In this document: in pieces, positions 1 to 34,937 of the stretch | Layout: every line of letters begins with the position of its first letter | Position numbering within the stretch: the first letter of the stretch is position 1 | From: Bacteroidota bacterium | Lineage (GTDB): Bacteria; Bacteroidota; Rhodothermia; Rhodothermales; UBA10348 | Assembly (NCBI GenBank): GCA_029262835.1 | Contig: JAJCYQ010000032.1 | Location: 1-34,937, forward strand | Length of the DNA stretch: 34,937 nt | Direction: 5' to 3' | Translations under genes and position numbers: made by a program | Notes under the pieces: generated by a model | The model's database searches: none | What the model saw: the letters and a program-made list of their open reading frames with translations, nothing else | What the model was told of the DNA's origin: nothing

Positions 1-366
1 CGTTGGTTTTGGGGTGGGGCCGCGGTTATTCGGGTGGGGCCCGCGGGGTCTCCCCCCCGGGGGGCCCACTTCATGCTCCGTGACGCCGAGCTCTACGTGA
101 GACTCTCAACCTGCGCCCTTGAACTGGGAGACACGACCAAGTCGGAAGCGCTGGCCCGTGTTGCCGTGGCGCGCGAACCCGACAGCCCAGCCGCCCGGAT
201 GCATCTGGCCCGGGTCTTCATGACCAGCGGTCAGGACGACTTGGCCGCCCGGGTCCTGATTGAGGGCTTTGAAGAGCGCATGTTGCGTCCGGCCGATATC
301 CGGCGGAACGTCCACGTGGCGCCACTCATGGACCATCCCGATCTGGCACCCTGGCGCCGCCGTTGA
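1..366 (+). CDS. TPR-repeat protein, C-terminal fragment
   Basis: The reading frame is open from the first base, so this is probably the 3' end of a longer gene cut by the window edge; an internal ATG lies at 73. From about residue 25 the protein shows helix-turn-helix pairs typical of tetratricopeptide repeats (motifs such as YVRLSTCALELGD and ARMHLARVFMTSGQDDLA), a protein-interaction scaffold. No catalytic motif is visible. The first 70 bases are extremely G/C homopolymer rich and may be poor sequence, so the N-terminal part should not be trusted. The 3' end overlaps the convergent lipoprotein gene by about 41 bases. The partner and the role are unknown. Confidence 0.55.
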   Translation, partial: RWFWGGAAVIRVGPAGSPPRGAHFMLRDAELYVRLSTCALELGDTTKSEALARVAVAREPDSPAARMHLARVFMTSGQDDLAARVLIEGFEERMLRPADIRRNVHVAPLMDHPDLAPWRRR

Positions 367-1186
367 CTGGACGCACATCGGTGTAGGTCGATACCGTGCG
401 CACCCGGTAGGCCCCACGGAACGGCGTCCGGATCCGGGATTCAAATCGGGTATTGTTTGGAACAGCCCCGGCTCCACCGGGGAGCAACGTGACGTCCACA
501 TAGAACGAACTTTCCTCCCGAAAGAGCAGCGCCAGATCGACCCGCTCCAGGTACATGGCTACCAGTGTATTCGTCCCACGGTCCACGTAGTGGCGCGCGC
601 GGCGCACGTTCAGCCCGTCCGCCACGTCCGGCCGCGCGCGCGCCTCGACGACCTGCGCCTGCCGGTCCCACAGCAGTGTGTCGGCCAGTTCGCGGAATGC
701 GTATCGGTCCATGTTGCGGGCGTCGAGGTAGACCGGTTCATCGGGCAGTACAAACGGCACCAGATTCACGGGATCGGTCGTGGCCACGTTCTCCGACTGG
801 AAACGCCGGAAAAATCCATAATCAAATGTTCCACCGGAATCGGCCTGCTGTACAAATACCTCCCGCTCGCCATCGACCACGCGCACCTCGGCAATGTGCT
901 CCGTATAGGCAATCAGGAAGTCCTCCTCGTCGTACTGTTCTGTTCGGATATAGCGGGTATACTCTGATCTGGACAGTAGATCGAACGCATTGACCAGTTC
1001 CTGCGTATCAGCAGCGCGGATATCCTCAACCAGCGCATCGCGTTCCGCCTGCTCGTCCGGCCCCAGGGGGGTCACCTGCCGGCCACCGCATGCCGCAAGC
1101 AGGACGCCCATGACAATCGGCAGACACGCCGAAGCAAAGCGGCGTCGCCAGACGCCTGCACCCGAAATAATTCCACATTCATCCAT
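326..1186 (-). CDS. lipoprotein of unknown function
   Basis: This is a 286-residue protein with an N-terminal basic stretch (WRRRF), a hydrophobic segment and a lipobox (LLAAC, Cys at about residue 33), so it is predicted to be exported and lipid-anchored. The mature part is acidic and mixed alpha/beta, and I recognise no family. The start at 1186 is preferred over the in-frame ATG at 1204 because the latter would overlap the divergent phosphatase gene beginning at 1192. The two start codons are only a few bases apart, so their promoters must lie within each other's coding sequence or 5' end. There is no Shine-Dalgarno sequence. The 3' end runs into the convergent TPR gene. Confidence 0.7.
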   Translation of the reverse strand: MDECGIISGAGVWRRRFASACLPIVMGVLLAACGGRQVTPLGPDEQAERDALVEDIRAADTQELVNAFDLLSRSEYTRYIRTEQYDEEDFLIAYTEHIAEVRVVDGEREVFVQQADSGGTFDYGFFRRFQSENVATTDPVNLVPFVLPDEPVYLDARNMDRYAFRELADTLLWDRQAQVVEARARPDVADGLNVRRARHYVDRGTNTLVAMYLERVDLALLFREESSFYVDVTLLPGGAGAVPNNTRFESRIRTPFRGAYRVRTVSTYTDVRPVNGGARVPDRDGP

Positions 1187-1191
1187 CTGAC

Positions 1192-2049
1192 ATGTCCAAT
1201 CCATCCCCGGATTTCAAAATTTACGAAACAGCTCTTCGGGTCGGAGGCCTGGCGGCGCGGGAAGCCGGTGCCTACATCCTGTCCGAGTCCGGTTCCGTCG
1301 CGAGCGAAGACATCGCCGACAAAGGTACGCACGATCTCGTGAGCCGGGTAGACCACGAAGCCCAGCGTATCATAACCGCCCGCATAGCCGATGCGTTTCC
1401 CGGACACCATATCCTGGCGGAAGAAAACGACACGAACGGCACAAGCGCCACGCACATCGCCGTCCCCGACAAGGGCTATACGTGGATCATCGACCCGCTC
1501 GATGGCACGACCAACTTCCTGCACGGTGTGCCTCCCTGGTCCGTATCGATTGCCCTGGCCTACCAGGGTGAACCGCAGATGGGTATTGTATTCGACATGA
1601 CGCGGAACGAGCTGTTCACGGCAGCCGAGGGCATGGGCGCTTTCATGAACGGCCAGCCCTGCACGGTAAGCTCGAGCCCCCACCTGAACGACAGCCTGCT
1701 CACGACCGGCTTCCCGTACCGCGATTTTGATCACATGGACGCGTACCTGTCCGCACTTGGCCATTTCATGAAAGAGACCCGTGGCGTTCGCCGCCCGGGC
1801 TGCGCATCGATAGATCTGGCGTGGGTCGCCGCTGGACGGTTCGACGGCTTCTTCGAAAGTGGCCTGCATCCGTGGGACGTGGCCGCCGGGATGGTACTTG
1901 TCCGCGAGGCGGGCGGCCGGCTCTCCAATTACGAGGGCGAACCGGACCTGGCGCCGCTCGGCGCGCAGATCATTGCGTCGAACGGACACATTCACGACCA
2001 CATGGTGCACGTCCTGCAACCCGTCCGCAACGTACTCGACGAGCATTGA
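1192..2049 (+). CDS. inositol-monophosphatase-family phosphatase (SuhB/HisN/CysQ-like)
   Basis: This is a 285-residue cytoplasmic Mg2+-dependent, Li+-sensitive-type phosphomonoesterase of the IMPase superfamily. The metal-binding signatures are complete: an acidic ILAEE motif near residue 74, WIIDPLDGTTNF at about 98-109, and WDVAAG at about 228-233. Length is normal for the family. The superfamily includes inositol-1-phosphatase, fructose-1,6-bisphosphatase, 3'-phosphoadenosine phosphatase and a histidinol-phosphatase (HisN), and the sequence alone does not decide between these. HisN is worth considering because the HisB domain encoded in the same window has no phosphatase domain, but that is inference. 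It is transcribed divergently from the lipoprotein gene and followed by fabI after 83 bases. Confidence 0.88.
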   Translation: MSNPSPDFKIYETALRVGGLAAREAGAYILSESGSVASEDIADKGTHDLVSRVDHEAQRIITARIADAFPGHHILAEENDTNGTSATHIAVPDKGYTWIIDPLDGTTNFLHGVPPWSVSIALAYQGEPQMGIVFDMTRNELFTAAEGMGAFMNGQPCTVSSSPHLNDSLLTTGFPYRDFDHMDAYLSALGHFMKETRGVRRPGCASIDLAWVAAGRFDGFFESGLHPWDVAAGMVLVREAGGRLSNYEGEPDLAPLGAQIIASNGHIHDHMVHVLQPVRNVLDEH

Positions 2050-2082
2050 CACAGGGCTTATATCCCTGACGCCGCGCATGCG

Positions 2083-2090
2083 TATCTTTG
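2083..2090 (+). promoter_or_regulatory. candidate -7 box TATCTTTG upstream of fabI
   Basis: TATCTTTG matches the Bacteroidota housekeeping -7 consensus TAnnTTTG and is preceded by CG, as is the identical box before pcrA. It would start transcription at about 2094, giving an untranslated leader of about 39 bases before the fabI ATG at 2133. No convincing -33 TTTG is seen at the usual spacing. Confidence 0.5.
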
Positions 2091-2132
2091 CCGGCGCGCA
2101 TTCCAGCAACCAACAACCTGAGCCCCAATCCC

Positions 2133-3029
2133 ATGGCCTCAACCGGACACGGCCTCCTCGAAGGCAAAAAAGGCATCATTTTCGGTGCCCTCAATGAAAG
2201 CTCCATCGCCTGGTCTATCGCCGAGGCGGTCCATCGCGAGGGCGGCACGTTCATCCTCTCCAATGCGCCCGTCGCACGGCGCCTCGGCTCGCTCGATGCG
2301 CTCGCCGAAGCCACCGGCGCCCGCGTGGTGTGGGCCGACGCCACGGACGACGATGACCTCTCCGCACTCGTATCGGAAGCCAAGGAAGTCTGGGGCGGCA
2401 TTGATTTCATGGTCCACTCCATCGGAATGGGCCTCAATGTGCGCAAGAACGTCGAGTACGAAGAGCTCAACTACGAGTGGTACAAGAAGACGCTCGACAT
2501 CTCGGCCATCAGCCTTCACCGCTCCATCCAGGCCTGTCTGGCCCAGAACGCCCTCCGGAGCGGCGCATCCATCCTGGCCCTGTCCTATATCGGCGCGCAG
2601 CGCACGTTCTCCAAGTATTCGGAGATGGGAGATGCGAAAGCCCTGCTTGAAAGCATTGTGCGCAGCTACGGATACCGCCTCGGCAAACACGGTGTGCGTA
2701 TCAATGCCGTCTCGCAGAGTCCTACCAAGACGACCGCCGGCTCGGGCATTGCCGGGTTCGATGCCATGTTTGAATTCGCTGAACGCATTGCGCCACTTGG
2801 CAATGCAGACGCCGAGTCGTGCGCCGACTACTGCGTCTCGCTGCTCTCCGACCTGACGCGCATGGTCACCATGCAGACGCTTTTCCACGACGGCGGCTTC
2901 AGCACGATGGGCATCTCGGATGCGCTGATCGAAGACCTGTCCTCGGTACAAGGGGCTGTTAACTCGACGTCAGAGCCCGCTGACGGTAGCCAATTTCGTG
3001 TCCGCCAAGGCGAACGAACCGAAGTGTAG
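2133..3029 (+). CDS. fabI: enoyl-[acyl-carrier-protein] reductase (NADH), FabI type, with altered C-terminus
   Basis: FabI reduces trans-2-enoyl-ACP to acyl-ACP in the last step of each fatty-acid elongation cycle. It is a short-chain dehydrogenase fold with the FabI-specific cofactor motif GALNESSIAWSIA starting at residue 18. The catalytic pair is Tyr162/Lys169 (KYSEMGDAK, Y-x6-K), with the upstream Tyr in LSYIGAQ, followed by the SQSPTKT loop. ATG 2133 is preferred over the TTG at 2088, which overlaps the candidate -7 box. The native domain ends near residue 273 (ISDALIEDL). The last 25 residues, from GAVNSTS to the stop, are translated from the palindromic element at 2952-3219, so the original stop codon has been displaced. 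Total length is 298 residues, longer than usual for FabI. Activity is probably kept, since the catalytic core is intact. Confidence 0.92.
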   Translation: MASTGHGLLEGKKGIIFGALNESSIAWSIAEAVHREGGTFILSNAPVARRLGSLDALAEATGARVVWADATDDDDLSALVSEAKEVWGGIDFMVHSIGMGLNVRKNVEYEELNYEWYKKTLDISAISLHRSIQACLAQNALRSGASILALSYIGAQRTFSKYSEMGDAKALLESIVRSYGYRLGKHGVRINAVSQSPTKTTAGSGIAGFDAMFEFAERIAPLGNADAESCADYCVSLLSDLTRMVTMQTLFHDGGFSTMGISDALIEDLSSVQGAVNSTSEPADGSQFRVRQGERTEV

Positions 3030-3219
3030 CAGCGTTACTCGAGGTGAGGACAACGATGGTGGATGCGAAATTGGCCCCGTCCCGCAGGGTAGCGTCGAAA
3101 ATGGCGTTTCTCTGCGTTGTTCGTCACTCGAATGACGCTGCCATACTTCGCTCCTTACGCCTTGATAAACGCCATTTTCGACTGCTACAGTGGACTCTGA
3201 CGTCGTGTTAACAGCCCCT
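2952..3219. mobile_element. MITE-like palindromic element, 268 bp
   Basis: The element is bounded by 25-base terminal inverted repeats at 2952-2976 and 3195-3219. Each begins AGGGGCTGTTAAC and reads on to GACGTCAGAG, with one mismatch between the two ends. Inside is a second inverted pair, 3089-3109 and 3167-3188 (core TCGAAAATGGCGTTT, one indel), and smaller ones such as CCAATTTCG/CGAAATTGG and CGTCA..TGACG. There is no transposase ORF. This nested structure fits a non-autonomous miniature inverted-repeat element. No clear target-site duplication is visible at either edge. It separates fabI from the HAD gene and contributes codons to the end of fabI and potentially to the start of the HAD gene. 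Confidence 0.75.
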
Positions 3220-3222
3220 AAC

Positions 3223-3996
3223 GTGATTCGACTCTTCGTGACTGACATCGATGGGTGCCTGGCCGAACCCTATGCACCTTTCGACATGGCGCACCTCGGA
3301 CGCCTCATTGACCGAACAACGGAAGGAGGTCGTTTCGGGGAGGTTCCGGACGTTCCTGCCGTCAGTATCTGTTCAGGACGCGCCTATCCATACGTGGAGG
3401 CCATGAGCCAACTCCTCGGATGCCGCGTTCCCGTGTTGTTCGAGTCCGGCGCGGGCATGTTCGACCTGGAAACAGCCACCTGCATGTGGCACCCGAAGGC
3501 AACGCCCGATGTCCAACGGCAGGTCGATCGCGTCCGCGGGTTCATGGAAGGCCTCGTAGAGGGCACAGGAATGAGTATGGACTATGCCAAGGTCATGCAG
3601 GCCGCGCTCGTGGGTACAGATCCGGACGAACTGCACGACGCGGCCCGGGCCATTGCGACGTGGGTAAGTAGACATGCCCCTGATTTTGAGACCTTCACGA
3701 CACATGTTTCCATCGATGTCGTACCGCGGTGGCTCACAAAACGGGAGGGCCTTGCGTGGCTGGCAGAGCACGTGGATGTGGGGCTCCACGAAATGGCGTA
3801 TATCGGCGACACGAATGGTGATATCGGCGCGCTGAAAACGGTTGGCCTGTCGTTTGCGCCAGAAAACGCCGTTCCAGAGGTCAAGGACGTCGTCATGCAC
3901 GTCACGCCGAGCCGCTATGCCCCGTCGGTCGTGGAGGCGTACGAACTGGTCCTGGCCCACAACAGGAACATTCAGCAAGCCGGAAGCCCGTCGTAG
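3223..3996 (+). CDS. HAD-superfamily hydrolase, Cof/phosphatase type
   Basis: This is a 257-residue cytoplasmic phosphatase of the haloacid dehalogenase superfamily with a C2-type cap. All four motifs are present: motif I DIDGCL with nucleophile Asp8 and acid/base Asp10, motif II Ser in SICSGR, motif III Lys in LTKREGLAWL, and motif IV GDTNGD at about 195-200. It resembles the Cof/sucrose-phosphate-phosphatase/mannosylglycerate-phosphate-phosphatase group, and the substrate cannot be read from the sequence. Start: GTG at 3223 begins right before the conserved first strand (IRLFVTDIDG). A longer GTG start at 3190 would add 11 residues encoded by the inverted repeat of the adjacent element, and is less likely. 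Its native promoter may have been replaced by the element. Confidence 0.8.
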   Translation: MIRLFVTDIDGCLAEPYAPFDMAHLGRLIDRTTEGGRFGEVPDVPAVSICSGRAYPYVEAMSQLLGCRVPVLFESGAGMFDLETATCMWHPKATPDVQRQVDRVRGFMEGLVEGTGMSMDYAKVMQAALVGTDPDELHDAARAIATWVSRHAPDFETFTTHVSIDVVPRWLTKREGLAWLAEHVDVGLHEMAYIGDTNGDIGALKTVGLSFAPENAVPEVKDVVMHVTPSRYAPSVVEAYELVLAHNRNIQQAGSPS

Positions 3997-4067
3997 AAGT
4001 AGAAGCGTGTTGAATAAGTAGCGGGCGCACGACAGGATCCCACGGGGCTTATCCTCGTTTCCAGCGC

Positions 4068-4829
4068 ATGCACTGGACGTACCGAACTGCTTTTCTGCTC
4101 CTCGTGGCCACAATCGTGCTGCCAGGCCGGGGCGTATTGGCGCAGGCCGATGCCGGCAGCCTGTACTATGTCGTGGATCGCAGCGCCGCCATTACGTTTG
4201 CCGATGACACGACCCGGACCTACGTCCACCCCGGCTTCCGCGAGCCGCTCATGGTACTGCCTGGGCCAGGCCAGACGCCGGGCGGGTGGCTCTCCGTGCG
4301 CACACTCGATGGGGCCCATGGCCTTATCCGCGCTTCGGCTGTCTCCAACATCTGGGTCCGCGTATCCAAATCGGAGCAGACCCTGCACGTGTATCGCGGG
4401 CGTGAACTCATCTACGACTGGCCGACGGACCTGGGCTACAATTTCTTCGCCGACAAAGTGAAGCGGGGTTCGTCGGCCGAGCCCGACCACTGGCGTACAC
4501 CCGAAGGAGAGTTCTTCGTGGTAGCCAAGAACCCGAGGTCCCAGTTCCACCGCGCGTTCGTACTGAACTATCCCAACGCCAAAAATGCACAGCGAGGGTT
4601 CGAAGAAGGTCTGATTTCCGACGCCGAATACGAAGCCATTACATCGGCCGAAGCCCAGTTCCGTGTGCCTCCAATGTCTACCGCGCTCGGTGGCTTCATC
4701 GAAATTCATGGCGACGGCACGGGCATTCGCAGCAACTGGACACAGGGCTGCATTGCCATCACGAATACGCAGATGAATACCCTCTGGGACATGATCCAGG
4801 TAGGTACACCCGTCCTCATAGAACCCTGA
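4068..4829 (+). CDS. exported L,D-transpeptidase (YkuD domain)
   Basis: This is a 253-residue protein with a signal peptide ending near LAQA. The N-terminal half (about 25-100) looks like a small SH3-like region. From about residue 103 (VRVSKSEQTLHVYRG) comes the YkuD catalytic domain, with His214 in IEIHGDG and Cys228 in TQGCIAIT, matching the family pattern H-x(n)-[ST]-x-GC. L,D-transpeptidases make 3-3 peptidoglycan cross-links or attach proteins to peptidoglycan in the periplasm. It lies 4 bases before the NfeD-type gene, and the TonB-like lipoprotein gene follows that one, so the three form an envelope operon. The usual Ser/Thr-His-Gly-Cys is Thr-Gln-Gly-Cys here, a small deviation. Confidence 0.85.
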   Translation: MHWTYRTAFLLLVATIVLPGRGVLAQADAGSLYYVVDRSAAITFADDTTRTYVHPGFREPLMVLPGPGQTPGGWLSVRTLDGAHGLIRASAVSNIWVRVSKSEQTLHVYRGRELIYDWPTDLGYNFFADKVKRGSSAEPDHWRTPEGEFFVVAKNPRSQFHRAFVLNYPNAKNAQRGFEEGLISDAEYEAITSAEAQFRVPPMSTALGGFIEIHGDGTGIRSNWTQGCIAITNTQMNTLWDMIQVGTPVLIEP

Positions 4830-4833
4830 AACC

Positions 4834-6222
4834 ATGCGACGCTTCCACTCCGCCCTGCTGATGTCCGTGCTCATGGCCATGCTGCTCTCCGCAGCCGGGC
4901 CATCGGCCACCCGCGCCCAACTCATACCATTTGAAAATCTCGCAGGCGGCCCCGTCTACATTGTCCGCGTCGACGGCATGATCGACAAGGGCCTCTCCAT
5001 GCACATGGACCGCGCCATTGCCAGTGCCGAGGCCGACAATGCCAGCCTGCTCATTCTGCACATGGATACGTTCGGCGGACTGCTCGATGCGGCCGACATC
5101 ATGCGCAAGGCCATCCTCTCGACCTCTGTCCCGACCGTCTCCTACGTGGACCGAAACGCGGCGTCGGCCGGCGCCCTGATTTCCTATGCCGCTGACCGGA
5201 TTGTAATGGCTCCCGGGGCCAGCATCGGCGCCGCGACGGTCGTTGAGGGCACGGGTGGCGAAGCCGCACCCGACAAGTACCAGAGCTACATGCGCGGCCT
5301 CATGCGGGCTACCGCCGAAGCAAACGGCCGCGACCCCGCCATTGCCGAGGCCATGGTGGATCCGGACCTGGAGGTCGAGGGGGTCATTGCCGCAGGCCAG
5401 GTGCTCACGCTCTCTACCAAGGAAGCGGTGGATCAGGGCGTAGCCGACGCTGAAATCGCCTCCATCGATGCCCTCCTGGAAGCACTGGGTGCCAGCCAGA
5501 CGCCCCGCATTGCCCATACGGTCAGTACGAGCGAAAAAATCATCCGCTTTTTCGGCTCTCCCGTCCTGCAGTCCATGCTCATGCTCATGATGCTCGGCGG
5601 CCTCTATTTTGAGCTCCAGACCCCGGGCGTGGGGTTTGCAGGCGCCATGGCCGCCGTCGGCGCCGCCCTCTTTTTTGGCCCCAACTACCTCAACGGACTG
5701 GTCGAAATCTGGGAAGTAGCTGTGTTCATCCTGGGTGTGGCGCTCCTGTTGGCCGAAATCTTTGTCATACCGGGCTTCGGCGTCGCTGGTATCAGCGGCA
5801 TCACGCTCGTCGTACTCGCGCTCGGCGTCTCACTCATCGGGAATGTGGGCCTCTCGTTTCCTTCCGGCGGCGCCATTGCATCGGCTACCGTCACGCTCGC
5901 GACAACGATGGTCCTCTTCATCGGCATGCTCTTCGGGCTCGGCAAGTACATACCCCGATCAGACCGTTTTGCCCAACTTGTTCTCCAGCCCAATCTGGGC
6001 AGCAAGGAAGGGTACACATCATCGCACACCCGCTCTGAACTCGTCGGGGTCCGCGGAATGGCCCTGACGCCGCTCAGGCCGTCCGGGGCGGTTGACGTTG
6101 GCGGCGACCGCATAGATGTCGTGACCGCTGGCGACTGGATAGCCGCCGGAACGGAAGTCGAAATCGTAAGCGTTCACGGCAGCCGCGTGGAAGTCCGGAC
6201 CGTACGCGAGGTCACCACCTGA
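4834..6222 (+). CDS. NfeD-family membrane serine protease (ClpP-like, long form)
   Basis: This is a 462-residue NfeD protein of the long type. It has a signal peptide (ending SATRAQ), then a ClpP/SppA-like crotonase-fold protease domain at about 30-220. The nucleophile Ser lies in RNAASAGALISYAAD, and the oxyanion segment HMDTFGG is present. Then come about four to five hydrophobic helices (about 240-380) and a C-terminal OB-fold NfeD domain (about 395-462). Long NfeD proteases cleave hydrophobic substrates and normally work with a stomatin/prohibitin-like slipin. No slipin gene is visible next to this one, which is unusual. It is co-transcribed with the L,D-transpeptidase upstream and overlaps the next start codon by one base. 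Confidence 0.88.
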   Translation: MRRFHSALLMSVLMAMLLSAAGPSATRAQLIPFENLAGGPVYIVRVDGMIDKGLSMHMDRAIASAEADNASLLILHMDTFGGLLDAADIMRKAILSTSVPTVSYVDRNAASAGALISYAADRIVMAPGASIGAATVVEGTGGEAAPDKYQSYMRGLMRATAEANGRDPAIAEAMVDPDLEVEGVIAAGQVLTLSTKEAVDQGVADAEIASIDALLEALGASQTPRIAHTVSTSEKIIRFFGSPVLQSMLMLMMLGGLYFELQTPGVGFAGAMAAVGAALFFGPNYLNGLVEIWEVAVFILGVALLLAEIFVIPGFGVAGISGITLVVLALGVSLIGNVGLSFPSGGAIASATVTLATTMVLFIGMLFGLGKYIPRSDRFAQLVLQPNLGSKEGYTSSHTRSELVGVRGMALTPLRPSGAVDVGGDRIDVVTAGDWIAAGTEVEIVSVHGSRVEVRTVREVTT

Positions 6223-6962
6223 TGCCCATGCGCGCGACCTCCTGGCAGACCGCTCTCGCTGTGATTGCACTTTTTTCTGGTGGATGCACAGCTGACGTGC
6301 CCATCCAGACCGATCCGCCCGACGGATGGGTAACGGACAGCCCTCAGCTCAAATGGTGGCAGGCCTCGGCCGATACGACGGGGCTCTTCCGGAGCCTGGA
6401 TACGCTCGAAGACCTTGGCGCGACGGGTGCCTATCTCGAAAACGTCCAGCTCGACCAGATGACCAATGATCTGGCGCGGCGCAAGCTCGCCGTACTGGTC
6501 AAGAAAAACCTGCTTCCCCTCTTCCGGAATGAGCCGCAGGTGGTCGACTCCCTGTTCGACCGCTACGTGTTTCCGCGAATGGAAACCGCCCGGATCTACG
6601 GTGACGTGGCACCGGAAATAGAGAAATTCAAGGCAGAAGGGTACCGCGTCATTGCCCGGCACTTCCGCTCGCCGCGTCCGCTTACCAAAATGGGCATTGA
6701 CATCCCGGTAGCCATCCCGGACAGCCTGCAGAAGGCCCAATACAACGGATCGGCGTTCATCCAGGTGGCTGTCGACTCGCTTGGACATCCCGTCGCCATG
6801 GAACTCCTCTACGGCGTGCACCCGGTCCTGGACCGCATTGCCCTGCGTGCGACGACCGAAATGCGCTGGCAGCCAGCCTATCTGCTCGGCAGCCACCGCT
6901 CGCGGCCCATTCCCTCGTGGGCGCGCTTCAAAATCCGGTTCAATTCCAACCTCACGCCCTGA
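6222..6962 (+). CDS. lipoprotein with TonB C-terminal-like domain
   Basis: This is a 246-residue protein whose first residues form a short signal peptide with a lipobox (FSGGC). The middle part is helical and charged. The last about 65 residues (AFIQVAVDSLGHPV then LRATTEMRWQPA) match the TonB C-terminal fold pattern, where V-x-V-D-S-x-G-x-V is characteristic. There is no proline-rich spacer or N-terminal TonB anchor, so it is not a standard energy transducer; many Bacteroidota proteins carry this domain with unknown roles. The ATG at 6222 overlaps the nfeD stop (TGATG); ATG 6228 is an alternative start. It converges on the nucleoside transporter gene with only 9 bases between stops. Confidence 0.7.
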   Translation: MPMRATSWQTALAVIALFSGGCTADVPIQTDPPDGWVTDSPQLKWWQASADTTGLFRSLDTLEDLGATGAYLENVQLDQMTNDLARRKLAVLVKKNLLPLFRNEPQVVDSLFDRYVFPRMETARIYGDVAPEIEKFKAEGYRVIARHFRSPRPLTKMGIDIPVAIPDSLQKAQYNGSAFIQVAVDSLGHPVAMELLYGVHPVLDRIALRATTEMRWQPAYLLGSHRSRPIPSWARFKIRFNSNLTP

Positions 6963-6971
6963 CCGCAGGTC

Positions 6972-8294
6972 TTACCCTGCGAGCACCCCAGCGATGGTTG
7001 CCGTCATCAGGTTGGCCATCGTGCCCGCCATGACAGCCCGCACGCCGAGTTTGGCCAGGTCGCTGGTTCGTTCGGGCGCGAGCGGTCCAATGCCTCCTAT
7101 CTGGATGGCAATCGACGACAGGTTCGCAAACCCGCAGAGCGCAAATGTAGCCATGACAATCGTCTTGGCCGACAGCGCATCGGTCGATATCTGCCCGGCC
7201 AGACTGATATAGGCCACGAACTCGTTGGCAATCACCTTCGTGCCAATAAGCGACCCGAAGGCCACGATGTCCTGCATGGGTACACCGATGAGCCATGCCA
7301 GCGGGGCAATCCCCCACCCGAGGAGCTGCTCGAGCGTCAGGCTGACCCCGACGAACCCGCCTGCCCAGCCCAGCATGTAATTCACCATGGCAATCAGCGC
7401 GAGGAAGGCGAGCAGCATGGCCCCGACATTGAGCGCCAGTTTGAGCCCGTCCGATGCGCCCGAAGCCGCTGCGTCGATCACATTGGCCGACTTCTGCTCC
7501 ACATCGATCTTCACGGCCCCCCGCGTGGCCGGCTCATCGACTTCCGGAATCATCATCTTGGCCAGCAGCAGCGCCGCCGGCGCCGCCATGACGCTCGCGC
7601 CCAGCAGCTGCTCGGCGAACAGCAGCCGGCCCGCATCCAGCGAAATCCCCATGGCCTGCGCGTACGGATCGCCGAGGATCTGGATGTACGCCGCCATGAC
7701 GCCGCCGGCAATGGTTGCCATGCCCCCGGTCATCACGGCCATGAGTTCGGACATGGTCATAGCGCCCAGATAGGGACGCACCACGAGCGGCGCCTCGGTC
7801 TGCCCTACGAACACATTGGCCGTCACCGAGAGCGACTCGGCGCCGCTTGTGCCGAGGAATTTCGCCATGGCCGCCGCCATGGCCTGCACAATGCGCTGCA
7901 TAATTCCGAGGTGGTACAGGATGGCCATCAGGGATCCGAAAAACACGATGGTCGGAAGCACCTGGAAGGCGAAAAACATGCCCATGCTGCCCTCCATGCC
8001 GGGGCTTTTGGCCAGGTCCCCGAAAATGAACTCCGCACCAGCCGTGGTAAAATCAAGCACGAGAACAAAAAACGAGCTGACCCACGAGAAAAACGCCTTC
8101 ACCCATCCAAGCGGGGCGAACCAGGCACCCATCTGATCGCCCTTGAGCAGAAAGACCGCCAGTGTCATCTGCAGACCGAGCGCCGAGCCCACCATGCGCC
8201 AGGAAATGGCTTTTTTGTTGTTCGACATAGCCCAGGCAAGCCCGAGAAGCACGGAAAGCCCCAGCAGTCCGCGCAGAAATCCAACGAAGTCCAT
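6972..8294 (-). CDS. concentrative nucleoside transporter (CNT/NupC family)
   Basis: This is a 440-residue inner-membrane nucleoside:cation symporter. The N-terminal helices, the central NupC signature NVFVGQTEAPLVVRPY (GQTEAP at 164-169) and the second signature GTKVIANEFVAY near residue 350 are all conserved; the Gln/Glu and Asn/Glu in these motifs bind the nucleoside in structures of the family. Length is normal and no frame damage is seen. Cation specificity (Na+ or H+) cannot be told by eye. It is divergent from pcrA, with a 61-base intergenic region that holds a strong -7 box for pcrA and a weaker TATATTCC on its own strand (8321-8328). Confidence 0.93.
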   Translation of the reverse strand: MDFVGFLRGLLGLSVLLGLAWAMSNNKKAISWRMVGSALGLQMTLAVFLLKGDQMGAWFAPLGWVKAFFSWVSSFFVLVLDFTTAGAEFIFGDLAKSPGMEGSMGMFFAFQVLPTIVFFGSLMAILYHLGIMQRIVQAMAAAMAKFLGTSGAESLSVTANVFVGQTEAPLVVRPYLGAMTMSELMAVMTGGMATIAGGVMAAYIQILGDPYAQAMGISLDAGRLLFAEQLLGASVMAAPAALLLAKMMIPEVDEPATRGAVKIDVEQKSANVIDAAASGASDGLKLALNVGAMLLAFLALIAMVNYMLGWAGGFVGVSLTLEQLLGWGIAPLAWLIGVPMQDIVAFGSLIGTKVIANEFVAYISLAGQISTDALSAKTIVMATFALCGFANLSSIAIQIGGIGPLAPERTSDLAKLGVRAVMAGTMANLMTATIAGVLAG

Positions 8295-8343
8295 ACGGGA
8301 ATCAGTATTGAGTGAAGCGGGGAATATAGGGCTTCATGCATCG

Positions 8344-8351
8344 TATCTTTG
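8344..8351 (+). promoter_or_regulatory. candidate -7 box TATCTTTG for pcrA, near-leaderless
   Basis: TATCTTTG is a perfect match to the Bacteroidota -7 consensus and lies only 4 bases before the pcrA ATG at 8356. If the usual spacing holds, transcription starts at about 8355, so the mRNA would be leaderless or nearly so. Confidence 0.5.
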
Positions 8352-8355
8352 CTCC

Positions 8356-10674
8356 ATGCATGAATCGACACCTCCGCCCCAGTACCTTGCCGACGCCGAA
8401 ACCATTCTGGCCGGCCTGAATCCATCCCAGCAGGAAGCGGCCCGCCGTACGAAGGGTCCCGTGCTCATCATAGCCGGACCCGGCTCTGGAAAGACGCGCA
8501 CGCTCACCCACCGCATTGCCTACCTGATGGCGACCGGTGAGGCGGAGCCGTGGCATATCCTGGCCATCACCTTTACCAACAAAGCGGCGCGCGAAATGCG
8601 CGAGCGGGTCATGGATCTGGTGGGGCACGAGCGCGGAAAAGGCATGGCCATTGGCACGTTCCACTCCATGTTTGCGCGCGTCATGCGGCGCGATGGCGAG
8701 CGAATCGGGTACTCCTCAGACTTTTCCATCTACGACACTGACGACGCACAGCGCGTGCTGCGCGACCTCATGTCGCGGTTCGGTATTGACCCGAAACAGG
8801 TCAAGCCCCGCTCCGTGCAGCACATGATTTCGAGCGCGAAGAACCGGATGCTCTCCCCCGCCGCCTTCGAACGCGAGGCCTCATCGCCGCTCCAGCTCAA
8901 AGCGGCCGAGCTCTACGGTCCCTACCAGGAAGAGCTGCGAAGCGCCAATGCACTGGATTTCGACGACCTGCTGCTCAAACCCATCCAGCTCTTCGAGCAG
9001 CACGCCGACGTGCTCGAGAAATACCAGCGCCGCTGGAAATACATCCACGTAGATGAGTACCAGGACACCAACAAGGCCCAGTACCGCCTGGCCCACATGC
9101 TTTCGCAGGCGCATGGCAACCTGTGCGTCGTGGGCGACGATGCGCAGAGCATTTACGCATTCCGCGGCGCCGACATCTCGAACATCCTGTCCTTCCAGCA
9201 GGACAACCCCGATGCCGACACCGTCCGCCTCGAGCAGAACTACCGCTCCACGCAGAAAATCGTGCAGCTCGCCGATTCCATTATCCGCAACAATACGCGC
9301 CAGCTCGAGAAGAAGCTCTGGACCGAGAATGCGGAAGGGGACCCGATCATCCTTATGGAATCGCTCTCGGAGCGCGACGAAGCCCAGAAAGTCGAGCGCC
9401 GTATTCGCGACGTGCAGGTCCGTCTCGGGCTGCTGTACCGCGATTTTGCCGTCCTCTACCGCACGAACGCCCAGAGCCGCTCCCTGGAAGATGCCCTCCG
9501 GCGCGGCAACATCCCCTACCGCGTGGTCGGCGGCGTGAGCTTCTACCAGCGCCAGGAAATCAAGGATGCTCTTGCCTACCTGAAGCTGCTGGTCAACCCG
9601 AACGACGTTGCCAGCCTGCGCCGCATCATAAACAAGCCGACACGCGGCATCGGCGACAAAACACAGTCCATCCTGTTCGAATACGCCGCCCGTGAGGGCC
9701 TTTCCGCGTGGGATGCGCTCGAGCGCGTCGAATTCACCGGCCTGCCGGGTCGTGCCGCCAAGTCGGTTGCCACGTTCCGGGACCTCATTGCGTCGTATCG
9801 CAACAAAGTAGACGCCGAGCCGGCCGATGTCGTCGCCAAGGGGCTCATCCAGGCATCGGGACTGCTCGAAGAGCTCAGGCGGGACAACACGCCCGAGAAT
9901 CTGATGCGGTGGGAGAACATCCAGGAGCTGCTCAACGCCATTGCCGAGTTTTCGGAGTCCCAGGGCGAGGAAGGTACGCTGGGCGCTTTCATGCAGGAGG
10001 TGTCGCTGCTCACCGACGCCGATCAGTCAAACGACAGCGACAATCGCGTCACACTCATGACGCTCCACGCGTCGAAGGGGCTGGAATTTCCGACCGTCTT
10101 CCTGACGGGGCTCGAGGACGGGCTGTTTCCGCTCCAGATGGCCACCGAGGACCCCGATGAACTGGAGGAAGAACGCCGCCTGTTCTACGTCGGCTCCACG
10201 CGCGCCGAGAAACTGCTCTTCCTGTCCTTTGCACGCAGCCGCTACCGCTATGGCGACCAGCAGCCTGCCATCCGGTCCCGTTTCCTGGACGAAATCGATG
10301 CAAGCGTCGTGCGCACCGAATCGGGCCAGTCCTTCGATCCCGACGGCAACCGGTTCCGCAGCGCCCCATCGGAGAACACCTACGAGACGCTCGATCCCCA
10401 TTATTACCGGCGTAACCTGCGCGACGACGTCGCCGCGCCTTCGGCCAGAAAACCTCCGCAGAAGAAACCGGCGTCCGGACGGCGCGTGGTCTACGAAGCG
10501 GAGGAATCGGCCGTGATCGCGCCCGGCATGCGTGTCGAGCACCAGCACTTTGGCGAAGGCAAGGTCCTCGCGCTCGAAGGCAACGGCCCGCAGGCCAAAG
10601 CCACCGTCTACTTCGACGAAGTGGGGCAGAAAAAACTCATCCTCCGGTTCGCGCGTTTGCAGCGCGTGGAGTAG
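8356..10674 (+). CDS. pcrA: ATP-dependent DNA helicase PcrA/UvrD (superfamily 1A)
   Basis: This is a 772-residue 3'-5' helicase for nucleotide-excision and mismatch repair and for clearing RecA or stalled polymerase. Motifs in order: Walker A AGPGSGKT from residue 40, Ia TFTNKAAREM, II DEYQDTN, III VGDDAQSIYAFRGA, IV LEQNYRST, V TLHASKGLEF, VI RLFYVGSTRAEK. The C-terminal about 55 residues (GMRVEHQHFGEGKVLALEG) are the Tudor-like domain that binds RNA polymerase in PcrA. The start at 8356 is chosen because the frame upstream runs through the promoter and into nupC on the other strand; homologues begin close to LNPSQQEA. The gene is intact. Confidence 0.95.
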   Translation: MHESTPPPQYLADAETILAGLNPSQQEAARRTKGPVLIIAGPGSGKTRTLTHRIAYLMATGEAEPWHILAITFTNKAAREMRERVMDLVGHERGKGMAIGTFHSMFARVMRRDGERIGYSSDFSIYDTDDAQRVLRDLMSRFGIDPKQVKPRSVQHMISSAKNRMLSPAAFEREASSPLQLKAAELYGPYQEELRSANALDFDDLLLKPIQLFEQHADVLEKYQRRWKYIHVDEYQDTNKAQYRLAHMLSQAHGNLCVVGDDAQSIYAFRGADISNILSFQQDNPDADTVRLEQNYRSTQKIVQLADSIIRNNTRQLEKKLWTENAEGDPIILMESLSERDEAQKVERRIRDVQVRLGLLYRDFAVLYRTNAQSRSLEDALRRGNIPYRVVGGVSFYQRQEIKDALAYLKLLVNPNDVASLRRIINKPTRGIGDKTQSILFEYAAREGLSAWDALERVEFTGLPGRAAKSVATFRDLIASYRNKVDAEPADVVAKGLIQASGLLEELRRDNTPENLMRWENIQELLNAIAEFSESQGEEGTLGAFMQEVSLLTDADQSNDSDNRVTLMTLHASKGLEFPTVFLTGLEDGLFPLQMATEDPDELEEERRLFYVGSTRAEKLLFLSFARSRYRYGDQQPAIRSRFLDEIDASVVRTESGQSFDPDGNRFRSAPSENTYETLDPHYYRRNLRDDVAAPSARKPPQKKPASGRRVVYEAEESAVIAPGMRVEHQHFGEGKVLALEGNGPQAKATVYFDEVGQKKLILRFARLQRVE

Positions 10675-10735
10675 CCCGCGCCCGTGGCGCATCCAGCCAC
10701 GCATACCCATCTTTCGTGCCAAACCTCGCCCTCCC

Positions 10736-11803
10736 ATGATGATTCAACGACGCTCTGCCTTGAAGCACAATGCAGCCACGCGACTGCTGACAATGACCAT
10801 GCTGCTGGCCGGTAGCATGCTGCTCGGCGCCTGTTCGTCAGATGAGCGTACGCGCCTTGTCGTCTACTCGCCGCACGGCAAGGAAATGCTGACAGACGCC
10901 GAGAAGGCGTTCGAAGCCCGCTACCCGGAAGTCAACGTGCAGTGGATTGATATGGGCGGGCAGGATGCCTACGACCGCGTGCGCACGGAGACCGCCAACC
11001 CGACAGCCAGTATCTGGTGGGGCGGCGACGGGCCCACGTTCGACCGCGCGGCGCGGGAAGGCCTGCTGGCGCCATACGCGCCGTCCTGGGCCAACGCCGT
11101 GCCGGCAAGCGCCCGGCACGCGGACGACTACTGGTACACGACGTTTTTGACCCCCGAGGTGCTGCTCTTCAACAGCCGGACCGTAACCGATCCGCCCGAG
11201 GACTGGGATGACCTGCTCGAGCCCGAGTGGCGGGACCGGATCATCGTCCGGTATCCGCTTGCCAGCTCCACCATGCGGACCATCTGGGGCGCGCTCATCA
11301 TGCGGCAGCCCACGGTTGAAGACGGGTACGCATGGCTCGCCCGCCTCGACATGAATACAAAGACCTACACGGCCGATCCCACGCAGCTCTATCTCAAAAT
11401 TGCCCGCGAGGAGGGCGATGTCACGCTCTGGAACATGCCCGACTCGTACATCCAGGCAGAAACGAACGGGTATCCCTTTGAATTCGTGGTTCCGGCGAGC
11501 GGTACGCCCGTCCTGAACGATGCCATCGCGATCGTGGCCGGGGCCCCACAGCCGGAGTGGGCGCGCCGCTTCTACGAGTTCGTGACGTCCGATTCGGCCA
11601 TCGTCGACCAGGCGCAGCGCTTCTGGCGCATTCCAGCCCGCACCGACATCGATGCCGAGCGGCTTCCGGCCTGGATGCGCGCCTCCGAAATCACGCCCAT
11701 GGAGGTAGACTGGGACCGCCTCGCCACCGAAGGTCCCGCCTGGATGCAGTACTGGGACGAGAACATCAAGGGACGGGGAGCTGCGTATCTGGAAGCGCGC
11801 TGA
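10736..11803 (+). CDS. ABC-type (iron-like) substrate-binding lipoprotein, orphan
   Basis: This is a 355-residue lipoprotein with signal peptide and lipobox (MLLGAC). The mature part begins RLVVYSPHGKEMLTDAEKAFEARYP, the start of the extracellular solute-binding fold of the FutA/AfuA/spermidine class, with typical segments such as IWWGGDGPTF and LNDAIAIVAGAPQPE. Substrates in this class are ferric iron, phosphonates, polyamines or other small molecules, and the ligand is not determined here. No permease or ATPase gene lies beside it, so it either serves a transporter encoded elsewhere or acts as a sensor. Starts at 10736 or 10739 (adjacent ATGs) are both possible. The 3' end overlaps the convergent dusB by 38 bases. 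Confidence 0.85.
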   Translation: MMIQRRSALKHNAATRLLTMTMLLAGSMLLGACSSDERTRLVVYSPHGKEMLTDAEKAFEARYPEVNVQWIDMGGQDAYDRVRTETANPTASIWWGGDGPTFDRAAREGLLAPYAPSWANAVPASARHADDYWYTTFLTPEVLLFNSRTVTDPPEDWDDLLEPEWRDRIIVRYPLASSTMRTIWGALIMRQPTVEDGYAWLARLDMNTKTYTADPTQLYLKIAREEGDVTLWNMPDSYIQAETNGYPFEFVVPASGTPVLNDAIAIVAGAPQPEWARRFYEFVTSDSAIVDQAQRFWRIPARTDIDAERLPAWMRASEITPMEVDWDRLATEGPAWMQYWDENIKGRGAAYLEAR

Positions 11804-12872
11804 CGTACGCTTCTTCTTTCCGAGCACGGGTCGGGCGCGGAAGACGCGCCGTAACCGTTGCCGCCCGAACGGCCGCCCCGGAAGGCACCTGCACGTTGGC
11901 GTCATCCTCCCGGAAATTGAGCAGCAGTTCCACTACATCGTCGAGCCCTTCGCGCTCCATGATCAGACTGCGCAGGCGGCTCGCGCCCCGGAAACCCTTG
12001 AAATAGCCGCCGTACATGCGCCGCATTTCAAGCACGCCCTTGCGCTCACCGAGCCATTCGCACTTGAGGGCCAGGTGCTCGGCCACCACGTGAATGCGCT
12101 CTTCCCAGGTGGGGCGCGGGGGGACTTCGCCGGTCTCCCGAAATATTTTCGTATCGCGGAAAATCCACGGGTTGCCGATGGCCCCGCGCCCCACCATCAC
12201 GGCATCGACACCCGTCTCGTCGAACATGGCCTCAATGCGCTCCGGACTTGTCGCGTCTCCGTTTCCGATGAGCGGAATGGAAATCCCCGATTCCTCGCGA
12301 ATGCGGCGCAGCCAGGACCAGCGCGCCTCCCCCTTGTACATCTGTGACCGGGTGCGCGCATGCACCGCCAGCGCCTTGACGCCCGTTTCCTCGAGCATCC
12401 GAGCCACGTCGAGTATTTTGATACTCGCATCGTCCCAGCCCAGCCGCGTCTTGACCGTTACGGGAGACGCTGATTCCTCCACGACCGCTGCCGTGATCTG
12501 CTGCATTTTGGGAATATTGCGAAGAATGCCCGCGCCGCCATCCTTGCAGACCACCTTCTTGACAGGGCAGCCGAAGTTGATATCCACGATGTCTGGCCGC
12601 GCCGTGTTGACCACGCGCGTTGCCTCACGCACCTGATCCACGTCACCCCCGAAAATCTGGATGGCAACGGGGCGCTCCTCCTCATAGATGTCGAGCTTCA
12701 TCTCCGACCCCTCGGCGCCATAGGCCAACCCACCCGACGAAATAAACTCGGTGTAGAGCATGTCCGCCCCGAGCCGCTTGCAGATAAGCCGGAACGGCGG
12801 ATCGGACACATCTTCCATGGGTGCCAGGAAAACGGGCCGGTCGGGAAACGTTATGGGGCCTATCGTGAACAT
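11766..12872 (-). CDS. dusB: tRNA-dihydrouridine synthase, DusB type
   Basis: This is a 368-residue FMN enzyme that reduces uridine to dihydrouridine in tRNA D-loops. The N-terminal TIM barrel contains LAPMEDVSDPPFR, DINFGCPVKKVV with the presumed catalytic Cys102, VKTRLGWD, AVHARTRSQMYKG and NGDATSPERIEAMFDETG followed by GRGAIGNPWIF. The C-terminal helical domain (about 255-320) binds tRNA. The last about 40 residues are a low-complexity tail beyond the usual end, and that tail overlaps the end of the convergent lipoprotein gene. It is divergent from the small PLDc_N-like gene across 158 bases. Confidence 0.92.
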   Translation of the reverse strand: MFTIGPITFPDRPVFLAPMEDVSDPPFRLICKRLGADMLYTEFISSGGLAYGAEGSEMKLDIYEEERPVAIQIFGGDVDQVREATRVVNTARPDIVDINFGCPVKKVVCKDGGAGILRNIPKMQQITAAVVEESASPVTVKTRLGWDDASIKILDVARMLEETGVKALAVHARTRSQMYKGEARWSWLRRIREESGISIPLIGNGDATSPERIEAMFDETGVDAVMVGRGAIGNPWIFRDTKIFRETGEVPPRPTWEERIHVVAEHLALKCEWLGERKGVLEMRRMYGGYFKGFRGASRLRSLIMEREGLDDVVELLLNFREDDANVQVPSGAAVRAATVTARLPRPTRARKEEAYVSALPDTQLPVP

Positions 12873-12966
12873 GCGGGCGAAACGAGGGGCCTGGCCCCAC
12901 AGTTCCGCGCGCGCTCTCGGCTGACGCGCGTCCGGCCGGGCCTGCGCAACAAAATGGTGGTGCTGC

Positions 12967-12976
12967 GTCGTATGTT
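12967..12976 (+). promoter_or_regulatory. possible -7 box CGTATGTTGG
   Basis: TATGTTGG, preceded by CG as in the boxes before fabI and pcrA, fits TAnnTTTG with one mismatch and lies about 55 bases before the ATG at 13031. It could drive the small membrane protein gene and the coupled phosphodiesterase and methyltransferase genes. No -33 element is convincing. Confidence 0.3.
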
Positions 12977-13030
12977 GGAAAGGCGCTCACCCGACTGGCG
13001 CCGCCACGGACCCACAAACATCAGACTGTC

Positions 13031-13291
13031 ATGCGCAAACTCCTTCCGGCCCTACTGACTGTCCCCGCTCTTCTTCTGCTCGCCGGGTGCGGCGGCCCCA
13101 CGCTCATTGACTACGCCCAGCACTGGTGGGGGCTCGGTATCTGCGGCACCATCGTCCTGATCATGGACGTGATTGCCATCATCGAAATCTCGGGCAGCGA
13201 TCGCACGTTCGGCGGTAAAGTCCTCTGGGTCCTCCTGCTCATCTTCTTCCCCGTCGGCGGCCTGCTCATCTACTATTTCTTTGGTCGATGA
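13031..13291 (+). CDS. small membrane lipoprotein with PLDc_N-like domain
   Basis: This is an 86-residue protein. A lipobox signal (LLLAGC, Cys at about 20) is followed by two hydrophobic segments (about 34-52 and 65-84) separated by a short polar loop with GSDRTFGGKVLWVLL. This pattern, a small two-helix unit ending in PVGGLLIYYFFGR, is that of the phospholipase-D N-terminal (PLDc_N) domain, often found alone as a tiny membrane protein. A PLDc_N unit carrying its own lipobox is odd, and the Cys may simply sit within a signal anchor. Its stop overlaps the next start (ATGA), so it is translationally coupled to the phosphodiesterase gene. Function unknown. Confidence 0.75.
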   Translation: MRKLLPALLTVPALLLLAGCGGPTLIDYAQHWWGLGICGTIVLIMDVIAIIEISGSDRTFGGKVLWVLLLIFFPVGGLLIYYFFGR

Positions 13292-14658
13292 TCCAACCTG
13301 CGCGTTTTGACCGAAGCCGCTTCAGCACGTTTCCAACGCTCGAAACCGTGGCGGCGCGTTCTCTGCTGTCACGTTTTATGGTGCTCGGGCTTATGCTCGC
13401 CGGGCTCGCCGCGTGCGCCGAGCCCGATGCGCCGTCCCGTAGCGCTGACGTCGATCCGGGCGCGTACGAAGGCACGGTCATCCTCGTCTCGACCGATGGC
13501 GCGCATCCGTCCTACCTTGAGCGCGTCCCGACACCCGCACTCGACCGGCTCGCCGCCGAAGGCGTGTCGGCGCCCCGCGGTATGATTCCGGTTTTTCCGA
13601 CGAAAACCTTCCCGAACCACTACTCCATCGTGACGGGCCTGTATCCGGCGGGGCATGGCATCGTGGGCAACAGCATGTTCGATCCCCGGCTGGGCGAGCG
13701 CTTCAGTATCCGCTCGCGCGAAGCCATCGAGAACCCGGCCTGGTGGATCGGCGAGCCCATCTGGGCGACGGCCGAGAGGCAGGGCATCCGTACCGCCACC
13801 TTCTTCTGGGTCGGATCGGAAACCCCGTGGAACGGCACGCGGCCGAGCTACTGGCACACCTTTGACGGATCCATCCCGAACACGGACCGCGTCCAGGCGG
13901 CCCTCGACTGGCTGGATCTGCCGCAGTCCGAGCGCCCACGGTTCATTTCGCTCTACTTTTCGCACGTGGACGATGCAGGGCACCGCGCCGGCCCGAACGC
14001 TGAAATCGTGGACACGGCCATGGTGGAGATGGATGCGCTCATGGCGCAGCTCCTCGATGGCCTCTCCGAGCGCGGCATTCTTGACGCGGTAAACATCCTG
14101 TGGGTGTCGGACCACGGTATGGCTGAGCTTGACACGGAACGGTTTATTTTTCTGGATGACTACATTGATCTGGACGACGTTTTTGTCGTTGAATCAGGCG
14201 CGAATGTGGCCATCAATGCGCGGGCTGGCAAGCTGGATGCCGTGTATGATGCGCTCCGAGATGCCCACCCCGAGCTCACCATCTGGAAGAAAGAAGACGT
14301 GCCCGAGCGGTTTCACTTCGACCTGGACCGGGCGGGCAGCCACCGGATTACCGATCTTGTGGGGCTCGTCTCGGACGGATGGTTTCTGCGCGCGTCCCGG
14401 GAAGGGTTCAACCCGGCGCGCGATCCCGGCGGCACGCACGGCTACGACAATCAACTCGCGTCCATGCGCGCGGTTTTTGCGGCCCGCGGACCCGCTTTTC
14501 GCCCTGGAACGGTGCTGGAGCCCTTTGAAGGTGTACATTTGTACACCTTGATGGCGCATATCCTGGGTGTGGAACCGGCTCCGAACGACGGCAGTCTGGA
14601 TGTGCTCCAGCCGGCGCTCGCGCCCCGGCCTTCTCACACGACCAGCCCTGATTCATGA
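13288..14658 (+). CDS. exported NPP/alkaline-phosphatase-superfamily phosphodiesterase
   Basis: This is a 456-residue lipoprotein-type exported enzyme (hydrophobic stretch with LAAC, Cys43) of the type I phosphodiesterase/nucleotide pyrophosphatase family. Metal and nucleophile motifs are intact: VSTDGAHP (first metal Asp), FPTKTFPNHYS at 103-113 with the Thr nucleophile, HVDDAGHRAGP, SDHGM and GTHGYDN. Members hydrolyse phosphodiester or pyrophosphate bonds of nucleotides or lipids outside the cytoplasm. The unusual STDGAHP replaces the common S(F/V)DG(F/M) pattern. The ATG at 13288 gives a long N-terminus; ATG 13378 is too close to the lipobox to be likely. It is coupled at both ends by ATGA overlaps. 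Confidence 0.88.
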   Translation: MIQPARFDRSRFSTFPTLETVAARSLLSRFMVLGLMLAGLAACAEPDAPSRSADVDPGAYEGTVILVSTDGAHPSYLERVPTPALDRLAAEGVSAPRGMIPVFPTKTFPNHYSIVTGLYPAGHGIVGNSMFDPRLGERFSIRSREAIENPAWWIGEPIWATAERQGIRTATFFWVGSETPWNGTRPSYWHTFDGSIPNTDRVQAALDWLDLPQSERPRFISLYFSHVDDAGHRAGPNAEIVDTAMVEMDALMAQLLDGLSERGILDAVNILWVSDHGMAELDTERFIFLDDYIDLDDVFVVESGANVAINARAGKLDAVYDALRDAHPELTIWKKEDVPERFHFDLDRAGSHRITDLVGLVSDGWFLRASREGFNPARDPGGTHGYDNQLASMRAVFAARGPAFRPGTVLEPFEGVHLYTLMAHILGVEPAPNDGSLDVLQPALAPRPSHTTSPDS

Positions 14659-15797
14659 CGTTTCAATACCAGGAATTCGGCCGATATTTCGCCCAGGTCG
14701 CGCATCCCATCGAAGCTCTCGGAGCGGCCGAGCTGGAAGAACTCGGCGCGACGAATGTCGAGCCCGCGTACAGGGGCGTCTACTTTGATGCGACGCCGGA
14801 GGTGCTCTATGGCGTCGTATTTGGAACGCGCATTGCTACGCGCATCCTGGCGCCTCTCATGACCTTCGACTGCCACTCGGACAACTACCTCTACAAACGG
14901 GTCAGCGAAATTGACTGGGTGAGTCTTCTCGGACCCGAGCGCACATTTGCCGTCTTCGCATCGCTCGCCAACAGCTGGCTTTCGCACACCCAGTACGCTT
15001 CGCTCCGCGTGAAGGATGCCATTGTCGACACCATCCGTGCGGCCACGGGCGACCGTCCCGACATTGATCGGCGCGAGCCGGACCTCTGGATCAACCTGCA
15101 CGTCGAGAACAATCGGGCGACGCTGAGCCTCGATGCGTCCGGTGGATCGCTCCACCGCCGCGGCTACCGCACGGAGAGCGTCGAGGCCCCGCTGCAGGAA
15201 ACGGTTGCCGCCACACTCATCCGCCTCGCCGAGTGGAACGGCGAGCGGCCGCTTATTGACCCCATGTGCGGATCGGGCACGCTGCTCGCGGAGGCGTGGC
15301 TCGTAGCTGCTGGCGCTCCGGCCGGTCTCCTGCAGAAATCGTTCGGCTTCGAGCAGTTTCCGGACTTTGACGCATGGACATGGGCCAGCGTCCGGGCCGC
15401 CCGCATGGACGCTATGAAACCAGTCCCTGTGGGGCTCATTCGTGGCTACGACATCTCTGGGCAGGCCGTAGAAGCAGCCCGGAAGAATCTCGCCAAACTT
15501 CCTGGCGCGGAAACCGTGGGCCTCGACGTCGCGGATTTCCGCACGATAGGCCCCATCTCGGACAGCACCATCATCTGCAATCCACCGTACGGGCGCCGTA
15601 TAGGGGGCGGCATGCCCATCGAAGCCTTCTACAAGGCCTTCGGCGACTTCCTCAAGCAGGAATGCACCGGCAGCACGGCTTATATATACGTCGGCAAGCC
15701 TGAACTGCTCAAAAGCGTCGGCCTGCGCACCTCCTTCCGGAAGGAGGTCGTCAACGGCGCCCTCGAAGGCCGCCTGGCGCGCTACGATCTGTATTGA
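14655..15797 (+). CDS. THUMP-domain class I RNA methyltransferase (RlmL/YpsC-like)
   Basis: This is a 380-residue S-adenosylmethionine-dependent N2-guanine methyltransferase related to the N-terminal half of RlmL (23S rRNA m2G2445) and to Bacillus YpsC. An N-terminal ferredoxin-like region and a THUMP domain (about 10-160) precede the Rossmann methyltransferase domain, with SAM motif DPMCGSGT at 202-209, acidic motif GYDISGQAVEAAR, and catalytic NPPYG at 309-313. The second methyltransferase half of Proteobacterial RlmL is absent, as is usual outside that group. It starts inside the end of the phosphodiesterase gene (ATGA). Confidence 0.88.
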   Translation: MTFQYQEFGRYFAQVAHPIEALGAAELEELGATNVEPAYRGVYFDATPEVLYGVVFGTRIATRILAPLMTFDCHSDNYLYKRVSEIDWVSLLGPERTFAVFASLANSWLSHTQYASLRVKDAIVDTIRAATGDRPDIDRREPDLWINLHVENNRATLSLDASGGSLHRRGYRTESVEAPLQETVAATLIRLAEWNGERPLIDPMCGSGTLLAEAWLVAAGAPAGLLQKSFGFEQFPDFDAWTWASVRAARMDAMKPVPVGLIRGYDISGQAVEAARKNLAKLPGAETVGLDVADFRTIGPISDSTIICNPPYGRRIGGGMPIEAFYKAFGDFLKQECTGSTAYIYVGKPELLKSVGLRTSFRKEVVNGALEGRLARYDLY

Positions 15798-15916
15798 CGC
15801 GATCTGGGACGGACGGCACACCCGTGGGACGGGCCGTGCATCCTGGCGCCTTCCTTCCCGTAGCACAGCCCGTCCACGAGCCCGATTAGTACTATTACCC
15901 AGCCACGAATATCACC

Positions 15917-16519
15917 ATGTCCATACGTTTTCTGAACCGCTCGGCCGCTGGTTTGGCCGCCCTCGCCGTTGTTCTTCTCGCCATACTGGTGGTCTTGCCA
16001 GCACCATCGTCGGCGCAGGCCGGCGGCACACAGGCCGGCAGCGCGCAGACCGCACCTCCCGCCGCCGACCCCGCCGATGTGGAGAGTGTCGATGCCATCA
16101 TTGCTGCGCTCTACGACGTCATCTCAGGGCCGAAAGGGGAGGCCCGCGACTGGGACCGGTTCCGCTCGCTCTTCCACCCGCAGGCCCAGCTCGCCGTGAC
16201 GGGTCGCAATCCGCAGACAGGTCAGGGCGGTGTTCGGTACATGAGCATTGAAGACTATATCACCGGTCCGGGACCCAACCTCGAAGCCAGTGGATTCTTT
16301 GAGCGCGAACTCCACCGCGTCACGGCACGCTTCGGAGATATTGTCCACGCCTTCAGCACGTACGACAGTCGCCGCAATGCCGACGACGCCGAACCCTTCG
16401 CACGCGGCATCAACAGCATCCAGCTACGCTACGACGGCTCGCGCTGGTACTACATCAACATCTTCTGGCAGGGCGAATCGCCCGCGTTTCCGATTCCAGC
16501 GAAGTATCTGGGCGGCTAA
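15917..16519 (+). CDS. secreted NTF2/SnoaL-like protein
   Basis: This is a 200-residue protein with a signal peptide ending PSSAQA and a short Ala/Gly/Pro/Gln-rich linker. The domain from about residue 58 (VDAIIAALYDVISGPKG, DWDRFRSLFHPQAQL, then YDGSRWYYINIFWQGE) has the order expected for an NTF2-like cone fold of the DUF4440/SnoaL type. Catalytic residues cannot be assigned. Such exported proteins are common in Bacteroidota and their ligand is unknown. It stands alone: 119 bases after the methyltransferase gene, with no gene or clear regulatory signal between, and convergent with the lipoprotein operon. Confidence 0.7.
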   Translation: MSIRFLNRSAAGLAALAVVLLAILVVLPAPSSAQAGGTQAGSAQTAPPAADPADVESVDAIIAALYDVISGPKGEARDWDRFRSLFHPQAQLAVTGRNPQTGQGGVRYMSIEDYITGPGPNLEASGFFERELHRVTARFGDIVHAFSTYDSRRNADDAEPFARGINSIQLRYDGSRWYYINIFWQGESPAFPIPAKYLGG

Positions 16520-16565
16520 AGATCACGTCAGAAACGCGAAAATATCCAGACGAGGCCGACGCATC

Positions 16566-17015
16566 TCATTCCTGTCGCGGGTTGACGATAACCACGCGAA
16601 GGGTATCTGCAAATGGAACCACCGCTTCATCTGGCAACCCAAATGACGGAAACAGCCAATAAACGAGCCGACCGGGCTCGGGCGTGTAGTTGTGCTGCAG
16701 AGATCCGTCACCTACAAACTCTGTGTATGGTAGCGGAAAGCTTTCCTTGAACTGGACAAACACTGAGCCGAGACTCAGCACCTCGAGCGTAAGCGCCGGC
16801 ACATCCAGAAACGCAGAAAACATCCGCTGATTGACACCTTCTACGCGGGAAAAATCGGACGGGCTGACGGGCACAAAATGCACCGAAAGTCCCGGCTCAC
16901 CATCGACCCCGTCCGGTCCCGAAGGACCTTCAGGGCCAGTTGGGCCTTCGCAGCCAAGAATAAATACCAGCACGAGGACATGCAGGAATCGACTGAACAG
17001 GTGGGATGTTTTCAT
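16566..17015 (-). CDS. lipoprotein with collagen-like stretch, paralogue 3
   Basis: This is a 149-residue lipoprotein with a lipobox ILGC, directly followed by a collagen-like run of Gly-X-Y units (GPTGPEGPSGPDGVDGEPG). The C-terminal about 110 residues form a beta-rich domain shared with the two upstream paralogues, with landmarks DVPALT, GSVFVQF, FPLP, YWLFPS and TLRVVIVNP. It overlaps the preceding gene by an ATGA. It is the last gene of a four-gene minus-strand operon headed by a secreted metalloprotease. A structural or adhesive surface role is a guess. Base composition is lower in GC than in the flanking genes. Confidence 0.75.
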   Translation of the reverse strand: MKTSHLFSRFLHVLVLVFILGCEGPTGPEGPSGPDGVDGEPGLSVHFVPVSPSDFSRVEGVNQRMFSAFLDVPALTLEVLSLGSVFVQFKESFPLPYTEFVGDGSLQHNYTPEPGRLVYWLFPSFGLPDEAVVPFADTLRVVIVNPRQE

Positions 17016-17452
17016 GGCGGAGATACGACGGTTACAATAAGTCGCCCTAAAAAGGGCCTTCGACTGACTATGTCGTCAGCAGGCTCGCTCCAGAACCCCC
17101 ATATGACAAGGGTGCCCACCGAATAGGTGTAGGTGAGTGACAGTGTAGCGTCTGACGTAAGCAGTATCTGCTGTCTGCCATCTGGCAACGGAAATGCCTC
17201 ATTGGTCACCACTTGAACAAATCCCGAATCAACGACGGACGTTGTAATTGCGGGAACATCCAATTCAATGTGCCATGTCTGGAATTCGTCATCATGGACC
17301 CACGCCAGTGGGTCGACAGACAGGCTGATTCTCTCCACAAATGGCGGCGCCGTGTCGATCCCATCACGTCCCGAAGGACCCTGGGGCCCAACTGGTCCAT
17401 CACAGGCAGCCACAAGTACAAAAAGCAGAAGAGCAGTTCTCTGAGCCATCAT
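17012..17452 (-). CDS. lipoprotein with collagen-like stretch, paralogue 2
   Basis: This is a 146-residue lipoprotein with signal peptide, lipobox VAAC and a short Gly-X-Y run (GPVGPQGPSGRDGID). The C-terminal domain is the most diverged of the three paralogues but keeps DVPAIT, a GFVQV strand, FPLP, a late W and a closing LIVTVVSPP strand in the same order. It overlaps both neighbours by four bases, so translation is coupled through the series. Function unknown. The arrangement suggests tandem duplication followed by divergence. Confidence 0.75.
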   Translation of the reverse strand: MMAQRTALLLFVLVAACDGPVGPQGPSGRDGIDTAPPFVERISLSVDPLAWVHDDEFQTWHIELDVPAITTSVVDSGFVQVVTNEAFPLPDGRQQILLTSDATLSLTYTYSVGTLVIWGFWSEPADDIVSRRPFLGRLIVTVVSPP

Positions 17453-17895
17453 CGTACGAGCGGATTTATCGTCACTATTCGAAGTGTATCGGCCGCTGGC
17501 TGCACCAAGTGGTCTGCCAACCCAGAGGAGGGAATCAGCCAGTATTCCAGGATACCGGCATCGAGCTTGTAATCATGCTTCAGAACCTCGTCGCCTACAT
17601 ATTCCAGGTGAGGCAAGGGAAAGCCATCCTTGAACTGAACAGATACCGAGCCCGCTCCGAGAACTGCCAATGTCAGAGACGGCACATCGATCCGTGCCAT
17701 GCGTAGTCGGGTGCCTGGAAGGTTTTCTACAAACGGGAATCTTGTACTACGCAAATCCACGAGCTGAACGGTCATTGCCGGAATACCGTCTTGTCCGTCC
17801 GCACCTGCCGGACCCGCCGGACCTACAGGGCCTTCGCACGACAACAGGAGGACAGCGGCCACAAGGTATGACAGTTCTGATTTACGGCGTTTCAT
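17449..17895 (-). CDS. lipoprotein with collagen-like stretch, paralogue 1
   Basis: This is a 148-residue lipoprotein. ATG 17895 is chosen because it gives a normal signal peptide (KRRK, hydrophobic core, lipobox LLSC) and starts one base after the protease stop; longer in-frame starts lie inside the protease gene. A Gly-X-Y run (GPVGPAGPAGADGQDG) follows the lipid-modified Cys. The C-terminal beta-rich domain (IDVPSLT, GSVSVQFKDGFPLP, YWLIPSSGL, TLRIVTINP) is clearly homologous to paralogue 3. It is likely a surface or outer-membrane protein, and a partner of the protease is possible but unproven. Confidence 0.78.
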   Translation of the reverse strand: MKRRKSELSYLVAAVLLLSCEGPVGPAGPAGADGQDGIPAMTVQLVDLRSTRFPFVENLPGTRLRMARIDVPSLTLAVLGAGSVSVQFKDGFPLPHLEYVGDEVLKHDYKLDAGILEYWLIPSSGLADHLVQPAADTLRIVTINPLVR

Positions 17896-17896
17896 A

Positions 17897-19699
17897 TTAT
17901 TCAAGGACACTGACTGGCTTGACAATGGATGTCCCATCATCGAATGTGGCCCTAATGATGTATAATCCCGGTGAAACGTTGACGGGATGCCATGATATTT
18001 CATGAACTCCAGGCGCAAGGACGGCGTCATACAACTCATCTACCTCGCGCCCAAGCACATCGAAGACGGCGAGATGCACGCGTGACGGCTTACCAATGTC
18101 ATACCTGATCACAAATTGATGACTTGAAGGATTTGGATAAATATCCAAGGTATTCCGTCCTTCTGTTAGGCTCACATCAGGTTCATCAATTGTTGCATTC
18201 TTGGCGCCGGGCGGCGAAGAGCAGCCAGCCGTACTCGATTCCAGGATCGTAACAGACGTCGAAGCCGTCTGCGTTGAACTCGACACGTCCACCCTCAAGT
18301 CTGTACCTGGGTTGTCGAAAAGCGTGAACAGTATGCTCGGCGTAAATACGGACATATTGGTCCAGGACGATGACCATGTGGGTTTTTCAAACCAGGAATA
18401 CGTACAATTTGTGCACGGCTCATTTAATCCGTTGTCGAAAAACGCATCTGCGTGGAATGTGCACTCTTCCTTGTGCAACATCGTACCAGGCCCGTCTATT
18501 TCTACCGTCAAATCGCCACTTGGTGGCGTCACAGGGCTGCGATAGGATGCAATATCACCAGATGACTCGGCCCATACCCGAGCTACGTCATTGAACGACA
18601 CCGTGCCAGTGGGGTATTCTCCGCCGCCAAATGTCCCCAGCGGACTTGACCAGCGGAGATCTCGGTCGGCAGGTGCCTCTACGTTCAACAGCGATCCCCA
18701 CTGATCTGGCGTCAAAGTGTGGTACCCATGGCCATAAGGAAATGGAACTGTTGTCGTGTCGGTATCGTGCCGTCCACCGACGATATGACCCATTTCGTGA
18801 GCAAACGTATATGTATCCTTGCGACGGAGTGAGGCCATGTCTGAGACAAGAAAGGCCAGGTTGCTCGGCGGCTTGATGTCTATAACGGCACCGTTTTCAT
18901 TTGTGATATCCGACAGGATGGCCGCAACCACATCTGCTCCGTAGGCATTACGCAGGTCAGCTATTGCACTGTTCGTGGACAGGTAATTCAATACGTCGAC
19001 GCTGGTGGTATTATCAGGCATTTCCGGGTCCTGCACAGCACCAAGGTAATGAACAGAACCACTGGCACCTTCCGACTCGTTGATTGCCGTGTTTGTCTGA
19101 CCGACCGCCAGTAGAGCGTCGACCCCAGGGTCTGTAAGAAGGGATGAATAAACAAACAGTACATCTATTTGTCCGGACCCAGAAGAACCTGATTTCTGGA
19201 TACTGTCATTTATGCCGGCTCCAAACGCCACGCCATATTCAGAAATTTGAGACAGTATGGCGTCCTTCTCTTCTCTTCGATCCGGATCAAGCAACTGTAC
19301 GATCGACTGCCCCTGGCCAGCCGTGAACACGTCAAACGAACGCGAGTTGGTGGAAAATCCGCCAGAGAGCTCGCTTCCGTTCAGAACAAACAGCGCGGGT
19401 TTACCGTCGGTCTTTCCTTGCCACAGAAACAGACTGTCAGACTTCGCCCAGTAGCCCAGTGTCTGAAAGGCAATCGGTTTACCCATGTAGGGCAGGTTGA
19501 TCTCGAATTGCGGTCGCTTCAGGATCTCCTTTGCATTGGTTGGAAAGGAGACCGCATCCGCCTTGAGCGTCGCTTCGTCTTGTCGAACGGAAAGTAACCT
19601 GTCTGCCGCACTGCCTCGAACGGCCTCATCAGACACGACATGGAACAGCTCCACAGACTGTCCGCTGACGGGTGACGTTGTACCCATCAAAATCAGCAT
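17897..19699 (-). CDS. T9SS-exported metzincin-type zinc metalloprotease
   Basis: This is a 600-residue extracellular protease. A propeptide-like region (about 1-170) leads to a reprolysin-like catalytic domain with the zinc motif HEMGHIVGGRH at 301-311. Downstream, LRWSSP and GTVSFNDVARVW correspond to conserved segments of bacterial metzincins. The expected Met-turn is GSLLN, with Leu where Met is usual. An Ig/PKD-like region (about 390-490) precedes a type IX secretion sorting domain (LDIYPNPSSH, then PGLYIIRATFDDG) at the C-terminus. As written, the frame starts at ATG 19699 and has only a short signal core without a basic n-region. ATG 19728 on the other side of a (CT)8 tract would give a full signal peptide after loss of one CT. 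It heads the lipoprotein operon and has lower GC than its surroundings. Confidence 0.85.
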   Translation of the reverse strand: MLILMGTTSPVSGQSVELFHVVSDEAVRGSAADRLLSVRQDEATLKADAVSFPTNAKEILKRPQFEINLPYMGKPIAFQTLGYWAKSDSLFLWQGKTDGKPALFVLNGSELSGGFSTNSRSFDVFTAGQGQSIVQLLDPDRREEKDAILSQISEYGVAFGAGINDSIQKSGSSGSGQIDVLFVYSSLLTDPGVDALLAVGQTNTAINESEGASGSVHYLGAVQDPEMPDNTTSVDVLNYLSTNSAIADLRNAYGADVVAAILSDITNENGAVIDIKPPSNLAFLVSDMASLRRKDTYTFAHEMGHIVGGRHDTDTTTVPFPYGHGYHTLTPDQWGSLLNVEAPADRDLRWSSPLGTFGGGEYPTGTVSFNDVARVWAESSGDIASYRSPVTPPSGDLTVEIDGPGTMLHKEECTFHADAFFDNGLNEPCTNCTYSWFEKPTWSSSWTNMSVFTPSILFTLFDNPGTDLRVDVSSSTQTASTSVTILESSTAGCSSPPGAKNATIDEPDVSLTEGRNTLDIYPNPSSHQFVIRYDIGKPSRVHLAVFDVLGREVDELYDAVLAPGVHEISWHPVNVSPGLYIIRATFDDGTSIVKPVSVLE

Positions 19700-19701
19700 G
19701 C

Positions 19702-19717
19702 AGAGAGAGAGAGAGAG
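19702..19717 (-). repeat. (CT)8 simple-sequence repeat at the protease start
   Basis: Eight CT units on the coding strand (AG on the plus strand) lie between ATG 19728 and the in-frame ATG 19699. From 19728 the present frame reads MTRFSLSLSAC and stops at once. With seven units it would read MTRFSLSL, a Cys, and then continue into the protease, giving a complete signal peptide. Length change by slipped-strand mispairing would therefore switch export on or off. Confidence 0.7.
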
Positions 19718-19767
19718 AACCTGGTCATGGGCAGAGCTCCATTTGGCCGAACAATTACTTCTGGGAT

Positions 19768-19796
19768 ATCCTATCGTACCGTGAAGGAAATGTCAA
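19768..19796 (-). promoter_or_regulatory. candidate promoter of the protease/lipoprotein operon
   Basis: On the minus strand TTGACA (19796-19791) is followed after 17 bases by TAGGAT (19773-19768). The predicted start near 19761 would leave about 33 untranslated bases before ATG 19728, supporting that codon as the intended start. The -10 is only a partial match to TATAAT, and the pattern is sigma-70-like rather than the Bacteroidota TAnnTTTG form. Confidence 0.35.
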
Positions 19797-19813
19797 GGCA
19801 AAAAGAAGTACCC

Positions 19814-20992
19814 TTACCTGACTGCCGCCCGAATCACCTCCAGCGCGGCGTCAAGCGCTTCGTCCGGGATGTTGAGGGGCGGCGCAATGCGGACGAGGGT
19901 GTCGGAGTGGAGCGTCCAGCCGAGTAGCACGCCGTCGGCGAGGCACGCCGAGACAACGCGGGCCGTCTCTTCGGGCGTCTCGAGCACCATGCCGAGCATG
20001 GCGCCCATGCCGCGCACTTCCACAACGCCCGGCAGGTCGAGGGCTTCGCGGACGCGGGCTTCGATGTGGGGCGCGCGGCGGAAGATTTTTTCCTGCACAA
20101 GCGTGCCAAGCGCCGCGTGCGCGGCAGCGCACGAAACAGGGTGTCCACCAAATGTAGTCACGTGGCTCAGCGGCGGATTGTCCCGGAGAGCGCGCATGAT
20201 TTCCGGTCGGCTCACAAACGCGCCGATTGGCATGCCGCCGCCGAGCGCCTTGGCGAGCGTCATGATGTCGGGCACGACGCCAAACTGTTCGGCAGCAAAG
20301 AGCGTCCCGGTGCGGCCCATACCCGTCTGGATCTCATCGAAAATGAGGAGCGCGCCAACGTCCGTGCACCGCGCCCGAAGCGCCTCGTGCCACGCGCGAC
20401 TCGGCACGCGCACGCCGCCCTCGCCCTGGATGGGTTCGGTGATGACGGCCGCGACAGTGCCATCAATCTCGGCGAGCGCATCCATCCGATCAAAGGGAAG
20501 GAAGGTCACGTCCGGGAGAAGCGGCAGGAACGGATCGCGGTAGACGCTGCGGCCCGTGACGGAAAGCGATCCGTGCGTATCGCCGTGATAGGATCCCGCA
20601 AAGGCTATGAGACGGGTGCGGCCCGTCGCCTTTTTGGCGAGTTTCAGCGCGCCCTCGTTCGCCTCCGTTCCGCTCATGGTGAAATAGGCGGTGGAGAGAT
20701 CGCCCGGCAGGACGCTTGCAAGTAGGCCGGCCAGCGCCGACTGCGCCTCCTGGATGAACTCGCCGTAGACCATGACGTGCAGGTGCCGGTCCAGCTGCTG
20801 CTCTATGGCTGCCATGACGGCCGGATGCCGGTGCCCAAGCGAGGAGACCGCGATGCCGCTGATGAGATCCGTCAGGCGGCGGCCGTCCGCGAGCCAGATG
20901 TAGGGCCCCTCGGCGCGGTCCACTTCGAGGGCCATGGGCGCGCTGGACGTCCAGGCCACGTGGCGCTCAAATTGTTCGCGGGCGGTTGTCAT
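19814..20992 (-). CDS. argD: class III PLP aminotransferase (acetylornithine/ornithine type)
   Basis: This is a 392-residue pyridoxal-phosphate enzyme of subgroup II (ArgD/OAT/GABA-T). Visible are the phosphate-binding SGTEANEGALKLA (about 108-120), Asp of IFDEIQTGMGRTG, and the Schiff-base Lys248 in TLAKALGGGMPIGA. Members transfer the amino group between N-acetylornithine (or ornithine, 4-aminobutyrate) and 2-oxoglutarate. The symbol argD is the likeliest, but no arginine gene lies nearby, so ornithine or another omega-amino acid remains possible. ATG 20992 is preferred to the TTG at 20998. It is divergent from the histidine operon, with the his promoter about 60 bases from its start. It is not a HisC, which is a class I fold. 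Confidence 0.8.
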   Translation of the reverse strand: MTTAREQFERHVAWTSSAPMALEVDRAEGPYIWLADGRRLTDLISGIAVSSLGHRHPAVMAAIEQQLDRHLHVMVYGEFIQEAQSALAGLLASVLPGDLSTAYFTMSGTEANEGALKLAKKATGRTRLIAFAGSYHGDTHGSLSVTGRSVYRDPFLPLLPDVTFLPFDRMDALAEIDGTVAAVITEPIQGEGGVRVPSRAWHEALRARCTDVGALLIFDEIQTGMGRTGTLFAAEQFGVVPDIMTLAKALGGGMPIGAFVSRPEIMRALRDNPPLSHVTTFGGHPVSCAAAHAALGTLVQEKIFRRAPHIEARVREALDLPGVVEVRGMGAMLGMVLETPEETARVVSACLADGVLLGWTLHSDTLVRIAPPLNIPDEALDAALEVIRAAVR

Positions 20993-21048
20993 GTGCAAAT
21001 CGCCAGGTGCACGGCGTCATGAGAAAACTGTATGAGGTACGCGGCCGC

Positions 21049-21081
21049 TTTGGGGCATTTCCGCTGCCTGGCGTATATTCC
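21049..21081 (+). promoter_or_regulatory. candidate promoter of the histidine operon
   Basis: TTTG at 21049-21052 and TATATTCC at 21074-21081 are separated by 21 bases, close to the -33/-7 layout of Bacteroidota promoters, although the -7 keeps only TAnnTT. By the usual spacing transcription would begin at or next to the leader-peptide ATG at 21085, i.e. a leaderless leader peptide. Confidence 0.4.
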
Positions 21082-21084
21082 CGT

Positions 21085-21132
21085 ATGACATTCCATCATC
21101 ACCATATGCTTTCACGCCGCCGCGACGACTGA
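21085..21132 (+). CDS. hisL: histidine operon leader peptide
   Basis: This is a 15-codon reading frame, MTFHHHHMLSRRRDD. Codons 4-7 are CAT CAT CAC CAT, four histidines in a row. It ends 25 bases before a strong terminator hairpin and stands directly upstream of hisG. This is the classic layout of ribosome-mediated attenuation: when charged tRNA-His is scarce the ribosome stalls on the His codons and the terminator does not form. The Arg run near the end (CGC CGC CGC) is also notable. I could not identify the competing antiterminator helix with confidence by eye. Confidence 0.85.
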   Translation: MTFHHHHMLSRRRDD

Positions 21133-21157
21133 GACGCGCCGTGATCCATTGGGTTCA

Positions 21158-21194
21158 GGCATTCCGGTCGCTGCGTACCGGGATGCCTTTTTTT
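21158..21194 (+). terminator. his attenuator terminator
   Basis: The stem GGCATTCCGGT (21158-21168) pairs with ACCGGGATGCC (21177-21187) with one G-U pair, around an 8-base loop, and is followed by seven T residues (21188-21194). It is an intrinsic terminator lying between the His-rich leader peptide and hisG, 107 bases before the hisG start. Confidence 0.85.
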
Positions 21195-21225
21195 ATGCCT
21201 TTTTGACCCACGTTTCCGCGCCTTT

Positions 21226-21298
21226 CCCGCACAATTCGTCCCACACAATTCGTCCCACACGATACTCCCAGCACAATATTTCCCACACATTATTTCCC
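21226..21298 (+). repeat. five degenerate 14-nt tandem repeats before hisG
   Basis: Five consecutive units of the form CCCACACAATTCGT, with lengths 14, 14, 13, 15 and 14, run from the attenuator to the hisG ATG. The first two differ at one base and the last three diverge in the 3' half (CGATACT, ACAATATTT, ACATTATTT). The array is purine-poor and unlikely to fold, so it may keep the ribosome landing region open or bind a protein. Confidence 0.6.
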
Positions 21299-21301
21299 GC
21301 G

Positions 21302-22177
21302 ATGAACGAAAATAAACGCACGACCACGCTCCGCCTCGCTGTCCAGAAGTCGGGTCGCCTCTCGGATGCGTCCATGGATCTGCTCGCCGCGTGCGGCATC
21401 AAGGTCAGCCGTCCCGACCGCAAGCTGCGCGCCGTAGCCGACCATTTCGACATGGAACTCCTCTTCCTGCGCGACGACGATATCCCGGGCTACGTCGAAG
21501 ATGGAGTTGCTGACCTTGGCATTGTGGGCGAAAACGTGCTCTATGAGCGGGAACGCGACGTCAAGGTCGTCCAGAAACTCGGATTCGGACGGTGCCGCCT
21601 GTCCATCGCCGTTCCGAACGCCATGCCCTACGAGGGGCCCGAAAGTCTGATGGATGCGCACATCGCGACGTCCTATCCGGGCCTGCTCGGGCGGTACCTC
21701 GAGGAGCGCGGCATTCGTGCATCCATCCACGAGATCAGCGGATCGGTCGAAATTGCGCCTGGAATCGGGCTCGCCACCGCCATTTGCGATCTCGTTTCGT
21801 CCGGCAGCACACTGATTTCCAATGGGCTCCAGGAGGTTGAAGTCATTCTGCGCTCGGAAGCTGTACTGTTCTCGACGGCGACGCTCACGGCCGAGCAGGA
21901 GGCCCTTCTCGCGGCGCTCACGTTCCGCATAAAGTCGGTGCTGACCGCGCGCAAATACCGCTACATCCTCATGAACGTGCCCAACGCGGCTATCGATGAG
22001 GTCGCCGCCATCCTTCCTGGCATGAAATCGCCGACGGTCATGCCGCTGGCCGAAGAGGGGTGGAGCAGCGTACATTCGGTCATCACCGACGACCAGTTCT
22101 GGGACATCATAGACCAGCTCAAAGCCGCTGGCGCCGAGGGTATGCTCGTCACTCCAATTGAAAAAATGGTGCTCTGA
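21302..22177 (+). CDS. hisG: ATP phosphoribosyltransferase, long form
   Basis: This is a 291-residue first enzyme of histidine synthesis, joining ATP and PRPP. The two-lobed catalytic domain ([11 protein letters not shown] at about 12-22, [35 protein letters not shown] for the PRPP loop) is followed from about residue 215 by the ACT-like regulatory domain for histidine feedback ([20 protein letters not shown]). Having that domain, it does not need HisZ. ATG 21302 is chosen because conserved sequence begins 10 residues later; the longer frame upstream would read through the attenuator. It is first in the operon, and hisDB begins one base after its stop. Confidence 0.95.
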
Positions 22178-22178
22178 C

Positions 22179-24107
22179 ATGGGTATCCGCACCGTCATGC
22201 GCCCCGCGCCGAGCGCGTGGCCCGAGCTCGTTCAGCGCCCCGGCGGCGACCTGACCGAGGCGCTCGCAGACGCGCGCCCCATTCTGGACGACGTCCGTGT
22301 TCGGGGAGATGCGGCGCTCCGCGAGTGGACGCGCCGCCTCGACGGCGTGGACCTGGAGGCGGCCGTCATGAGCGATGGCGCCGTGCAGCGTGCGGCGCAA
22401 ACCGCCGCGCGGGAGTTGCCCGAGGAGCTGGCCCAGGCCATGGACGTCGCCGCACGCCACATCGAGGCGTTCCACCGCGCACAGGGGGCGGCGCGCGTCG
22501 ACATGGAAACCATGCCGGGCGTGCGCGTGTGGCGCCGGAATGCGCCCATCGAGCGGGTGGGCATTTACATTCCAGGCGGCAGCGCGCCGCTATTCTCCAC
22601 GATCCTGATGCTCGGCATTCCGGCGCGTCTGGCCGGTTGCCGGGAGGTCGTGATGGCCACGCCGCCCGGAAAGGACGGCGCCATCCACGCGGCAATGATG
22701 CACGCCGCCCGCCTGGCGGGCGTAACCCGCGTGGTAGCTGCTGGCGGCGCACAAGCCATAGCAGCGCTTGCGTTTGGAACGGAGACCGTTCCCCGCGTCG
22801 ACAAAATTTTTGGTCCGGGCAACCGCTGGGTGACGGCGGCCAAGCAGCTGGTGGCGGCCGAGGGCGTGGCCATTGACATGCCCGCCGGACCTACCGAGGT
22901 GGCTATCCTGGCGGACGACGCGGCGCCAGCCTCGTTTGTCGCCGCCGACATGCTGGCGCAGGCTGAACACGGCGCCGACAGCCACGTGTTCGTCGTTACC
23001 ACGAGCGAGGCGCTGGCCGAGGCCCTGCCCGCCCAAATCGAGCGGCAACTGGCAGACCTTCCCCGAGCGGATGTCGCCCGGCAGGCGCTGGCGCATTCTG
23101 TCATCGTCGTCGCCGATACCGTCGATGCGGCGGTCGCGCTTTCTGAAGCCTACGCGCCGGAGCACCTTATCATCATGATGCGCGCGGCCGAGGCCGTTGC
23201 CGCCCGGATCCAGACGGCGGGCAGCGTTTTTGTCGGCGAGTGGACGCCAGAGTCCCTCGGAGACTACGCCTCAGGAACGAACCACACGCTGCCCACAGGC
23301 GGGGCGGCCCGAGCGTTCTCAGGTGTCACCCTCGAAGCGTTCCAGAAGACCGTAACCTTTCAGCAGGCCACCCCTCGGGGGCTCGCTGCGCTCGCCCCCC
23401 ACGTCGAGATCCTGGCCCGCGCCGAGGCGCTGGAGGGGCACGCGCGGGCGGCCGCTGTGCGCCGCGAGGCGCTGGGCCGGGAGACGCTGGGCCGGGACCC
23501 ATCCGTAGCATCGGACGCACGCCCGCCCGCGCCCAGAACCGGTTTTGTGCGCCGTACGACGTCCGAAACCGACATCGCCGTGCACGTCGACCTGGACGGC
23601 CAGGGCCGCGCCAGCATCCATACGGGCCTCGGATTTCTGGATCACATGCTGGACCAGATTGCCAGGCACAGCGGGATTGACCTTACCGTGCGCGCCAGCG
23701 GCGATCTGCACATTGACGAGCATCACACGATCGAAGACACGGCCATCACGCTCGGCGAGGCGCTCGCCCGTGCGCTCGGCGACAAGAGGGGCATTGCCCG
23801 CTTCGGCTTCACAGCCCCCATGGACGATGCCATTGCCCGCGTCGCACTCGACCTTTCGGGCCGGAGCTGGCTCGTGTGGAAGGTGGACTTTGCGCGCGAG
23901 CGCGTGGGCGACGTCCCGACCGAGATGTTCTCGCACTTTTTCAAGTCGCTCACGGACGCCGCCGCCATGAACCTGAACGTGGAAGCCGAAGGCGAGAATG
24001 ACCACCACGTCATTGAATCGGTGTTCAAGGCTTTCGCCCGCGCTCTCGGACAGGCTGTTTCGCACACCGGAAGCACGGCGCTTCCATCGACCAAAGGGGC
24101 CCTCTGA
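22179..24107 (+). CDS. hisDB: fused histidinol dehydrogenase / imidazoleglycerol-phosphate dehydratase
   Basis: This is a single 642-residue frame with no stop between two enzymes. Residues 1 to about 430 are HisD, which oxidises histidinol to histidine in two NAD steps: [29 protein letters not shown] with Glu263/His264, the catalytic pair APEHL Glu328/His329, and [17 protein letters not shown]. Residues about 452-642 are HisB dehydratase: GLGFLDHML, the metal-binding HHTIED at 515-520 and the second DHHV at 608-611. The linker of about 20 residues contains two copies of LGR in a small tandem repeat. hisC, which often lies between hisD and hisB, is missing. A GTG at codon 457 could allow a separate HisB. 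The next gene overlaps by one base. Confidence 0.9.
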
Positions 24108-24715
24108 TGGCGGTTGCCATACTACGCTACAACGCCGGAAACGTGCGCTCGGTAGCCTTTGCGCTGCAACGACTCGGCGTCGAGTCGGTGCTCACCGATG
24201 ACCCGGCCGCGCTGCGCGAGGCCAGTCACGTCATTTTCCCGGGCGTCGGTGAAGCCTCATCTGCCATGACCTACCTGCTCGAACGCGGCCTGGACGATGT
24301 CATTCGCTCGCTCACGCAGCCGGTCCTGGGAATATGCCTCGGCCTGCAGCTGCTCTGCGAGTCATCGACTGAAAACGACACGGCCTGTCTGGGCATTTTC
24401 CCGCACCGTGTGCTCAAATTCGAGCCGGGCCCGGACCGCCTGAAAGTCCCGCAGATCGGGTGGAATACGGTCGAGCGCGGCAGCGGCCTCTCCAGCGGTG
24501 GCCAGGACCTCTTCGCCGGACTTCCTCACGAGGCATACTTCTACTTCGTGCATAGTTTCTACGCCGACATTGGAGAGGACACGTGCGCCCACTCCGAGTA
24601 TGGCTGCCGTTTCTCCTCGGCACTTGCGCGGGACAACTTCCGTGCCGTACAGTTTCACCCGGAGAAAAGCGCCGACAATGGCGCCCGCCTGCTCGAAAAT
24701 TTCCTCACGTCATGA
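24107..24715 (+). CDS. hisH: imidazole glycerol phosphate synthase, glutamine amidotransferase subunit
   Basis: This is a 202-residue class I glutaminase that feeds ammonia to HisF for making imidazole glycerol phosphate. The triad is present: Cys77 in LGICLGLQLL, His184 and Glu186 in QFHPEKS, plus FPGVGEA and VPQIGWN typical of HisH. Normally it forms a complex with HisF, yet hisF and hisA are not encoded beside it here. The start ATG shares a base with the hisDB stop, and its own stop overlaps the trkH start (ATGA), so translation of trkH depends on hisH. Confidence 0.95.
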   Translation: MAVAILRYNAGNVRSVAFALQRLGVESVLTDDPAALREASHVIFPGVGEASSAMTYLLERGLDDVIRSLTQPVLGICLGLQLLCESSTENDTACLGIFPHRVLKFEPGPDRLKVPQIGWNTVERGSGLSSGGQDLFAGLPHEAYFYFVHSFYADIGEDTCAHSEYGCRFSSALARDNFRAVQFHPEKSADNGARLLENFLTS

Positions 24716-26064
24716 AGTCACCCTTCGCCCTCGTTACGATGTCCTTCGCCGGACTCATCGTCGTCGGCACCGTTGGCCTCATGACGCTTCCCGGGCTCTA
24801 CACGGGCGATGGGCTTTCATGGCTTGACGCCCTTTTCACCGCAACCAGCGCCGTCTGTGTTACGGGGCTCATCGTGGTCGATACCGCGACCGCGTTTACA
24901 GCCGCGGGCCAAGCCTATCTGCTCGTACTCATTCAACTTGGAGGGATCGGCATTGTCACGCTGGCCACGGCCGTCATGTCCACCATCGGAGCACGCATGT
25001 CGCTCTCGGTCGAGGACCTGGCGCGGGACACGGCCAACGCATCGACCCATGTGGATTATCGCCGCCTGGTGAGCGTCGTGGTGGCCGCAACGTTCACCTT
25101 TGAACTTATTGGCGCCATCGTCCTGTGGGCACTCTGGATACCGGAGTTCGGCGTGACGGGCGCCATCTGGCCAGCCGTCTTCCACTCGGTCAGCGCCTTC
25201 TGCAACGCCGGCTTTTCCATTTTCAGCGATTCCCTGATGGGATTCTCGGCGCACACGGGTATCCTGGCCATCGTATCCATCCTCATCATTATTGGTGGTC
25301 TCGGCTTCGTAGTGCTGGCGGAGCTCGGCCGCGGATACCTCGCTCGACGTGGAGAGCGGCGATTCCGTTGGTCGACGCACACGCAGCTGGTGCTCTATAC
25401 ATCGGCCATTCTCCTCGCCGGAGGCACCGTCCTGTTCACCACGTTTGAGTGGAACGTATCGCTCTCGGAAATGACCTGGCTCGACCGCGTCGTGAACGGC
25501 TTTTTCATGAGCGTAACCGCCCGCACGGCCGGATTCAATACAATCGATTACAACGCGGCTGGCAACAATACGGACTTTCTGACCATCATCCTGATGTCCA
25601 TCGGCGGATCGCCCGGTTCGACGGCCGGTGGTCTCAAAACCACAACAGCGGCCCTGATCGGTCTCGTGGCCTGGTCGCGCATCCGTGGACAGCGAAACGT
25701 CTCCATTCGGCACCGGACCATTCCGGAAGAAACCATTTCACGGGCAATGGGCCTCTTCGTGATCTTCTTTGGCATAGTCACGGCTGGCATCTTCCTGTTT
25801 ACATCCACCGAAATGGGATGGGCCGGGCAGACCGACAATTCCAGCTTCCTGCCCTTCATGTTTGAAGCGGTAAGTGCGCTCAATACCGTTGGCCTGTCCA
25901 TGGGCGTCACGGCCGATCTCTCTCCGGCCGGCCGCATCGTAACCATTTTCCTTATGTTTGTAGGTCGCGTGGGCCCTATCACCGTAGCGCTCGGATTCGT
26001 GCAGTCCGGTAAAACCAAATCCGCCCGCTTCAAAAACAGTTATGAGGACGTAGGCATTGGCTGA
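24712..26064 (+). CDS. trkH: Trk/Ktr potassium-uptake membrane subunit
   Basis: This is a 450-residue inner-membrane K+ channel/transporter subunit of the TrkH/KtrB superfamily. Four pore loops with selectivity-filter signatures are visible: TSAVCVTGL (about 44-52), SAFCNAGFS, SVTARTAGFNT and SALNTVGLS, each built around a conserved Gly. The length of 450 is nearer KtrB than E. coli TrkH. ATG 24712 overlaps the hisH stop; longer starts lie within hisH. Its cytosolic gating partner follows immediately. Being translationally coupled to histidine genes is unexpected for an ion transporter. Confidence 0.92.
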   Translation: MKSPFALVTMSFAGLIVVGTVGLMTLPGLYTGDGLSWLDALFTATSAVCVTGLIVVDTATAFTAAGQAYLLVLIQLGGIGIVTLATAVMSTIGARMSLSVEDLARDTANASTHVDYRRLVSVVVAATFTFELIGAIVLWALWIPEFGVTGAIWPAVFHSVSAFCNAGFSIFSDSLMGFSAHTGILAIVSILIIIGGLGFVVLAELGRGYLARRGERRFRWSTHTQLVLYTSAILLAGGTVLFTTFEWNVSLSEMTWLDRVVNGFFMSVTARTAGFNTIDYNAAGNNTDFLTIILMSIGGSPGSTAGGLKTTTAALIGLVAWSRIRGQRNVSIRHRTIPEETISRAMGLFVIFFGIVTAGIFLFTSTEMGWAGQTDNSSFLPFMFEAVSALNTVGLSMGVTADLSPAGRIVTIFLMFVGRVGPITVALGFVQSGKTKSARFKNSYEDVGIG

Positions 26065-26725
26065 CAAAGGCAGATTCATCGTCGTCGGGTTGGGCGGTTT
26101 CGGCTCGACCATCGCCCGCAAAATGTACGAGGACGGCCACGAAGTGATCGCGGTCGATATCGACGAGAAGCTGGTACAGGATATTTCCGATGGCGTCACG
26201 CGAGCCGTCACGGGCGATGGCACGCGCGCCGATACGCTACAGGCCATTGGTGCCGAGGGCGCAACAGGAGCCATCATTTCCACGGGCGACGACATCAGCG
26301 CGAGTGTGCTGGCCGCACTCGCCTTCTCGGACCTCGGGGTGACGCGCATTTACGTCAAGGTGGTGTCGCGGAGCCACAAACGCATCGTTGCACACTTTCC
26401 ACACGTCGAACCCATTTTCCCGGAGGAAGAGACGGCCAAGAACCTGGCCATGCGCATAGAAAAGAGTGATTCACTGCTCAACTACGTGGATCTTGGCTCG
26501 GGAGTAAGCCTCCAGGAAATGGCCGTTCCGGCACAGTGGGAGGGCAAAACGCTGGCTGAACTTTCCTTGCGTACGCAATATCGGGTGTCGGTTGTGGCCG
26601 TTCATGACGTCATTACCGACGTTATGAACGCCGTGCCCGACCCGAGCAAACCCCTGCTCGATACGTACACGCTCATTCTGTCCGGTAGCAAGGAAAACCT
26701 CATGCGCGTCGCAGAACTGCCCTGA
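26057..26725 (+). CDS. trkA: Trk/Ktr potassium-uptake regulatory subunit (RCK)
   Basis: This is a 222-residue cytosolic ring-forming regulator. The RCK_N Rossmann domain with GLGGFGSTIA (about 11-20) and the ribose-binding acidic residue in VIAVDID binds NAD(H)/ATP/ADP. The RCK_C domain occupies about 140-220. A single RCK_N-RCK_C unit is the KtrA form, whereas E. coli TrkA is a tandem duplication. The start is a TTG at 26057, the only start codon between an in-frame stop at 26051 and the conserved first strand. It overlaps trkH by 8 bases. The stop lies within a 23-base tandem duplication. Confidence 0.9.
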   Translation: MADKGRFIVVGLGGFGSTIARKMYEDGHEVIAVDIDEKLVQDISDGVTRAVTGDGTRADTLQAIGAEGATGAIISTGDDISASVLAALAFSDLGVTRIYVKVVSRSHKRIVAHFPHVEPIFPEEETAKNLAMRIEKSDSLLNYVDLGSGVSLQEMAVPAQWEGKTLAELSLRTQYRVSVVAVHDVITDVMNAVPDPSKPLLDTYTLILSGSKENLMRVAELP

Positions 26726-26758
26726 GCCTCGGTTCGGAATAGCCCTGAGCCTCGGTCC
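26720..26758 (+). repeat. 23-base tandem duplication at the trkA end
   Basis: CCCTGAGCCTCGGTTC at 26720-26735 recurs as CCCTGAGCCTCGGTCC at 26743-26758. The first copy contains the trkA stop codon. It looks like a recent local duplication, with no hairpin or other signal. Confidence 0.6.
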
Positions 26759-26815
26759 AGATTTACTCCCATGAAGGAACCGGGCGCCTTCCGTTCCGTC
26801 CAAGTGCGCCAAACA

Positions 26816-26902
26816 GGAGGGGTGGCAGAGCGGTTGAATGCACCGGTCTTGAAAACCGGCATACCTTCGCGGGTATCGAGGGTTCGAATCCCTCCCCCTC
26901 CG
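26816..26902 (+). tRNA. tRNA-Ser (anticodon UGA)
   Basis: This is an 87-base class II tRNA. Acceptor GGAGGGG (26816-26822) pairs with CCCCTCC (26895-26901) and G26902 is the discriminator base expected for serine. The anticodon stem is CCGGT/ACCGG with loop CTTGAAA, giving anticodon TGA, which reads UCN codons. A long variable arm is present (about TACC..GGTA), and the T arm is GAGGG TTCGAAT CCCTC. CCA is not encoded. A terminator follows 11 bases later. Confidence 0.96.
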
Positions 26903-27026
26903 CAATACTCCAGGCCCGGCATGCGCATGCATGCCGGGCTTTTTCGTTGCAGCGAGCCGTGCTTGCACGTGCGAGATGGAACGGGAAAGCCCGCACGTCG
27001 CGAAGCGACGCGGGCCTGGAGTATTG
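26903..27026. repeat. 124-bp segment bounded by 16-bp perfect inverted repeats
   Basis: CAATACTCCAGGCCCG starts at the base after the tRNA discriminator (26903-26918), and its exact reverse complement stands at 27011-27026. Between them are the tRNA terminator and a second hairpin (GCCCGC-AC-GTCGC, loop GAA, GCGACGCGGGC, 26989-27015). No ORF is visible in it. It may be a small palindromic element or a remnant at the tRNA 3' end. Confidence 0.6.
26914..26944 (+). terminator. rho-independent terminator of tRNA-Ser
   Basis: Stem GCCCGGCATG (26914-26923) pairs perfectly with CATGCCGGGC (26930-26939) around a 6-base loop, followed by five T residues (26940-26944). Confidence 0.9.
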
Positions 27027-27287
27027 ACCCTCCCCCCTTCAGGGCTAACGGAGCGGCCGCAGGCCGCGACGTAATTCCTCCTCCTCCCGCTCCTGCTCTC
27101 TCTCCCGCTCCTGCTCCCTCTCCTTCTCCTGCAGGGGCGCCCGGCCAACGATCATCAGCGGAGCACCAGGATTACCACGTCACAGAGATAAGGATGAAAT
27201 GACGCAACCAATACTTGCCAAATCAGCATATCCTATTGTCTACCTTTTACTTACAACGTTTTATCTATCTATTCTCAAAGGTCCAGG
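27027..27287. other. non-coding stretch with a pyrimidine-rich tract
   Basis: No convincing gene is present. At 27075-27130 the plus strand is almost purely C/T, with four isolated G and no A, and includes CTCCCGCTCCTGCTC twice, 18 bases apart. From about 27200 the sequence turns AT-rich (23 of 60 bases G/C in 27241-27300). The 143-residue frame running from the tRNA through this tract is a shadow of the tRNA. Confidence 0.6.
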
Positions 27288-27391
27288 ATGTCGTGAGCGT
27301 GCCCGAGCTGCCGCGAGCTGCCCCAGAATGTCGTGAGCGTGAATCGCGACAGCTCGTAGCAGCTCGCGCCACCTCAGGGGCAATCGCGACA
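27288..27391. repeat. dyad-symmetric repeat array with 40-bp period
   Basis: ATGTCGTGAGCGTG occurs at 27288 and exactly 40 bases later at 27328. The inverted motif ATCGCGACA occurs at 27343 and exactly 40 bases later at 27383, with one more copy at 27450. The left and right halves align as an imperfect palindrome that shares CGCGAGCTGC as well as the end motifs. The flanks are AT-rich, so this could be a protein-binding array, a cruciform-forming extragenic palindrome or a decayed mobile element end. 27392-27569 is AT-rich with no recognised gene. Confidence 0.6.
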
Positions 27392-27569
27392 CTTCAGCAC
27401 ATAGTAACCTTTTCACAAATTACTATCTATACTGTATTTACAGATATTGATCGCGACATTTCGTCCTTATGTCCCAGAAACCAACATGCACACCAGCTCC
27501 CTCCCGCAACCCGACACGCATCCTCCCGTTACAATGGGAGTCCATAACATCACCGAACCGACCGTCGGT

Positions 27570-28298
27570 ATGCGCTTTCCTCGCCCTCTTGCCCTATTGA
27601 CCTTGCTGCTTCTGTTGCTCGCGCCGGACTCAGCACGAGTAGTCACAGCCCAGAACGGCACAGTCCAGAACGGTACCGCCAGCATGCGCGCGCTGCCCGA
27701 ACCGGTGGACTACCTGGCACTCGCCAAGGGCAATATCTGGGAATATGACGTCATCCATGAGGTCGACGGCGTCCGCACGGCCCCGACAGCCCTCCGCTTC
27801 GCCATCCGCGATGTACGTACCGGTCAGGGCGCGTTCACGGATTATTTCGTCACGGTCACCGTATTTGATGGCGAAGACGTCATTCGCAGCACCGAATGCA
27901 TGTTTCGCACCAGCGGAGAAAAGCCTTTTCTTGTTGGCACGCGGCGTATTGACCGCCCCGACTGCGTATTCCAGTCGCCGCTGATGGCAACAGATGTGGA
28001 ACCCGTGATGACGCTCTCAACACTGGCCATTGGGCAATCGAGCGTGCCGGTCTCCCATACAGGCGTTTTTGAGCAATTCTGGTCGAACGAGAGAGGCGAA
28101 AGCGGCTACGTGAAAAGCTCGTACGCCCCCGGCCTGAGCCTGTATCGGTACGAGAAAAGAAACGCTCCGTCGATCAGCAATCCAGACCAGCCGCGCATAT
28201 CGTACGTCAGCACGCTGGTCCACGCCCGAACAAATGGCACGTCCTTCGGCCAACCTCTGGCGCCGAACCGACCGCAAAGAAACGATTTGATCTTCTGA
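27570..28298 (+). CDS. secreted protein of unknown function
   Basis: This is a 242-residue protein. ATG 27570 is preferred among several in-frame starts (27447, 27486, 27534) because it gives a clean signal peptide: MRFPRP, a long Leu run, then VVTAQ. Just after the cleavage site is a small duplication (NGTVQNGTA). The remainder is beta-rich, beginning YLALAKGNIWEYDV and continuing with repeated Thr/Val-rich strands, and carries two Cys (ECMF and DCVF) that could form a disulphide. I recognise no family. It faces the convergent TauE/SafE-like gene with 7 bases between stops. Confidence 0.65.
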   Translation: MRFPRPLALLTLLLLLLAPDSARVVTAQNGTVQNGTASMRALPEPVDYLALAKGNIWEYDVIHEVDGVRTAPTALRFAIRDVRTGQGAFTDYFVTVTVFDGEDVIRSTECMFRTSGEKPFLVGTRRIDRPDCVFQSPLMATDVEPVMTLSTLAIGQSSVPVSHTGVFEQFWSNERGESGYVKSSYAPGLSLYRYEKRNAPSISNPDQPRISYVSTLVHARTNGTSFGQPLAPNRPQRNDLIF

Positions 28299-28305
28299 GG
28301 CGCAC

Positions 28306-29154
28306 TCACAGGTACCGCACGAGCGACAACACAGCAGCCAGTGCCGACACCGCAATGATCGTCGGTCGAAGATACCCGTTGTCGGCAATGCGGGCCGTCC
28401 GGCGGGAAAGCAGGAATCCGGTCAGCACTCCGGGCATCAGAAGCACTGTCAGATAGACCTCATGCAGGCCAAACTTGCCAGCTGCCACGAGCGCCGCCAC
28501 CGACAACAGCGTTCCAGCTACAAATATTCCTGACAGCGTACCACGCACGCGACCGCCCTCGGAGTGCAGGTACAGCATGGCCAGCGGTGGTCCGCCGATC
28601 GATGCCGCCGTGCCCAGCACGCCCGACATGAAGCCCACTCCGAGCAGCGACCCCCGCGTGATGGGCAATTTCAAGCCGGAAGCCATGATCCCCAGCGCCA
28701 CAAGTACAAGCACGGCAACAAGTGGAGGCATCCACTCGGAAGCCATGAACGTGAATACAACAGCCACGACGGCACTGCCCACTCCACGGCCCACAATGCC
28801 CCATGATACCTCACGAAACTGAACCGAAGCACGCTCGCGCCGGAGCAGCATAAGAGTCAGGAAAAAAGCCACCAGCAGCATGGGTCCTGGCACAAAGGAG
28901 GGCTCAAGAAGCAAGAGGATCGGGACGGAAAACGTCCCGAGGCCAAACCCGATGGAGCCTTGCAACATGGCGCCGGCGCAAACAACGCCCGAAATAAGCG
29001 CCAGAACGGGAAAGGAGATGTCGATATCAACAATACCAATATTGAGAGAAGGCCGCGAGCAGGCGAACTCGAATGCAACCACCGAATACGCCCTCCGTAG
29101 TGGCCCACTGGAATCGTTCCCGATGGCCACACGTCCAAGCTGTGGAATATACAT
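28306..29154 (-). CDS. TauE/SafE-family membrane permease
   Basis: This is a 282-residue inner-membrane protein with about eight hydrophobic helices in two repeated halves (ISGVVCAGAMLQGSIGFGLG near the start of the first, GVGFMSGVLGTAASIGGPP in the second), the pattern of the TauE/SafE exporters. Family members move sulfite, sulfoacetate or other small anions out of the cell; the substrate here is unknown. The start is uncertain: ATG 29154 leaves 29 bases to the divergent tolC-like start, and GTG codons further in are possible. The frame extends to 29265 but would then overlap the tolC-like gene. Confidence 0.78.
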   Translation of the reverse strand: MYIPQLGRVAIGNDSSGPLRRAYSVVAFEFACSRPSLNIGIVDIDISFPVLALISGVVCAGAMLQGSIGFGLGTFSVPILLLLEPSFVPGPMLLVAFFLTLMLLRRERASVQFREVSWGIVGRGVGSAVVAVVFTFMASEWMPPLVAVLVLVALGIMASGLKLPITRGSLLGVGFMSGVLGTAASIGGPPLAMLYLHSEGGRVRGTLSGIFVAGTLLSVAALVAAGKFGLHEVYLTVLLMPGVLTGFLLSRRTARIADNGYLRPTIIAVSALAAVLSLVRYL

Positions 29155-29183
29155 CCGACGATCAAAACCTCCTGTCCAATACC

Positions 29184-30545
29184 ATGAATCGATTTTCAAA
29201 CCTCTTCGGAGGCCTGGCCCTGCTGATCGGCGTCGTAGCGCTGTTTCCCGCATCCACCCACGCACAGCAGCGTGTCATCACGTTCAATGAAGCGGTAGAC
29301 ATTGCGCTGGAACGCAACGTCGCTATTCGACGCGCCCAGAACAACCTGGATCTGCAGGGACTGACGGTGATGAGCGAGAAGGCGGATTTCCTCCCGAACG
29401 TCAATCTGAACTCCGGACTGAATCGCAACTACGGACTCTTCATTGACAATACGACCTTCGAGCAGCGCACGACGCGGACCGACGGCTTCAATGCCAGCGC
29501 AAGCAGCGGCCTCAACCTGTTCAATGGATTCTCTGACGTCGCCAGCCTCAAAGCCGCCGAGGCTACGCTCGAGGGCCAGGAGTACACGTTCGAGCGAACC
29601 AAACAGACGGTCGTTTTTGATGTCATTCAGGCCTATCTGAATGTCATTCTGGCCGAAGAGAACATCCGGATCAGGCAGGATGATGTCGATGCCCAACAGC
29701 GCTCCCTGGATCAGATTCGGGAATTCGTGAATGTCGGTACGCGCCCCGTCTCCGACCTCTACCAGCAGGAAGCCACACTCGCCAACAGTGAGGCCCAGCT
29801 GCTCACGGCGGAAAACACATTTGAAGTCAACAAGACGAGGCTTATCCGCGTCCTTCAACTTGATCCGCTTGGCGAATATGCGTTTGAGGCCCCCCGCGCG
29901 GAGGACATCGACACGTCGCCCCGTATGTACGAAGCCGAAACCATGCTCCGAACGGCATTTGAACTCCGGCCCGATCTGCGTTCCCAGGAAATGTCCATTG
30001 AATCGGCTGCTCAGGGGGTGCGCGTCGCCAAATCGGGCCGCTACCCGACACTCTCGGCCAGCGGCAGCATCAGCACCAGCTGGTCTTCGGCTCGGCGAAG
30101 CATTTTCAGCTTCCAGGACCAGATAGACAACAACCGGAGCGAGCGCATTGGCCTCTCCCTCAACATCCCGCTCTTCAATCGCCTCAATACGCGGACGAAC
30201 ATTGAGCGCAGCCAGGTGCAGTTCCGCAATGCCCAGCTTGATCTGGAGAACGCCCAGCAGAACGTGGCCCTCGAAGTGCGCCAGGCCTACCAGGACTATT
30301 TGACCGCAACCAAGCGGCTCGACGTGACAGCCAAGCAGCTCCGCTCGGCTGAGCAGGCGCTGCAGATCGTGCAGGAGCGCTATAACCTGGCCGATGCCAC
30401 GCTGGTCGAGCTCACTCAGGCCCAGGCCGCCTTCACGAGCGCCGCCTCACAGCGCGCCCAAGCCGTTTTTGAATTCCACTTCCAGGAGCGTGTACTGGCC
30501 TACTACCAGGGTACGCTCGATCCCGAGCAGGAGCTCTTCGACTGA
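29184..30545 (+). CDS. TolC-family outer-membrane efflux protein
   Basis: This is a 453-residue outer-membrane channel subunit with a signal peptide ending STHAQ and two OEP repeats of long amphipathic helices (ITFNEAVDIALERNVAIRRAQ; FNGFSDVASLKAAE; then FNRLNTRTNIERSQVQFRNA). As a trimer it forms the exit duct for efflux or type I secretion. It is the first gene of an operon with a periplasmic adaptor 35 bases downstream and an ABC ATPase. ATG 29184 is chosen over an earlier start because it places the signal peptide at the N-terminus. Cargo unknown. Confidence 0.9.
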   Translation: MNRFSNLFGGLALLIGVVALFPASTHAQQRVITFNEAVDIALERNVAIRRAQNNLDLQGLTVMSEKADFLPNVNLNSGLNRNYGLFIDNTTFEQRTTRTDGFNASASSGLNLFNGFSDVASLKAAEATLEGQEYTFERTKQTVVFDVIQAYLNVILAEENIRIRQDDVDAQQRSLDQIREFVNVGTRPVSDLYQQEATLANSEAQLLTAENTFEVNKTRLIRVLQLDPLGEYAFEAPRAEDIDTSPRMYEAETMLRTAFELRPDLRSQEMSIESAAQGVRVAKSGRYPTLSASGSISTSWSSARRSIFSFQDQIDNNRSERIGLSLNIPLFNRLNTRTNIERSQVQFRNAQLDLENAQQNVALEVRQAYQDYLTATKRLDVTAKQLRSAEQALQIVQERYNLADATLVELTQAQAAFTSAASQRAQAVFEFHFQERVLAYYQGTLDPEQELFD

Positions 30546-30580
30546 GCCACCCTGCCCTCATGTGAACAGAAGAAGACCCC

Positions 30581-32014
30581 ATGCCTTCAAAGAAGAACCC
30601 GACGCGGCGCCTGCTGACGCTGCTCATTGGCCTCATCATCGTTGTTGTCGCCGTGGCCGTTATTGGTAAAATGACCGGTGTATTCGGCGGCGGTGAACGC
30701 TCGATCATGGTGGAAGCCGATGACGTCGAGATCCGCACCGTGACGCAGGTCGTCACGGCATCGGGCAAGATCCAGCCCGAAACGGAAGTCAAGATCAGCC
30801 CCGATGTCTCGGGAGAAATCATCGAACTGCCCATCAAGGAAGGTGATTTCGTGCGCAAGGGAGACCTGCTGGTCCGCATCCGGCCCGATTTCTATCAGGC
30901 ACAGGTAGAGCAGTCACAGGCGTCGGTGCTGCAGGCCAAGGCCAATGAGGCGGCGCGGCGCGCGGATGTCCTCAACGCCGAGCTCGAATTCAACCGGCAG
31001 AGAGAGCTTTTCAACTCCGGCGCTATTTCGAAGTCCGATTTTGATGCCGCCGAGAACAGGTATAAAACGGCACAGGCCAACCTCGAGGCCGCCCAGTACA
31101 GCGTACAGATCAACGAGGCCCGCCTGTCCGAATCCCGCGAAAACCTGAGCCGGACCATCATCCACGCGCCCATTGAGGGCACGATCTCCATTCTGAACGT
31201 CGAGCTTGGCGAACGTGTGGTCGGCACGACCCAGATGACGGGTACAGAGATGATGCGTGTCGCCCGCCTTGACCAGATGGAGCTGGAGGTGGATGTCAAT
31301 GAGAATGATGTCGTGAACGTCGTACTGGGAGATACGGCGGCCGTCGAAATCGATGCCTACCAGAACCGCACTTTCCGGGGTGTCGTGACAGAAATCGCCA
31401 ACTCGGCGCGTACGCAGGGACAGGGAACGCAGGAGCAGATTACCAACTTCCCGGTCAAGATCCGAATTCTGGATGCGCACAATACCGTGTATGGGCAACT
31501 CGCCCAGGACGCAGCGCTCGCCGGAAACGAAATCACCGCTACCAGCGGAACGCCCAACTTCCGCCCGGGCATGAGTGGTACGGTAGACATCTTCACCGAG
31601 ACGCTGCCCGGCGCAGTCGCCGTACCCATTCAGGCCGTGACGGTCCGCGACTTCGCGGCGCTGGCCCGGGAGAAACAGCGTGAACAGCGGCGCCGGCCAT
31701 CGGGTGACGGGGCCGATGCCGACACGGAAGAAGACGCAGACGTCCCCGCAGCCAACGGCGACACCGTGCCGGACCCAACAGAAGAAGACCTCCGCCGTGT
31801 GGTGTTCGTCATGGCCGACGGCAAGGCCGACATGATTGAGGTCGAAACCGGCATTTCGGACGACACCCACGTCGTGATCTCCACCGGCCTGACGGCGGGC
31901 CAGAAAATCATTACGGGTCCGTACCGCGCTGTTTCCCGCACGCTCAGACCCGGCGATGCCGTTGAGGTCCAGTCGAACAATGACCAGCGTCCCGTCGTCC
32001 TGACATCAAACTGA
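30581..32014 (+). CDS. periplasmic adaptor (HlyD/MacA-type membrane fusion protein)
   Basis: This is a 477-residue protein with one N-terminal membrane anchor ([19 protein letters not shown]), a barrel-sandwich/lipoyl-like domain ([22 protein letters not shown]), a coiled-coil hairpin (about 110-190, [21 protein letters not shown]), and beta-barrel and membrane-proximal domains. It links the inner-membrane ABC transporter to the TolC-like channel. An acidic, low-complexity insert (about 380-400, [19 protein letters not shown]) is unusual in the membrane-proximal part. It is followed by the ATPase gene after 8 bases. Confidence 0.9.
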
Positions 32015-32022
32015 GTCGCGCC

Positions 32023-32733
32023 ATGGATCCCGTCATCATATTGCAGGAAGTACGCAAAATCTACAAGATGGGTACGCAGGAGGTGCGCGCACTCGATGGT
32101 GTGGACCTGAATGTCTTCCCGAACGAGTACGTGGCCATCATGGGCCCATCGGGCTCCGGCAAATCGACCATGATGAACATCATTGGCTGCCTGGACGTGC
32201 CCTCAAGCGGACATTATATCCTCAACGGGGCCGATGTCGGCAGCATGGACGATGACGAACTCGCGGCAGCGCGAAACCGGGAAATCGGATTCGTTTTTCA
32301 GACGTTCAACCTGCTTCCGCGCGTGAACTGCCTGCAGAACGTCGAGCTGCCACTCATTTACTCGGGAATTCGCCGCGCCGAGCGCCGCGAAATGGCCGCC
32401 CAGGCCCTGCAGAATGTGGGCCTCGGAGATCGTATGGATCACAAGCCCAACGAACTCTCGGGCGGACAGCGCCAGCGCGTCGCCGTGGCGCGTGCCCTCG
32501 TGAACAACCCGGCCATTCTGCTCGCCGATGAACCGACCGGCAACCTCGACACGAAAACCGGCGTCGAGATCATGCACCTCTTCGAAGAGCTGCACCAGCG
32601 CGGCAACACGCTGCTCGTCGTGACCCACGAGGAAGAAATTGCCCGGCACGCCCGCCGCATTGTACGCCTGCGCGATGGCCTCGTCGAGTCAGACGAAAAG
32701 GTCGACAACCCGGTCCTGGCCCAGGCCGTATAA
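32023..32733 (+). CDS. ABC transporter ATPase (MacB/LolD class)
   Basis: This is a 236-residue nucleotide-binding subunit with Walker [10 protein letters not shown] at 41-49, the Q-loop [11 protein letters not shown], signature LSGGQ at 145-149, Walker [13 protein letters not shown] at 165-176, and switch His in VVTHEE. It belongs to the class that powers MacB, LolCDE and FtsEX-type mechanotransmission. The permease gene that normally follows is missing: the next gene, 68 bases on, is on the other strand. The permease must be encoded elsewhere or the operon has lost it. Confidence 0.92.
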
Positions 32734-32801
32734 GCGCCGCGATGGCGCGAGAGCTCCGTCCAACACAGAGATGGCGCATGCCTCGCCGCCCAGCGCCCAG
32801 G

Positions 32802-33281
32802 TCACATTTCGCAGGAATACCGCTCCCTCGTCCGCTCAAACCGCACCGGACCCGCTGCCTGCCGGAGTGAAATGGCCTGAAACGGCTCCGCGAGTCCCAT
32901 TGTACTGATGCAGTCGGATCCCGGCGTGTAGACGATGTAGGAAATCACAACCGTGTCGCGAACCACTTCGGCCTGTTCGACCTCGACAGCGTACCCGCCG
33001 CTCTCAACGGGAACCGCCATGAGCGCGACCATCTGCTGCGAGAAATCAACGGGCAGGAACGGCTCCCTGGGCGATACGCGTGGCGCCAGTGCCTCCCATT
33101 CGGCTTCCGTGCGGGCAAGTCGCTCCAATAACACGTGGTCCGCCGCCCGCTGCCCAAACCCAATCTGCTCATAGGGAAGCGCTTCACCCGCGTCGATGGT
33201 AACTTCCGATCCGTCGCTGCACGCACCCAGCGCGAGGACCATCACCAGCCCTGCCCAACGTGACACCCTACATTGAATCAT
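32802..33281 (-). CDS. lipoprotein with PrcB C-terminal-like domain
   Basis: This is a 159-residue lipoprotein with signal peptide and lipobox (LGAC). The C-terminal about 95 residues carry the pattern VDFSQQMVALMAVPVESGGYAV then VSYIVYTPGSDC in degenerate form, which resembles the PrcB C-terminal domain (a companion of the Treponema PrtP protease). The resemblance is by eye only. The 5' end overlaps the start of the divergent MarC-like gene by 22 bases. Two Cys near the end (DCIS, YSCEM) could pair. Confidence 0.6.
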   Translation of the reverse strand: MIQCRVSRWAGLVMVLALGACSDGSEVTIDAGEALPYEQIGFGQRAADHVLLERLARTEAEWEALAPRVSPREPFLPVDFSQQMVALMAVPVESGGYAVEVEQAEVVRDTVVISYIVYTPGSDCISTMGLAEPFQAISLRQAAGPVRFERTRERYSCEM

Positions 33282-33868
33282 TCCTGCCTCTGTTTGTCGC
33301 CATGAACCTGCCTGGCGTGTTGCCGCTCTTCATTGGCCTGACCGACGGCCTGAGCGAAAAAGCCCGTCACAAGTTAATCATTCAGGCGCTCACAACCGCA
33401 TTCGCTGTGGCGGGTGTCATTCTCTTTGCGGGCGATGTCATTTTCTCGACGCTCGGCATCACGGTCAACGACCTGCGCGTCGGCGGAGGCATTATCCTGC
33501 TCGTCCTCTCCATCACCGACCTTATTTTCGGGGACTACAAGCGACGCGCGCCGTCGGAGGACAAGGACGACATCTCAAATCCTGACCACGATTCGGATCT
33601 CGGCATCGTGCCGATAGGCATTCCGCTCACGATTGGCCCGGCCGCCATCACCACCATCCTCGTCAACCAGTCGAGCTTCGGGTACCTGCCCGCGCTCAGC
33701 TCGCTGCTCCTGAACCTCGCACTCGTCGCCGTCGGTTACTGGTACGGGCCGGCGCTCATCAAAAAGCTCGGCAGCAACTCGGCCAAGGCCGTGGCCAAAG
33801 TCGCCAGCCTCTTCCTGGCCGCCATCGCCGTGGCCATGATCCGGACCGGCATCCTGGGCATGCTCTGA
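33260..33868 (+). CDS. MarC-family integral membrane protein
   Basis: This is a 202-residue protein with about six transmembrane helices and the MarC/YchE-like features: FVAMNLPGVLPLFIGLTDG near the N-terminus and IPLTIGPAAITTILVN in the second half, with a charged cytosolic loop (YKRRAPSEDKDD) between. Despite the name, MarC is not an antibiotic-resistance protein, and some members are linked to amino-acid transport. The start is a GTG at 33260 inside the divergent lipoprotein gene. No operon partner. Confidence 0.85.
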   Translation: MTPYIESFLPLFVAMNLPGVLPLFIGLTDGLSEKARHKLIIQALTTAFAVAGVILFAGDVIFSTLGITVNDLRVGGGIILLVLSITDLIFGDYKRRAPSEDKDDISNPDHDSDLGIVPIGIPLTIGPAAITTILVNQSSFGYLPALSSLLLNLALVAVGYWYGPALIKKLGSNSAKAVAKVASLFLAAIAVAMIRTGILGML

Positions 33869-33908
33869 CGCTCAGCGCATGACGGGCGCGGCGCGGCGCC
33901 TGACGCGC

Positions 33909-34937
33909 TCAGCGCACGCCGACCTGCCCCTCGACCACTTCAATGAGCCGGCGCGAATCGTATCCCACACCGCTGCGGAACACCGTTTCCACATTCCGGA
34001 TAGATGCAGGGCTCGCCGTCAGATCCCCATCCACAAGAACGAGGTCGGCCGTCTTGCCCACTTCGATGGATCCCGTCTCGTCTGCAATACCGAGGATCCG
34101 CGCCCCGTTCAGCGTCATGATCTGCACCACCTCGGGCGTCGTGAAACCGGCTTCGTGCAGGAGCTCGAAATTGCGCTGATCCCCGTAGCCTGGCAGCGCC
34201 CCACCGTATCCGGTCGGATCCACGCCAGCCGCGAGCAGCCCGCCCGCTTCTACAAACGCCTTTTCGTAGGCGAGAGCGCGCTGGAACAGTTCGGGCCACA
34301 CAGACGAATTCTGCTCGGAAATGTCCGATCGCGTCTTCAGGTACTCCTTCTGCGTCTCGGGCGACATGGCGGCCAGCACGCGCTCTTCAAGCGGCGGCCT
34401 GTTCGGCACGTACATTTCGTAGACCGCGAGGGTCGACGTCATACCGACGCCCGCATCCATCATGGCCTTGAACGTGGCCTGCACCTCCTCGCCCTCCATG
34501 TCCATGGCCACGAGCTGCTCGCGGAAGTCCGACGGGCAGCCATCGGGCACTTTCCCCTCGGCATAATCCGTGTTGGTGAAGAACCCGTGTTCCAGATTGT
34601 CGATGCCCAGCTCCACCGCTTCCCGGAAGCTCACCGAGCAGAGATGGCCGGTCACCTTGACCCCATGCCGGTGCGCTTCGTCAATGACGGCTGCCAGCTC
34701 CTCGCGCGATATCAGCGTGTACGCCTTGAACCAGTCCACGCCTTCCTCGGCCCAGTAGCGCGTAACGCGGCGGGCATCTTCCGGCTCGCCGAGGCGCGTC
34801 ATGTAGGTATATCCTTCGCCGCCCGTCACGTACGGGCCGGTCACGAACATGCGCGGCCCCACGCGCTCGCCGTTCTCGATGGCGCGCTTGAGCTCCAGTT
34901 CCGAGTAGGGCGCGTAGCTCCCGGTCGTCCGGATGGT
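33909..34937 (-). CDS. amidohydrolase-family metal-dependent hydrolase, 5'-truncated
   Basis: The frame is open to the window edge, so the N-terminus (first metal-ligand pair HxH and any signal peptide) is missing; 342 residues are present. Visible are a probable carboxylated Lys in WFKAYTLIS, His in GVKVTGHL, His in NLEHGF, Asp in AAGVDPTGYG, and the closing composite-domain strands VGKTADLVLVDGD. This is the imidazolonepropionase/prolidase-like subgroup of amidohydrolases, many of which are exported in Bacteroidota. Substrate unknown. Confidence 0.85.
   Translation of the reverse strand, partial: TIRTTGSYAPYSELELKRAIENGERVGPRMFVTGPYVTGGEGYTYMTRLGEPEDARRVTRYWAEEGVDWFKAYTLISREELAAVIDEAHRHGVKVTGHLCSVSFREAVELGIDNLEHGFFTNTDYAEGKVPDGCPSDFREQLVAMDMEGEEVQATFKAMMDAGVGMTSTLAVYEMYVPNRPPLEERVLAAMSPETQKEYLKTRSDISEQNSSVWPELFQRALAYEKAFVEAGGLLAAGVDPTGYGGALPGYGDQRNFELLHEAGFTTPEVVQIMTLNGARILGIADETGSIEVGKTADLVLVDGDLTASPASIRNVETVFRSGVGYDSRRLIEVVEGQVGVR

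Follow-up and report, generated by a model that had tools for sequence, protein, structure and literature searches.

In excerpts of the respective papers, several loci are described in which simple sequence repeats (SSRs) control the expression of bacterial proteins. The oipA gene of Helicobacter pylori carries CT repeats in the signal-peptide region, where slippage turns the gene On or Off through the reading frame, and the repeat patterns vary widely among isolates (PMC10564699). In the opa genes of Neisseria, the leader-peptide region contains CTCTT repeats (PMC5354566), and NalP of Neisseria meningitidis is a phase-variable autotransporter protease (PMC3723659). Since one scan of 378 genomes reported long SSRs for 246 species (PMC11868660), SSR candidates outside of the classic pathogens are, as far as the excerpt of that report goes, not new as such.

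The locus examined here lies in a window of 34,937 nucleotides, by which we mean the whole stretch of DNA analyzed. As judged from the same excerpts, it resembles oipA in that CT dinucleotides are found in the region coding for the signal peptide and that the frame would be switched by slippage. However, the product of oipA is an outer-membrane protein made by a gastric pathogen, whereas the present gene, from a bacterium that is uncultured and probably environmental, codes for a metzincin carrying a type IX secretion (T9SS) tail, and the isolate variation documented for oipA contrasts with our tract lengths, which were compared between species with one genome each. At an E-value of 0.001, Pfam gave Reprolysin and T9SS-tail matches on the protease and no others, so that it is not of the H. 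pylori outer-membrane protein type; the window locus would work like oipA without belonging to the oipA protein family. With opa it shares a pyrimidine repeat located where the leader peptide is encoded, a frame-based on/off mode and the occurrence of several loci per genome, but the opa unit is a pentamer, and the products are opacity (outer-membrane) proteins of human-restricted bacteria. NalP, too, is a secreted protease whose phase variation depends on a repeat, but this repeat is a homopolymeric C tract inside the coding sequence, and the export of NalP is that of an autotransporter.

We found no paper joining Rhodothermales and phase variation in the open-licence literature, and none of the matches listed there (titles and abstract starts) described such loci in environmental Bacteroidota. 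What appears unusual is the host, probably a free-living member of the Bacteroidota, and the cargo, a T9SS metzincin. The free-living habit of the host bacteria is probable on the basis of one relative's record, that of the congener G001, which belongs to the CG12 series and which we take to be an aquifer groundwater sample.

We propose that the CT tract is a slipped-strand (SSR) contingency locus in the signal-peptide coding region of the protease gene, and give this reading a rough probability of 0.78; with the gene out of frame in this genome and in frame in a sister species, the tract probably acts as a true random on/off switch, a kind best known from host-associated bacteria. The minus strand reads, 5' to 3', ATGACCAGGTT(CT)8GCATGCTGATTTTGATGGGT, and Tandem Repeats Finder (TRF) returned the tract as 19702-19718 with a period of 2, 8.5 copies, and a 100% match. 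Because TCT and CTC alternate in every frame, the repeat always encodes (Ser-Leu)n. The sequence-only reading had described the (CT)8 tract and the ATG at 19728 whose frame ends after 11 codons, which proved correct base for base. It had also stated that the loss of one CT or the gain of two joins this ATG to the protease, and a scripted test agreed: with 7 or 10 units ATG 19728 runs into the 600-aa protease (MTRFSLSLCMLILMGTTSPVSGQ...), and with 8 or 9 units it does not. The 11-codon reading frame is proposed to be the out-of-frame state of the true N-terminus of the protease. The protease frame itself (17897-19699) is open for 600 aa; its first canonical start at (CT)8 is ATG 19699, and upstream of this the frame is open to the TGA at 19795, with an ATA as the sole candidate start. 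The stop codon of the short reading frame lies one base downstream of ATG 19699, which is a possible leaky or re-initiation start.

Coordinates of the features discussed, in positions of the window
Feature	Position	Strand	Details
(CT)8 tract	19702..19717	-	one additional T at 19718; proposed slipped-strand switch
11-codon ORF MTRFSLSLSAC	19693..19728	-	ATG 19728 to stop TGA 19695-19693
ATG 19699, fallback start in the protease frame	19697..19699	-	ATT in G003, thus not conserved
Metzincin-type (M12B reprolysin-like) protease with type IX secretion sorting tail	17897..19699	-	Pfam, TIGR04183
Zinc-binding motif HEMGHIVGGRHD, residues 301-312	18764..18799	-	within Pfam Reprolysin_5 match 227-337
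T9SS type A C-terminal sorting domain, residues 520-594	17918..18142	-	TIGR04183 33.1 bits (cut-off 23); PF18962 27.0 bits (cut-off 27)
Candidate promoter TTGACA-17-TAGGAT	19768..19796	-	10/12 matches
Three short lipoprotein-like ORFs with GPxGPxG stretches	16566..17895	-	17895-17449, 17452-17012, 17015-16566; ends overlap neighbours
Class-III aminotransferase gene, upstream of the protease	19814..20992	-	conserved neighbour in G003 and G001

In the proposed mechanism, the CT run would be placed in a Sec signal peptide, after the start codon and ahead of the cleavage site, where it would encode a (Ser-Leu)n stretch of the hydrophobic part, and replication slippage within the population would add or remove CT units. 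When the number of units equals 1 mod 3 (7, 10 and so on), ATG 19728 would open a preprotein of 609 to 611 aa whose signal peptide looks normal and would be cut ahead of Q, and this preprotein is predicted to be exported by Sec and then by type IX secretion. With the other lengths tried, translation from ATG 19728 would stop within 35 codons, and the leader from ATG 19699 looks too short for good export; in the OFF state, export would presumably be lost. Re-initiation at ATG 19699 could still yield some protease, with a 13-residue leader devoid of positive charge. As the repeat reads as Ser-Leu whatever the frame, it would build hydrophobic sequence regardless of its length; the exit frame alone would decide the outcome, and a change of three units would keep the frame and only lengthen the core by a Ser-Leu pair. 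The benefit might be bet-hedging over an exoprotease.

The assignment of the gene product to the metzincins (M12B) is based on the presence of both the zinc-binding motif, which fits the metzincin pattern HExxHxxGxxH(D), and the family profile (Reprolysin_5, 35.6 bits; cut-off 27). As for type IX secretion, the sorting domain is present and a Sec signal peptide is found in the ON frame only, signal peptides being judged throughout by hydropathy and by eye. Searching the PDB sequences with the protease (at E 0.1) gave no match. Upstream of the gene, the TTGACA hexamer of the candidate promoter is kept in G003 and G001, together with weaker -10-like hexamers at equal spacing (by eye), and a promoter scan of the region was not above chance (3 found, 2.4 expected). 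A GGCCAA box on the minus strand (window 19743-19748), located between the candidate promoter and the ATG, is kept in all three congeners aligned and is a possible regulatory site. Window positions 21225-21289 contain an imperfect tandem array of 4.6 copies of a 14-base unit, TCCCACACAATTCG. Downstream, the three lipoprotein-like ORFs probably form one operon with the protease gene, and the OFF state may also reduce their translation; a collagen match was seen in just one of the three, below the threshold (17.5 versus 27.2 bits).

The locus was compared between the genome of the window (G000) and three congeners, the sister species G003 and the species G001 and G002, with one genome assembly per species. 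The protease of G003 is 92% identical in amino acids and has (CT)7 in frame: the ATG equivalent to ATG 19728 opens a 609-aa ORF with the N-terminus MTRFSLSLCILILMGTTSPVSG^QF. Thus, the earlier expectation that one unit fewer would give a normal protein describes the natural state of G003, with 22 residues before Q. In G001, where the protein is approximately 52% identical, the equivalent site carries (CT)15, out of frame; the hypothetical in-frame N-terminus would be MIRL(SL)nVILAFVAISSESKA^QT. This copy is also damaged downstream by an internal stop and a frame change, and these further lesions count for gene loss in the G001 lineage. The tract is therefore (CT)8 and OFF in G000, (CT)7 and ON in G003, and (CT)15 and OFF in G001, next to the same aminotransferase gene. 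An invariant tract, named in the sequence-only reading as what would speak against a phase switch, is not what is seen at the species level, with 7, 8, and 15 units, and the comparison across species supports the switch reading.

A tract of this kind is not expected by chance. None was seen in 100 dinucleotide shuffles of the window, and a first-order Markov model predicted 0.0006 (CT)8 starts per 3.45-Mb genome on both strands; chance was rejected as an explanation on these grounds. The corresponding expectation for (CT)7 is 0.26 over the 27 family genomes (about 82 Mb), so that (CT)7 by itself is not far beyond chance across these genomes, a point against the switch reading. An SSR census of 174,937 bases of G000, namely the window and 140 kb of contig C46 (homopolymers of at least 9, di- and trinucleotides of at least 6 units, 4-6-mers of at least 4 units), returned two tracts only, the (CT)8 and a (CT)17 on C46; as C46 was picked for carrying the latter, the census measures background and not enrichment. 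The codon TCT accounts for 6.5% of the Ser codons in 12 hand-picked ORFs of the window, so ordinary codon preference does not account for an uninterrupted TCT-CTC run.

(CT)7 was found in 3 of the 27 family genomes, where the matches collapse to four tracts, each of which stands 6-11 nt past the ATG of a gene whose product is exported, with CT on the coding strand. They represent two independent loci, since the tract of the window locus is common to three species. The shorter pattern TCTCTCTCTCT gave five tracts in the four genomes of the genus, the fifth of which (G003 contig C34, 14 nt) is not at a signal peptide. With cleavage sites assigned by eye, the in-frame products VSG^QF, VSG^QS, SKA^QT, and THA^QQ fit the Q-rule, which, in an excerpt of the source, places Q directly after the signal peptide in Bacteroidetes (PMC10653852). 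In the terms used for SSR loci, we found that the tract is beyond chance, has a unit that is not a multiple of 3, lies in the 5' coding region, and differs in length among related genomes with a change of frame (one genome per species); the product would act at the surface or outside, as judged by the ON-frame signal peptide and the T9SS tail, which is usual, not obligatory, for such loci.

General SSR richness was also considered and was rejected. (CA)6 tracts matched in 2 of 27 family genomes, and runs of at least nine G in all four genus genomes, among the matches listed. Ten G/C-run loci of G000 and G003 (L112-L121), with runs of up to 20, were examined. G runs as switches were set aside, as 6 of the 10 are near contig ends and no ORF longer than 116 aa spans the G15 run on contig C2 of G000. 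In five of them (L112, L114-L117), a run of G directly adjoins a run of C or is separated from it by a few bases; such pairs are possibly strong hairpins that break the assembly.

A whole-genome search of G000 for (CT)7 gave one further tract, the (CT)17 on C46 (locus L046, C46:273-2490), which begins 11 nt past the ATG of a gene for a 722-aa T9SS-tailed protein and is out of frame. In frame, the protein would start MVYAR(SL)nLVILGFLPTQTHA^QQ (continuation LVILGFLPTQTHA^QQ). Its T9SS tail scored 33.7 bits (cut-off 23), and an HEVGH motif is present; no peptidase profile exceeded the cut-off, and 'protease-like' thus refers to this motif alone. A PDB sequence search gave no match for this protein either. 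Its only sizeable relative in the seven other genomes searched is 29% identical (G004). Since the gene has no close relative in these genomes, the C46 locus is independent of the window locus.

To survey wider groups, we used patterns that ignore the reading frame and require an ATG 3-15 nt away. For the class, the pattern was AG repeated seven times and, after a gap of 3-15, CAT. It matched in 12 of 244 genomes; by eye, the signal-peptide arrangement, with the tract within or immediately ahead of a signal-peptide-like stretch and an ORF after it, is present in six (G000, G001, G003, G035, G452, and G494) and absent from G384, G511, G519, G532, G072, and G039. A similar eight-unit pattern matched in 12 of 394 genomes of a phylum sample, again by eye with the arrangement in four (G000, G001, G165, and G452) and without it in eight (G450, G181, G166, G286, G306, G360, G384, and G039). 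In the order, (CT)10 in the same arrangement matched in 6 of 114 genomes, G000 and G001 among them; the other four (one locus each in G072, G111, and G113, three in G039; L052-L057) had no signal-peptide look among the matches listed, and this reading left out one further tract, on contig C23 of G111. Tracts on contig C35 of G039 (166 aa in frame from the ATG) and in G532 (382 aa open downstream) were excluded from the switch set, as no hydrophobic export signal follows the tract. L052 of G111 and L055-L057 of G039, from another genus of the order, are CT/AG tracts of 17-44 units that are not at signal peptides, and by eye the L052 tract may interrupt a gene on the opposite strand.

Besides the lineage of the window, three lineages of the class and one elsewhere in the phylum show the arrangement. 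In G452, three lipoprotein-like genes (L102, L103, L104), MKTKT(F)(SL)n...IKAC with a lipobox-like IKAC, carry (CT)10, (CT)9, and (CT)9, all out of frame, and L102 on contig C14 has just 42 aa open downstream. G494 has a Peptidase_S74-domain protein in frame (L122) and a metzincin on contig C214 (L130), whose second, overlapping ATG reads into the protease frame and which was counted as OFF from the first ATG. The useful similarity of this metzincin to that of the window is confined to 19 residues around the zinc motif, which suggests independent recruitment of the tract by the two metzincins. Three similar genes of G165 (L099-L101) start ATGAA(CT)n with 13, 11, and 18 units and have a hydrophobic core after the tract; L100 alone is in frame. 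In G035 (L126), (CT)8 stands right after ATGTC, out of frame, ahead of the signal-peptide-like RTLVVLCLGFLVAESSVAQ and a 499-aa downstream frame, whose protein has esterase-like matches below the cut-off. The G452 and G165 proteins scanned (L103, L104, L100, and L101) showed no family above the cut-off.

Counting two loci in G000, one each in G001, G003, and G035, three in G452, two in G494, and three in G165 (n = 13), we found 3 tracts in frame and 10 out of frame. This is compatible with the one-third expected for free phase and hard to reconcile with merely tolerated coding repeats held in one frame. The split is also what dying genes might show, and 2 of the 10 OFF loci (G001 and G452-C14) are otherwise damaged; within the genus, 3 of 4 tracts are OFF, which speaks against the switch reading.

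These observations bear on an explanation that we consider unlikely, though the most credible of the alternatives: the repeat would be neutral, signal-peptide cores tolerating Ser-Leu, slippage having grown the tract, and the out-of-frame copies being genes on their way to loss. It would account for the lesions of the G001 copy and for the short downstream frame of G452-C14, and the gene seems dispensable, as in G002 (same genus, 99% complete) similarity is confined to the sorting tail among the matches listed. However, the protease is under purifying selection, with a dN/dS of 0.157 between G000 and G003 over 600 codons, a value that is compatible with very recent gene loss in G000. Moreover, pure tracts are kept while the proteins fall to about 52% identity, and tracts recur on exported proteins in several lineages. 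Homologues from other genera of the family (G010, G012, and G019) have no tract and, by eye, ordinary-looking signal peptides ending before Q, showing that the tract is not needed for export.

That translation really begins at ATG 19699, with the CT tract a mere 5' leader, the alternative offered by the sequence-only reading, agrees with the position of this ATG as the first canonical start of the protease frame in G000. The sister species weakens this idea to the point of making it highly improbable: the corresponding codon is ATT, by which ATG 19699 is also rejected as the ancestral start, and the ATG before the tract reads directly into the protease. In addition, the leader from ATG 19699 has only 13 residues ahead of Q, none of them positively charged, and the codon following ATG 19728 differs synonymously between the two species (ACC in G000, ACT in G003). 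An assembly or sequencing error, with a true (CT)7 and a gene always in frame, is conceivable for the consensus of a 103-contig assembly, yet slightly less probable still, since a tract of 16 nt is shorter than any common read and the (CT)17 of C46 and the (CT)15 of G001 are likewise out of frame; in its simple form it was rejected. We regard as the least probable explanation that ribosomal or transcriptional slippage on the repeat makes both frames from one DNA state: the sequence is slippage-prone, but the best-known cases of programmed slippage involve homopolymers and heptamers, and it is the length of the DNA tract itself that differs between species.

Two metzincins of different families, that of the window and that of G494-C214, both carry a CT tract, and switch-like loci on exported proteins number two in G000 and three similar ones each in two other genomes. 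It is conceivable, and we offer this as a tentative view, that free-living Bacteroidota repeatedly and independently recruited a CT tract in the signal-peptide core, for exported enzymes and lipoproteins alike, as a switch and, in three-unit steps, as a means of adjusting core length, giving small phasomes on shared exoproteases and not on host-facing antigens. If the loci do switch, random on/off control would not be solely a tool against hosts, and if the exoprotease switches, a clone would split into secretors and non-secretors.
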